From the IMG/VR virus record IMGVR_UViG_3300046787_000379, positions 1 to 41,701 of that record: a stretch of DNA of 41,701 nucleotides; one strand, written 5' to 3'. How positions within the stretch are numbered: the first letter of the stretch is position 1; each line of letters begins with the position of its first letter. The notes beneath the pieces were generated by a model that was not told the DNA's origin, made no database searches, and worked only from the letters and a program-made list of their open reading frames with translations. The DNA comes from a virus. This document shows positions 1-41,701 of this stretch, piece after piece. Made by a program: the position numbers and the translations under genes.

Positions 1-127
1 TGTTGATTTGAGCGCTTTGGCAAACATGCCTGATTTTGTGCTTAACGAAGATGCGGTTCACAAAACTGGTAACGAGACCATTGGTGGCATAAAAACATTC
101 ACATCGCCAGTTTATGCGGAAGACGGT
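1..127. repeat. 127-bp direct terminal overlap (left copy)
   Basis: Bases 1-127 are identical to 41575-41701. The repeat lies inside one open reading frame that reads through the joint, so the two ends belong together. A length of exactly 127 matches a common assembly k-mer, so this is most simply the overlap of a circular assembly graph and not a biological terminal repeat. The unique genome length is then 41,574 bp. A circular map fits a circularly permuted (headful) genome or a cohesive-end genome. Confidence 0.95.
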
Positions 128-3100
128 GTATCATTAAAAAATAACAATGCACCGTTATTACAAACTGGTCGTACTATCCTTTACGCAAATGCGTCGCAAT
201 TTGGATTCCTTAACGGAAACGATAAAGGAGCAATTTTTATGTACAACAACGCAAATAGCCTTGTGTACACTTTGCCTGCTTCGACGGGTACTTTGGCTTT
301 GTTATCAGATTTTGCTCCGTATCTAACCATTGAAGGGGCAGAATCAGCATATCAGACACTTGCAAATCTTTCGGCTGACCTTACGGCTTCTTCAACAAAA
401 TACCCATCTGTAAATGCGGTAAATTCAGGATTAGCAACCAAGTATAACAACCCAACCGGAACTACCGCGCAGTATATTCGCGGAGATGGTTCGCTAGCAA
501 CTTTTCCTACTATTCCCGTTTTGCAATGGGGTAATATTGGTGGAACACTATCAAATCAAACTGATTTACAAAATGCGCTTAATGCAAAGTTTAATACACC
601 TACGGGCACAACATCACAATATGTGCGGGGCGATGGTTCTTTAGCTACATTCCCTACTCCATATGGTTTATTGCCAACTGGTGGCACTGCTGGCCAAATC
701 CTAACTAAGGTAGATGGAACTGATTATAATGCTACTTGGATGGATAACTATGCTTTATGGACGAGCGTAATTCGCCACGAAGTAAAGGCAGGAGAAGCGA
801 TTGGCAAAGGCCAGGCAGTTTATGTTAGTCCTATCCAAGATGGAACTAATATGATTGTTGTCAAAGCTGATAATACTCAGGAATCAACATCTAGCAAAAC
901 ACTAGGTTTATTAATGCAGTCCTTATCAAATAATGGTTTTGGGCAAGTTATCACAGAGGGTCTTTTGGGTGGCCTTAATACATCTAGCGCAACACAAGGA
1001 GACCCCGTATGGCTTGGAACTAACGGAAACCTTATTTATGGTTTAGCAAATAAGCCCGAAGCCCCAAATCACCTGGTGTTTATTGGTATTGTTACTCGTG
1101 TAAATGGTAGCAATGGAGAGATTTTTGTTAAAGTTCAGAACGGTTTTGAATTAGAGGAACTTCATAATGTTAAAATAGCGAACAAGTTAAATAACGAAAT
1201 TTTAACTTATGAGCAATCTACTGGACTTTGGAAAAACAAGTCAATTGCTACAATTTTAGGTTATACACCTGAGCAAACTTTGACGTTCTCGTCTCCTTTA
1301 ATTCGTAGTACAAATGCAGTTTCAATTCAACAAGCTAGCGCGTCACAATCGGGCTACCTAAGTTCTGCTGACTGGAATACATTTAACAATAAACAATCAG
1401 CGCTTTCTTTTTCAGGGCCATTGGTTTTATCAGGTTCTACGGTGTATTTATTGACCGCTTCTTCTGCGCAAAATGGTTATCTATCTGCAAGTGATTGGTC
1501 AACATTTAACGCAAAGCAAAACGCAATAGGTTATACACCTGCAAATGATACATCAGTAGTTCACCTTACTGGTTCTGAAACTATTACTGGATTAAAGTAT
1601 TTTTTTGCTGGCTCTAAACACGATTTGCTTTTTGTAAGTGAAACAGTAGGTTACGCAAGCCAAACTGGCTATTCTCATTTTAAAGCAAACACTAATCACG
1701 TAGAATTTATTAATAGCACAAACACAAAGGCTACTAAATTTATTCATGGAAATGGAGCGTATGAGTTTACAATGCCTAACGCTAGCGGAACTTTAGCCCT
1801 TACTAGCAATTTATCCTCCTACCTACCTTTAAGCGGCGGCACACTTACGGGAGCTTTAAGCGGTACAAGTGCTACGTTTAGTGGAGCTATAAATTTAACT
1901 GGAACGGCTAATAGTTTCCAAGTAGCTTCTATTTTTAGAAACGCAAATAGAGTATTTTTTGGTGGTGATACGGGAGGTTATTACTTCCAAAATTCTGGTA
2001 ATACTGCAACGGTTTTACAGATTGCAGACTCAGGCGCATCCACGTTTTCGAGTAGTGTTACGGCTGGAAGTAATTTAACTGGAACAAATACTATTTTTAA
2101 AACAAACGATTCAAGCGGATATGGAATAGGGGTTGGATATGTATCTGGAAGCTATGGATATGTTACTAGTCAATCTGGTAACTCACCTTTAGCATTATCT
2201 ATTGATGGAAATCCTAAATTATGGGTTTCAACCGCTGGAAATGTAGGGGTAGGAACAACTGCCCCAATAGCAAATTTTCATGTTTTTGCAACAAATGGTA
2301 ATGGAGTAGCTATTGGTCAAAATTCAACAACTTCTCAACTATCTGCTAACCTATTCTTTTATCCATCAGATACTACTTCAAGTAAAAGAAACTGGGCAAT
2401 AACAACCTATTATGACCGCCCAGAGTTATTGCAAATTAGAAGGTCAACTACTGTTAGTGGAAACCCTTATGATAATGGAGTAACATTGATGACATTTGAT
2501 GGAATTAATGATAGAATTGGAATCGGAACGACTTCGCCAAATGTTAAATTAGAAGTAGCAGATGTAACTTCTAAAATCAGACTTAATTCAACTACTGGAG
2601 GAGGGAATAGCGCATTAGAGTGGTATGTGAATACTAATTATATTGGAGATATAACATCTAGCAGTGGCAGCGGTGCAATGACATTCAATCAAGGTCCATC
2701 TGCTGGATGGGGAGGCTACATATCATTTAAAACTGATACTACCGAAAAAGTTCGTATTACTAATTCAGGAAGTTTATTAGTAGGAACAACGCAAGCTACA
2801 GCAAAACTTACTATTGGAGATGGAGCTAAGGCATCTAATAGCACTCCATTTGCAATTCAAACAAGTGACGCTAATCAAATGATGCTAGTAGTTTCTAGGA
2901 ATATAAATTTATATTATAATATAGAAGCAATTGAGCAAGGTGTTTCTTATCGCAGTATTTATTTCAATCTTGGTGGAGGAGGTGTTTATGCTGGAACACA
3001 AAGACTTGATAATAATTCAGATTTAAGAGTAAAGCACAATATACAGCCCGTAACCAATGCTTTAAATACTATTATGTCTTTAAGTGGCAAAAAGTTTAAT

Positions 3101-3334
3101 ATGAAAGACGAGAGCAATGTGTTAAGGTACGGATTTATTGCACAAGAGGTTCAGCCTATATTAAATGATTTTGTAACTCAAAGCACAAGGTCTTATAAGG
3201 ATGAAGACACGCTTATTGAAAATATCTTAACATTAGAAAGTTCGGGTACAGCTTGGGCCGCGTTATTTGTAGAAGCTATTAAAGAGCAACAAGTTCAAAT
3301 TCAAGATTTAAAACAACAATTAAAAAATAAATAA
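2..3334 (+). CDS. Tail fibre protein with C-terminal S74 chaperone domain, 3' part
   Basis: Main part of a 1204-residue receptor-binding fibre or tip protein. The middle is Gly/Ser/Thr/Asn-rich, as in trimeric beta-structured fibres, and holds two pairs of internal repeats: PTGTT-Q-RGDGSLATFPT near nt 450-510 and 590-655, and GYLS-DW-TFN-KQ near nt 1350-1400 and 1475-1520. The C-terminal ~100 residues match the Peptidase_S74 intramolecular chaperone: SDLRVKHNI (Ser at about nt 3017, Lys four residues later), then GFIAQEVQ. In this family the domain helps the trimer fold and then cuts itself off before the Ser; the Ser and Lys are both present. The N terminus is at 41294 across the circular joint. 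Confidence 0.9.
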   Translation, partial: VDLSALANMPDFVLNEDAVHKTGNETIGGIKTFTSPVYAEDGVSLKNNNAPLLQTGRTILYANASQFGFLNGNDKGAIFMYNNANSLVYTLPASTGTLALLSDFAPYLTIEGAESAYQTLANLSADLTASSTKYPSVNAVNSGLATKYNNPTGTTAQYIRGDGSLATFPTIPVLQWGNIGGTLSNQTDLQNALNAKFNTPTGTTSQYVRGDGSLATFPTPYGLLPTGGTAGQILTKVDGTDYNATWMDNYALWTSVIRHEVKAGEAIGKGQAVYVSPIQDGTNMIVVKADNTQESTSSKTLGLLMQSLSNNGFGQVITEGLLGGLNTSSATQGDPVWLGTNGNLIYGLANKPEAPNHLVFIGIVTRVNGSNGEIFVKVQNGFELEELHNVKIANKLNNEILTYEQSTGLWKNKSIATILGYTPEQTLTFSSPLIRSTNAVSIQQASASQSGYLSSADWNTFNNKQSALSFSGPLVLSGSTVYLLTASSAQNGYLSASDWSTFNAKQNAIGYTPANDTSVVHLTGSETITGLKYFFAGSKHDLLFVSETVGYASQTGYSHFKANTNHVEFINSTNTKATKFIHGNGAYEFTMPNASGTLALTSNLSSYLPLSGGTLTGALSGTSATFSGAINLTGTANSFQVASIFRNANRVFFGGDTGGYYFQNSGNTATVLQIADSGASTFSSSVTAGSNLTGTNTIFKTNDSSGYGIGVGYVSGSYGYVTSQSGNSPLALSIDGNPKLWVSTAGNVGVGTTAPIANFHVFATNGNGVAIGQNSTTSQLSANLFFYPSDTTSSKRNWAITTYYDRPELLQIRRSTTVSGNPYDNGVTLMTFDGINDRIGIGTTSPNVKLEVADVTSKIRLNSTTGGGNSALEWYVNTNYIGDITSSSGSGAMTFNQGPSAGWGGYISFKTDTTEKVRITNSGSLLVGTTQATAKLTIGDGAKASNSTPFAIQTSDANQMMLVVSRNINLYYNIEAIEQGVSYRSIYFNLGGGGVYAGTQRLDNNSDLRVKHNIQPVTNALNTIMSLSGKKFNMKDESNVLRYGFIAQEVQPILNDFVTQSTRSYKDEDTLIENILTLESSGTAWAALFVEAIKEQQVQIQDLKQQLKNK

Positions 3335-3335
3335 T

Positions 3336-3674
3336 ATGGCGTTTAATTGGGTAATATCACAAATGGAATCTATCCCTTCTATTGATGGAATGGAAAAAGT
3401 AATTTCAAAAATTCATTATAGAGCACAAAAACAACATGAAAATTTTACTGCTGACTATTATAGTGAATTAAGAGTCGATGCACCACACGAAGCGAGCTTC
3501 ACTCCTTACGATGAAGTGACTCAGGAAATGGTAGAAAGCTGGCTAGAAGCTGGACTAGACACAAAATTAATCGAGGCAAATTTGGACGCTCAAATAGATA
3601 ACTTTTTAAATCCACCAGTAGTGGCTTACCCTTTGCCATGGAATCCTCAAATTACAGATTCTGTAACGCAATAA
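3336..3674 (+). CDS. Small fibre-associated protein (MAFNWVI family)
   Basis: A 112-residue protein starting one base after the fibre stop codon. Its pattern (MAFNWVIS at the start, then FTPYDEVTQE, WLEAGLD, and a C-terminal NPP-V-PLPW) resembles a family of small proteins that follows tail fibre or virion genes in many phages. From memory this is a DUF without a known activity. The position suggests a fibre chaperone or a virion component translated with the fibre. No membrane segment or signal peptide is visible. Confidence 0.7.
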   Translation: MAFNWVISQMESIPSIDGMEKVISKIHYRAQKQHENFTADYYSELRVDAPHEASFTPYDEVTQEMVESWLEAGLDTKLIEANLDAQIDNFLNPPVVAYPLPWNPQITDSVTQ

Positions 3675-3680
3675 TGTCAA

Positions 3681-3700
3681 TTATGGTTTGTTAACCATAA
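3681..3700. other. Perfect 8-bp stem hairpin in an intergenic gap
   Basis: TTATGGTT, loop TGTT, AACCATAA. It lies 7 bases after the fibre operon end and 45 bases before the next gene. There is no following T-run on either strand, so it is not a standard intrinsic terminator. It may be an RNA end-protecting hairpin or a protein-binding site. A weak promoter-like pair (TTTG 3687-3690, TATTTTTA 3713-3720, 22 bp apart) overlaps it and could serve the gene at 3745. Confidence 0.45.
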
Positions 3701-3744
3701 AAGGAAAAGCAGTATTTTTATATTAAACATAACCCCCAAATAAA

Positions 3745-4170
3745 ATGGAAAGCAAAAAAAAGATTGAAAAGAAAACCTACAAATTTGCAGAGCTAGAATT
3801 AGTCTCAAAATTGATGGCGTCTTGCAAGAATGACAAAGGCTTAAAAAGTTCTGCTACGACATTAAATGCTATCAGAATTGTAAGAAAAGTGGCTGATATC
3901 TCCAAGAAATTCTACGAGGAACAAAAGGAGATTTTTGAAAAGTTAGGAGTAAAAGTAAAAGAAACTGAGCAAGGTCAAATTTACGATTGGAGCACAGAAG
4001 ATGAAAAATTTAAAGCAAAAGTTGATTCAGCATTGCAAGAATTAAACAAAACTGACCACGAGTTTAGCGAGTTTAATCAAATGTCAGAAAGCGAATTTGT
4101 TATTTATACACAAGGTCTCGATACGGATGCAGTTGTATTCTTGTACGGGTATTTAGTTAAAGCATCATAA
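3745..4170 (+). CDS. Hypothetical charged protein
   Basis: A 141-residue, lysine- and glutamate-rich protein that I do not recognise. It is predicted mostly helical, has no membrane segment and no cysteine cluster beyond one Cys near residue 27. The start ATG follows an A-rich stretch, as for most genes here. It opens the group that continues with the membrane genes at 4182-5164, so it may be a small structural or lysis-accessory protein, but nothing in the sequence decides this. Confidence 0.6.
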   Translation: MESKKKIEKKTYKFAELELVSKLMASCKNDKGLKSSATTLNAIRIVRKVADISKKFYEEQKEIFEKLGVKVKETEQGQIYDWSTEDEKFKAKVDSALQELNKTDHEFSEFNQMSESEFVIYTQGLDTDAVVFLYGYLVKAS

Positions 4171-4181
4171 ATTAAATTAAA

Positions 4182-4376
4182 ATGGAGGATAACCACACAG
4201 TAGCCACGTTCAACGTAGTTTTAAGCATAATGTCAGCGGTAGTATCTTTGGCTACCATTCAGAGCTTGGTAGGAATCGTCGCAGGCTGTGTGGCTATCGT
4301 CTCAGGTTTGATGGCAATAAGATATTACTACCACAAGACAGAAGAAGTTTTAAAAGGAGATGGCAAAAAAGATTAG
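4182..4376 (+). CDS. Small two-helix membrane protein, holin-like
   Basis: A 64-residue protein with two hydrophobic stretches (about residues 9-29 and 31-47) separated by a short turn, then a charged tail (KTEEVLKGDGKKD). Size and topology fit a class II holin, which makes the inner-membrane lesion that starts lysis. The call rests on topology and neighbours, not on a family signature. Its 3' end overlaps the start of the next membrane gene at 4360 by 17 bases, so the two are translated together. Confidence 0.5.
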   Translation: MEDNHTVATFNVVLSIMSAVVSLATIQSLVGIVAGCVAIVSGLMAIRYYYHKTEEVLKGDGKKD

Positions 4377-4578
4377 TGAATTTTTCCAGTACGAAGGAGT
4401 ATTCTCGCATACCCGTTTAATTTCGATTGTCGGGTCTTTTATCTCGTTTGGTGTATTTGTGTGCAATCCTGAGAACGTAGGTGTACAGAATGTGGTTATC
4501 GCCATTATTGCTTTTAGTTTGACAAATACGACTGCCTCCAAGTTCGTAGAAAATTTTAAGGTAAAAGGCAATGAATAA
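4360..4578 (+). CDS. Second small two-helix membrane protein, holin or antiholin-like
   Basis: A 72-residue protein with an amphipathic N terminus (MAKKISEFFQYEG) and two hydrophobic stretches at about residues 20-36 and 43-58, then a basic tail. It overlaps both neighbours (4182-4376 and 4571-5164), a compact arrangement usual for lysis cassettes. Either this or the preceding gene could be the holin and the other a regulator; the sequence does not say which. There is no similarity I can name with certainty. Confidence 0.55.
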   Translation: MAKKISEFFQYEGVFSHTRLISIVGSFISFGVFVCNPENVGVQNVVIAIIAFSLTNTTASKFVENFKVKGNE

Positions 4579-5164
4579 GAAATTGCTCATAGTTGGGTCG
4601 TTAATAACTATCGCATTGTTATTGGGGGTTTGGCAATGTGAAAAAAGGGAAAAGTCGAATGAAAAACTAACGGAGATTTCTATCAACGGAAAGACATTTG
4701 ATGTTGTTGATGACAACACGACCACAACTTTGAGCGAAAATCAGGTATCAGTGGCAAAAAATTCCTCCGACTTTAAGCCACAAATCATTTTTATTCCAGG
4801 CAAATCGCCAAAAGTAGATACCGCAGAAATAATCAAGCAATATCTTGCGAGCGTAGTTTACCGTGACACTCTTTTTTTGGGCGATTCTTTGGGCACTGTG
4901 ACGATTTTAGATACTCTTAGGTCAAATCGTATAGCTTCAAGGATTTGGACGGCTAAAATCAAAGAAAAACGGGTTATAAACACAAAATATTTGCAAGAAA
5001 AACCCAAGGCGCATATTTATGCAGGCGGTTCAATCGCGACAAATGTTTCGCTAGAAGCATCCGTGCTATATCAAAGCAAGTCAAGCAATATCTATGAATT
5101 AGGTATCGGTGCAAACGGGTTTGGGAGCTTCATTAAAGCAGGAATATACCTCAAATTGCGCTAA
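4571..5164 (+). CDS. Envelope-spanning protein, possible unimolecular spanin
   Basis: A 197-residue protein. Residues about 4-20 form one membrane anchor followed by Cys and a highly charged stretch. The middle (about 40-145) is a predicted soluble periplasmic region, and the C-terminal ~50 residues alternate polar and hydrophobic residues with Gly turns (from AHIYAGG to the terminal GIYLKLR), like outer-membrane beta-hairpins. An inner-membrane anchor plus an outer-membrane-type end is what a one-protein spanin would need to fuse the two membranes at lysis. The VWQC before the charged region is a poor lipobox. It overlaps the preceding membrane gene by 8 bases. Confidence 0.5.
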   Translation: MNKKLLIVGSLITIALLLGVWQCEKREKSNEKLTEISINGKTFDVVDDNTTTTLSENQVSVAKNSSDFKPQIIFIPGKSPKVDTAEIIKQYLASVVYRDTLFLGDSLGTVTILDTLRSNRIASRIWTAKIKEKRVINTKYLQEKPKAHIYAGGSIATNVSLEASVLYQSKSSNIYELGIGANGFGSFIKAGIYLKLR

Positions 5165-5186
5165 AAATAGACATTTTTCAATTTTG

Positions 5187-5230
5187 CTAAATTTAAAATT
5201 TGCTCTATCCCGTTAAAATTACTAAATTTG
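5187..5230 (+). promoter_or_regulatory. Bacteroidota-type promoter with upstream palindrome variant
   Basis: TTTG at 5199-5202, a 20-bp spacer, then TAAATTTG at 5223-5230, a perfect TAnnTTTG -7 box. The element CTAAATTTAAAATTTG (5187-5202) is a variant of the palindrome found inside the spacers of the other early promoters, but here it lies over and upstream of the -33 box. Transcription would start at about the ATG of the next gene (5234), giving a leaderless or nearly leaderless mRNA. Confidence 0.6.
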
Positions 5231-5233
5231 GGT

Positions 5234-5482
5234 ATGAATAATTTACACAAAGACATTAGACCATTACTAAAACTGCTCGTACAAAAGGAGTTTATGCCTA
5301 AATATGCGCCATCAGTTACTTGTTTTATTTTTAAATCTCGTGGCAAAACAGCAAAAGGGAAACCGCAGGATTTTACAGATAACGACAAGGAGGCTATTGT
5401 ACGCGGAATAGTAAAAATGGCAAAAGAGGTAGAGGCTAAATGGGAAAAAGAAAAAGCGGTAATCGCTTCAAAAATAAATTAG
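5234..5482 (+). CDS. Hypothetical small basic protein
   Basis: An 82-residue Lys-rich protein (MNNLHKDIRPLLK...). I chose ATG 5234 over the in-frame TTG 5228 because the TTG lies inside the promoter -7 box. The product is probably helical at both ends, with a central VTCFIFKSRGKT segment; I do not recognise it. It sits alone between its own promoter and an intrinsic terminator (5505-5533), so it forms a single-gene transcription unit at the head of the early region, a common place for host-takeover proteins. Confidence 0.65.
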   Translation: MNNLHKDIRPLLKLLVQKEFMPKYAPSVTCFIFKSRGKTAKGKPQDFTDNDKEAIVRGIVKMAKEVEAKWEKEKAVIASKIN

Positions 5483-5504
5483 TGGTTAATGATTGTAGCT
5501 ATTT

Positions 5505-5533
5505 AAAACGCCCTGCTTTTAGCGGGGTTTTTT
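5505..5533 (+). terminator. Intrinsic terminator after 5234-5482
   Basis: Interrupted stem: AAAAC, CCC and GCT pair with AGC, GGG and GTTTT around a TTT loop, followed by a T-rich tract. It separates the single early gene from the recombination operon. Confidence 0.8.
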
Positions 5534-5550
5534 ATTTTTATTCCAAATAA

Positions 5551-5582
5551 TTTGCTAAATTAAAATTTTCCCACGATATTTG
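5551..5582 (+). promoter_or_regulatory. Early promoter with palindromic spacer (recombination operon)
   Basis: TTTG at 5551-5554, 20 bp, GATATTTG at 5575-5582 (7 of 8 to TAnnTTTG). The spacer begins CTAAATTAAAATTTT, a one-base variant of the palindrome CTAAATTAAAATTTAG seen at the other early promoters. It leaves a 5' leader of about 20 bases before the ATG at 5608. Confidence 0.75.
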
Positions 5583-5607
5583 CGTATCAAACAAAAACAA
5601 CTATCAA

Positions 5608-6396
5608 ATGGGTAAACAACTAGCAAAAAGCTCCAGCGAAATTCAATATACGCAGGAGCAGGTAGGCTTAATCAAGTCTCAAATCGCCCCAAAAGCAACG
5701 GACGATGAATTAAAATTATTCCTTTATCAGGCACAACGCACCGGACTAGATGCCTTATCGCGTCAAATCTATTGTATTCATCGTCGTAGCTGGAACTCTG
5801 ACACGCGTGGTTATGATGAAAAGATGACTATACAAACATCGATTGATGGATTCCGTGTAGTAGCGGAGCGTTCGGGTAATTATGGCGGTCAATCAAAGCC
5901 AGTATTTAATGAAAAAGATGGGCGTCTATTGTCTTGCGAGATTTCGGTATTCCGTTTTCATGGAACTGAGCGTTATGAAGCATCGGTAGGCTTAGCATTT
6001 TGGGATGAATACGTTCCAGTAGGAAAAGATGGACAACCAACGGGTATGTGGAAAAAGATGCCTCACACAATGTTGGCAAAAGTTGCGGAGGCTTTAGCGC
6101 TAAGAAAAGCATTCCCGCAAGACTTATCGGGTCTTTACACAACAGAGGAAATGAGTCAAGCAGATTTTATTACTACTGAATCAGTAGAAAAACCTAAGCA
6201 AGAATCAGAGCCCACGGCAGTATTGCTAGAAGAAAAACAAGACCTTGGGTTAGAGACCTGGGAACTAGCATTAGCAGAGATTAAGGACAAGAAAGGATTA
6301 ATGGCATTTTATACTAGCAATGCAAACTCGGTAAATAGCTATCCTGAAATTCAATTATTATTTAAAGTACGTCAAACACAATTAGAACAACAATAA
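5608..6396 (+). CDS. bet: Bet/RecT-family single-strand annealing protein
   Basis: A 262-residue recombination protein that anneals complementary single strands during phage replication and repair. The N-terminal two thirds carry the Bet/RecT pattern: LFLYQAQRTGLDALSRQIYC (about 32-51), MTIQTSIDGFRVVAERSGNY, and MWKKMPHTMLAKVAEALALRKAFP near 150-173. The C-terminal ~90 residues are acidic and variable, as in the family. It is the first gene of the operon ending at the SSB terminator. No phage exonuclease partner (lambda Exo or YqaJ type) is recognisable nearby, which is unusual but known for RecT-only phages. Confidence 0.92.
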   Translation: MGKQLAKSSSEIQYTQEQVGLIKSQIAPKATDDELKLFLYQAQRTGLDALSRQIYCIHRRSWNSDTRGYDEKMTIQTSIDGFRVVAERSGNYGGQSKPVFNEKDGRLLSCEISVFRFHGTERYEASVGLAFWDEYVPVGKDGQPTGMWKKMPHTMLAKVAEALALRKAFPQDLSGLYTTEEMSQADFITTESVEKPKQESEPTAVLLEEKQDLGLETWELALAEIKDKKGLMAFYTSNANSVNSYPEIQLLFKVRQTQLEQQ

Positions 6397-6397
6397 T

Positions 6398-6886
6398 ATG
6401 CTACAATTACAAAATCAATTTACAGAATTTGGGGTCAAGATGTTAATCGAAATGCCTAAGCAGGAAATTTCGGCAATGGCCCAAGTTATGGTGCATCAGT
6501 CCAAAGAAAATGGAGATGATACACTTTCGCAGTTAGCTCTATCTTCAAAGTTTAAGCACTTTTTTACAGAGGTGGAATCACAATTAAATAAGGCTTCAAT
6601 TGAGGATTTACGCAAATATGATGGCAGTAAGTTATCAAAGCACGGAGTAGATTTTTCAATCACAGAAACTGGAATTAAGTACGATTACACCCAAACACAA
6701 AAATGGGTGGATTTGCAAAAGCAAATTGACGAACTAATCGAAAAGCAAAAGCAAGTAGAAAAATTCTGCAAGGCTTTAAAACCAGGTCAGTCACTTACAG
6801 AAGTTGACCCTGAAACTGGCGAAGCACACGTTTTTGTGAGTCCATCAAAATCAAGTACAGAATCAATTCGTAAAACCATCAAATAA
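6398..6886 (+). CDS. Hypothetical protein of the recombination operon
   Basis: A 162-residue protein starting one base after the bet stop. It is acidic-helical, with a likely coiled coil at about residues 107-130 (LQKQIDELIEKQKQVEKFCK) and a Ser/Lys-rich tail. Similar proteins occur between annealing proteins and SSB in other Bacteroidota phages as far as I recall, without a known activity. Its place suggests a partner of the annealing protein or of SSB. No nuclease motif is visible, so I do not call it the missing exonuclease. Confidence 0.6.
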   Translation: MLQLQNQFTEFGVKMLIEMPKQEISAMAQVMVHQSKENGDDTLSQLALSSKFKHFFTEVESQLNKASIEDLRKYDGSKLSKHGVDFSITETGIKYDYTQTQKWVDLQKQIDELIEKQKQVEKFCKALKPGQSLTEVDPETGEAHVFVSPSKSSTESIRKTIK

Positions 6887-6894
6887 CAAATAAA

Positions 6895-7347
6895 ATGAGC
6901 GTAAACAAAGTAATTCTAATCGGTCATCTAGGTAATGACCCAGCATTAAATAAATTGCAGTCAGGAGATAGCGCAACGTCATTCTCTATTGCAACGACAG
7001 AAAAATACCCGAATAAGCAAACGGGTGAAATGATTGAAAATACCATTTGGTTTAATTGCGAGGCTTATGGTAAAACGGCAGAAGTGATTGCTCAATATGT
7101 AAAAAAGGGCCATAAGCTATATGTTGAAGGCAAGTTAGTAGAAAACAACTATACCGATAAAAATGGTGCAGTAAACAAAGGTTTCAAAGTTCGAATTTCG
7201 GGATTTGATTTCTTGGAATCAGCTAAGGCAAATGGTCAGGCACCAGCACCACAACAAGCCCCTCAGGCTCCCGTTGCACCTGCGCCAGCTATGGCGTCTG
7301 CACCAGTTGAGCCAGCTTATGTAGGTGGGGATGACCTACCATTTTAA
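6895..7347 (+). CDS. ssb: Single-stranded DNA-binding protein
   Basis: A 150-residue OB-fold SSB that coats single-stranded DNA at the fork and recruits partners. The N-terminal domain is typical (VNKVILIGHLGNDP at 3-16, TIWFNCEAYGKTAEV, VEGKLVENNYTDKNG), followed by a Pro/Ala/Gln-rich linker at about 115-140 and the acidic tip DDLPF, the usual docking peptide for replication proteins. It is the last gene of the bet operon; a strong terminator follows 14 bases after the stop. Confidence 0.96.
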   Translation: MSVNKVILIGHLGNDPALNKLQSGDSATSFSIATTEKYPNKQTGEMIENTIWFNCEAYGKTAEVIAQYVKKGHKLYVEGKLVENNYTDKNGAVNKGFKVRISGFDFLESAKANGQAPAPQQAPQAPVAPAPAMASAPVEPAYVGGDDLPF

Positions 7348-7361
7348 TCTAAAACTTTAAT

Positions 7362-7385
7362 GCCCCCGTAAATGGGGGCTTTTTT
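7362..7385 (+). terminator. Intrinsic terminator after ssb
   Basis: GCCCCC, loop GTAAAT, GGGGGC, then six T. The T-run ends 3 bases before the next ATG (7389), so any mRNA for that gene must read through or start within the hairpin. Confidence 0.9.
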
Positions 7386-7388
7386 ATT

Positions 7389-7793
7389 ATGGAAACAATT
7401 TTTAAAGAAAAAGATAGGGTGTTTGATATTCGTTATGGGTGGGGAACTGTTGAAGAAGTAGATGAATCAGATGATTTAATTGGTGTTGAATTTGATAATG
7501 TTAACCCATCAACATTTAGAAAAATTAAGTATTTTAACAAAATAGGATTAGGTACAATTTCATTTACAGAATACACCCTTGAAGGGTTTAGTCAAAAGCG
7601 ACCAGAAATATTACCCGAAAGAGGCCAAATAGTTTGGGTCAGAAATTTTGGTGAAGCAGAATGGATAATAGCAAAATTTATAGTAAAATCAGCAGGAGGC
7701 CGTTATATATGTACCCACGGAAATGCTTATTTAAACGCTGGTATTGAATGGAAATTCATGACAACAATAGACCCTCACCAAAATGAAAAATAA
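7389..7793 (+). CDS. Hypothetical protein (conserved in Bacteroidota phages)
   Basis: A 134-residue protein with an N-terminal pattern DRVFDIRYGWGTVEEVD (8-24) resembling small SH3/Tudor-like barrels that are common in Bacteroidota phages and plasmids, and a second half beginning near RGQIVWVRNFGEAEWI. Two similar barrel halves are likely. Function unknown; such folds often bind protein or nucleic acid. The start codon lies 3 bases after a terminator T-run, so its translation may depend on read-through of the ssb terminator. It overlaps the next gene by 11 bases. Confidence 0.7.
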   Translation: METIFKEKDRVFDIRYGWGTVEEVDESDDLIGVEFDNVNPSTFRKIKYFNKIGLGTISFTEYTLEGFSQKRPEILPERGQIVWVRNFGEAEWIIAKFIVKSAGGRYICTHGNAYLNAGIEWKFMTTIDPHQNEK

Positions 7794-7965
7794 AGTATCA
7801 CTATATCAGATTTTTTTAACACTAGCAATTTCGTATTGCGTGACAAGCTACATAAATGCAGAATTTAATCCATTCCATTTAGGTGTCGGTGCTAGGTTAC
7901 TACAAGTAACATTAACTGTAGTCTCATTAATGATTCAATATGCAATAAATGATTTTGAAGAATGA
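7783..7965 (+). CDS. Small membrane protein
   Basis: A 60-residue protein with two hydrophobic segments (about residues 7-24 and 33-53) and an acidic tail (NDFEE). It overlaps the preceding gene by 11 bases and the following gene by 4 (ATGA type), so it is translated with both. No family is recognised. Early-expressed small membrane proteins in phages often act in superinfection exclusion, but nothing here shows that. Confidence 0.6.
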   Translation: MKNKVSLYQIFLTLAISYCVTSYINAEFNPFHLGVGARLLQVTLTVVSLMIQYAINDFEE

Positions 7966-8294
7966 AAAAGGAAAAAGACCTATGTTCAGATTTTATAGAT
8001 TTTGACGTGTCAAATCCTAAGGTCTACAAGATGTTTACGTTCTTTACAACGCAGGCGTTAAATGCAAATTATAAGCAAGTAGGAGCAAAAATGATTATGG
8101 AGCGCATCCGATGGGAAACTTACATTTCTAAGGATGGCAAGCTAAGGTTTGCAAATCAATACACGGCTTTTTATGCTAGAAAATTTGAGTTTTTTAATCC
8201 ACAATTTAGGGGCATTTTCAGAATGAGAAAGTCCGTAGCAGACCAACTTTTCAATGAAGACAATTTCGCAGAAACAATTGTTGCGCTCTCTTGA
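7962..8294 (+). CDS. Conserved phage protein of unknown function
   Basis: A 110-residue protein with a pattern seen in many phages: NPKVYKMFTFFTTQAL, QVGAKMIMERIRWET, then FANQYTAFYARKF and FRGIFRMRKS. Family members usually sit in the replication or recombination region. No catalytic motif is evident; the aromatic and basic residues suggest nucleic acid binding. It starts on the ATGA overlap with the membrane gene and overlaps the DnaA-like gene by 41 bases. Confidence 0.7.
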   Translation: MKKEKDLCSDFIDFDVSNPKVYKMFTFFTTQALNANYKQVGAKMIMERIRWETYISKDGKLRFANQYTAFYARKFEFFNPQFRGIFRMRKSVADQLFNEDNFAETIVALS

Positions 8295-8589
8295 AATAAT
8301 TGATGTTGTAGCAAGGCATTATGGCACTACCTCAGAAGCCGTTTTGTCTCGGTCTAGGAGCTTCAATGATGGCGTAATACCCGCAAGGCTTATGTGCGTA
8401 TTATTGCTCCGCAAAATCAATTTAAAGTATGAGCAAATAGGTTTTATATTAAACCGAAAGCACCATACGTGTTTGCATGCAATACGCCAGCAAGAAGATT
8501 ACATAAGCGTTTACCGAAATTTGAAAATTGAATATGAGAATTTTTTAAAGATTTTACGTATTGATGTGCAGTTAAATTTGCTAAAATAA
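8254..8589 (+). CDS. DnaA domain IV-like DNA-binding protein
   Basis: A 111-residue protein resembling the isolated C-terminal DNA-binding domain of DnaA: VARHYGTTSEAVLSRSRS (about 19-36), PARLMCVLLLRK (43-54), a helix-turn-helix at EQIGFILNRKHHTCLHAIRQ (60-79), where RKHHTCLHA matches the DnaA signature. It lacks the ATPase domain, so it is not an initiator on its own; it may bind DnaA boxes to redirect or block host initiation, or help phage origin recognition. It lies just before the initiator-like gene at 8721. Its last codons overlap the early promoter at 8577. Confidence 0.75.
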   Translation: MKTISQKQLLRSLEIIDVVARHYGTTSEAVLSRSRSFNDGVIPARLMCVLLLRKINLKYEQIGFILNRKHHTCLHAIRQQEDYISVYRNLKIEYENFLKILRIDVQLNLLK

Positions 8590-8608
8590 AATTTTGTTTG
8601 CATATTTG
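8577..8608 (+). promoter_or_regulatory. Early promoter with palindromic spacer
   Basis: TTTG 8577-8580, 20 bp, CATATTTG 8601-8608 (7 of 8). The spacer starts with CTAAAATAAAATTTTG, a diverged copy of the shared palindrome. Transcription would begin near 8615 and meet the terminator at 8681-8718 after about 100 bases. Confidence 0.75.
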
Positions 8609-8614
8609 CGTTAC

Positions 8615-8718
8615 AATAAATCGAACTGATAAATGTAGGAGTTTATAAGTTCGTTTTTCATAGGTTTACCCAAAACCTCCAAGCCCGTTCGTCTCCTACC
8701 GTTCGGGCTTATTTTTTT
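8615..8718 (+). ncRNA. Terminator-ended leader RNA or small RNA
   Basis: Between the promoter at 8577 and the ATG at 8721 there is no open frame but dense pairing: CGAACT 8622-8627 with AGTTCG 8648-8653; hairpin AGGTTT/AAACCT 8662-8678; terminator stem AAGCCCG 8681-8687 with CGGGCTT 8704-8710 and seven T (8712-8718). GTAGGAG 8635-8641 is the exact complement of CTCCTAC 8693-8699 in the terminator loop, so a second fold or pseudoknot is possible. Either this is an attenuator controlling the next operon or a stand-alone RNA of about 104 nt; the start is estimated from the -7 box. Confidence 0.65.
8681..8718 (+). terminator. Intrinsic terminator directly before the 8721 start codon
   Basis: AAGCCCG, 16-base loop holding CTCCTAC, CGGGCTT, then A and seven T. 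It ends 2 bases before the annotated ATG. Confidence 0.85.
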
Positions 8719-8720
8719 CC

Positions 8721-9524
8721 ATGAAAGAACTAGAACAATCAGTTGGAATGATACAGATAGCAAGTCGTATGTATCCGACGCAGGTCAAAACAGAAATTTT
8801 ACGTGACCCTAATTTGAGTATGCAGGCAAAGGGGTTGTATGCGTATCTTGAAACCCATTCTAAGTCATTTAAGATTTATAAGTCAGAATTACAAAATCAT
8901 TTTTCAAACGGAAAAGATGCGGTGCGTAACGCATTTGATGAATTAGTTCAGGCTGGTTACGTGCATTCTATTCGCGTCGTTGAGAATGGAAAATTTAAAG
9001 GTTGGAATCATATTTTGCATGACACACCTTGTGAAAATTTTGATGAAGAAATTTACCCGAATGCGGATTTACCGTTAGCGGAAAAACCGATGGCGGAAAA
9101 CCCGACAACGGAAAACCCGCCACTAAGGTTAATCAATAATAAGGTTAATCAATTAAAGGTAAAAGAAAAATATAAAAAAGGTTTTGACGAATTAAAATTG
9201 ATACTAGATTCGGTAACTGGAGAACGCGCTGAAACTATTAAAAAATGGTACGCCTATAAAATCGAACGCAAAGACAAGGTAACAGCATCTATGGTAAAAA
9301 CATGGTTTAAGAAATTCAGCCATCTATCAAACATAGAATTTGAAACCGCAGTCGACCATTCAATCAGCAGTGGTTGGTCTGGGATATTCCCCCCAAAACA
9401 CCTAATGGCAAAAGCACAAACAACGGCAGACAATTCAGAGCGAATTAAGGCCGAATTTGAAAAGCAGGAAAAAATCAAACAAATAGCACAATCACAAAAT
9501 GAACGAAAAAATAAGCATTTTTAA
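8721..9524 (+). CDS. Helix-turn-helix replication initiator-like protein
   Basis: A 267-residue protein. Residues about 15-85 form a winged-helix domain: a pattern around ILRDPNLSMQAKGLYAYLE, then NHFSNGKDAVRNAFDELVQAGYV, as in phage replication initiator/DnaD-O-like proteins. A charged linker (about 100-150) is followed by a helical domain. It directly precedes the primase-helicase and overlaps it by 26 bases, the usual O-P-like order, so origin binding and helicase loading are likely roles. ATG 8721 lies 2 bases after a terminator T-run; ATG 8748 (MIQIASRMYP) is a possible alternative start. Confidence 0.75.
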   Translation: MKELEQSVGMIQIASRMYPTQVKTEILRDPNLSMQAKGLYAYLETHSKSFKIYKSELQNHFSNGKDAVRNAFDELVQAGYVHSIRVVENGKFKGWNHILHDTPCENFDEEIYPNADLPLAEKPMAENPTTENPPLRLINNKVNQLKVKEKYKKGFDELKLILDSVTGERAETIKKWYAYKIERKDKVTASMVKTWFKKFSHLSNIEFETAVDHSISSGWSGIFPPKHLMAKAQTTADNSERIKAEFEKQEKIKQIAQSQNERKNKHF

Positions 9525-11313
9525 GTCGCTCACTAATATCAACGAGCCACACCAGATTACACTTGAATCTGCGCTGAAAAGAATCGAAAATGGTAGTTCG
9601 CGTTTGCAGGTAGAATATATTCGTGGGCTATACGAATCCAATGAAAATTCATTAAAGATTCAAGAAGCCAAGAAGCTATTACCGTGCATTACGTTTTCTG
9701 GCACGTTCTCTAAGCGTAGCGACAATTTCTTGATAGCTCATAGTGGATTCATTGTTCTTGACTTCGATAAGGTCTTAAACGCAAAGGAATACAAAGCAAT
9801 CATTTCTGAAAACCCTTTTATTTATGCGTGTTGGATAAGCCCAACTGGGAACGGAGTGAAGGGATTGATTCGTATTTCGGACCCAACAAAGCATAAGGAG
9901 CATTTTGAATCCATATTGGATATGTTTCCTGAACTGGATAAATCAGGTGGTAATCTTTCTAGGGTATGTTTTGAATCATTTGACCCTGATATTTATATCA
10001 ATGAGCAGGCAAAGGTATTTGATATTATCAAGTCTCATAATATTAACGAAATACGTATTCAAAATAAACTGTCTGATAATGATATTTTTGCTAAGCTGAT
10101 TGTATGGAAAGATAAGCGCGAACAATTTGTAGACGGAAACAGAAATCGTTACATTTTTACTTTGGCTGGCGCTTGTTGTCGTTACGGTATGACAAAAGAT
10201 ATGTGTGAGGCAGAGGTGCGCAATTACTTTTCATTTTCAGATTCATTTGGAGAAAAAGAGGCAATCACCGCGGTGCGTTCGGCGTATAAAGCTAATCAGC
10301 ATTTATTCGGCTCCGCAGAATTTACAAAGGAAAATAATCTAGTAAACACTTCAACCAGGTCAGAAGTAGTCATAGAAGTTGAAACAAGAATTGTAGATAA
10401 TGAAGAACGCATTTCAGATATCATCTATCTGAATGATATTTCAACTGATTTATTTGATATTTACCAAAATGGATACCCATCATTACTAGGGGTAAATACC
10501 CCATTGCTAGATAAGCATTATAAGCCTTTAAGAGGAGATACAACTGTAATTACTGGCTACGCAAACTACGGTAAATCTACTTTTTTGATGTGGTACTTGG
10601 TTATGCGCGCCCTGCTTTACGATGAAAGTTTTGCGTTGTATTCACCTGAATCAGGGGCAAAACGTTTTTACCTTGGAATTAAAAATATGATTTTAGGTAA
10701 ATTGGTAGCTTATAGTGGTTCGTATGCTGAATCAGACGCTAGATATATTAGTCCGGACTCTATCCGTGGCGCTGATGAATGGATACGTGACCACTTTTAT
10801 TTTGTGCACCCTAAAGAAGCCAGTCCTACTCCAGAGTATTTAGAAAGTGTATTTTTGAAGTCAGTCGTATTGCACAAGATTTCAGGTATTGTGATTGACC
10901 CGTTTAACCAAATGGACAACAATTACCAGAAAGCAGGTGGACGTGATTTGTATGTGAGTCAGGTGATGTCATCACTCAATCGTTTTGCGCAAAATAATAA
11001 CATCTTTTGCTTTATAGTTGCTCACCCAAGGACACCATCGAATCGCGGTGATAATCAGAATTTCCCTATGCCTGATGCACATAGTATAGCCGATGGGTCA
11101 ATGTATGTAAATAAAGCGCACCACGTTTTAATTTTTCATCGACCTGATAGAGAAACGCATCCTGACCTAGATACCTGCCAGTTGCGTATTGCAAAAATTA
11201 AGGACATGCCTACGCAGGGTAAACTTGGAACTATTGATTTTAATTATACCAATTTCCGTTTCTTCTTCAATGAAAGTGACCCATTGCAAGAAGCTATAGA
11301 TTCAATACTATAA
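9499..11313 (+). CDS. Primase-helicase (BT4734/VirE-N-like plus DnaB-like)
   Basis: A 604-residue fusion. The N-terminal ~190 residues match the BT4734-like/VirE-N domain typical of Bacteroidota elements (CITFSGTFSKRS, GFIVLDFDK, CWISPTGNGVKGLIRI), a primase-polymerase relative. A helical linker follows, then a RecA-fold helicase: Walker A GYANYGKST at 353-361, Walker B IVIDP with Asp at about 467, and the DnaB-like VAHPR and KIKDMPTQG motifs near 510 and 570. It should unwind and prime phage DNA. It overlaps both neighbours, and is translated with the initiator-like gene. Confidence 0.88.
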   Translation: MNEKISIFKSLTNINEPHQITLESALKRIENGSSRLQVEYIRGLYESNENSLKIQEAKKLLPCITFSGTFSKRSDNFLIAHSGFIVLDFDKVLNAKEYKAIISENPFIYACWISPTGNGVKGLIRISDPTKHKEHFESILDMFPELDKSGGNLSRVCFESFDPDIYINEQAKVFDIIKSHNINEIRIQNKLSDNDIFAKLIVWKDKREQFVDGNRNRYIFTLAGACCRYGMTKDMCEAEVRNYFSFSDSFGEKEAITAVRSAYKANQHLFGSAEFTKENNLVNTSTRSEVVIEVETRIVDNEERISDIIYLNDISTDLFDIYQNGYPSLLGVNTPLLDKHYKPLRGDTTVITGYANYGKSTFLMWYLVMRALLYDESFALYSPESGAKRFYLGIKNMILGKLVAYSGSYAESDARYISPDSIRGADEWIRDHFYFVHPKEASPTPEYLESVFLKSVVLHKISGIVIDPFNQMDNNYQKAGGRDLYVSQVMSSLNRFAQNNNIFCFIVAHPRTPSNRGDNQNFPMPDAHSIADGSMYVNKAHHVLIFHRPDRETHPDLDTCQLRIAKIKDMPTQGKLGTIDFNYTNFRFFFNESDPLQEAIDSIL

Positions 11314-11531
11314 TGGAGGAAAAATACCAGCAGGCAATACAGTGGGCAGAGCATTTTCTGTCCACAACTGCGGACCGTGAAATTTCATTAAAGCCTGGAG
11401 TACATACTCATAGTTTGCACTCTAAAATAAATATCTGCAAAATACGTATTCAACATAGCCGAGGTTATGCGCAATACATTGCTTATCGTTCGATTAAAGA
11501 CATTAAAGACGCATTACAAAAAATAAATTAA
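11313..11531 (+). CDS. Hypothetical small protein
   Basis: A 72-residue protein whose ATG overlaps the last base of the helicase stop codon (TAATG). It is rich in His, Ile and basic residues (KINICKIRIQHSRGYAQ) and has no known motif. Tight coupling suggests that it works with the helicase or is needed in the same amount. It is the last gene of the replication operon; a new promoter follows 18 bases later. Confidence 0.6.
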   Translation: MEEKYQQAIQWAEHFLSTTADREISLKPGVHTHSLHSKINICKIRIQHSRGYAQYIAYRSIKDIKDALQKIN

Positions 11532-11548
11532 TTTTTTTTGTCTAATAA

Positions 11549-11580
11549 TTTGCTAAATTAAAATTTAGTTTAGACCTTTG
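11549..11580 (+). promoter_or_regulatory. Early promoter with perfect palindrome in the spacer
   Basis: TTTG 11549-11552, 20 bp, GACCTTTG 11573-11580 (7 of 8). The spacer holds CTAAATT-AA-AATTTAG (11553-11568), a perfect 7-bp inverted repeat with a 2-bp centre. It drives the accessory gene block beginning at 11624. Confidence 0.8.
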
Positions 11581-11623
11581 AAATACGGAAGGAACAAACC
11601 TCCAATATAATAACTACAAAAAA

Positions 11624-11872
11624 ATGAAAACCTTAGAAAACACAAAAACACGCAAAGTAAAATCAATTGAGGTTATTTTTTCAAATATGACTTTTATGAT
11701 TAACGCATCTTGCCACTATTTGGTTGCTGTAAACAATCAAGGTTGGTCAAATATTAAATACACAGCAAGAATTAAAGAAACTGGCGAAGGTATTGGGGTT
11801 TGTGGAGGTAGAACTTTAATTAAAAGACAAATGGAATTAATAAATTCAAGACCTGATTTGTTTTTAAAATAA
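11624..11872 (+). CDS. Hypothetical small protein
   Basis: An 82-residue basic protein (MKTLENTKTRKVKSI...), with a middle segment of beta-type residues and a Gly-rich turn GEGIGVCGGRT. I do not recognise it. It is the first gene after a strong palindromic promoter, with a leader of about 37 bases, and is followed by a hairpin (11884-11903) before the RadC-like gene. Confidence 0.6.
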   Translation: MKTLENTKTRKVKSIEVIFSNMTFMINASCHYLVAVNNQGWSNIKYTARIKETGEGIGVCGGRTLIKRQMELINSRPDLFLK

Positions 11873-11883
11873 AATAACACCGA

Positions 11884-11903
11884 GCCGAAGCGGATTCTTC
11901 GGC
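11884..11903. other. 7-bp stem hairpin between small genes
   Basis: GCCGAAG, loop CGGATT, CTTCGGC, without a following T-run. It may be a partial terminator, an RNA processing site or a translational control element for the gene at 11922. Confidence 0.5.
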
Positions 11904-11921
11904 GCCTAAAATAGCTACAAA

Positions 11922-12389
11922 ATGAAAAAATTTATCCCTACAAAATTTGAATTTCAGGTATCAGAATATTTTATCGGATACAAGTCGATTTCAAAACAGA
12001 AAAATCAAATCCTTAATAGCAGTAACGCTTATAAAATTTTTGCCCCATTTTTTGAGGAGCATCAAAATGTAAGAGAGGTTGTTTATGCTATGTACCTAAA
12101 TCAAGCGAATAATTTAATAGGCGTCTTGAAGGTTTCAGAAGGTTCAATTAGTTCTTGTGTAATTGATATTCGGTTGGTGTTAAAGCCAGCAGTTGAATTG
12201 CTAGCATCATCAATTATCCTAGCACACAATCATCCATCAGGAACGCTAAAGGCTAGTCATGCCGATATTCAGATTACAGAAAAAATAAAGCAAGGCGCAA
12301 AGATTTTGGATATGGATGTTGTTGACCACTTAATTATTACCGATGGCGGGTATTATAGTTTTGCTGATGACGGAAAGTCGCCATTTTAA
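11922..12389 (+). CDS. RadC-like JAB/MPN domain protein
   Basis: A 155-residue protein made almost only of the RadC JAB domain. The metal-binding signature is clear: HNHPSG at 102-107 and Asp at 115 in SHADIQIT, with a conserved-type Glu near residue 52, followed by MDVVDHLIITDGGYYSFAD. RadC-type proteins are widespread on phages, plasmids and genomic islands; an isopeptidase-like or nuclease activity has been suggested but their role is unsettled. The N-terminal helix-hairpin-helix of chromosomal RadC is absent. Confidence 0.9.
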   Translation: MKKFIPTKFEFQVSEYFIGYKSISKQKNQILNSSNAYKIFAPFFEEHQNVREVVYAMYLNQANNLIGVLKVSEGSISSCVIDIRLVLKPAVELLASSIILAHNHPSGTLKASHADIQITEKIKQGAKILDMDVVDHLIITDGGYYSFADDGKSPF

Positions 12390-12418
12390 TCTCATTCAAT
12401 TTAAAATTCATTATAATT

Positions 12419-12796
12419 ATGGAGTCTATAAAAGGAATTTTTATAAATGCAAAAATTCAAGAAGTGGAAGAAATTGAGTTCCCAGTTCGCTATGGAGAGG
12501 AGATGGAATCGGTAATGAATAATTTGCGCCAAATGTTAGATTGCGAGTTACCAGTAATAGGCAAAGTTTTGCGATTTAACGACGTCATTTGGATAGATTC
12601 TGAAACAGCCTTGAATAATCAGGATTATGGCTTTATCCTTAAAGGCAAGTCATATATCGGCAATGGGGTTATTCTAGGTACAGATATAAATAACGAATCG
12701 TGTGATATGACTGCCAGCCCCTTCGATATAGAAGAATCAGTACTTTTTATTAACGGTGATTTATTAAAACGTGTAAATGAAAAAAATGACATTTGA
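12419..12796 (+). CDS. Hypothetical protein
   Basis: A 125-residue acidic protein (MESIKGIFINAKIQEVEEIEFPV...). The first 45 residues have an alternating beta-helix look and the C-terminal half has several Asn/Asp-rich turns (DINNESCDM). From memory, small proteins starting 'KGI-I-----I-E-E' occur in bacterial mobile elements as a DUF without known function; I am not sure of this match. It overlaps the next frame by 20 bases. Confidence 0.55.
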   Translation: MESIKGIFINAKIQEVEEIEFPVRYGEEMESVMNNLRQMLDCELPVIGKVLRFNDVIWIDSETALNNQDYGFILKGKSYIGNGVILGTDINNESCDMTASPFDIEESVLFINGDLLKRVNEKNDI

Positions 12797-13136
12797 TGAC
12801 TGGTGCAAATACACGCAATTTGGGAGGGATTGCGATACTGAGGAAACGAAAATTTCCGATTTCATAGAAACTTATTCAAAACACAAATATTTACAATTTT
12901 TAATCCTTGACAAATGGAAGCACTTAACAAAACTGGACACGAATACTATTCAAAAATGCCAAAGTATATTAGAAAACGATGGTCAAATAATTTTAAAGAA
13001 AGTTCAAAAATCTATGGTAGAGTCACGGAATCAAAATTTTTGGATGAAACTTTTGATGGGCACAAAGGATTTATTGTATCATCTTTTAGATGGAAAGACA
13101 CTAAAGAAGGTATTGAATACTGGCAAGAAATTTTAA
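12777..13136 (+). pseudogene. Frame-disrupted gene, N-terminal part
   Basis: The frame begins MKKMTFDDWCKYTQFGRDCD (first 20 residues) and looks coding to about nt 12913. Beyond that it lies over the better-looking frame of 12914-13381 by 223 bases, which is implausible for two real genes. A -1 shift at AAA (12911-12913) would join ...LILDK to MEALNKTGHEYY... with no stop between. So the two frames are probably one gene carrying a one-base deletion in an A-run (real or a sequencing error), or a programmed shift. Confidence 0.4.
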
Positions 13137-13381
13137 ATGAAAATTATGATAAAGCTAACAAGATAATAGCGCCTAAAACTTCTATCAATGGCACGATTAC
13201 ATTTATTGCTTTACTTTTCCTATTGCTTGGATTTTATGCTCTTATATGGTCGGCATTCTTTAGAAAAGATAGCCCAATCAGGAAGGCTACTAATCAAAAA
13301 TTTATAGAAGTCACAGTTTGGGAAAAGCCTGATACAATGGATATGATTTACGCTAACAAAAACTACAAAACAGATGATTAA
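12914..13381 (+). CDS. Hypothetical membrane protein (possibly C-terminal part of a split gene)
   Basis: A 155-residue protein. The start MEALNKTGHEYYSKMPKYI is like internal, not N-terminal, sequence of related phage proteins as I remember them, which supports a frame break with 12777. One membrane segment lies at about residues 95-114 (FIALLFLLLGFYALIWSAFF), followed by a short soluble tail. A TGA lies one codon upstream of the ATG in this frame. Function unknown. It overlaps the next gene by 8 bases. Confidence 0.55.
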   Translation: MEALNKTGHEYYSKMPKYIRKRWSNNFKESSKIYGRVTESKFLDETFDGHKGFIVSSFRWKDTKEGIEYWQEILNENYDKANKIIAPKTSINGTITFIALLFLLLGFYALIWSAFFRKDSPIRKATNQKFIEVTVWEKPDTMDMIYANKNYKTDD

Positions 13382-13601
13382 CGAAAGAAAAACTACGGCA
13401 ATAAATTGGTTTTTAGCCGAAATTGAAAAATTGTATAGAGGTGAATCAAAGTTTACTGCTACCCAAATTCGTGATAAAGCTAGAGAAATGGATAAGGAGC
13501 AAAAGAAAGACGCCTGGTATGATTGCTACCACAACGGTATGGAGCATAGCGAGGACGAAGACCCAGCAGAAACATATTTTAACCAAACTTATAAATCTTA
13601 A
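13374..13601 (+). CDS. Hypothetical small protein, TA-W-L-EIE family
   Basis: A 75-residue protein with the pattern TTAINWFLAEIEKLY, IRDKAREMDKEQKKDAWYDCY-NG and a terminal AETYFNQTY. The same pattern (TAVEWLIEIL, IEQARQMEKEKIKE, MYLNGYY) occurs in the gene at 14879, so the two are distant paralogues. Such small proteins are very common in Bacteroidota phages and prophages; no function is known to me. Confidence 0.7.
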   Translation: MINERKTTAINWFLAEIEKLYRGESKFTATQIRDKAREMDKEQKKDAWYDCYHNGMEHSEDEDPAETYFNQTYKS

Positions 13602-13606
13602 TTGCC

Positions 13607-13807
13607 ATGAAAACAATAACTAAATCAGTAATTAGGCTATCAGAGATACCAGAAGAATTTCAAATAGAATTTATTAATTATAAAATTCATACTTATGCAG
13701 AATTTCATATTGATGGAGATGAAAATGATTCTTTAGGTTTATGGCTACTTAAAAAGTACCCTACACTAAAACGTAAGATTAGTTTTCTTATTCACATAGA
13801 TATTTAA
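13607..13807 (+). CDS. Hypothetical small protein
   Basis: A 66-residue protein (MKTITKSVIRLSEIPEEFQIE...) with acidic centre and basic C terminus. It is not recognised. It starts 5 bases after the preceding stop and lies in a run of tightly packed short genes driven from 11549. Confidence 0.55.
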   Translation: MKTITKSVIRLSEIPEEFQIEFINYKIHTYAEFHIDGDENDSLGLWLLKKYPTLKRKISFLIHIDI

Positions 13808-13811
13808 GGTA

Positions 13812-13931
13812 ATGGAAAATAAAGGTAAATCATGGCTCATATTGCCACTATTGGCATTTTCAATTAATGAAGATGGAGCAAAGGAAATATCATTTGGATG
13901 GCTTACTAACACATGGTGGATAAAATTTTAA
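13812..13931 (+). CDS. Very small conserved-type protein (39 aa)
   Basis: ATG 13812 gives MENKGKSWLILPLLAFSINE followed by a Trp-rich end (FGWLTNTWWIKF). The stop TAA overlaps the next ATG (TAATG at 13929-13933), which supports a real coupled gene. Short proteins of this shape, with SW-ILPLLA near the start and Trp at the end, occur in Bacteroidota phages in my memory. The middle is moderately hydrophobic, so membrane contact is possible. Confidence 0.6.
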   Translation: MENKGKSWLILPLLAFSINEDGAKEISFGWLTNTWWIKF

Positions 13932-14359
13932 TGACAATGGAAAAAGAATTTGTAACATATGAAGTTGCATTAACCTTAAAGGAATTAGGGTTTGATGAAG
14001 ATTGTTTAGCTTTTTATGTTAAATGTGAAGAATCAAACATTTGCATACCAATGTTAAGGGTATCAAAAATTGAAGCTCAAAAAATTATTGATTCTGTAAA
14101 CAATATTTACAATGCAGAATATATACTTGCCCCACTTAAACAACAAGTATTTAGATGGTTTAGGGAGAAGTATGGGTTTTATCACTTGATTTACCCTGCT
14201 GGTGATGATTATGGAAATTTAGTTTTTCGCACAGTAATCAATAATATAAATGTCGGACTAGTTATGTCGTACGCTTATCCAAGTTACGAAGAAGCAGAAA
14301 ATTTTTGTATTGATAAATTTATTGAACTAGCTAAAAAACAAAAAGATGGCAAAAATTAA
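13931..14359 (+). CDS. Conserved Bacteroidota phage/plasmid protein of unknown function
   Basis: About 142 residues from ATG 13931 (MTMEKEFVTYE); ATG 13937 is a close alternative and the upstream in-frame ATG 13913 lies inside the preceding gene. The pattern EFVTYEVALTLKELGFDEDC, LAPLKQQVFRWFREKYG and C-terminal YEEAENFCIDKFIEL is typical of a family that is very widespread in Bacteroidota genomes and their phages. No function is known to me. It is coupled to the tiny gene before it and overlaps the HNH gene by 14 bases. Confidence 0.75.
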   Translation: MTMEKEFVTYEVALTLKELGFDEDCLAFYVKCEESNICIPMLRVSKIEAQKIIDSVNNIYNAEYILAPLKQQVFRWFREKYGFYHLIYPAGDDYGNLVFRTVINNINVGLVMSYAYPSYEEAENFCIDKFIELAKKQKDGKN

Positions 14360-14708
14360 TAGGCAACAAGTGTATGAAAAGTATGATGGCCACTGCGGAT
14401 ATTGTGGTTCCAAACTTGCAACTATCAAAGATATGCAAATTGACCACATTGTACCTAAATGGAAATATACAGAAGGTTATGTACAAGGAGATATGAATGG
14501 AGAATCTAATCTGATGCCTTCATGCAGAACTTGCAATCATTATAAGAGAGGATATAGTCTAGAAGAATTTAGAAAGCTGATGTTAACTCTACATGAAAGA
14601 GTGTGTAGCCAATATATTACAAAGGTTGCCATAAAGTATGGTATAGTACATATTAATACATTTGGTGGAAAATTCCACTTTGAACAACAAGGAAATGTCA
14701 GAATTTAA
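14346..14708 (+). CDS. HNH endonuclease
   Basis: A 120-residue HNH nuclease with a structural zinc site: CGYCGSK at about 17-23, IDHIVPKWK with the catalytic His at about 34, Asn in GESNLMPSCRTCNHYKRG (53-70). The second CxxC and the HNH Asn/His are in place. Uses include packaging-associated cutting, homing and host DNA breakdown. It lies far from the terminase in a block of small accessory genes, so a homing or host-directed role is as likely as packaging. Confidence 0.88.
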   Translation: MAKINRQQVYEKYDGHCGYCGSKLATIKDMQIDHIVPKWKYTEGYVQGDMNGESNLMPSCRTCNHYKRGYSLEEFRKLMLTLHERVCSQYITKVAIKYGIVHINTFGGKFHFEQQGNVRI

Positions 14709-14895
14709 CGATAGCGGTTTTTTAAACGGCCATGTTTTTCATAGTAGCCCATTGCCTGATAAAGAAAGGCAAAAGGCAATACGCGCAATTGAAGCGGTAA
14801 TGATAGAACACGATATTATAAAAATAGATGCGTGCATCGACCCATATAGATTTCCACAAAATTTAATAGACCTTAGAAATGAAAACAGAAGATAA
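14695..14895 (+). CDS. Hypothetical small protein
   Basis: A 66-residue protein from ATG 14695 (MSEFNDSGFLNGHVFHSSP...). The in-frame upstream ATG at 14662 is deeper inside the HNH gene, so 14695 is preferred. Mixed helix with Ile/Asp-rich centre; not recognised. It overlaps HNH by 14 bases and the next gene by 17. Confidence 0.55.
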   Translation: MSEFNDSGFLNGHVFHSSPLPDKERQKAIRAIEAVMIEHDIIKIDACIDPYRFPQNLIDLRNENRR

Positions 14896-15136
14896 AATTG
14901 AGCAAGAAAAACCATTGACAGCAGTAGAATGGCTTATTGAAATATTGTGGGCTCCTTGTCAAGGAATACCATCTGATATAATTGAACAAGCCAGACAAAT
15001 GGAGAAAGAGAAGATAAAAGAAGAATTGATTGGTCTTTTGCAATGGATGAATAAAGTAGCAGAAAATAATCCAATGGCTTTTGAAACAGATTCAGATGAT
15101 ATTGTTCAAATGTACTTGAATGGTTATTACAAATAA
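14879..15136 (+). CDS. Hypothetical small protein, paralogue of 13374
   Basis: An 85-residue acidic, helical protein with the same layout as the product of 13374-13601: TAVEWLIEIL near residue 14, QARQMEKEKIKEELIG in the middle, and a tyrosine-rich end MYLNGYYK. Function unknown. Two copies 1.3 kb apart suggest an old duplication in this accessory block. Confidence 0.7.
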   Translation: MKTEDKIEQEKPLTAVEWLIEILWAPCQGIPSDIIEQARQMEKEKIKEELIGLLQWMNKVAENNPMAFETDSDDIVQMYLNGYYK

Positions 15137-15140
15137 TGTT

Positions 15141-15371
15141 ATGGCTAGACACGATAAACTATACGCAAACCACCTATTTTGCCCACATTGTAAACACGAA
15201 CAAAAAGATGCGGTACGACGTTTTGAAAAATCAAATAATCTCTATTCTATCAACTATAACTGCGAAGGTTGCGATACCAAAATTCGAATCATCGAAAATT
15301 GCAACGGATTGTACCGAACTGGGAAAACTAGAAAAAAAACCAAAAAAGAAAAAGATGCACTACCCATATAA
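15141..15371 (+). CDS. Small zinc-ribbon protein
   Basis: A 76-residue protein from ATG 15141 (the in-frame ATG 15120 lies inside the preceding gene). CPHC and CEGC pairs about 28 residues apart form a zinc ribbon, followed by a very basic tail (TRKKTKKEKDA). This fits a nucleic acid-binding or transcription-related accessory protein. It overlaps the next gene by 17 bases. Confidence 0.65.
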   Translation: MARHDKLYANHLFCPHCKHEQKDAVRRFEKSNNLYSINYNCEGCDTKIRIIENCNGLYRTGKTRKKTKKEKDALPI

Positions 15372-15624
15372 GATTACAGAGTTTATAAAATGGATGAACC
15401 AGCAAGAAATACCATACATCAGGATTCCTGATACGACAAATTTTTTGATTTTAGTTGCTAGCGGAGAGTATCATTATTTGTCAATTGAGTTTAGGTATAT
15501 GAACGACACATATTTTCAAGAAAAAATGAAGTATTTTAAAGTAAAACGCCACCTAGTAGAATCAACTATGCAGGCAAAAAGCAAGGTCAATAAATATATG
15601 AAGCTGACAAATGTCAATTTGTAG
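15355..15624 (+). CDS. Hypothetical protein, possibly degenerate VRR-NUC-like
   Basis: An 89-residue protein from ATG 15355; the longer open frame upstream (15136) runs over the zinc-ribbon gene and is a shadow. The layout WMNQQEIPYIRIPDTTNFLIL followed by YHYLSIEFRY and a helix starting FQEKMKYF recalls the PD...E-x-K core of VRR-NUC nucleases, but Arg replaces the catalytic Lys and the spacing is loose. I treat this as a suggestion only. A palindromic promoter follows 2 bases after the stop. Confidence 0.5.
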   Translation: MHYPYKITEFIKWMNQQEIPYIRIPDTTNFLILVASGEYHYLSIEFRYMNDTYFQEKMKYFKVKRHLVESTMQAKSKVNKYMKLTNVNL

Positions 15625-15625
15625 A

Positions 15626-15657
15626 TTAGGTAAATTAAAATTTAGTACCGATATTTA
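15626..15657 (+). promoter_or_regulatory. Weaker palindromic early promoter
   Basis: TTAG 15626-15629, then TAAATTAAAATTTAG (15631-15645), and GATATTTA at 15650-15657 (6 of 8 to TAnnTTTG). The palindrome core is intact but both boxes are off consensus by a base or more, so this copy may be a weaker promoter or mainly an operator. Confidence 0.6.
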
Positions 15658-15762
15658 CATAGTATTCTAAGAGATAATTTTGTAGTTCGATTACAGTCTT
15701 GGGGTACGACTTTTAGTTTGCCCCAAACTTACAATTTTTAATCAGGTATAGCAGTCCCGAAA
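15658..15762 (+). promoter_or_regulatory. Structured 5' leader of the RusA operon
   Basis: No open frame in about 105 bases. TTGGGG (15699-15704) can pair with CCCCAA (15721-15726), while GTTTG (15716-15720) can pair with CAAAC (15724-15728); the two folds exclude each other. A T-rich stretch (15734-15740) follows. This may be an attenuator-like or translation-control leader; no known riboswitch is recognised. Confidence 0.45.
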
Positions 15763-16128
15763 ATGCAAATAGTACAAGGAAATGTTCCATCAAAATCGAA
15801 TTGTTATCAAATAATTCAAATCAGAGACAAGTCAGGAAAAACAGTTCCATCGCTTGGAAAGACTGCCTCACTTAGAGCGTACGAAAAATCATTTTATCTG
15901 CAAGCTGGTGTTTATAGAGGCCATAATATCGGGGGTCTTTTTGAGTTCGAGATAGACGTGTACTATCCATCAAATCGTTCCGACCTTGATAATAGCTTAA
16001 AGGTAGTTTTAGATTGCCTGCAACATATTAAAGCGATAAAGAACGACAACAACTGTGTCAAGATTATAGCTAGGAAGTTTGTAGATAAAACAAGTCCAAG
16101 AATAGAATTTCAAATCAAAACTATATAA
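15763..16128 (+). CDS. rusA: RusA-like Holliday junction resolvase
   Basis: A 121-residue resolvase that cuts four-way junctions formed during phage recombination and before packaging. The family pattern is present: PSKSNCYQI near the start, then YYPSNRSDLDNSLKVVLDCLQ (core DLDNSLK at about 74-80) and KNDNNCVKI with the third acidic residue. It is first in a short operon behind a structured leader. Length is normal for the family. Confidence 0.88.
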   Translation: MQIVQGNVPSKSNCYQIIQIRDKSGKTVPSLGKTASLRAYEKSFYLQAGVYRGHNIGGLFEFEIDVYYPSNRSDLDNSLKVVLDCLQHIKAIKNDNNCVKIIARKFVDKTSPRIEFQIKTI

Positions 16129-16130
16129 AA

Positions 16131-16445
16131 ATGCAAATTTTAAAAATTACTATCGTAAACGAGGTTAACACTTATTTAGAGAACGGCTCTGATGTGGAAA
16201 TGTTTATTCCAATTGACCAAATTAAAGCTATTTTTAAGCCTGAGGGTGATTTGCCAGTTGTTTTAGTTGGTAATGCGCAATACCGAGGTATTATGGAGCT
16301 GGTAACGACACCTACCATAGAGTCATTATTTACTAATACAATTTTTCCTCATGCTAGCGAAATTTTAGCAAAAGCTGAATTGCAATTAGCTAAGGATTCA
16401 GATGAATCACAAGATATTATTCCACTTTTAAAAGCAAATGACTAA
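16131..16445 (+). CDS. Hypothetical protein
   Basis: A 104-residue acidic protein (MQILKITIVNEVNTYLENGSD...). The N-terminal half looks like a small beta-sheet domain, the C-terminal half is helical. Not recognised. It starts 2 bases after the rusA stop and its stop overlaps the start of the next gene (TAATG), so it belongs to the rusA operon. Confidence 0.6.
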   Translation: MQILKITIVNEVNTYLENGSDVEMFIPIDQIKAIFKPEGDLPVVLVGNAQYRGIMELVTTPTIESLFTNTIFPHASEILAKAELQLAKDSDESQDIIPLLKAND

Positions 16446-16666
16446 TGGAAATAGTAGCAGGATTTACCCCCCATCCTCGCACTAGTCGCCGTAGAATGAA
16501 TCGGCCTATTGCCAGTAATCAGTCAAAGTTTATCCCTCAAAAAGGTAGAATTTTGCAGACTTATTCTGAGGTTCAGGAATTGCGGAATAAGCGGAAAGTA
16601 AAAGCAAGAAGAATAGGCTTTTTGCAAAAGATTGCAAGAAAAATTCAAAGGATTTTTTTAAAATAA
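16445..16666 (+). CDS. Small very basic protein
   Basis: A 73-residue protein with about one third Lys and Arg (SRRRMNRP, RNKRKVKARR, KIARKIQRIF). The composition fits nucleic acid binding or host-targeting; the last 20 residues could form an amphipathic helix. No family recognised. It is coupled to the preceding gene by a TAATG overlap. Confidence 0.6.
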   Translation: MEIVAGFTPHPRTSRRRMNRPIASNQSKFIPQKGRILQTYSEVQELRNKRKVKARRIGFLQKIARKIQRIFLK

Positions 16667-16689
16667 TTCAAACTTAAACAAACATTATT

Positions 16690-16920
16690 ATGTCAGAAAA
16701 AAAAGGAGACTTAAAGCCAGAAATGTTACAGCCATTAGTTTATGAAACTAATGCTACAAGCGTGACCCCAGAAGAATTATTTGAAGCGGCCAAGCCTTTG
16801 ATGAAACTTTTAAATGAGCGGTTTCACCCTCATTGTACAATTATAGTTAATCAAAGTTTTACGGAGGTTCTAGAAGGTGTCTGTATGACAAAGAATACAA
16901 CAGAATTTTTTGTAGATTAA
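16690..16920 (+). CDS. Hypothetical small protein
   Basis: A 76-residue protein (MSEKKGDLKPEMLQPLVYE...). Moderately acidic, probably alpha-beta, with PLMKLLNERFHPHCTIIVNQS in the middle, a pattern typical of a small domain seen in many Bacteroidota phages just before tRNAs or virion genes in my memory. Function unknown. It is the last gene before the tRNA region. Confidence 0.6.
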   Translation: MSEKKGDLKPEMLQPLVYETNATSVTPEELFEAAKPLMKLLNERFHPHCTIIVNQSFTEVLEGVCMTKNTTEFFVD

Positions 16921-16927
16921 AAATGTT

Positions 16928-17050
16928 AGTCAGGTGGCGGAATGGTAGACGCTGATTGAAGGAATAAAGTGCTAACCTACCATATAGGATAATGGGACTT
17001 TAATTGATATGGTTGCAAACATAATGCAGGCTCGAATCCTGCCCTGATTA
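16928..17050 (+). tRNA. Oversized tRNA-Leu-like element (123 nt, anticodon not assignable)
   Basis: Acceptor AGTCAGG (16928-16934) pairs with CCTGATT (17043-17049). A tRNA-Leu-like D-arm follows (GCG GAATGGTAGA CGC), and a good T-arm GCAGG-CTCGAAT-CCTGC ends at 17042. The part between D-arm and T-arm is about 40 bases too long for a class II tRNA. It contains TAAAGT pairing with ACTTTA around a 26-base segment, and a variable-arm-like ATGGTTGCAAACAT. No 7-base anticodon loop with U33 is evident in the unspliced sequence. It may be an intron-bearing tRNA, a decayed tRNA or a tRNA mimic. Confidence 0.55.
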
Positions 17051-17187
17051 CCGTACCAAATGTAATAATAGAAGTGTTGGCAAGGTTACATCTGTGGTTG
17101 CCAAACCCATACGCTACGGGTCGAATAGGGTTAAGAAATAACTCTAGAAAGCGTAAAAAATAGCGACTGCTGGAAAGAAAGCAAAAA
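17051..17187 (+). other. Non-coding stretch with strong potential RNA structure
   Basis: Between two tRNA elements. TTGGCAA (17077-17083) pairs with TTGCCAA (17098-17104); AACCC (17104-17108) with GGGTT (17128-17132); TACGCT (17110-17115) with AGCGTA (17150-17155). There is no open frame. It is probably part of a tRNA precursor or a separate small RNA; no known family is recognised. Confidence 0.4.
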
Positions 17188-17257
17188 GCGGGCTAATGTA
17201 ATGGTTAGCATAACAGACTTTGAAGCTGTTCGTATGGGTTCGAATCCCTTGCCCGCA
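17188..17257 (+). tRNA. tRNA-Gln (anticodon TTG)
   Basis: Acceptor GCGGGC pairs with GCCCGC (17251-17256). The D-arm has TAATGGTTAGCA, the anticodon arm ACAGA-CTTTGAA-GCTGT gives anticodon TTG with one mismatch at the loop base, and the T-arm contains GGGTTCGAATCCC. D-loop and anticodon loop match tRNA-Gln of Bacteroidota as I know them. CCA is not encoded. The seventh acceptor pair is T-T, so it is slightly short or degenerate. Confidence 0.8.
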
Positions 17258-17277
17258 ACTAAACAAATACAATCAAT

Positions 17278-17439
17278 ATGCCTAGAGTAAGCAAAAAAGA
17301 CGAAAAAATTGATTTAGCAATAAAGGATACCAAATTGCACCTAGATGACGCTAAGTTGCGGTTACAATTATTGCAACAAGAAATTAAGGTGTTGCAATCA
17401 AGGTTAGACACATTGGAAATCATTAAAAACAAAAAATAA
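17278..17439 (+). CDS. Small coiled-coil protein (53 aa)
   Basis: ATG 17278 gives MPRVSKKDEKIDLAIKDTKL followed by heptad-like Leu repeats (LRLQLLQQEIKVLQSRLD). It is almost entirely helical and probably forms a parallel coiled coil. The stop overlaps the next ATG (TAATG at 17437-17441), so it is coupled to the HAD-like gene. Function unknown. Confidence 0.65.
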   Translation: MPRVSKKDEKIDLAIKDTKLHLDDAKLRLQLLQQEIKVLQSRLDTLEIIKNKK

Positions 17440-17750
17440 TGCCAAAAGTAAGCCTAGACTACGACGGTGTTTTATCTACCCCAAAAGGGATTGAATTAGC
17501 CAAAAGGCTGATTTCAGAAGGTAAGGACATTTATATTGTGACAGCGCGTAATTCTGCATCTGATTGGAATAGCGGACTATTCAATAGAGCTAAAGAGCTA
17601 GGTATAAATCGTGACAAAATTTACTTTACGAATGGTGCTGATAAATGGAAAACGCTGGAGCGGTTAGGTATTATCACTCACTACGATAATAATCAGGAGC
17701 AATTAGACAAAATCAGCAAAAATACCAAAACAAGAGCAATCAAGTTTTAA
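17439..17750 (+). CDS. HAD-superfamily phosphatase-like protein
   Basis: A 103-residue small HAD protein. Motif I is SLDYDGVLST (Asp7 and Asp9 as nucleophile and acid), motif II IVTARN near residue 33-38, a Lys at about 62-70 (NGADKWK) fits motif III, and HYDNNQ near 79-84 is the acidic motif IV position. Such proteins remove phosphate from nucleotides or polynucleotide ends. It lies between tRNA-Gln and tRNA-Cys just before the modification module, so nucleotide processing or RNA end repair are both possible. Confidence 0.75.
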   Translation: MPKVSLDYDGVLSTPKGIELAKRLISEGKDIYIVTARNSASDWNSGLFNRAKELGINRDKIYFTNGADKWKTLERLGIITHYDNNQEQLDKISKNTKTRAIKF

Positions 17751-17755
17751 ACCAT

Positions 17756-17826
17756 GGTCGGTTGCTAGAGTGGTTATAGGCTAGTCTGCAAAACTAGAGA
17801 CAACGGTTCAAATCCGTTACCGACCT
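17756..17826 (+). tRNA. tRNA-Cys (anticodon GCA)
   Basis: Acceptor GGTCGGT (17756-17762) pairs with ACCGACC (17819-17825); D-arm TTGCTAGAGTGGTTATAGGC; anticodon arm CTAGT-CTGCAAA-ACTAG with anticodon GCA; T-arm AACGG-TTCAAAT-CCGTT. All stems are intact and CCA is not encoded. A Cys tRNA fits the unusually cysteine-rich virion proteins of this phage. Confidence 0.95.
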
Positions 17827-17847
17827 CAAACATTAATACAAAACGTG

Positions 17848-18423
17848 ATGAGTATAGAAATCAGAAAAATATCGGAAATCAAACCGAACCCACAGAATCC
17901 AAGACTAATCAAGGATGACAAATTCAAACGCCTAGTAAAATCGATTCAGGACTTCCCGGAAATGTTGGATTTGCGCCCAATTGTGGTCGATGAAAATATG
18001 GTGGTTTTGGGTGGCAATATGCGTTTAAAAGCGTGTACCGAAGCAGGAATTAAGAAAGTACCAGTTCTTATGGCGAAGGGTCTATCAGAGGAACAAAAGC
18101 AACAGTTTATTATCAAGGACAATGTATCATTTGGAGAATGGGATTGGGATATTCTAGGCAATGAATGGGAAGAAAAGTTATTAGCGGATTGTGGTTTAGA
18201 TGTATGGCAAACTAGTGAAGACCCTGATTATTCAATCCTAGAAGACGAAGACCTTTCTACCGAAATGGATAGTATGACTGGCGGGGTAAAGAAAGCAATT
18301 CAGATTGAGTTTGAAGCCGAACATTTTGAGGAGGCATCTGAATTGGTAAAACTATGGCGCTCACGTGGTTTATACATTGGTGGATTCTTGATGGAAAAAT
18401 TGAAAGAAGAAAAACTGAAATGA
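17848..18423 (+). CDS. ParB/Srx-like domain protein, first gene of the modification module
   Basis: A 191-residue protein from ATG 17848 (GTG 17845 is in frame). The ParB N-terminal fold is clear: ISEIKPNPQNPRLI near the start, LRPIVVDENMVVLGGNMRLKA (the GG-MRLKA box at about 54-61), and GIKKVPVLMA. The C-terminal half (WDWDILGNEW onward) is typical of phage ParB-like proteins beside terminase or DNA-modification genes. In such settings it may bind or nick DNA, not segregate it. Its stop overlaps the glycosyltransferase start (ATGA at 18420-18423). Confidence 0.85.
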   Translation: MSIEIRKISEIKPNPQNPRLIKDDKFKRLVKSIQDFPEMLDLRPIVVDENMVVLGGNMRLKACTEAGIKKVPVLMAKGLSEEQKQQFIIKDNVSFGEWDWDILGNEWEEKLLADCGLDVWQTSEDPDYSILEDEDLSTEMDSMTGGVKKAIQIEFEAEHFEEASELVKLWRSRGLYIGGFLMEKLKEEKLK

Positions 18424-19163
18424 TAGTTTGTATTCCAAGTAGAGGCCGACCAAAGACAAAAACCTATAAGTTATTTGAAGGTAATAACGTCGATGTGTAT
18501 CATTTCGTTGAGCCACAAGAGGTCGAATTGTATGAATCGAACGAAGTTCCCAATGTGATAAATATCGGGGCTACAAATCGCGGAATTTCATATGTGCGGA
18601 ATTTTATTTTGGACTTTGCAAAAGCAAAAGGAACTGAATGGATAATGATGTGCGATGATGACGTTACGCGTTTCGATATCTACAAAAACAAAAAGAATTA
18701 TAAACTTACATTTTCAGAGCTTCTACCATATATTCACAAAGCATTTAAACTGCCATTTGAGATGGTAGGCTTTAATTATAAACAGTACATTTGGGTTGCA
18801 GATTCAACTTATTCCGTAAACACTAGAACCGTAGAGCAGTGTGTGTTATTGAACGTAAAAAAGATTTGGTGGCGCTATCGCCCAGAATTTGACCTAAAAG
18901 AGGATAGAGATTTTGCACTTCAAACCATAAAAAATGGCAATGGCATATTCCGCTGGAATCGTATTGGTGTTCAAAGCCCTGATATTGGCACAAACGCAGG
19001 CGGTTTAAACGATGACTATGCACAAAAACGTGACCAAAAGTCAGCATTACGTATGGTTCAGGAATGGCATCCTTTTTGTGAGCTTAAAAAGAAAAAGGAT
19101 AGGTGGGATATTAAAATGAAATTGAAAGATTTAGCGATTCATCATAAAAAGCAAGTTGTATGA
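18420..19163 (+). CDS. GT-A glycosyltransferase-like protein (TET/JBP-associated type)
   Basis: A 247-residue protein from ATG 18420; a longer in-frame start at 18354 lies inside the ParB gene. It begins IVCIPSRGRP (2-11), has an early nucleotide-sugar-fold pattern, NRGISYVRNFILDFA, then MMCDDDV with Asp79-Asp80-Asp81 as the metal-binding DxD-type site. Later KEDRDF and the C-terminal FRWNRIG also fit a GT-A enzyme. Its place between ParB and a TET/JBP-like dioxygenase matches the TET/JBP-associated glycosyltransferases described by comparative genomics. The predicted job is to attach a sugar to a hydroxymethylated base in phage DNA. Stop and next start overlap (ATGA). Confidence 0.75.
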   Translation: MIVCIPSRGRPKTKTYKLFEGNNVDVYHFVEPQEVELYESNEVPNVINIGATNRGISYVRNFILDFAKAKGTEWIMMCDDDVTRFDIYKNKKNYKLTFSELLPYIHKAFKLPFEMVGFNYKQYIWVADSTYSVNTRTVEQCVLLNVKKIWWRYRPEFDLKEDRDFALQTIKNGNGIFRWNRIGVQSPDIGTNAGGLNDDYAQKRDQKSALRMVQEWHPFCELKKKKDRWDIKMKLKDLAIHHKKQVV

Positions 19164-19945
19164 AAAGGATTGATTTAGTGCAATTAGAGCATAATGTGCA
19201 GATTGGCGATGTATGCGGAGTGATTCAGCCAAACATAACCGAAGATTCGATTTTTTACTTCGATGGCACTCCAATCGGGTTTTATATTCGTGACATATCT
19301 GTTTATTCAGAACGCGCGTCAAAGTTGGCCCAATTAGCTAACCATGAACTGCGGTCTAATAATGTTCCAAAATCAACCATGAAGCGCTCATCAGGTTTTG
19401 GAGATGGAAATAAAGACAAGGAAGTTTTGCAGTATTCGACTATCCTTGGTAGTGTTCCACCTAAGCCACATATGCGTCGACCATACCCAACCATTTCATC
19501 AGTTCACCAGGTGAAGTCAGCACAAACGTTTATCAAGGCGATGTTGATGCTTTGTGCGGAAAGTGAACAGATAATTAAGCAACTAACACCCAATATTTAC
19601 GAAAAGCAATTGGAGATAATTAGCTCGAACGTAGATAAAAAATGGAGGTTCGGTAATTTATTCACATCTTCGATTTCAAACTATAACATATCAGCTCCAT
19701 TTCATCGTGACGCAGGTAATTTTGAAGGATGCGTGAATGTAATTATCGCTAAGAAGGAAAATGCAACTGGTGGCAACACAACAGTTCCGGATTATGGCGC
19801 AACAATGGATTCTTGTGACAACTCAATGTTAGTGTATCCAGCGTGGAGAAATGTGCATGGAGTAACGCCTATTATTCCTACATTTGAGGGAGGATATCGC
19901 AACAGCCTAGTGTTCTATCCATTGAAGGCATTTAAGGGCTTGTAG
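19160..19945 (+). CDS. TET/JBP-like 2-oxoglutarate/Fe(II) DNA base dioxygenase
   Basis: A 261-residue protein. The double-stranded beta-helix core shows HRD (His182, Asp184) in SAPFHRDAGNFEGCVNVI, then a GG-turn (ATGGNTTVPDYG), His233 in NVHGVTP and Arg247 in YRNSLVFY for 2-oxoglutarate binding. The upstream RRPYPTISSVH segment resembles the region before the core in phage TET/JBP proteins. The enzyme would oxidise a methyl group on a base (thymine or 5-methylcytosine) to hydroxymethyl. It starts on the stop of the glycosyltransferase, so the three genes are one translational unit. An alternative, protein or small-molecule hydroxylase, is less likely given the partners. Confidence 0.75.
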   Translation: MKRIDLVQLEHNVQIGDVCGVIQPNITEDSIFYFDGTPIGFYIRDISVYSERASKLAQLANHELRSNNVPKSTMKRSSGFGDGNKDKEVLQYSTILGSVPPKPHMRRPYPTISSVHQVKSAQTFIKAMLMLCAESEQIIKQLTPNIYEKQLEIISSNVDKKWRFGNLFTSSISNYNISAPFHRDAGNFEGCVNVIIAKKENATGGNTTVPDYGATMDSCDNSMLVYPAWRNVHGVTPIIPTFEGGYRNSLVFYPLKAFKGL

Positions 19946-20016
19946 TGGCAAAGAATGAGGCCAAAATCAATACATTTTATAGTGTCTAGTAACGATTGAT
20001 TAAATGTGAAATTATT

Positions 20017-20406
20017 GTGGAAAAGAAATACGCAAGAGGAAAACATCCAAATAGCCAAAAGGCATTAACACCAGTCAAAAAAGGCCAGGTATTGAATCCC
20101 TATGGGCAACCTCGAAAATACGTCTCTACACTAATAAAAGACGGCTACAAAAAGGCAGAGGTAAACGATACCATCCAAGCCTTGATTTCGATGAATATAA
20201 ACGAGGTGAAAGCGGTACTATCAAACCCTAATGCAACTGTGCTAGAAAAGACAGTATCGTCAGCTTTATTGAAGTCAATGACCAAGGGAGATTTGTCTTC
20301 TATTGAATCCTTGATTAACCGCGTTTATGGTAAACCAAAAGACCATGTCGAAACGAGTGGTAAGCAGGTCATCGAGATTGTAAGAAAGAATGCAGGTAGA
20401 GCTTAA
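20017..20406 (+). CDS. terS: Terminase small subunit-like protein
   Basis: About 129 residues from GTG 20017 (MEKKYARGKHPNSQKAL...); the frame has no early ATG and an in-frame TTG at 19996. The KKGQVLNPYGQPRKY stretch is like the 'KGQSGNPKGRP' DNA-recognition box of a phage domain family (DUF5681 in my memory), followed by a helical oligomerisation region and a C-terminal tail ending in QVIEIVRKNAG. It overlaps TerL by 17 bases. It would recognise the packaging start on phage DNA. Confidence 0.75.
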   Translation: MEKKYARGKHPNSQKALTPVKKGQVLNPYGQPRKYVSTLIKDGYKKAEVNDTIQALISMNINEVKAVLSNPNATVLEKTVSSALLKSMTKGDLSSIESLINRVYGKPKDHVETSGKQVIEIVRKNAGRA

Positions 20407-21661
20407 TCAACTTCATGAGGGTCAGCAATACATCATAGATAATCGAAAACGGTTTAATGTGGTGTGTTGCGGGCGTCGTTTTGGTAAGACAGCCATGGCG
20501 GTGGAATTGATTTTAGACGATGAGCTGGATAATGGCGCGCTAAAGGGCCACAAGATTGCATATCTAGCCCCATCATACAAAATGTTAGAGGAGGTGTGGC
20601 TTGAATTATTATTCCGTTGCCGTGACATCATCGAAAGCAAGAACGAATCGGCTAAGCGGATAGTTTTGATTACGGGTGGCGTAATAGATTTTTGGTCGAT
20701 GGATAATATTGACTCAATCCGTGGCCGTAAGTACAAGCGCGCTATCCTAGATGAAGCCTCAATCCTTAATAGTAAAAAGCTAAAAGATATTTGGGAGCAG
20801 TCCATTCGTCCGCTCCTAACTGACCTGAAAGGTGATGCTTACTTTCTCTCTACCCCCAAGGGAAAGAAGCATTATTTCAGGGAATTAGCTGAAAATCATA
20901 AGAAATACCCTAAGAGCTGGACATTCTTTCAGATGCCAACACTGGCAAATCCATTCATCGACCCCGAAGAAGTTGAAGAAGCGCGCCAAATGCTACCGCC
21001 AGTAGTATTCGCGCAAGAATACGGGGCCGAATTTACAGACAAGGTGTCAGATAATCTTTTCATCCAGACTTTCTCAATTGAAAAGCACGTATCGAAAGAC
21101 CCTATCGCCTACAATCCACAGTTACCAACCTATATTTCAGTCGATTTTAACGTATCGCCATTATGCTGTATTGTGGTACAGATGGACCTTCATTTCCGTT
21201 CTATCCATGTGGTAAACGAATACCGACAACTAGATTCGGATGTATATGAGCTATGCGAGTGGATAAAGAAAAATTACGATTCAAGAAGGATATTTATTAC
21301 TGGTGACGCTGCTGGATTTAACCGTTCGGCATATAGTCGCGCGCATCAGTCGGCATTCCAAATCATTCAGACTGAATTAAACCTAAACTGGTCGCAGGTA
21401 AAAACACCAAGAGGTAAACCATCAGGATACGTCAATAATAAACGCCTGCTAGGGAACGCTTTATTCGCTAAACACCCAAATCTATTACTAAGTAACTGCC
21501 CGTGGCTGGTGGAGGATTTGATGAACGTTGAGTGTGACGCAATGGGCCAAATGAATAAGAGCCGTGATTCAACTCAATCCCACTTATTAGATGCTTTGCT
21601 AGACTTCTTCTTTTCGTGTTGTCAGGGCGCAGTCAAGATGCCTGCTATGCGTGGGGCTTAG
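20390..21661 (+). CDS. terL: Terminase large subunit
   Basis: A 423-residue packaging motor. ATPase domain: Walker A GRRFGKT at 28-34, Walker B AILDEAS with Asp121 and Glu122, coupling motif STPKG at 154-158. Nuclease domain (RNase H fold): Asp252 in VDFNVSP, Asp306 in TGDAAG, and a terminal Asp in HLLDALLDFF. All key residues are present and the length is normal. It follows TerS and precedes tail genes, not the portal, which lies 9.4 kb downstream. Confidence 0.95.
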   Translation: MQVELNQLHEGQQYIIDNRKRFNVVCCGRRFGKTAMAVELILDDELDNGALKGHKIAYLAPSYKMLEEVWLELLFRCRDIIESKNESAKRIVLITGGVIDFWSMDNIDSIRGRKYKRAILDEASILNSKKLKDIWEQSIRPLLTDLKGDAYFLSTPKGKKHYFRELAENHKKYPKSWTFFQMPTLANPFIDPEEVEEARQMLPPVVFAQEYGAEFTDKVSDNLFIQTFSIEKHVSKDPIAYNPQLPTYISVDFNVSPLCCIVVQMDLHFRSIHVVNEYRQLDSDVYELCEWIKKNYDSRRIFITGDAAGFNRSAYSRAHQSAFQIIQTELNLNWSQVKTPRGKPSGYVNNKRLLGNALFAKHPNLLLSNCPWLVEDLMNVECDAMGQMNKSRDSTQSHLLDALLDFFFSCCQGAVKMPAMRGA

Positions 21662-21733
21662 ATTGTCTAAAACCACGGCTTATAACTAATTTAAAATCAG
21701 TTAAATTTACGATTATCAAACCCCCAAAATAAT

Positions 21734-22306
21734 ATGTGGAACGAAAAGACAGTTTCAGATAAATCGATAATTTTTATCAACACGAATACGGGAGAAGAAG
21801 CCTCCGCATCATTGGTGTATAATCATCCCGAATTAGGACGTTTTTATATGTTCGATTCGATTATGACTATGCCATTCCAGCGGAAATACGTCTTTGACCT
21901 TATTCAGCAAAATGAACGTATCGGAATAGAGAAAAAGGAGCTATTGACGCACCTAGAATCTGTCAAAGAGTTCATTAATGAAGGTAAACCAAATGAGGCA
22001 TTCGGTACGGTAATGTATATTGAATCGAAGCTAAAGGATGGATGGGATTATCAAAAAAGTAGCTTATTGATATGTGCTTTGTTAGTAGTTCAAGAGGGCG
22101 AAAACATAAATGGTTTCAATCAGTCCGACGCAGAGGAAAAGATTAATAAGTGGGCAGTAGATTTAACCATGCTCAGTTTTTTTTTGAACTTTGCTCAACT
22201 AAGAATAAACAGTTTGATGAACTTTGTAAACAGAAGTTCAAGCACATTTTCGGCGGTGGTATCCCAATCAACGGAGAACCAACCACAACCGTCCTCGGAA
22301 AGTTAA
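21734..22306 (+). CDS. Tail assembly chaperone, zero-frame product
   Basis: A 190-residue protein upstream of the tape measure gene. Residues 1-150 form an alpha-beta/helical domain (MWNEKTVSDKSIIFINTNTG...). After the run of nine T (22177-22185) the zero-frame C terminus turns Ser/Asn/Gln-rich (NRSSSTFSAVVSQSTE) and looks non-coding-like, while the -1 frame continues with a well-formed protein to 22479. This is the layout of G/GT tail chaperones, which hold the tape measure during tail assembly. Confidence 0.75.
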   Translation: MWNEKTVSDKSIIFINTNTGEEASASLVYNHPELGRFYMFDSIMTMPFQRKYVFDLIQQNERIGIEKKELLTHLESVKEFINEGKPNEAFGTVMYIESKLKDGWDYQKSSLLICALLVVQEGENINGFNQSDAEEKINKWAVDLTMLSFFLNFAQLRINSLMNFVNRSSSTFSAVVSQSTENQPQPSSES

Positions 22307-22479
22307 ACGACAAGCGTGATGAAGACTTGCAGTTGTTTATTCGGAGAGCTACAAACGGAAGTGTAATTGAACGTGATAGATTGCTTGAATATAGCTGTTA
22401 CGGGTTTTATAATGAGTTAAATTTATTTGTGCTAGAAAACAACAAAGATGCAAAAGGAAATATTCGAAATACAGTTTGA
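21734..22479 (+). CDS. Tail assembly chaperone, -1 frameshift product (GT-like)
   Basis: Slippage at T-TTT-TTT (22177-22183) would move ribosomes from ...DLTMLSFF into FELCSTKNKQFDELCKQKF and read to 22479. The combined protein has about 248 residues. The extension holds FGGGIPINGEP and KRDEDLQLFIRRA and a short C terminus; it overlaps the tape measure start (22448) by 32 bases. Frameshifted chaperones before the tape measure are a well-known rule in long-tailed phages; the ratio of the two products is usually fixed. Confidence 0.7.
22177..22185 (+). promoter_or_regulatory. -1 ribosomal frameshift site (nine T)
   Basis: T9 followed by G; zero-frame codons AGT TTT TTT TTG. The heptamer T-TTT-TTT fits X-XXY-YYZ. 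The downstream frame opens at this point and closes at 22479. No strong downstream hairpin was obvious by eye. Confidence 0.7.
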
Positions 22480-25400
22480 CCCTACGAGCTTCAATAGTAA
22501 TATCGATAAGGCTCTCGCTTCATTATCTAGGCTAGAAACACAATCAGGTGAATCTGCACTAGCTGTTCGCACGCTTGCGGGGTCTGTCGGCGGTGTTTCT
22601 TTCTCACGCCCAGTTGGTGAAATTCTTCGCCTAAATACAGCGTTAAGCCAAGTGAATGTTAGCACCTTAAAGCTAGACAATTCTCAGGAAGGTTTAGCTC
22701 GTGCTACCCGTTTGACAGAAGTCGCTATGAGAAATTATGGAAAGACTACTCAGGATACTACGGATAAAATCCAAAAGCAAGATAAGGCTACACAGAGTGC
22801 CATAAAATCTACTTTTACATTTGGAGAGCGAATCAGGTTTGCATTTAATAATTTAGCTGGAGCGTTAGGGATTACTGCGGGTATTGCAGGAATTGTTTCA
22901 TTAGGTAGGGCAATCCTTAATACATCAGCAGAGTTTGAAAAATATCGTGCCGTTTTAACGAACACCTTAGGCAGTACAGCACTGGCAAATAACGCATTAG
23001 CCACAATCACGGACTTTGCATCAAAAACACCATTTTCAGTTGCTCAATTAACAGAATCGTTTGTGAAATTAGCGAATCAAGGCTTTGTTCCATCAATTAA
23101 CGAATTGCGCAAACTAGGCGATTTGGCATCATCTACGGGAAAGGACTTTGATATGCTAGCGGAGGCAATCCTAGACGCACAAACGGGGGAATTTGAACGC
23201 CTAAAAGAGTTTGGTATCAAAGGCAAAGTAGAAGGAGACAAGGTAACGTTTGCATTTAAGGGTGTCCGCACGGAAATAGATAATAATGCCGAATCGATTC
23301 GTAAATATATTGTTGGATTAGGCGATATGAAAGGCGTTCAAGGGGCGATGGAGGCTATCTCACAAACCTTAACTGGACAAGTGTCAAACCTAGGTGACGC
23401 ATGGGACCAAATGCTGGTCGCTCTTGGCAATAATACAAGGGGGATTTTTACCACATTGATTGAATATTCTGGAATCGTTCTAAATAAGATTACGGAAATT
23501 AATAATGAGATGAATGCGCTTAGTAAAGTTGACCCTAATGCTGGTGGCTTTATGTCTATGTTTAGCGCCTGGGATAGAGTGGCAGGAAGGTCTATTGTAA
23601 AAAACAGAAAAGCATTACAAGAAATTACATCTGATATTATAGCAAATGCTAAGACTCAGGATGATATTGAAAAGGGAAAAGATAGACTTCGTGTAGTTTA
23701 TGATGAAAAAAGGGCACAAACAGATAAGCTATATAAAGCAAAATCAAGTGCATCTTTAAATGAATTTAGAAGCAGAGACTACAAGGGGTTAAGACAAGCA
23801 TACAATGAGCAGATTTTAGCTTTGGATGCTCAAGCAAAACTTATTGCAGACAAGAATAAAAAGTCATCAGAAGGTATATCAAAAGCAAAACAAAAGGAGC
23901 TTGATGCCCTAATGAAACTAGAAGAAGCCTACTGGAAGAAACTTCGTGATATGCGTTCTTCTTTGGCGACTTATAAGTTCCAGACTAGCCCAAAATCTGC
24001 TGAATCTATTCAAGCAGAATATGCCCGTTTGCTAGAAATTGAGAAGACTGAGATTCAAAAGCAATTTAGCAAGCTAGGCAAATTGAAGGTATTAACTATG
24101 CAAGCGGAGGCAGTAAAGATGTCAAAAGCTAGAAGCCAAACCGATATAGATGAGTTCAACAAAGCACAAGCTGACGCTTTAAACGGAATCAATCGCGCAA
24201 TTGAAGACCAAGAGTTTTCTATTCGAGAAAAGAAGATTGCATTGATGAAAGAAGGTTTTGTAAAGGACAACGAGGCCACTCAGCTAGAATACGATAAGCA
24301 AATTAACGCTATCGAAAGAGCTGGAGAAGACAGACTAAAAGCAATTGAAGAACAACGCAAGAGCGGGCTTTTGACTGATTTTAAAGCAGGTCAAGAGCGT
24401 ATCAGAGTAGAGAAGGAAACGCAGGCAAATATTGAGTTAGTAGAGCAAGATAGCTACGAGAAGCGATTGAAAAACTTACAGAAGTTTTACGAGGATATGC
24501 TAGGTATAACCGACGCTGAAAGCGCTAAGCGTGTTGCTAAGGATGCGGAGGCTATCGCTCAAACTGTGTTAAAGGAATCAGAGCGTTACGCCAAAGGTGA
24601 AATCACTTATGAGGAATACGAGCGGTCTATTGCAAGAAAGCAGTCCAGCTTCCGAAAAACAGAACTCGACACACAGCTAACTAATCAAGAGCAGTCACTT
24701 ATGTTATTGCAGGAGAGCTTAAAAGTAGCTGACGATGCAACAAAAACGGCTATTGAGACTAAAATTGCTTTGGCTAAGGAGGGCATTGCTAAGACTCAAA
24801 CCGAAATCAATACGGCTAACAAAGAATTTACTAGCCCAATTGATAGCCTAATTGGTAAGGCGTTTGGTATTGACCCTAATGACCCCGAATCAACTAAGGA
24901 TATTGAGAAATTCAAAGGAGCAGTAACATCCGCTATCAGCGAAACTGCTAAGGCTGTAAATCAATCGTTGCAGGCTCAAATTGATGCAGATAACCGTGCA
25001 ATTGAATCTCAGAAAAGACGCGTTGATGAAGCATCACGGATAGCGTCAGAAGGAAACGCTGAATACCTTCAACAAGAGGAAGAACGTATGCGTGAGCTAG
25101 AAGCAAAACGAGATGAGGATGCTAGAAAGCAATTAGCTATTAATGCGGCATTGCAAGCGTCGCAGGTTTTGGTTTCTATTACTGGCGCTTTAGCTAGTTC
25201 AGGTGGAGAGCCTATCCAAGTTGCGACTAAGGTAGCTACCATTATCGCCGCTCTTGCGACTGGTTTTGCCTTGGTATCTAGTTTGCAATCGAAAACGCCT
25301 AGTTTCTTTGAGGGTACAGATTTTGTGCCACTAGGGAATAATAAAAAAGGACGTGATACTGTGCCTGCTTTCCTACATGAGGGTGAGGCGGTAATTCAAG

Positions 25401-25723
25401 CTGACAAAAATAAAGCGTATGCGCCTGCAATAAAAGCTATCCGCAGAGGGTTAATTGACCCTGAAATTCTGAACGGATTTGTAACGGGAAGTAAGATGAA
25501 TCATTTTGCGTTGGGCCAGGCTTTACAAACAAGCTCAAATCCTTCGTTTAAGGAGACGCATTTTATTGAAATGAACGAACGGTTAGCTGGCCTTGAACAA
25601 GTTATGCTAGGCACAACGAAAGCGGTAAAACAGATAGGTGTGAATGTTAATTTAGATTCAGATGGGTTTAGCCTTTCTATTCAAAAGCATTTAGACCGCA
25701 AATCTAAAATTTGGAACGCATAA
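22448..25723 (+). CDS. Tape measure protein
   Basis: A 1091-residue protein that sets tail length. Layout: N-terminal tail-binding part, a membrane-like segment at about 137-157 (LAGALGITAGIAGIVSLGRA), the usual tape measure core (LTNTLGSTALANNALATITDFASKTP, then SVAQLTESFVKLANQG), long charged coiled-coil helices (about 380-890), a second hydrophobic stretch (about 905-955), and a C terminus with FLHEGEAVI, typical of tape measure ends. It overlaps the chaperone extension at its start and the next gene by one base at its stop (TAATG). Confidence 0.93.
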   Translation: MQKEIFEIQFDPTSFNSNIDKALASLSRLETQSGESALAVRTLAGSVGGVSFSRPVGEILRLNTALSQVNVSTLKLDNSQEGLARATRLTEVAMRNYGKTTQDTTDKIQKQDKATQSAIKSTFTFGERIRFAFNNLAGALGITAGIAGIVSLGRAILNTSAEFEKYRAVLTNTLGSTALANNALATITDFASKTPFSVAQLTESFVKLANQGFVPSINELRKLGDLASSTGKDFDMLAEAILDAQTGEFERLKEFGIKGKVEGDKVTFAFKGVRTEIDNNAESIRKYIVGLGDMKGVQGAMEAISQTLTGQVSNLGDAWDQMLVALGNNTRGIFTTLIEYSGIVLNKITEINNEMNALSKVDPNAGGFMSMFSAWDRVAGRSIVKNRKALQEITSDIIANAKTQDDIEKGKDRLRVVYDEKRAQTDKLYKAKSSASLNEFRSRDYKGLRQAYNEQILALDAQAKLIADKNKKSSEGISKAKQKELDALMKLEEAYWKKLRDMRSSLATYKFQTSPKSAESIQAEYARLLEIEKTEIQKQFSKLGKLKVLTMQAEAVKMSKARSQTDIDEFNKAQADALNGINRAIEDQEFSIREKKIALMKEGFVKDNEATQLEYDKQINAIERAGEDRLKAIEEQRKSGLLTDFKAGQERIRVEKETQANIELVEQDSYEKRLKNLQKFYEDMLGITDAESAKRVAKDAEAIAQTVLKESERYAKGEITYEEYERSIARKQSSFRKTELDTQLTNQEQSLMLLQESLKVADDATKTAIETKIALAKEGIAKTQTEINTANKEFTSPIDSLIGKAFGIDPNDPESTKDIEKFKGAVTSAISETAKAVNQSLQAQIDADNRAIESQKRRVDEASRIASEGNAEYLQQEEERMRELEAKRDEDARKQLAINAALQASQVLVSITGALASSGGEPIQVATKVATIIAALATGFALVSSLQSKTPSFFEGTDFVPLGNNKKGRDTVPAFLHEGEAVIQADKNKAYAPAIKAIRRGLIDPEILNGFVTGSKMNHFALGQALQTSSNPSFKETHFIEMNERLAGLEQVMLGTTKAVKQIGVNVNLDSDGFSLSIQKHLDRKSKIWNA

Positions 25724-27648
25724 TGGGATTAATCAAAATTGAAATACGTAAGCATCAGCTCGTAAATAAACAAGGCGAAAACGTTATTATTGATTGCGTT
25801 GATAATCAAGGTGCGTATGTGCTAGGTAATGTCGATTCTACTTGGATTGATATTACAAATGATACGTCCGGATTAGATGAGCTAGAACTATACATTAAGC
25901 GTCCAGTAAATTCGGCAAAAGCATCCGAGCGTTCGGCTACGGCACAGATTACAATTGCTGGCCCATCTGAAACGCTTGTGATGGAGTGGTTATACGAAAC
26001 AGCTTGTAGTCAGCTAAATTACTTTGACGTTAGAATTACAGACCTCTCTTGCAATTTGATTTACAATATGTTTTCTCTAAAAGCAGATAACATTGAGTAT
26101 TGCACGAACGATGGATGTGGAGTGACGCTTCCATTAAGAGAGGCAGACAATGAGTATTTTAAGCTGAAAAAAATCTCAATAATGGATAATCACTTGAAGT
26201 GGTTCTCCGAAGACGGCACAAAGGAGCATCCAACATTTTTGGTGACGATTTTGAATCAGATGACATTATTGCAATCTGTTGCGGTAGGTATGTATTTGTT
26301 CGTTCAAAATCTTCCAGGTGTTGGCCTTATTGTGGACGCAATCGCTGATATTGAAAAAGCAATCCGCAAATCGTTAGGTATCGGATATTACGCTCCTGCG
26401 CCATTGGTTAGAACGCTATTACAGAATATTACCCTGAAAGCGGGATTAACTATGGAAACAATTTTTGACGTCGGTCAAGACGCTGAAAATGATTGCCTAT
26501 TTATTCCATACGGTGGAGACTACCACCAAAACGATGCTAATAATGGGTCAGGCTCACCGAGTACAAAATACATTTGGGGTAATCGTTATATTTGGTCTGC
26601 TGATAAATTCATCGAGGCGTTGTGTAAGGCTTATAACTGCTATTGGGAAATTGGTAATGGTATTTTATACATTAAGAAAAATATTGACCTAACAGAAAGC
26701 GAGCCATTTGATTTCCGTGGCGATATTATTGGGAACGTTTGCTATGCCTATAACCTCGAAAAGAAGCCATCCTACGGCAGATACGAGTACGCCAGTGATG
26801 CGTCTGATATGTCCTCAAATAGTTCAGCTATTGCTTATAATGATATTGTCGATTTTGATGGCGAAGCTGATAACCCAATTTTGGAGGGAGAACTTGAAAA
26901 GCGCTTAGAGTTCGCTAATACTAGCTTCTTGCATGATAGCTTTTCTACTAACCCTTTTATCGAAATTTTCGATACCGCCTACATAATTGCCTACATCTTA
27001 GCCGGATTACTTTCTTTTGTTGCCAGTTCATTGATTGCTGGAACAGTTACGGCTACGGGGGCAGTGTTAATAACGGCAGGTGTGGCTTATTTCGTCGCTT
27101 CAATAAGCATTTCAGTGGCTGACAAGAAAAACGAATATGGAGAAGATTCTGTTTATGGTGGCTCGATTCGCCTTATGGGAAGTGGTTCAATAAACACTCC
27201 TAAATTAATCCGTTATGACGCCGAAAATACATCGATTGGAAATGCTAAAGCCGTGTACGCTAATATCGAGGATATTCAGCCATCTTGGATGAACACGAAT
27301 AACGTAGCTTACGAAGACCAACCATGGGGGTCTAGCCTGAAAAAGCCTTTCACAAAAGTGTGGAATTACCCTATGTATTTCGATGCAAATTATATCGGAA
27401 ATATGTATGATAAATACCACGAATTGACCGACAATCCATTCAAAGTTAATATTGGAAATAAAACGCTTACTTTGGTTTTGCCATTATGTTGCGACACTAT
27501 TGTAACCACTGGTTTAATTGGTGACATTGGGCGTATTGTGGGGCAGGTTGCTAGGGTAAGTGATACAGAGAAAATTTTAGTCGAGGAAGTCAAAGTATCG
27601 TACAAGGATATGTACATTGAAATCAAGGGAAAAATAATTTACATCTAA
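25723..27648 (+). CDS. Distal tail / baseplate-type protein
   Basis: About 641 residues from ATG 25723 (TAATG overlap with the tape measure stop; the TTG at 25711 is inside that gene). The N-terminal ~150 residues look like a beta-rich tail tip domain. A hydrophobic pair near residues 415-460 (IIAYILAGLLSFVASSLIAG, then ATGAVLITAGVAYFVASISI) could be a membrane-insertion or membrane-active segment, uncommon in a tail tip. The C terminus is beta-rich (GDIGRIVGQVARV). Position right after the tape measure fits a Dit/Tal-like tail tip role. The exact family is not recognised. Confidence 0.65.
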   Translation: MGLIKIEIRKHQLVNKQGENVIIDCVDNQGAYVLGNVDSTWIDITNDTSGLDELELYIKRPVNSAKASERSATAQITIAGPSETLVMEWLYETACSQLNYFDVRITDLSCNLIYNMFSLKADNIEYCTNDGCGVTLPLREADNEYFKLKKISIMDNHLKWFSEDGTKEHPTFLVTILNQMTLLQSVAVGMYLFVQNLPGVGLIVDAIADIEKAIRKSLGIGYYAPAPLVRTLLQNITLKAGLTMETIFDVGQDAENDCLFIPYGGDYHQNDANNGSGSPSTKYIWGNRYIWSADKFIEALCKAYNCYWEIGNGILYIKKNIDLTESEPFDFRGDIIGNVCYAYNLEKKPSYGRYEYASDASDMSSNSSAIAYNDIVDFDGEADNPILEGELEKRLEFANTSFLHDSFSTNPFIEIFDTAYIIAYILAGLLSFVASSLIAGTVTATGAVLITAGVAYFVASISISVADKKNEYGEDSVYGGSIRLMGSGSINTPKLIRYDAENTSIGNAKAVYANIEDIQPSWMNTNNVAYEDQPWGSSLKKPFTKVWNYPMYFDANYIGNMYDKYHELTDNPFKVNIGNKTLTLVLPLCCDTIVTTGLIGDIGRIVGQVARVSDTEKILVEEVKVSYKDMYIEIKGKIIYI

Positions 27649-27652
27649 GAAA

Positions 27653-28810
27653 ATGAAACTTTACAAAGGAGAGGGTAATGTATTTCGCGAGGAATTGGAC
27701 GCTTGTAAAACAGCTAGCCATAAAAAATGCCCATCGTACGCAATACCTATAACGGATGCAACAAAATGGTCAATTAGCTACCAGCTACAACTTAAAGCTG
27801 AACCTGCTAGGATAAAGGCTTTTTTCCGTGACTTGTGCACTGAAATGGAGACAGAGATGAAATTCACTACTCTATTATACGCTACTGACCCTAGCAATAA
27901 TTATTATGCAAATTTCCTAGGGTTAAAAACTTTACCTGAGTACGATTCATTCTACATTTATTTTGAGGTTCGGTACGCCGATAATTCAATTGAACGTTTC
28001 TTCTCGCAGGACTTTTTAAAAGAGCGCTGTGACGTTGTCAATGTAATTGAAGCATGCTATTCAGAGCTAGACAATGGCGGGTACGATTCTCTTGGAAACT
28101 ATATTGGATTGCCAAATGAGGTCATTATGGGTAACGCTGAATTGCGGTACTACCACATGTATCCAGTTCGCGAACTGACGTCTATGTACCAAGGTAAAAC
28201 CATGACTTACAAGACGCTAAATAATGGCTCAAAGGTTGTAAAAACAACAGCCGAAACGACCTATCAAATTAGCTATGAGGTACTGCCTTATTGGTATGAC
28301 GAAGAAGTTGCTATGGCCTTTGAAAAGGGTGTAATAACTGTTTTAGATAAGCAATACACGCTAAAAGAATACAAGGCTGAGGCAATCGGAAATCCATCGT
28401 GTAGTCGCGTTTATAATACTATCCTAGCATCAGAGGTCAAAATCGTAGCTATGTCTTGCGGTAGCGCTGATTGCCAAACATTCTTCTGTGTTCCGACATC
28501 ATTTAGCCACACAACTATTTCTCCGTGTTTGGATGGTACAGAGCCTTCGCAAACGGAAGTGACCGTAAGTGGATTACACCCAATTTCGCTGGAAAGTATT
28601 TCAAATGACACTGGCGCGTCAATTGTAATTAATGGCCACGAAGAAGATGGGTCATATGTTGATTTTCAATCAATTGAAATTTATAACCCAACTACTCCGG
28701 GAACAATCGTAATCACTTATGAGGATTGCAATGGTGTAGCACAAAAAACAATTTATGTAACGGCTGGTGACTGTTGCTGGTTAGGAGACTTAATAGAATT
28801 AAATTCATAA
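27653..28810 (+). CDS. Cysteine-rich virion protein (tail tip)
   Basis: A 385-residue protein with about 13 Cys (for example MSCGSADCQTFFC and GDCCW near the end). The first ~270 residues are mixed alpha-beta; the C-terminal ~110 (ISPCLDGTEPSQTEVTVSG onward) resemble a small Ig-like or carbohydrate-binding beta-sandwich. It follows the tail tip gene by 4 bases. A tail component that may contact the host surface is likely; no named family is seen. Confidence 0.6.
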   Translation: MKLYKGEGNVFREELDACKTASHKKCPSYAIPITDATKWSISYQLQLKAEPARIKAFFRDLCTEMETEMKFTTLLYATDPSNNYYANFLGLKTLPEYDSFYIYFEVRYADNSIERFFSQDFLKERCDVVNVIEACYSELDNGGYDSLGNYIGLPNEVIMGNAELRYYHMYPVRELTSMYQGKTMTYKTLNNGSKVVKTTAETTYQISYEVLPYWYDEEVAMAFEKGVITVLDKQYTLKEYKAEAIGNPSCSRVYNTILASEVKIVAMSCGSADCQTFFCVPTSFSHTTISPCLDGTEPSQTEVTVSGLHPISLESISNDTGASIVINGHEEDGSYVDFQSIEIYNPTTPGTIVITYEDCNGVAQKTIYVTAGDCCWLGDLIELNS

Positions 28811-28813
28811 GAT

Positions 28814-29257
28814 ATGCCAAATAGAGACGTAACAATCCGATTAATGTCGGCAGGAGAGGACGCAAACAATTTCAACATACGAGATAATACTGGTGTGATT
28901 TTATTTAGTGGTGTTAGCCGTGAATCAATCATGAGTCCAAGTGGCTTATTGTTATCAGTACCATACGAAACCACATCCCTCACTATTGAATCAACTGGTG
29001 TGTGTGCCACAACTAAGACCGTGAACCTAGTTCCAGCGCCACCGCTATTGAAGCGATACTACGAGTTAGTTGCGTGCGATTCAGGATTACCAAATGTTTA
29101 TACCAAACTACCTAATACCTTGCCTGCAAATCAGTACGTAAAACCTGGACTTACTAACATATTTTATGTTTACCAAGGTGCATTTATTGATTCGTACACA
29201 GACCCCTCAAATCTAGATACGAGTGTAGTTCCAACATCGGGTGTAGGATGCCCATAA
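28814..29257 (+). CDS. Hypothetical virion-type protein
   Basis: A 147-residue, beta-rich protein (MPNRDVTIRLMSAGEDANNF...). The alternating pattern and Thr/Val/Pro-rich segments (LTIESTGVCATTKTVNLVPAP) fit a small beta-sandwich decoration or tail protein. It lies 3 bases after the Cys-rich tail protein. No family is recognised. Confidence 0.55.
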   Translation: MPNRDVTIRLMSAGEDANNFNIRDNTGVILFSGVSRESIMSPSGLLLSVPYETTSLTIESTGVCATTKTVNLVPAPPLLKRYYELVACDSGLPNVYTKLPNTLPANQYVKPGLTNIFYVYQGAFIDSYTDPSNLDTSVVPTSGVGCP

Positions 29258-29269
29258 ACAAAATAATCT

Positions 29270-30262
29270 ATGACAAACGAGCAAGAATTAAAAGTTGAAG
29301 CGATTAGGAAACACTTCAATTCAACAAATATGAGAATCAGTGATTTTTGGACTGAATTCTACGAATCATACGGTTACAATAATAGAACTGGGTTAAAGAA
29401 ACTTTGCATAGTAAATAACATTACTGTTAGGGAAAGAGCTAAATTAAGAAGCATAAGTAATGGCGTAAAGACTGAGTTCGGTCTTGATGAATTAGATGAT
29501 TTTGGTATAGCGCCTAGTATTGGAAAAGAATATACTAGTTTGCAACTACCAAGCGAATTAAAGCGCATTGGAATCCTATCTGACATTCATTTTCCTTATC
29601 ATAGCGTAGAAGCATTACGGACTGCGATTAAGTATTTGCGTGAACAAGAAATCGATTGCCTTTATCTGAACGGTGATATCTTCGATTTTTACAGCATCAG
29701 TCGTCACGAGAAAGACCCTGATATGCGCGATTTTCCGAGAGAGGTTGAGATGAATAAAGAGTTTGTTCAGAAGCTACGCAATCTGTTCCCTACAATACCA
29801 ATTTATTACAAGCTAGGAAATCATGAGAATCGTTACGCAAAATCATTGCAAGTAAACGCAGAGGAATTTGCTCAGATACACGAGCTTCAATTCGATATAT
29901 TCTTTGGTTTTGATAGATTGGATTTCAGGATAGTAAACGATTGGCAGGGAATGGAGATGGTTGATTTGCTGGTGCTTCACGGCCACGAGCTTTATGGTGG
30001 TGGCGGTGTGAACCCTAGCCAAAACTTATTCAACAAGACCATCTGCAATACGCTTATTGGACACGTTCATCGGACTTCAAACACTACCAAAAAGACTGGA
30101 TTCAAGAAATTTATCCATACTTATTCTACGGGATGCCTTACGGTTTTAAGCCCAAAATATATGCCATTCTCACAGCACAATCATGGATTTGCTTTGGTAG
30201 AAATAGAAAATGGGATTTCTAAGGTTAAGAACTTGGTAATCAAGGATGGTAAGGTATTGTAG
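29270..30262 (+). CDS. Calcineurin-like metallophosphoesterase
   Basis: A 330-residue protein. The N-terminal ~90 residues are a helical, HTH-like region (IRKHFNSTNMRISDFW...). The C-terminal domain has the complete metallophosphoesterase set: SDIHFP (Asp105, His107), NGDIFD (Asp136), GNHENR (Asn184, His185), LHGHE (His237, His239), GHVHR (His265, His267). It could cut nucleotides, cyclic nucleotides or DNA ends. It stands between tail genes, directly before the probable tail tube gene, so either it is a packaged enzyme or an insertion (moron-like) sharing the late transcript. No own promoter is visible. Confidence 0.9.
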   Translation: MTNEQELKVEAIRKHFNSTNMRISDFWTEFYESYGYNNRTGLKKLCIVNNITVRERAKLRSISNGVKTEFGLDELDDFGIAPSIGKEYTSLQLPSELKRIGILSDIHFPYHSVEALRTAIKYLREQEIDCLYLNGDIFDFYSISRHEKDPDMRDFPREVEMNKEFVQKLRNLFPTIPIYYKLGNHENRYAKSLQVNAEEFAQIHELQFDIFFGFDRLDFRIVNDWQGMEMVDLLVLHGHELYGGGGVNPSQNLFNKTICNTLIGHVHRTSNTTKKTGFKKFIHTYSTGCLTVLSPKYMPFSQHNHGFALVEIENGISKVKNLVIKDGKVL

Positions 30263-30281
30263 TTTTGTCGATAAGCACATA

Positions 30282-30311
30282 TTTGTAGTTAAAAAAATAG
30301 CCATATATTTG
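30282..30311 (+). promoter_or_regulatory. Late-type promoter without palindrome (tail tube)
   Basis: TTTG 30282-30285, 18 bp, TATATTTG 30304-30311, a perfect TAnnTTTG box. The spacer (TAGTTAAAAAAATAGCCA) lacks the CTAAATT palindrome. The leader is about 45 bases, with TACATAGCGGTACT at 30317-30330. Confidence 0.75.
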
Positions 30312-30363
30312 TATTGTACATAGCGGTACTGATGGCAATTTTCAACTTTTAAACAGAAAAAAA

Positions 30364-30972
30364 ATGCCGATTAATTATTCAAATTTCGTGGATTGTGCTG
30401 GCGATACTTGCGTTAAGGTAACGTTGCCAGTTAAGTCATCTCAGGCGTGCGATTGCACTACTTGGGGAGGTCGTATTAACGACTTGTATTTCATCGATTG
30501 TTCAGAAGAAGTTTCTGCTGAAAATTTAATCGATACCGCTTGGTGGACTGCATTAAAAGCTGATGACAAGATTTTCAACTTAGGTGTTGGAATCGGTGGT
30601 TATGCTAAGAAAAATGCAATCACTTTTGACGCGGGTGGATGTGGAGTTCCTACAATTCAGGACATCGAATGGGCTTTAACATATCAGGTATTCTGTATGG
30701 ATAAGTCTTCTGCTATGTACACTCACGAGTTTGCGAACGACTTAATCAATGGTGGTTTAAAGAACTACAACGTGATTGCTCGTTTCTGCGATGGAGACAA
30801 CATGATTTTACCAATTGGTAAGGTATCGTTATCAGATTTCAACAATGAGTTGCCAACTGATATTACTGGCTTTATGTCGTTCTCTTATGAGTTCTCTTGG
30901 AAATCAATGGTAGTTCCGACTCCATTAGAGGTTGCAGGCTTACAAGCAGTATTGCCAAAAGCAACAAGATAG
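30364..30972 (+). CDS. Probable major tail (tube) protein
   Basis: A 202-residue protein with 8 Cys (VDCAGDTC, ACDC, IDC, GGC, VFC, RFC). It is called as tail tube from several signs: its own perfect promoter, its own terminator, an apparent bias to a small set of codons such as those in highly expressed genes, beta-rich content, and normal tube-protein length. There is no sequence family I can name. It lies upstream of the portal, separate from the chaperone and tape measure genes by 8 kb, which is not the common order. An alternative is a capsid decoration protein. Confidence 0.6.
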   Translation: MPINYSNFVDCAGDTCVKVTLPVKSSQACDCTTWGGRINDLYFIDCSEEVSAENLIDTAWWTALKADDKIFNLGVGIGGYAKKNAITFDAGGCGVPTIQDIEWALTYQVFCMDKSSAMYTHEFANDLINGGLKNYNVIARFCDGDNMILPIGKVSLSDFNNELPTDITGFMSFSYEFSWKSMVVPTPLEVAGLQAVLPKATR

Positions 30973-31002
30973 TAGTTTGTTTGTGTTTGATGAATAATGA
31001 AA

Positions 31003-31030
31003 ATGGGGAGGGGTTATGCCCCTCCTTTTT
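31003..31030 (+). terminator. Intrinsic terminator after the tail tube gene
   Basis: GGAGGGG (31007-31013), loop TTATG, CCCCTCC (31019-31025), five T. The open frame through it (from 30997) is a false start of the portal gene; the portal starts at 31045. Confidence 0.88.
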
Positions 31031-31044
31031 CACTTTATAGAGAT

Positions 31045-32982
31045 ATGGATTTAAAAATTTACGATATTGACACCGCCAAAGAAATTGCGGATAGAGTGTT
31101 AAATGCCCAAGGAGAAATCCCGCAGTACAAGGTTCATTATTTTGAAAAAATCAAGAAGCAACTACAAGTACATACTGAGGGAAAAATCTTCACAAAGGTT
31201 ATTAACGTATTTAAAAACGAGGAGCAAGAATCAACTAATTTCGTTGTTGACACCTATGAGTCAGTGACCAAGGGGTCAATATGGCGAGGTATCGATAATA
31301 TTGCTAGAATCTTTAACAACACTGGTTTTAATATTACTGGTGATAAGGATACTATTCAAGCATTAAGTGACTCGAATTTCTTCAATGATTATATCGAAGA
31401 TTTTATTGGCACTTCTACCGCAAAAGACCCAAATTCTGTTCAGGTATGGATAAAGAGGGGTAGTGGTGAAGAATCAGGAGAACAATTGTGGGAGTCAGAG
31501 TTTATTGAAACGCAGTTTATCAGATTAATTAATGACAATGAAATTGCGTTTATTGACGTAGAAAATAGCGATTACACTATTGAGGTGGATAAGTCATATA
31601 TTGGGGCCACAAATTCCGTATATGATGATGCAAATCGTAGAGTAACTAAATCATATTTTGAGGGTGTTAAGTATAATTTCGGTGACAAAATCCGGATTAT
31701 TTATATCAGCAGAAATCAATACATTCAGATTGATAAAAAGGGCAAGGAGGCAGAAGTTACAATTGAGAATTTTCCTAACACATTGCGCCACCCCTACACC
31801 TGCACTGGTGTTCAAGAAATTGCAGAAGGCGTTTATGATTCAGCGGTAGCACCTTTTATTCCATTTGGAAACCATGCCTTGATTCAGCACCGCACGTATC
31901 GTTCTGTCGAGGCTTTATTTGGTTACCCTCGTATGTCGGAGGTGGAACTACCTTGCGAGAATTGTGTTCGTGGTGAGGAGGCTTGTGATATTTCAGATGA
32001 ATATCCAACTGGTTTAAAAACCTGCTCTAAATGTAAGGGTACGGGTAGTTTGTCGTTACAATCTACATTTAAAATTTACAAACGTAAATTATTCCCTGAT
32101 GCGCCAGAATTAAACGCAAATATCAAGCCCGTTGAGTTTTTTACACCTGATTCAGCTATTTTGCAATACAATGCTAAGGCGTGGAAGGAAACCTTGCAAA
32201 TGGGCGAGGACGCTATCTATATCCAACAACGTGTTGAAACGGGTAATGTGGAGTCTGCAAAGTCTCGTGAAAAACAATTGGAGTCAATGTATTCTTGGTT
32301 GGGCCGTATTTCTAGTGTGATTTACAATAACATCCAGGACGCAATAAACAATTATTGTGCTATTACTGATTCGGGGATTGCAACGGTAGAAAAACCGATG
32401 TCTTTTGCAATTATGTCGGAGCTAGAAGCGTTTGATTATTTGAATAAAATTGTCACTACCGATGCCCCTATTTTTATCAAGACTAGCCATATTGAAAACT
32501 TCTTAAATAAGTATATCTCAAAGACGTCAGCAGTGATTAAGATTGTGGATATATTGAAGCGTGTTGACCCATTTGTTTTTTATACCCAAGGTGATTTACA
32601 AGCGTTATCAGATAGCGGTGTGATAAATGACCAAGACTGGAGAGTACACGCTTATGCGTTTCCGTTATTGATGCAAATGTACACTCGTGACCCTGAAATG
32701 CTTTTAAAGGATTACAATACAATTGAGACTCAATTAATGACCTCTATTGATGCCAAAGTAAAACCAAAAGCAATTGGAATATCTAGCGACCCCAATGACC
32801 CAACTACAAAGTTGCGCGGTTCAGTCGGTGGTATGTACACTATGATTCAAATTGCAAAATCTGTATCTGATGGTACCTACGATTTAGAAGCCGCTGTTGC
32901 TTTGGTAATGGATAGATTTGGATTAACAGAAGATGAAGCTAAGAAGCAATTAGGAACACCAAATCCTGCTCCTACCGTTTAA
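31045..32982 (+). CDS. Portal protein (probable)
   Basis: About 645 residues from ATG 31045 (MDLKIYDIDTAKEIADRV...). The upstream in-frame ATG 30997 falls before the terminator and is rejected. Size, position before a MuF-like head protein, and the pattern of beta-rich wing, helical stem (ESAKSREKQLESMYSWLGRI) and Asp/Pro-rich C terminus fit a portal, through which DNA enters the head. Unusual: CENC (Cys304, Cys307) and CSKCKGTG (Cys327, Cys330) form a DnaJ-like zinc-ribbon insertion. Identity rests on context and layout, not on a named signature. Confidence 0.7.
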   Translation: MDLKIYDIDTAKEIADRVLNAQGEIPQYKVHYFEKIKKQLQVHTEGKIFTKVINVFKNEEQESTNFVVDTYESVTKGSIWRGIDNIARIFNNTGFNITGDKDTIQALSDSNFFNDYIEDFIGTSTAKDPNSVQVWIKRGSGEESGEQLWESEFIETQFIRLINDNEIAFIDVENSDYTIEVDKSYIGATNSVYDDANRRVTKSYFEGVKYNFGDKIRIIYISRNQYIQIDKKGKEAEVTIENFPNTLRHPYTCTGVQEIAEGVYDSAVAPFIPFGNHALIQHRTYRSVEALFGYPRMSEVELPCENCVRGEEACDISDEYPTGLKTCSKCKGTGSLSLQSTFKIYKRKLFPDAPELNANIKPVEFFTPDSAILQYNAKAWKETLQMGEDAIYIQQRVETGNVESAKSREKQLESMYSWLGRISSVIYNNIQDAINNYCAITDSGIATVEKPMSFAIMSELEAFDYLNKIVTTDAPIFIKTSHIENFLNKYISKTSAVIKIVDILKRVDPFVFYTQGDLQALSDSGVINDQDWRVHAYAFPLLMQMYTRDPEMLLKDYNTIETQLMTSIDAKVKPKAIGISSDPNDPTTKLRGSVGGMYTMIQIAKSVSDGTYDLEAAVALVMDRFGLTEDEAKKQLGTPNPAPTV

Positions 32983-32992
32983 ATAAAGTGCA

Positions 32993-33817
32993 ATGACCTA
33001 CGAGGACATTTATAGCAAGATTAGTAATATAGGTACTGATAATTTCAATATCAAAGATGTTGAGAAGATATTGCTAAATGAAATTTTGGCTAATCTGCGC
33101 AAAGGGTTAAACACAAGTGGGAATAAAATTACTGGTTTAAATACAAACGCTGGCAGAATTATTTCAGATTCTATTCGCGCTTTATATGAAACTAACCAGT
33201 ACAAAAATAGCCTTGCAAGTTTATTGTCAGACGTGCAAGGCTTAGGTATTAGCAAAGTTGGAGTGTACGCTGGCGATGGCCTAGAAGTGGCTATTTCTGA
33301 CCTATCAGAGGCTCAAAGTGTAGCGTATGATAGTTTGCTTGACTCGCTGAACGAAAGTGGCTTAAATCAGAAATTTAATCAGCCCATCCGACAGCTTATT
33401 TACCAAAACGTCAGAGATGGCGCAAGCCAAACTGCACTCGAAAAATCGATACGTGCTTATGTGCTAACTGAAAAAGGCGCAAAATCTGAATTGTACAAAT
33501 ACATAAATTCGGTGTCTATTCAGTCGGCAGACGCTTACTCATCTGCTATTGACCAAGAAGTTTACACTCGATACAAAACACGAGTGACACATATCAGGGT
33601 GGTTGGGTCTCTTATTGAAACAAGTTCGCGCCAGTGTCGCAGAGCTGTTTTGGTTTATGACCGCGAAATACCAATCGATAAATTGGATGAATGGATAGCG
33701 TACGCAAAAGAAAACGGAGCGAATAGTTCGCTTAATAAAGATAATTTGTCAAGTCTTAAAGCTCATTACGGTTGCAGACACCAATTTGTTCCCGTAATTT
33801 TAAATAACAAAAAATAG
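32993..33817 (+). CDS. MuF-like minor head protein
   Basis: A 274-residue protein 10 bases after the portal. The C-terminal pattern SSRQCRRAVLVYDRE ... LKAHYGCRHQFVPV matches the Cys/His end of phage head morphogenesis (MuF-like) proteins, with two Cys and a His possibly binding metal. The N-terminal part is helical. In the family it rides inside the head or helps portal and capsid assembly. Order portal then MuF is standard. Confidence 0.75.
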   Translation: MTYEDIYSKISNIGTDNFNIKDVEKILLNEILANLRKGLNTSGNKITGLNTNAGRIISDSIRALYETNQYKNSLASLLSDVQGLGISKVGVYAGDGLEVAISDLSEAQSVAYDSLLDSLNESGLNQKFNQPIRQLIYQNVRDGASQTALEKSIRAYVLTEKGAKSELYKYINSVSIQSADAYSSAIDQEVYTRYKTRVTHIRVVGSLIETSSRQCRRAVLVYDREIPIDKLDEWIAYAKENGANSSLNKDNLSSLKAHYGCRHQFVPVILNNKK

Positions 33818-33819
33818 AT

Positions 33820-34800
33820 ATGGAGTGTTTAAATAACCTTTTGAAAATCCGTGATTATTGCGCGCCTTCTGAGAATGGCCCATTCATCGGTGATTTTGTA
33901 GATGTTTCTACAATTTTGCTTTCAAATCTAGCTAACGCAGAGGAAATGACTGGCGCTGAATACGGGGCGAGATTAATCTCCTCAGCTATTGAGCAAGTAA
34001 AGTCTGATATTCAATTGTCGGCTTCGGACGGGTATTCTGTGCGTGATGAAGTGTATCACCTAATTTCGACACACAAATTTTCGGGAACGTACAATAATTG
34101 GGGTATTTCATTGTCTAATTTTTTCCGTTCTAGTTATTCTAGTATATACCTTACTGAATTAAAGTTTAAAGCTAGTTTTACTGGGCCGTTCACTATTGTT
34201 CTTGATGATTTAGCTGGACAAACAGAATTGCCTGCCGAAGCTATTGCTGGGCAAGAAATTACTATTCCAGTTGAATATTCTACGAAGTCAAAAACACTTC
34301 GAATTTATGCTAAGGAATCAAATGCTACGTTTGCGGTATTAACTGGCGTGTCTTCTTGTGGGTCTTGCAACGCAAAGCGCGGAGTTCATTTAGGTATGCA
34401 AGGATTTAATCGTTTAACGAATCACCCTCAGGCATCAGGATTTATTCCCAAGGCGCATATTGCGTGTAATATGGACGATATTATGTGTATCGCCATTATG
34501 AGAAATAAAGCTTTATTTTCTAAGGCAATCGCATATAAAGCAGGTGCGTTAGCTTACACTCGTTTATTATTGACTACCCGTTTAAATGATAGCACTTTAA
34601 ACATAAATGAGGAAGTGGCAACAACATACCTGAATACATTGGAAGCAAAATATCGCGAGTTGATGTTTGGGTCTGCTCAGGCTTATGGAAACGCTAGCAC
34701 AAAAGGTATTGTAGCTGTTTTGCGCCAATCGTTGCGAAACATGAATGACCAATGTGTGGTTTGTTCGTCTCAAATTTCGACTTCTACCGCAGTATTTTAA
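33820..34800 (+). CDS. Virion structural protein
   Basis: A 326-residue protein. Helical N terminus (MECLNNLLKIRDYCAPSENG...), a central beta domain (FTGPFTIVLDDLAGQTE ... TIPVEYSTKS, about 120-165) like a carbohydrate- or Ig-like module, then a Cys pair CGSCNAKRG and helical C terminus. Not recognised. Its stop overlaps the next start (TAATG), and it lies between MuF-like and completion genes, so a head-tail joining or head decoration role is likely. Confidence 0.6.
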   Translation: MECLNNLLKIRDYCAPSENGPFIGDFVDVSTILLSNLANAEEMTGAEYGARLISSAIEQVKSDIQLSASDGYSVRDEVYHLISTHKFSGTYNNWGISLSNFFRSSYSSIYLTELKFKASFTGPFTIVLDDLAGQTELPAEAIAGQEITIPVEYSTKSKTLRIYAKESNATFAVLTGVSSCGSCNAKRGVHLGMQGFNRLTNHPQASGFIPKAHIACNMDDIMCIAIMRNKALFSKAIAYKAGALAYTRLLLTTRLNDSTLNINEEVATTYLNTLEAKYRELMFGSAQAYGNASTKGIVAVLRQSLRNMNDQCVVCSSQISTSTAVF

Positions 34801-35255
34801 TGAACGATTTGCAAAAGATATTGACCCGATTGCGCGCGTGGACTGACTCGTCTGCCCCGATTGACAATATCGTGCAAGGGATGAATCAGGGTAAATCTGC
34901 AATGCAAACACGCATATTTAATTCTGAACAAGGGGCAAAAGATGTAGCTGGACGTGGTCTTGGTGCGTATTCTGACCCATACAAGAAATACCGCCAAAAA
35001 AGAGGTCGCCAAACGGCCCATATTGACTTAGAATTAACTGGCTCTTTGCGTAGAGACATTAAGGTCGTTCAGGAAAATTCAAAGGTAGCTATCGCTGTTC
35101 CTTCGACTAATGAAAGGGCAAAAATTGGGTATATTGAAAAACGTTTTGCAACCACCATTTTTGATTTGCAAAAAGAGGAAAAGCAAGAGATAATGGATGT
35201 TATTGAATTTAACTTTGCACAAGACATTAAAGAAATAATCAATGGAGTTAATTAG
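34800..35255 (+). CDS. Head-tail joining / tail completion-like protein
   Basis: About 151 residues from ATG 34800 (TAATG overlap; the longer frame from 34752 lies inside the preceding gene). The basic N terminus and the region around YKKYRQKRGRQTAHIDLELTG then SLRRDIKV ... VAIAVPS recall gp10-like or virion morphogenesis proteins that finish the head-tail interface. It overlaps the next gene by 14 bases. Family assignment is tentative. Confidence 0.55.
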   Translation: MNDLQKILTRLRAWTDSSAPIDNIVQGMNQGKSAMQTRIFNSEQGAKDVAGRGLGAYSDPYKKYRQKRGRQTAHIDLELTGSLRRDIKVVQENSKVAIAVPSTNERAKIGYIEKRFATTIFDLQKEEKQEIMDVIEFNFAQDIKEIINGVN

Positions 35256-35733
35256 CGAAATTGCAAAAGGATTATGTCCTATTTTTGGCAACGTATATGA
35301 GGCAGTTCTAGAAACAATAGATGGCTTCAAAATGCCCGTATCATATAAGGGCGCTGATTATAAGTCATTATTGCCGAACGACACCGAAAATGAAATCATT
35401 TATTTGCGTGAGCTTTCTGATTCAACAGTGACTCCAATTGATTTGGGTGGTTGCCAAAAGGCTTTATTTGTCGATACAAAAATGCGTTTAGTGTTCTATT
35501 CAAAGCAAGACTATGATACATTTGTAATGACACAACGGTTTTATACAGCATTAGGAAATTACCGTATTCAAATCGATTCAATTATTCGTAATGTGGATAC
35601 GCTGTTTTACCAAGAGTCAGGCAAAAAAAAACATATTCGATTGAAGAATGTAGGGTATTTTGCTATCGATTTTTCAATTAGAAAGGAAATTAATAAGTGT
35701 GAACTTTTAGATGATTGTGGAAATGAGCTGTAA
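35242..35733 (+). CDS. Tail terminator-like protein
   Basis: A 163-residue alpha-beta protein. The layout (N-terminal helix with MELISEIAKGLCPIFG, beta strands around KALFVDTKMRLVFYSK, helix FVMTQRFYTALG, final strands FAIDFSIRKE) and position after a completion-like gene fit a tail terminator, which caps the tail tube and joins it to the head. No named signature. It overlaps the following gene. Confidence 0.5.
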   Translation: MELISEIAKGLCPIFGNVYEAVLETIDGFKMPVSYKGADYKSLLPNDTENEIIYLRELSDSTVTPIDLGGCQKALFVDTKMRLVFYSKQDYDTFVMTQRFYTALGNYRIQIDSIIRNVDTLFYQESGKKKHIRLKNVGYFAIDFSIRKEINKCELLDDCGNEL

Positions 35734-36043
35734 CAAATGTATTTTGGATTTATGTAGCATTGATATTTGTGGCAACGCAGGTATCTTAAAATTGCCATAT
35801 ACGATTTCGGTTCCAGGTGATTATACTGCCTCCCTAGATTTTCAAGGAGTAAAATTACAAAGCACAGTTACATTTGAAATTGGAGAAACTTTGCAATTCA
35901 ACCTTACTAATTTAAATGAAAATTACTGCTATACTGGAGAAATTCTTGACCCATTAGGCGCAAGGGTTTTGATTGATTCAGCAGGTACACTATACGGTGG
36001 CTTTTCTTTCTGTACTAATCAGATAAGAATACCGTTTAATTAA
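35723..36043 (+). CDS. Small cysteine-rich beta-sandwich protein
   Basis: About 106 residues from ATG 35723 (MSCNKCILDLCSIDIC...); ATG 35711 is an alternative. It has four Cys in the first 16 residues and two more in the C-terminal half. The rest reads as an Ig-like beta-sandwich (YTISVPGDYTASLDFQG). A virion or head-tail decoration protein is likely. It overlaps the preceding gene by 11 bases. Confidence 0.55.
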   Translation: MSCNKCILDLCSIDICGNAGILKLPYTISVPGDYTASLDFQGVKLQSTVTFEIGETLQFNLTNLNENYCYTGEILDPLGARVLIDSAGTLYGGFSFCTNQIRIPFN

Positions 36044-36051
36044 AAACTAAA

Positions 36052-36477
36052 ATGCCCCCAATTTTAGAAATACTTGGTTTGGTTGGATTATTTCGTATTG
36101 CTATATACGCAATCGGAGACCCATCATCAGAATATAATCCAAAAGCGATTCTAGCAAAATACACCTATGCGCTTTCAAAGGCTAGGCTAAATTATTTGCG
36201 TGTGGTATTGCCAGCTAACCATACCATTGATGGTGCCGAAAAATCAATGTCTGACGAAATAATCGAAAAAGAAATACAGATGGCATTTACGGTGAACGAA
36301 TGTTTGCCCGTTGCTGGTTTTTTGAATATGGTCGGATTTTGTTCAACATGCACGTCAGTGTGGTTTTTTGCATTTACATATTTATTACCGCATATTTTTT
36401 CATCGGGATATTACGATGCTTTGGTAGGATACGGTATCTGCCTATTCGTTTCCCGATTCACGTTTAAATACCTTTAA
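36052..36477 (+). CDS. Membrane protein of the head gene cluster
   Basis: A 141-residue protein with an N-terminal hydrophobic stretch (about residues 3-20), a charged middle containing IIEKEIQMAFTVNEC, and two further hydrophobic segments (about 86-112 and 118-137). Three membrane passes are likely. A membrane protein among head genes is uncommon; a host-envelope or injection-related role is possible, but there is no recognised family. Confidence 0.55.
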   Translation: MPPILEILGLVGLFRIAIYAIGDPSSEYNPKAILAKYTYALSKARLNYLRVVLPANHTIDGAEKSMSDEIIEKEIQMAFTVNECLPVAGFLNMVGFCSTCTSVWFFAFTYLLPHIFSSGYYDALVGYGICLFVSRFTFKYL

Positions 36478-36478
36478 A

Positions 36479-36913
36479 ATGGAATTAGTAGAAAAGTTTG
36501 CCCCCTCAAACCTACCAAATCTAATTGAAACAGATTTTGTAGATTTAAAAAAAGAAGACATTCAGCTTCTTGCCAGTGTTTATCCAATAATGCAACCCAA
36601 ATTATTGATTGCAAAGGTTGGAACAGTTGCACCAAAATCGCCAGCCACATATAAGTCGCTGTACAGTTTATTGTTTTCGGGCCACAAGTTCTATATTGCT
36701 GGAACTATGTTTGGCAAGCCAAAAGAAGTTATTGATACTGAATCAGATATTAAGATGGCACAAGCTATTGCCACAGATGATTTTGTTGCCCCAGAAGGCG
36801 ATATTTTTCAAGATAAGACAGAATCACCAGCTACGACAGTAGAAGCGCCTCAAACAAAGAAAGAAGCGGTTCAGCGTAAGCAGAAACCTGGAAGAAAATC
36901 AAATAAAAAATAA
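36479..36913 (+). CDS. Hypothetical protein before the scaffold gene
   Basis: A 144-residue protein starting 1 base after the preceding stop. N-terminal ~85 residues are compact (KFAPSNLPNLIETDFVDLKK...), then a Thr/Pro/Ala/Lys-rich flexible tail ending KPGRKSNKK. The basic disordered tail suggests nucleic acid or scaffold contact. Not recognised. Confidence 0.55.
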   Translation: MELVEKFAPSNLPNLIETDFVDLKKEDIQLLASVYPIMQPKLLIAKVGTVAPKSPATYKSLYSLLFSGHKFYIAGTMFGKPKEVIDTESDIKMAQAIATDDFVAPEGDIFQDKTESPATTVEAPQTKKEAVQRKQKPGRKSNKK

Positions 36914-36924
36914 CCCCCATAATT

Positions 36925-37788
36925 ATGAGTTTAGAAACCCTAGTAAAAGGTCTTGGATTGACCGACGAAGACATCACAGCGTTAAGCGCGGATGGTGCAG
37001 ACTTAACCCCGATTCAGCAAAAAGTAACTGACGCAGTTAAGGCTAAAATTTTAGAGGATGAAACCTTTTATACCACACTAGACAAAGCACGTTTACCAAA
37101 AGATTGGTTTGATGCTAAATTTAATGAGGGTGTGAATAAGGTTGCAGGAATGGGAAAGTCAGCCATTGATAAGCACTTTGGTTTAACATCAGAGGACAAA
37201 GCTACATTTTCAGATGAAGAAATTAAGGACATCGCAAAATACACGGCCAAGGCTACTGCTATCTATAAGAGCAAAATTGGTGGAGATAATAAGGACGTGT
37301 CTTCTTTGCAAGATGAAATCATTACATTGAAGCAAGAGCTAGATGGCCGTTCGGCAGAAATCACAACTCTTAAAGAGAAATTTGATTCTGATTTAGCTGA
37401 GAAATTGACCGCAAAAGAACTTGAAACACTTTCTTTAATTGAGGCGTCTCAATTGCAGGCTAATGTTCCAGTGCCTATCGGCATTATCTTTGACAAGGCT
37501 TTTGCTAGTGTAAAATCCAAATATAGCGTTGTCGTTGAAAATGGTATTGCTAGTGTTCGCAAAAAAGACAACCCTACATTCAAAGTAGAGAAGGCTGATA
37601 AGTCAGGTCACATGGAGTTAAAAGATGCTTTAGCTGAGGCATTTAAAGAATTGCAATCTTGGAAAGAGGTAACTCCTGCGGGAGCACCACCAGCAGGTAA
37701 AACTACTGTAACGATTGACCCTAGCAAATCTACGCAATCGGAGGCTTTCAAGAAAAAGCAGGCAGAAGAAGACGAGTTCTTTAAATAA
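36925..37788 (+). CDS. Probable capsid scaffolding protein
   Basis: A 287-residue highly charged, helical protein. A coiled coil lies at about residues 127-165 (LQDEIITLKQELDGRSAEI...), with a Pro/Ala-rich turn (AGAPPAGKTT) and a C-terminal charged helix (EAFKKKQAEEDEFFK). This layout, last gene of the head cluster, fits a scaffold that shapes the procapsid. The probable capsid gene is not adjacent but 1.6 kb further, beyond a small early-type cluster. A strong terminator follows. Confidence 0.7.
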   Translation: MSLETLVKGLGLTDEDITALSADGADLTPIQQKVTDAVKAKILEDETFYTTLDKARLPKDWFDAKFNEGVNKVAGMGKSAIDKHFGLTSEDKATFSDEEIKDIAKYTAKATAIYKSKIGGDNKDVSSLQDEIITLKQELDGRSAEITTLKEKFDSDLAEKLTAKELETLSLIEASQLQANVPVPIGIIFDKAFASVKSKYSVVVENGIASVRKKDNPTFKVEKADKSGHMELKDALAEAFKELQSWKEVTPAGAPPAGKTTVTIDPSKSTQSEAFKKKQAEEDEFFK

Positions 37789-37812
37789 TTGGTAAATATA
37801 GGTTTAGAGATA

Positions 37813-37846
37813 AAAACCCCTTTCTGTGTCAGATTGGGGTTTTTTG
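37813..37846 (+). terminator. Intrinsic terminator after the head operon
   Basis: AAAACCCC (37813-37820), 15-base loop, GGGGTTTT (37836-37843) and further T. It ends the long transcript of head genes. Confidence 0.88.
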
Positions 37847-37888
37847 TTTTATTTTTAAAAAATAATTGTAAACTTTTTTGTTAAAAAT

Positions 37889-37920
37889 TTTGGCTAAATT
37901 AAAATTTAGTTGCAAATTTG
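37889..37920 (+). promoter_or_regulatory. Early-type promoter with perfect palindrome
   Basis: TTTG 37889-37892, 20 bp, CAAATTTG 37913-37920 (7 of 8). The spacer holds CTAAATTAAAATTTAG (37894-37909), a perfect inverted repeat. It drives two small genes. Confidence 0.8.
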
Positions 37921-37962
37921 AATATCCAATCAAATGAATGGTGGCTATTAAACAACTACAAA

Positions 37963-38154
37963 ATGACTAGTATTCAAGAAAGACTCCTTGCGCTTACACC
38001 AAAGGAGAAAACGCATTACAAAAATTTCATAACCCTGCTTGAAAAAGCATTTGACCTAAAAGGTGAAGAAGCTAAGCACGAAGCATTGAAGCGTGTGGAG
38101 GCTAACCGAAAGACTACTAAAATTCGTTCTACTAAATCGCTAAATATCAGATAA
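37963..38154 (+). CDS. Small basic helical protein
   Basis: A 63-residue protein from ATG 37963 (the in-frame TTG at 37918 lies inside the promoter). It is helical and Lys/Arg-rich (EKTHYKNFITLLEKAF, then RKTTKIRSTKS). It may bind nucleic acid or a host protein. Its stop overlaps the next ATG (TAATG). Confidence 0.6.
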   Translation: MTSIQERLLALTPKEKTHYKNFITLLEKAFDLKGEEAKHEALKRVEANRKTTKIRSTKSLNIR

Positions 38155-38513
38155 TGGAAAAGCCTATCACAATTAGACAATACAGAGACTTATTAGTCTC
38201 AAAAGGTTTCAAAGTAACTGACAGAGATGAAATGACAAGTTGGTTCCTATTTGAGAAAAACGGAATCTTAGGGTATTGCCAAAAAGATAGTTTTTTTGGC
38301 ATAGGTTTTTCATCCGTAAATAAACCGCATCACGAATATGGGGTAGGCACGGTTATATTTCGCCACTTAGTAAACCCAACAGTAGATGACGCAGAAGAAA
38401 TTGTTAAACGCCAGTTGTCTCATTTTAAAAGCGTTCCATACAAAAGTTTGGAGGAATACATCAGCTACCAGACAAATACGTGGGCAAAATACAGAATAAT
38501 TTATCCGCAATAA
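38154..38513 (+). CDS. Hypothetical protein
   Basis: A 119-residue alpha-beta protein (MEKPITIRQYRDLLVSKGFK...). Features: an N-terminal helix, a beta-rich core (WFLFEKNGILGYCQKDSFFG) and a Tyr-rich helical end. It is not recognised. It is translated with the small gene before it from the promoter at 37889. The next promoter begins 2 bases after its stop. Confidence 0.6.
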   Translation: MEKPITIRQYRDLLVSKGFKVTDRDEMTSWFLFEKNGILGYCQKDSFFGIGFSSVNKPHHEYGVGTVIFRHLVNPTVDDAEEIVKRQLSHFKSVPYKSLEEYISYQTNTWAKYRIIYPQ

Positions 38514-38514
38514 T

Positions 38515-38545
38515 TTTGCTAAATTAGAATTTAGTTTTATATTTG
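38515..38545 (+). promoter_or_regulatory. Early-type promoter with palindrome and consensus -7 box
   Basis: TTTG 38515-38518, 19 bp, TATATTTG 38538-38545 (8 of 8). The spacer starts CTAAATT-AG-AATTTAG (38519-38534): both arms perfect, only the centre changed. The change in the centre but not the arms supports selection on the arms. Confidence 0.85.
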
Positions 38546-38567
38546 TAAATCATTAAAATCAAACCTT

Positions 38568-38684
38568 ATGAAAAACAAGATTAAGCAATTCATCGAAGAT
38601 TACGAGCCACAAACAGTTATTCTTATTATTGCATTGTCAATGATTTTATTCAAATTAATTCACATTGCAAATACAGAGATATGA
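38568..38684 (+). CDS. Tiny membrane protein (38 aa)
   Basis: ATG 38568 gives MKNKIKQFIEDYEPQTVILI followed by a hydrophobic helix (VILIIALSMILFKLI) and a short tail. It directly follows a strong promoter with a 22-base leader, and its stop overlaps the next ATG (ATGA at 38681). The promoter and the coupling make it a likely real gene despite its size. Function unknown. Confidence 0.65.
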   Translation: MKNKIKQFIEDYEPQTVILIIALSMILFKLIHIANTEI

Positions 38685-38827
38685 GCGTAGCTGGAAGCAT
38701 TTTTATATTTATGCTAGCCACCTTATTTTTGCTTACATTAGCAATTGGGTTAGTAGCGTCATTTTTACTTATTATCGAACAATTAAACAACCAACCAGAA
38801 GATGTCAGAGACAAACAGTACCACTAA
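38681..38827 (+). CDS. Tiny membrane protein (48 aa)
   Basis: ATG 38681 gives MSVAGSIFIFMLATLFLLTL, continuing as one hydrophobic segment to about residue 32, then a polar tail (EQLNNQPEDVRDKQYH). It overlaps the gene before by 4 bases and the MazG-like gene after it by 26. The pair of tiny membrane proteins could act together, for example in exclusion or membrane tuning; nothing in the sequence decides. Confidence 0.6.
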   Translation: MSVAGSIFIFMLATLFLLTLAIGLVASFLLIIEQLNNQPEDVRDKQYH

Positions 38828-39137
38828 AGGGGAAATTCAAAGCCTAGATGATTTAGCACAATTAATTTTTCAATGGGCGTTAGACCGAAATTTGCTAAAC
38901 AAAGAAAATGTAAAATCTCAGATGCTGAAAGTAGTTGAGGAAATCGGGGAGACTGCGAGAGCAATTAATAAAGGAGATATGCTAGAAACAGTAGATGGAA
39001 TTGGAGACTCTTTGGTTACGCTATTTATTCTATCATTTCAGTTGGGGTTAAGCCCTCAATTTTGCCTTTCGAGTGCTTACACGGAAATTGCAAATCGTAA
39101 GGGAAAAACTATAAACGGAACGTTTATCAAAGAGTAA
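38802..39137 (+). CDS. mazG: MazG-like nucleotide pyrophosphohydrolase
   Basis: A 111-residue protein. The all-alpha NTP pyrophosphohydrolase motif is present: KVVEEIGETARAI (EExxE type, about 43-55) and DGIGDSLVTLF (DxxxD type, about 65-75), with the usual end NRKGKTINGTFIKE. Such phage enzymes hydrolyse nucleoside triphosphates or (p)ppGpp-like alarmones. If this phage uses a modified base, the enzyme could also trim unwanted nucleotide pools, but this is inference. A terminator follows at 39166. Confidence 0.85.
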   Translation: MSETNSTTKGEIQSLDDLAQLIFQWALDRNLLNKENVKSQMLKVVEEIGETARAINKGDMLETVDGIGDSLVTLFILSFQLGLSPQFCLSSAYTEIANRKGKTINGTFIKE

Positions 39138-39165
39138 ATTAATTAATAGCCATACAATTTAAAAT

Positions 39166-39192
39166 GCCTCGATTTTGTCGGGGCTTTTTTTT
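39166..39192 (+). terminator. Intrinsic terminator after mazG
   Basis: GCCTCGA (39166-39172), loop TTTTG, TCGGGGC (39178-39184), eight T. One G-T pair in the stem. It isolates the capsid gene from upstream transcription. Confidence 0.9.
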
Positions 39193-39206
39193 GTCAATAA
39201 GGGGAT

Positions 39207-39237
39207 ATTGTATGTTTCAAAAACCTACATATATTTG
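39207..39237 (+). promoter_or_regulatory. Late-type promoter of the capsid gene
   Basis: ATTG 39207-39210, 19 bp, TATATTTG 39230-39237 (8 of 8). There is no palindrome in the spacer (TATGTTTCAAAAACCTACA). It lies 15 bases after the mazG terminator. Confidence 0.75.
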
Positions 39238-39365
39238 TACATCAATCTGGGTTTTAGCAGTCACCCGAAAAGGCTAAAAATAGCAGGCAGTTCAAAGCCG
39301 TAATTTGAAAAACCCAAAATTACATTTTTTCACTTTGACGTAAAAGTCATTAAATCATATTGGTT
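39238..39365 (+). promoter_or_regulatory. Long structured 5' leader of the capsid gene
   Basis: About 120 bases without an open frame. TGGGTTTT (39248-39255) pairs with AAAACCCA (39309-39316), closing a branch that contains GGCT (39272-39275) with AGCC (39296-39299). The rest up to the ATG is T- and A-rich. A stabilising 5' structure or a translational control element is likely; no known riboswitch or leader family is recognised. Confidence 0.5.
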
Positions 39366-40454
39366 ATGCCATTAGTAAATCCATCGAGCTTTGCAGGTTG
39401 TGCACCTCGCACCGCTCAATTAGCAGATTATTTCGGTAAGCAAGTGCCAGCAGGTCGTGATTTCGGCTCTCTTTCATTCTTGCAATTTTTGACTTCGGCT
39501 CAAAACACATCAGGTGTTCGTCGTTTGTCAGATGACGTTGTTGGTGTTCCAGGCAAAAAGCGTGGTGTTAAATTAATGTTCACTACTCCATTGTGTGTGA
39601 GCGTTTGTACAACCACTTTTGATTGCACTGACACTAAGGGTTCGGTTACTCCTGCGGTTCAATTCGCTGAGTTTGATATCGAAAACGAATATCACGTATG
39701 TACTGGAGAAGGTACTCCATCTGCATTAACATTCACTGACTCTGAGTTTGCTCAGTATTGTGAATTAGATGACGAGTCTTTCTTACAAGCTCAATTCGCT
39801 GAATTTGACATGTCAATGTTCAAGGCGTTAGACAAGGAATTAGTTTCTTTATTACGCACGCAAATTAACGTGGCTAATGATGTAAATTTCCCTTTCTTAA
39901 AGGTAAATTCTACAACTGGTCACCGTGCTTTATCTGACGAATGGTTATTCTGGATTTCTACGGAATTATCTGAAAACCATGGTGTAGATATTATGGATGT
40001 TGTATTGTTCGGAGGTCGTATGATTAAGACAATCCAGCAAAAATACAAGTTAGCGACTGCTTCAACAGAAGGTTTTGATTTATCTCAATCAACTGGCGAA
40101 GTTCCTGCTTTGTATTATGACCGTAACTTTGATGTTTCATTCGGAACGAATGCTATCGTAGCAATTCCTTTGAAAGCATTACAGTTGGTAACGTTCAACA
40201 AGTATGTTGGGGCGAAAGCATTCCGTGGCGAAAAGGATATCAACTTCACAAAGGTGATGCCATTAGGTAACGGTTCTAACATCACTTTTGACTACCAATG
40301 GCGTCGTGATGTTGAGTGCGCTGGCTACTCATATTTCCCTAGCATCTATGCTGAATTAGTTAAGACTGTTTCATCAGGATGTGCAGGTGCAAACGCTGAC
40401 GGTTTCGTAGTGTTTACAGATTGTGGAACTAACGAGTTGCCAATTTGCGACTAG
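39366..40454 (+). CDS. Probable major capsid protein
   Basis: A 362-residue protein from ATG 39366 (TTG 39360 is in frame). Signs: its own promoter, long leader and terminator; an apparent bias to CGT, GGT and TTA codons as in a highly expressed gene; position before the endolysin and fibre; normal capsid length. The sequence is alpha-beta with about 10 Cys (CVSVC-TTTFDC, YCELDD, ECAGY and TDCGTNELPICD). I cannot name a capsid family from the sequence alone. HK97-type folds are usually hard to see by eye. Confidence 0.7.
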   Translation: MPLVNPSSFAGCAPRTAQLADYFGKQVPAGRDFGSLSFLQFLTSAQNTSGVRRLSDDVVGVPGKKRGVKLMFTTPLCVSVCTTTFDCTDTKGSVTPAVQFAEFDIENEYHVCTGEGTPSALTFTDSEFAQYCELDDESFLQAQFAEFDMSMFKALDKELVSLLRTQINVANDVNFPFLKVNSTTGHRALSDEWLFWISTELSENHGVDIMDVVLFGGRMIKTIQQKYKLATASTEGFDLSQSTGEVPALYYDRNFDVSFGTNAIVAIPLKALQLVTFNKYVGAKAFRGEKDINFTKVMPLGNGSNITFDYQWRRDVECAGYSYFPSIYAELVKTVSSGCAGANADGFVVFTDCGTNELPICD

Positions 40455-40493
40455 TAAGATAATGCCTTAGTACCGCTATGTATAGGCTTAAAG

Positions 40494-40520
40494 TGGGCGG
40501 GGTAACACCTGCCCATTTTT
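40494..40520 (+). terminator. Intrinsic terminator after the capsid gene
   Basis: TGGGCGGG (40494-40501), loop GTAACA, CCTGCCCA (40508-40515), five T. Together with 39207 it makes the capsid gene a single-gene unit. Confidence 0.9.
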
Positions 40521-40534
40521 AATTTACACCCATT

Positions 40535-41014
40535 ATGAAAATTAGCAATCACTTAGACTTGTCGGAGCTTATTAGCTCAGATTCTGCAAAAAGAAACGGA
40601 ATTAGCAATATGCCAACTGATGCGCATTTAGCAAATTTGCGTGTATTAGCAGAGAAGGTATTTGAACCAATTCGCGAGCATTTTGCGACACCTATATATA
40701 TTTCCAGCGGATACCGTTCGGAAGCATTAAACAAGGTGATTAAGGGGGCAAAGACTTCACAGCATTGCAAGGGTCAAGCGATTGACATAGATATGGATGG
40801 CGCAGATAGCGGAGTTACAAATAACAAAATTTTCCATTGGGCTAAACAGAATTTGAAGTTTACCCAATTAATTGCAGAGTTTCCTGACGCAAACGGGAAT
40901 TTGGGATGGGTGCATATTGGATATGATGCACAAAATTTAAAGAATGAAATTATAATTGCAGTAGGCAATAACAAATATGTTCCTTATAAAGGGAACGAAA
41001 AATTAGTAAAATGA
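40535..41014 (+). CDS. M15-type peptidase endolysin
   Basis: A 159-residue enzyme that cuts the peptide part of the cell wall (L-Ala-D-Glu or D-Ala-D-Ala type) for lysis. The M15 zinc-site pattern is complete: SSGYRSEALNK (58-68), SQHCKGQAIDID with His77 and Asp84, and GWVHIGY with His127. There is no signal peptide, so export depends on a holin. It starts 14 bases after the capsid terminator and overlaps the next gene by 4 (ATGA). The holin-like genes are on the other side of the fibre. Confidence 0.92.
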   Translation: MKISNHLDLSELISSDSAKRNGISNMPTDAHLANLRVLAEKVFEPIREHFATPIYISSGYRSEALNKVIKGAKTSQHCKGQAIDIDMDGADSGVTNNKIFHWAKQNLKFTQLIAEFPDANGNLGWVHIGYDAQNLKNEIIIAVGNNKYVPYKGNEKLVK

Positions 41015-41280
41015 GCAGTATTTTAAATCAGGTCGATGGAGTTTGTTGCAACGGAATCACAATTAATTGTGATATCACAGGGGCTACAAATAATTTGACT
41101 GATTTAGCTGGTGAGATTTTACAAAAGAATTGGGGTAGCAAACTTACCTGCCCTGACGCTACAAATCGAGCACAGAGCCTTAATCATAGGACTTTGGGGT
41201 ATAACTACCCTACGGCTATGAACGGGGCTACAATCGAAGCGATTAGCCTATCAGGAATATCATTAGGTTTTGGGTTTTAA
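41011..41280 (+). CDS. Small cysteine-containing protein before the fibre
   Basis: An 89-residue protein (MSSILNQVDGVCCNGITINC...). It has four Cys in the first half and a Gly/Ser/Ile-rich, beta-like C terminus ending GISLGFGF. It is coupled to the endolysin by an ATGA overlap and lies 13 bases before the fibre gene, so a small virion or fibre-base protein is likely. Not recognised. Confidence 0.55.
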   Translation: MSSILNQVDGVCCNGITINCDITGATNNLTDLAGEILQKNWGSKLTCPDATNRAQSLNHRTLGYNYPTAMNGATIEAISLSGISLGFGF

Positions 41281-41293
41281 AAGATAGCATAGA

Positions 41294-41701
41294 ATGGCAA
41301 ATACAGATATAGTAACTAGGGAAGACATTGGTAATGGTTTAGCGATTAACGCAAATAAATTAGAAGCCGATTTCACCAAAGTAGCAAGTAAAAATGACTT
41401 GTTATTGAAAGCTGATTTAGTTGGAGGAAAAGTGCCTGCTAGTCAGTTGCCATCTTATGTTGAGGAGATTGAAGAATATCCATCTCTTGCATCATTCCCT
41501 ATAACTGGGCAATCTGGTATTTTATATTTAGCGTTGGACAACAACAAGCTATATCGTTGGTCAGGAACTACCTATGTTGATTTGAGCGCTTTGGCAAACA
41601 TGCCTGATTTTGTGCTTAACGAAGATGCGGTTCACAAAACTGGTAACGAGACCATTGGTGGCATAAAAACATTCACATCGCCAGTTTATGCGGAAGACGG
41701 T
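41294..41701 (+). CDS. Tail fibre protein, 5' part (continues at base 2)
   Basis: N-terminal part of the fibre gene. ATG at 41294 is followed by an open frame to the window end; joining base 41574 to base 1 keeps the frame and gives a 1204-residue protein ending at 3334. The first residues (MANTDIVTRED) and a predicted helix-rich start are typical of the attachment end of a fibre. A motif around 'GILYLALDNNKLYRWSG' resembles short repeats found in many Bacteroidota phage and prophage tail proteins. It follows the small gene ending at 41280 with a 13-base gap, so it probably shares that transcript. Confidence 0.85.
   Translation, partial: MANTDIVTREDIGNGLAINANKLEADFTKVASKNDLLLKADLVGGKVPASQLPSYVEEIEEYPSLASFPITGQSGILYLALDNNKLYRWSGTTYVDLSALANMPDFVLNEDAVHKTGNETIGGIKTFTSPVYAEDG
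41575..41701. repeat. 127-bp direct terminal overlap (right copy)
   Basis: Right-hand copy of bases 1-127, with no mismatch seen. Trim one copy to circularise. The reading frame of the tail fibre gene is unbroken through the joint. Confidence 0.95.

Follow-up and report, generated by a model that had tools for sequence, protein, structure and literature searches.

Plasmids of the pT181 and pIP501/Inc18 types carry a terminator directly before the replication-initiator gene and employ loop-loop pairing and a separate antisense RNA made from the opposite strand. In the ColE1 system, which acts on primer formation, two RNAs (RNA I and RNA II) meet through fully complementary kissing loops of 7 nt. 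RNA hairpins ahead of the homing-endonuclease genes of phage T4 hide the ribosome-binding site, and the c4 RNA of phages P1 and P7 is an immunity RNA of the same kind as the CI RNA of phage P4. The P4 CI RNA causes premature transcription termination before the P4 replication genes (PMC4825925). The element described here shares features with each of these systems and, as far as its sequence allows a judgement, is a putative and apparently undescribed switch for starting phage DNA replication, to which we refer as the kissing-terminator RNA.

The element was found in a 41.7-kb virus record (IMG/VR IMGVR_UViG_3300046787_000379), the whole of which (41,701 nt) was analysed and is called the window. 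It contains a typical phage gene set, encoding RecT, SSB, a DnaA-C-domain protein, a DnaD-like Rep protein, primase/helicase, terminase, tape measure protein and endolysin, together with two tRNA genes, for Gln (TTG, 17187–17259) and Cys (GCA, 17756–17827). The unit sits between the DnaA-C gene, which ends at 8589, and rep (8721–9524, plus strand), the gene of a replication-initiation or DnaD-like helix-turn-helix protein (PHROG 678, 186, 428, 270). Behind the predicted RNA, rep is the first gene of an operon and a DNA primase/helicase gene (9499–11313, plus strand) the second.

A leader or small RNA of about 106 nt is predicted at 8613–8718 on the plus strand, its ends being deduced from the promoter and the intrinsic terminator. 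Hairpin 1 (8622–8653) has outer arms CGAACT (8622–8627) and AGTTCG (8648–8653) and a further ATAAA/TTTAT pairing, and presents loop L1, GTAGGAG (8635–8641). The fold then gives hairpin 2 (AGGTTT/AAACCT, 8662–8678), which is confined to the subtype of the window, and the terminator hairpin (8681–8710) with arms AAGCCCG (8681–8687) and CGGGCTT (8704–8710) and an inner CG/CG pairing. The terminator loop L2, CTCCTAC (8693–8699), is complementary to L1. Seven T's (8712–8718) follow, then CC and the ATG of rep at 8721, so that the T-run is also the immediate upstream region of the start codon; relatives are arranged alike. The predicted RNA has a folding energy of −28.5 kcal/mol, against −15.2 ± 2.7 for shuffled versions (z −4.98; 0 of 200 shuffles as stable), and z ranged from −4.6 to −5.0 across computations. 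The initial annotation, made from the sequence alone, had already pointed to the complementarity of GTAGGAG and CTCCTAC, which is exact over 7 nt, and to the CGAACT/AGTTCG pairing around L1; both are correct to the coordinate. Its description of a structured sequence ending in a terminator, with the T-run 2 nt before the ATG, is borne out by the fold (z about −5).

The same annotation placed a palindromic promoter at the start of the unit, and this too agrees with what was found: a promoter of the Bacteroidota type at 8577–8608 on the plus strand, recognised by its match to the consensus and overlapping the 3′ end of the DnaA-C gene. Its −33 element is TTTG (8577–8580), followed 20 nt further on by the −7 element CATATTTG (8601–8608), which matches five of the six near-invariant positions of TAnnTTTG. 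The −7 element is defined by T-12, A-11, T-8, T-7, T-6 and G-5 (PMC6847099), and the spacing reported in that work puts the predicted transcription start at about 8613. The promoter includes the imperfect palindrome GCTAAAATAAAATTTTGT and is one of seven to eight similar palindromic promoters in this phage (0.1 in shuffled sequence). About seven copies of the palindromic block TTTGCTAAATTAAAATTTAG(C/T) occur on the plus strand, at 5183, 5551, 8577, 11549, 15626, 37890 and 38515; several are followed by a TATATTTG-like −7 element, and the blocks are repeated in the close relative G001 as well. The palindrome looks like an operator common to the operons of the phage.

Comparison with the described systems shows partial likeness in each case. 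Like P4 CI RNA, the unit would give a short RNA from the leader of a replication operon that is complementary to its own leader and tied to termination (PMC4825925), which in the present case is a predicted event. Its position and terminator fit control by termination as in P4 and P1. The P4 CI RNA, however, arises by processing of the leader and has its pairing partners in trans, seqA and seqC, on both of its sides. The present RNA ends in a terminator and contains a single loop pair, of which the terminator itself supplies one partner; inspection of the sequence gave L2 as the only complementary site, against two leader sites in the P4/P1 type. Furthermore, whereas the P4/P1 type belongs to temperate phages, carriers of the unit include lillamy, mumin and morran, from a group described as lytic (PMC7077304). 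The single complementary partner, the terminator's part in the pairing and the description of the lillamy and mumin carriers as lytic thus indicate that the unit is not a member of the P4 CI family. With the attenuators of pT181 and Inc18 it shares the terminator directly before a replication-initiator gene and the loop-loop pairing; it differs from them in having both loops in one transcript. No antisense promoter was noticed, and inspection of the opposite strand near 8720–8800 gave no element of the TAnnTTTG type. Fully complementary loops of 7 nt are also a property of ColE1 RNA I and RNA II, but there the terminator is not a partner. Some units stand before HNH endonuclease genes, and these are reminiscent of the T4 hairpins in that a structured element precedes such a gene and, by analogy, may hold it back; the kissing terminator with its own promoter is nevertheless a different device, and HNH genes are the minority among the genes behind it.

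Searches of Rfam 15 at gathering and relaxed thresholds gave no family match, in agreement with the initial annotation, which had matched the RNA to no known family; the best weak hit was suhB, with 20.4 bits against a cut-off of 41. Nothing like the kissing-terminator RNA was described in the open-access papers searched, plasmids gave no match to the RNA of the window, and a genome scan produced two matches outside the Bacteroidota, approximately the number expected by chance.

A search of viral contigs with DNA patterns built on the RNA of the window yielded a single close relative (G001, locus L002), with 91% amino acid identity in the primase and about 80% nucleotide identity over the genome. 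Its RNA is identical to that of the window over 70 nt, including both arms of hairpin 2, the terminator and L2, and its hairpin-1 arms differ from those of the window yet still pair around the same GTAGGAG. Since longer identical runs occur elsewhere in this genome pair, the 70-nt identity is supportive only. One such run, of 139 nt (30248–30386 in the window), is present although the two genomes average 80% identity; its intergenic part, 30263–30363, is possibly a conserved non-coding element, judging from this identity.

More distant relatives were reached through proteins. An alignment of the primase brought in 80 loci, among which L049 has the same layout, with loops GTAGAGC/GCTCTAC, ahead of a different rep gene, and L090 has it with loops GTAGAGG/CCTCTAC; near most of these 80 primase relatives no unit was found in the stretches examined. 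A search with the Rep proteins of L049 and L090, in which the RNA was left out of the query, yielded 11 loci, and all of those with upstream DNA carry the unit directly before the rep ATG. Their loop pairs are GGACTAGC/GCTAGTCC, TAAGAGCAAC/GTTGCTCTTA, GGTAGGAG/CTCCTACC (twice), GGGTCACAG/CTGTGACCC and GTAGAGG/CCTCTAC, and in one locus TGGAAC/GTTCCA plus one added G-U position. The unit is present before the replication-initiation operons of about a dozen metagenomic phages. Inverted matches were also seen within the rep gene of L098 (4354–4435) and L102 (4353–4435), which are possibly origin repeats.

Cultured phages carry the unit as well. A scan for the architecture matched Flavobacterium phage lillamy9-5, and BLAST widened this to 46 Flavobacterium records, with compensatory loop variants in lillamy (GTGAGAC/GTCTCAC), morran (GTGAGAA/TTCTCAC) and mumin (GTGGAAC/GTTCCAC). 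Units also precede the replication operons of Tenacibaculum phage JQ, Flavobacterium phage elemoE, Cellulophaga phage phi19:1 and F. columnare phage FCOV-F54. The place predicted from these was inspected in three relatives, FCOV-S2, Nekkels_1 and elemoA, and all three have a unit there, with other loops. In Cellulophaga phage Nekkels_1 (L193, about 353–550) the terminator is branched, and the pair ATTGGAA/TTCCAAT is accompanied by an apparent second one, GTCTAAC/GTTAGAC. A terminator is also present at the corresponding place in Maribacter phage Panino, but with loops that lack complementarity. The distribution of the unit is widespread but patchy, and its absence near most primase relatives, together with the non-complementary loops of Panino, indicates that it is dispensable for some phages.

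Altogether 25 units were compiled, which follow the order promoter, hairpin, spacer of 40–84 nt, terminator hairpin with complementary loop, T-run and start codon. The TAnnTTTG element matches at six of six positions in 16 of 19 units examined, and L1 begins 4–24 nt after the predicted start. Pairing between L1 and L2 spans 6–10 nt, with 6 bp in G033, and ends at or near the loop edges; the distance between the loops is 40–69 nt in 24 units and 84 nt in that of Nekkels_1. Behind 22 units comes a replication-initiation gene, in some cases with a short ORF in between, and the products include PHROG 428, 186, 270, 678, 11233 and others, with DUF6291 in lillamy and G033. The other three units precede genes for HNH endonucleases, two of them NUMOD4. 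These are the two units of L130 (431–518 and 2014–2106) and one in G013 (L131, minus strand, about 1093–1178 of the reverse complement), all directly before the endonuclease gene. Most units have the start codon immediately after the T-run; this holds for the metagenomic group, and in the others the start codon comes within about 50 nt. Approximately half of the cultured phages have their first annotated start codon 30–50 nt past the T-run.

The 25 units contain 20 distinct loop pairs, of which 19 are fully paired, with 139 of 140 positions paired. Fourteen units were located only through flanking proteins or DNA, and among these all 12 distinct pairs are fully complementary; with shuffled partners the average is 1.1 and the highest count 7, values that are themselves inflated by related loops. 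Two alignments, one of a metagenomic subgroup and one of the lillamy group, gave numbers of pairs and cells and a covariation score above those of at least 499 of 500 shuffles, and the real pairing exceeded all slid versions. The initial annotation had made its proposal depend on conservation of the paired bases in relatives; what is kept there is the complementarity, through compensatory changes, while the letters differ. On the strength of these sequence comparisons we hold it as nearly certain that the L1–L2 pairing is real, and the covariation is equally compatible with intramolecular and intermolecular kissing. An ordinary terminator with a chance complement could be suspected, as a terminator or a 7-nt complement is by itself a common find; such an explanation has practically no probability. 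In 3.6 Mb (both strands) the architecture scan returned 33 T-run entries, as compared to 3 after local shuffling; for the cultured set the counts were 22 and, in shuffled sequence, 0. The 12 out of 12 fully paired cases in homology-located units exclude chance complementarity. One weak scan match each in L170 and L122 was discarded as looking like chance.

A further property emerged from phages that are nearly identical. In L094 and L095, identity is 97% in the upstream 120 nt, 50% in the RNA and 99% in the first 200 nt of rep; for L099 and L103 the values are 89%, 44% and 93%, with a shuffled baseline of 25–28%. Each version of the RNA in these two pairs has its own complementary loop pair. 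The exchanged stretch comprises only the RNA of about 120 nt, between the promoter and the rep start codon (about 3860–4000). Genome G007 has three units, with three different loop pairs. In three cultured pairs (elemoE/elemoA, phi19:1/Nekkels_1 and FCOV-F54/S2) the downstream gene was replaced along with the RNA, which fits module exchange.

How such an RNA would act can be judged from position and geometry. The initial annotation had left the choice between an attenuator of the replication operon and a stand-alone small RNA of the copy-number or kissing type; the kissing pairing stands, through covariation, and the position before replication-initiation genes in 22 of 25 units and the narrow loop spacing favour the attenuator. 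A leader acting in cis is preferred because its position before the operon start is consistent, a promoter lies directly ahead and the L1–L2 spacing is narrow; the 40–69 nt in 24 of 25 units fits the expectation for pairing inside one molecule. We therefore consider it probable, though by no means assured, that the unit acts in cis as an attenuating leader, with its terminator locked by a kissing loop, and so limits or times the replication operon. Transcription would start at about 8613 and hairpin 1 would fold first, after which L1 would capture L2 as it emerges, giving a compact kissing complex locked on the intrinsic terminator. Most transcripts would then stop at about 8718 as a stable RNA of approximately 106 nt; in mRNA produced by read-through, only about 10 nt would separate the locked hairpin from the AUG, which may hinder ribosomes, so that expression of rep and primase would be limited or timed in cis. 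Structure near the start codon reduces translation in Flavobacterium (PMC6847099), but translational blocking cannot be general, due to the start codons located 30–50 nt past the T-run in about half of the cultured phages. Promoter, leader and terminator ahead of rep are the parts of an intrinsic-terminator attenuator. Hairpin 1 could form an antiterminator with the 3′ arm of the terminator in the window, G001 and L094 but not in most others. Neither a conserved antiterminator fold nor a ligand site could be identified among the relatives, which counts against the attenuator in that its 'on' state goes unexplained. In another reading, the kissing loops would scaffold a binding site in a riboswitch-like leader sensing a ligand or protein; one subgroup does have a conserved hairpin with a GAAA cap and an internal loop, AGTA/GAA, that resembles the loop E motif. 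These motifs are absent from the subtype of the window and from other groups, no sequence is conserved family-wide and no Rfam riboswitch matched, which makes this proposal very improbable.

A purely cis-acting lock also leaves the different RNAs in near-identical phages unexplained. The exchange of the whole RNA with promoter and rep in common suggests a self-specific function, for example replication control in trans. Terminated RNAs would build up with genome copies and pair loop to loop with nascent leaders of the same phage, altering termination before rep; such a leader-derived, self-complementary RNA would be an analogue of P4 CI RNA or of the copy-number RNAs of plasmids, and co-infecting phages would stay independent through the specificity of their loops. 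The swapped RNAs of L094/L095 and L099/L103, each with its own pair behind a retained promoter and before a retained rep, agree with this, as do the three different pairs in G007 and an operon of rep and primase/helicase as in P4. Yet intramolecular pairing should out-compete pairing in trans at the narrow L1–L2 spacing, lysogenic immunity is not the general role in view of the lytic lillamy/mumin group (PMC7077304), and in the three further cultured pairs the downstream gene changed together with the RNA. Control in trans is thus conceivable and rather doubtful. With the same reserve, a hypervariable self-recognising RNA could exert private control of replication and act as a cassette-exchanged determinant of incompatibility or superinfection specificity in dsDNA phages of Bacteroidota. 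Less likely still, and improbable in our view, is an independent small RNA that targets some other RNA, of phage or host, and lies before rep by coincidence. The compact layout with its own promoter and terminator would suit such a role, and so would the 70 nt kept identical between the window and G001 in genomes of 80% average identity; however, the loops vary from phage to phage, with matching changes only in the partner loop, the location ahead of replication operons and beside the start codon is conserved, and identical runs of similar length occur elsewhere in the same genome pair.

If the cis-acting leader attenuator is indeed what these phages carry, the capture of a terminator loop by a hairpin further upstream would add a new means of tuning termination. 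Little is known about replication timing in Bacteroidota phages, and since the RNA precedes replication operons in cultured phages of Flavobacterium, Cellulophaga and Tenacibaculum, the proposals are testable now in laboratory strains. The exchange of whole RNAs between phages that keep promoter and rep points to co-infecting phages competing at the level of RNA.

Follow-up and report, generated by a model that had tools for sequence, protein, structure and literature searches.

Associations of phage TET/JBP genes with genes for TAGT glycosyltransferases and ParB proteins were reportedly predicted by Iyer et al. in 2013, and this gene association and the general idea behind it are already known. 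Phages that encode a C5-methyltransferase, a TET enzyme and a glycosyltransferase together are said to have been described by Burke et al. in 2021. The glycosyltransferase that forms base J in kinetoplastids belongs to a family other than TAGT. Members of the TAGT family in T-even phages glycosylate 5hmC-derived bases, adding glucose (PMC13390438), and for this reason family membership does not by itself identify the modified base. In phages M6, ViI and phi W-14, 5-hydroxymethyluracil (5hmU) enters DNA via the nucleotide pool, and the kinase/transferase route acts on 5hmdU in DNA (PMC6449724). The genes for ParB, a Tet-like protein, aGPT-Pplase2 and a kinase in Rhodococcus phage Tonitrus have been described as a possible thymidine hypermodification system, and the authors named this actinophage kinase family 5-hmU DNA kinase (PMC11955845).

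We analyzed a related module in the IMG/VR record IMGVR_UViG_3300046787_000379, the whole of which (41,701 bases; linear, and may be incomplete) is referred to here as the window. On the plus strand, genes for a ParB-fold protein of 191 aa (17848..18423), a TAGT glycosyltransferase of GT-A type (247 aa; 18420..19163) and a TET/JBP 2-oxoglutarate/Fe(II) dioxygenase (261 aa; 19160..19945) are joined by ATGA stop/start overlaps at 18420..18423 and 19160..19163. The sequence-only reading had described these three genes and both junctions at 17848-19945, and the ORFs lie exactly there. It had also placed the module beside the terminase genes, and directly downstream on the plus strand we find a small ORF in the terS position (19996..20406; 136 aa, with an unsettled start and a weak match to DUF5681 that stays under the cut-off), followed by terL, encoding the terminase large subunit (20390..21661; Terminase_6N, E 9.5e-10; PHROG terL, E 1.1e-41). 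The terS-position ORF occupies the same position and belongs to the same cluster in sister loci; terL is a conserved neighbor and not part of the DNA-modification chemistry. One small gene separates terL from a tape measure gene (22448-25723), and no portal or major capsid gene was recognized by PHROGs among the ORFs scanned in the window. Directly upstream of the module are genes for tRNA-Gln(TTG) (17187-17259) and tRNA-Cys(GCA) (17756-17827), with a small HAD-like/5'-nucleotidase-like ORF (17439-17750; below cut-off) between them. A promoter and terminator scan gave no excess over shuffled sequences.

To place the module in context, relatives were collected among viral contigs. Of the 499 close relatives of the window TET, 80 were retained, and a comparison set of 181 TET loci was pooled from the TET relatives and from scans with ADDT (the amino acid:DNA transferase family PF18724) and TAGT. 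A scan with the window TAGT alone found no relative, whereas a scan with the TAGT alignment found 225. Counting the window, 75 loci in this set have the order ParB-TAGT-TET, and the matched TET start has the sequence ATGA in 164 of 185 loci. The three genes probably form one DNA-modification operon.

The ParB fold claimed from sequence was borne out by a match to Pfam ParB_N (PF02195; E 1.1e-6, 29.1 bits, cut-off 26.3) and by a PHROG ParB-like match (E 1.2e-29), and the window protein shares a GGNMRLKA motif with the ParB proteins encoded beside other TETs. For the proposed GT-A-like enzyme, the match to the TAGT family (PF20691; E 1.1e-23, 84.7 bits, cut-off 27.5) and the invariance of Asp79-80-81, the DDD motif of GT-A DxD type, across 40 TAGT proteins agree with the earlier assignment. 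The TAGT model (pLDDT 81) matched TAGT-domain proteins in BFVD (E 1e-11) and, in a Foldseek search of the PDB, general GT-A/nucleotidyltransferase structures only; neither the TAGT profile searched against solved structures nor the single window sequence searched against the PDB gave a match. The predicted 2OG-Fe(II) enzyme matches Pfam Tet_JBP (PF12851; E 3e-12, 46.5 bits, cut-off 34.9), and its His182, Asp184 and His233, which form the HxD...H metal triad, and its 2OG-binding Arg247 are invariant in 60 TETs. The single TET sequence gave no match in the PDB, whereas the 25 best PDB matches of its model (pLDDT 94) were all TET-type structures (CcTET, TET2, CMD1 and NgTET1), with FTO and AlkB ranking below them, so that the fold groups with DNA-base TETs and not with protein- or metabolite-hydroxylases. 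Two PHROG labels, "queuine tRNA-ribosyltransferase" for the TET and "beta-glucosyl-HMC-alpha-glucosyltransferase" for the TAGT, were rejected as functions because they are inherited; the labels of PHROG 842 and PHROG 6059 have been carried into many RefSeq phage records, where they are misleading (the true families are Tet_JBP and TAGT). All three protein identities are supported, and so is the predicted product, a DNA base that is hydroxylated and glycosylated. That the three genes are instead a chance neighborhood of a plasmid-type ParB, a surface-glycan glycosyltransferase and a general hydroxylase is extremely improbable, since the order recurs, with overlapping starts, in 75 loci, the glycosyltransferase is of a TET-linked family and the dioxygenase has the TET fold, even though ParB and GT-A folds are common.

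About 180 sister loci share the order ParB-[slot]-TET(-terS-terL) and differ in what the slot between ParB and TET contains. The slot holds TAGT in 77 loci, a divergent TAGT in 4, an FkbM methyltransferase in 27, and sets of GATase, ADDT and kinase genes with ParB upstream in about 33-34, in some of which the kinase escaped recognition by search; it is empty in 35, where ParB directly precedes TET. One slot protein of 306 aa (L067:922-1842) has no Pfam or PHROG match and reads like a probable GT-B enzyme. A class II glutamine amidotransferase (GATase_6; L079:1486-2079 and equivalents) precedes ADDT in nearly all ADDT-slot loci, which suggests that glutamine-derived ammonia enters the adduct. 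Upstream of ParB-TET in L055 (5933-7410) there is a PLOD-type glycosyltransferase together with a CmcI/Methyltransf_24-like methyltransferase; some "empty" loci thus have candidate tailoring genes outside the slot, and those of L055 were perhaps relocated from it. In 88 of the 108 loci with enough sequence, terL follows TET at a distance of no more than 1.5 kb.

Slot content changes repeatedly beside closely similar TETs. At least 34 changes are needed on the TET tree (FastTree, 180 rows), compared with a mean of 87 after shuffling; the slot is therefore partly inherited, yet often exchanged. The TETs of L020, with kinase and ADDT in the slot, and L015, with FkbM, are 96.5% identical, and those of L011 (empty slot) and L054 (TAGT) are 94.6% identical; the TET nearest to that of the window (L004, 85%) is itself paired with FkbM. 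Upstream of ParB, C5 and N6/N4 methyltransferases interchange between L033 and L037 on the one hand and L032 and L039 on the other, with TETs 99-100% identical, and this position is a second exchange site. The exchange of slots suggests an arms race over DNA disguise.

The sequence-only reading had left the base unnamed, and the comparative evidence favors thymine as the predicted target. The ADDT transferase and the kinase found in sister slots need 5-hydroxymethyluracil, and the window-clade kinases match the actinophage kinases in a profile comparison (HHalign 97%, E 5e-11). No thymidylate-synthase-type gene (PF00303) was found in 19 records, six cultured phages included, which makes the TET the most likely source of the hydroxymethyl group.

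The main rival to thymine is cytosine: a host methyltransferase, or a phage one that escaped recognition, would produce 5mC, TET would oxidize it to 5hmC and TAGT would glycosylate the product. This pathway is known in other phages (PMC12730594), the T-even TAGT enzymes add glucose to a 5hmC-derived base, and in 11 sister loci a C5 methyltransferase lies just upstream of ParB-TET. No C5 methyltransferase (PF00145) is present in the 41.7-kb window record, which may be incomplete, and the family is missing from most sister records searched (29 of 36 in one set and 37 of 44 in another; 14 of the 80 carry it, a count limited by fragments). The TETs of L033 and L039 are identical, with an N6/N4 methyltransferase upstream in one locus and a C5 methyltransferase in the other, so that a C5 partner seems dispensable. 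The kinase and ADDT slots also speak for 5hmU and against 5hmC, and the TETs that are truly paired with C5 methyltransferases form a separate clade with a separate signature. We consider the cytosine explanation unlikely.

The separate clade was defined with a contrast set made up of relatives of the Melnitz TET, in which a C5 methyltransferase immediately precedes TET in each of the 59 loci with enough upstream sequence. Three positions after the HxD Asp, all 67 readable Melnitz-type TETs have Asp, whereas Asn stands there in the window clade (181 of 185 TETs of the pooled set; N187 in the window TET) and in all 18 actinophage TETs; a kinase is close by in 17 of these 18. Eight positions after the 2OG-binding Arg, the window-clade and actinophage groups both have Leu (L255 in the window TET), and the TET2 alignment has His. 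We take these two positions to contact the base in TET2 and NgTET1, and they are putative base-reading positions here. In a careful TET tree, a branch with 100/99 support groups the window clade with the actinophage TETs and separates both from the C5-linked TETs and those of Cr30, DLP6, S-CBWM1 and Nonlabens. By clade, Asn/Leu signature and ParB linkage, the window TET falls in the kinase/ADDT-coupled group. Signature and tree count once as evidence because both reflect one deep split, and the Asn/Leu signature may mark ancestry rather than substrate specificity. The TETs of Cr30, DLP6 and Nonlabens have the Asp without a C5 methyltransferase, and human TET2, a 5mC enzyme, also has Asn at the first position, so that the Asn after HxD was rejected as proof of thymine specificity.

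Distribution of ParB follows the same division. All 18 actinophage-type loci encode ParB together with TET, and so do nearly all window-type loci with upstream sequence, compared with 2 of 71 C5-methyltransferase-linked loci, both weak matches; the ParB profile was built from thymine-type ParBs, and a very different ParB in the C5-linked group could escape it. PF02195 fails on most actinophage ParBs, and a first ParB alignment was kept out of the conclusions because two of its rows were GATases. The simplest account would be that the methyltransferase picks the site in cytosine systems and that ParB does so in thymine systems. Site choice is assigned to ParB because no methyltransferase is present to choose the site.

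A dioxygenase acting on 6mA, N4-methylC or RNA/tRNA, with TAGT decorating the product, is considerably less probable again than action on 5mC. CcTET, one of the top structural matches, also has structures with 6mA DNA, an N6N4-ParB-TET order occurs in some loci, and the window has two tRNA genes shortly before the module. The interchangeable partners ADDT and kinase, however, belong to 5hmU-DNA chemistry, and of 31 sister loci 30 lack a tRNA gene close to the module and one has it downstream; a tRNA role suggested by the adjoining genes was rejected on this ground.

Thymine is thus strongly favored as the TET substrate, as judged from gene content and sequence comparison, and to the full statement, in which ParB-guided conversion of T to 5hmU and then to glycosyl-5hmU yields a protective base-J-like mark, we assign a probability of roughly 0.7. 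The ParB-fold protein would bring TET to target sites, as site chooser in the role held by the C5 methyltransferase in cytosine-type phage TET systems. The TET/JBP enzyme would oxidize the thymine methyl in polymerized phage DNA to 5hmU, and TAGT would move a sugar from a nucleotide sugar onto the 5hmU hydroxyl, giving a glycosylated 5hmU of the chemical type of base J. For the nature of the sugar added by TAGT we rely on inference. The mark would shield phage DNA from host nucleases, and frequent exchange of tailoring genes would fit selection for changing adducts; protection from host restriction is plausible. A timing of modification near packaging would rest on synteny with terL, which supports linkage rather than timing. 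The proposed Bacteroidota host agrees with the primase, whose relatives (215 records) are nearly all from phages of Flavobacteriia (181 Flavobacterium, 12 Cellulophaga, 4 Nonlabens, 2 Tenacibaculum and 1 Maribacter), and the window is probably from an uncultured phage of this class; a scan of a genome collection returned four MAG contigs only, from which no host was named.

Related operons are present in cultured phages. Mycobacterium phage Acadian has the order ParB-TET-TAGT-PIG-L-kinase-terL, Gordonia phage CaiB has ParB-TET-ADDT-kinase-oxidoreductase-terminase, Cinna has ParB-TET-kinase-terminase, and Prochlorococcus phage MED4-184 has ParB-FkbM-TET-terS-terL. Acadian gp5 (NC_023701; L201:3022-3588), annotated as terminase small subunit, matches Ploopntkinase3 (PF18751) over its full length (E 3e-61) and is probably a 5hmU-type DNA kinase. 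The presence of TAGT and this predicted 5hmU-kinase relative in one operon of the Acadian type ties TAGT to thymine more directly than any other observation here.

If the prediction is true, base-J-like DNA would occur in abundant environmental phages and would arise from TET acting directly on thymine. The tailoring swaps beside near-unchanged TETs would amount to a natural experiment that tells which host nucleases each adduct defeats, and the partner gene with two residues would give a testable rule for telling thymine-acting from 5mC-acting phage TETs. A test is already within reach in cultured actinophages and Prochlorococcus phages that have this module. More tentatively, and with somewhat less than even confidence, the module may be a prokaryotic counterpart of base J in which a ParB-type factor takes the place of a methyltransferase in selecting thymines for the TET/JBP enzyme in finished DNA, and phages under restriction pressure swap the adduct as a cassette (a sugar, a methyl group, an amino acid or no adduct) that its position beside the terminase links to packaging.

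The slot exchange, the thymine-type ParB-TET clade and the base-J-like product, whose chemistry is predicted, are the new part. Neither the slot exchange nor the thymine signature was found to have been described before in a literature search that stopped short of the full text of the key papers, and part of this may already have been reported by Iyer 2013, Burke 2021, Lee 2018 and Lee 2022. The associations of Iyer 2013 involve the same three families in one operon, and the Pfam name TAGT is itself taken from the association with TET; the window differs in that its set lies before terS-terL, its slot is repeatedly exchanged and the evidence points to thymine. The actinophage operons of Acadian, CaiB, Tonitrus and Cinna resemble the window in that TAGT or ADDT/5hmU kinase genes accompany those for ParB and TET, usually ahead of the terminase, and in having the Asn/Leu signature and the same side of the TET tree. 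Their tailoring genes follow TET, whereas those of the window lie between ParB and TET, their TETs are 28-30% identical to that of the window, and Acadian has an extra PIG-L and kinase. In the C5-methyltransferase-TET-glycosyltransferase phages, TET oxidizes a methyl group in polymerized DNA before tailoring, as proposed here, but the C5 enzyme is directly upstream, the signature is Asp and ParB is almost absent, none of which applies to the window. Kinetoplastid base J, made by JBP1/2 and JGT, also arises by thymine hydroxylation and then glycosylation and is of the product class predicted here, but without ParB and with a function in transcription termination. Phages M6, ViI and phi W-14 tailor 5hmU via a kinase and a transferase, as the sister ADDT slots would, whereas the window dioxygenase would make 5hmU in the DNA itself, and the group added would be a sugar.
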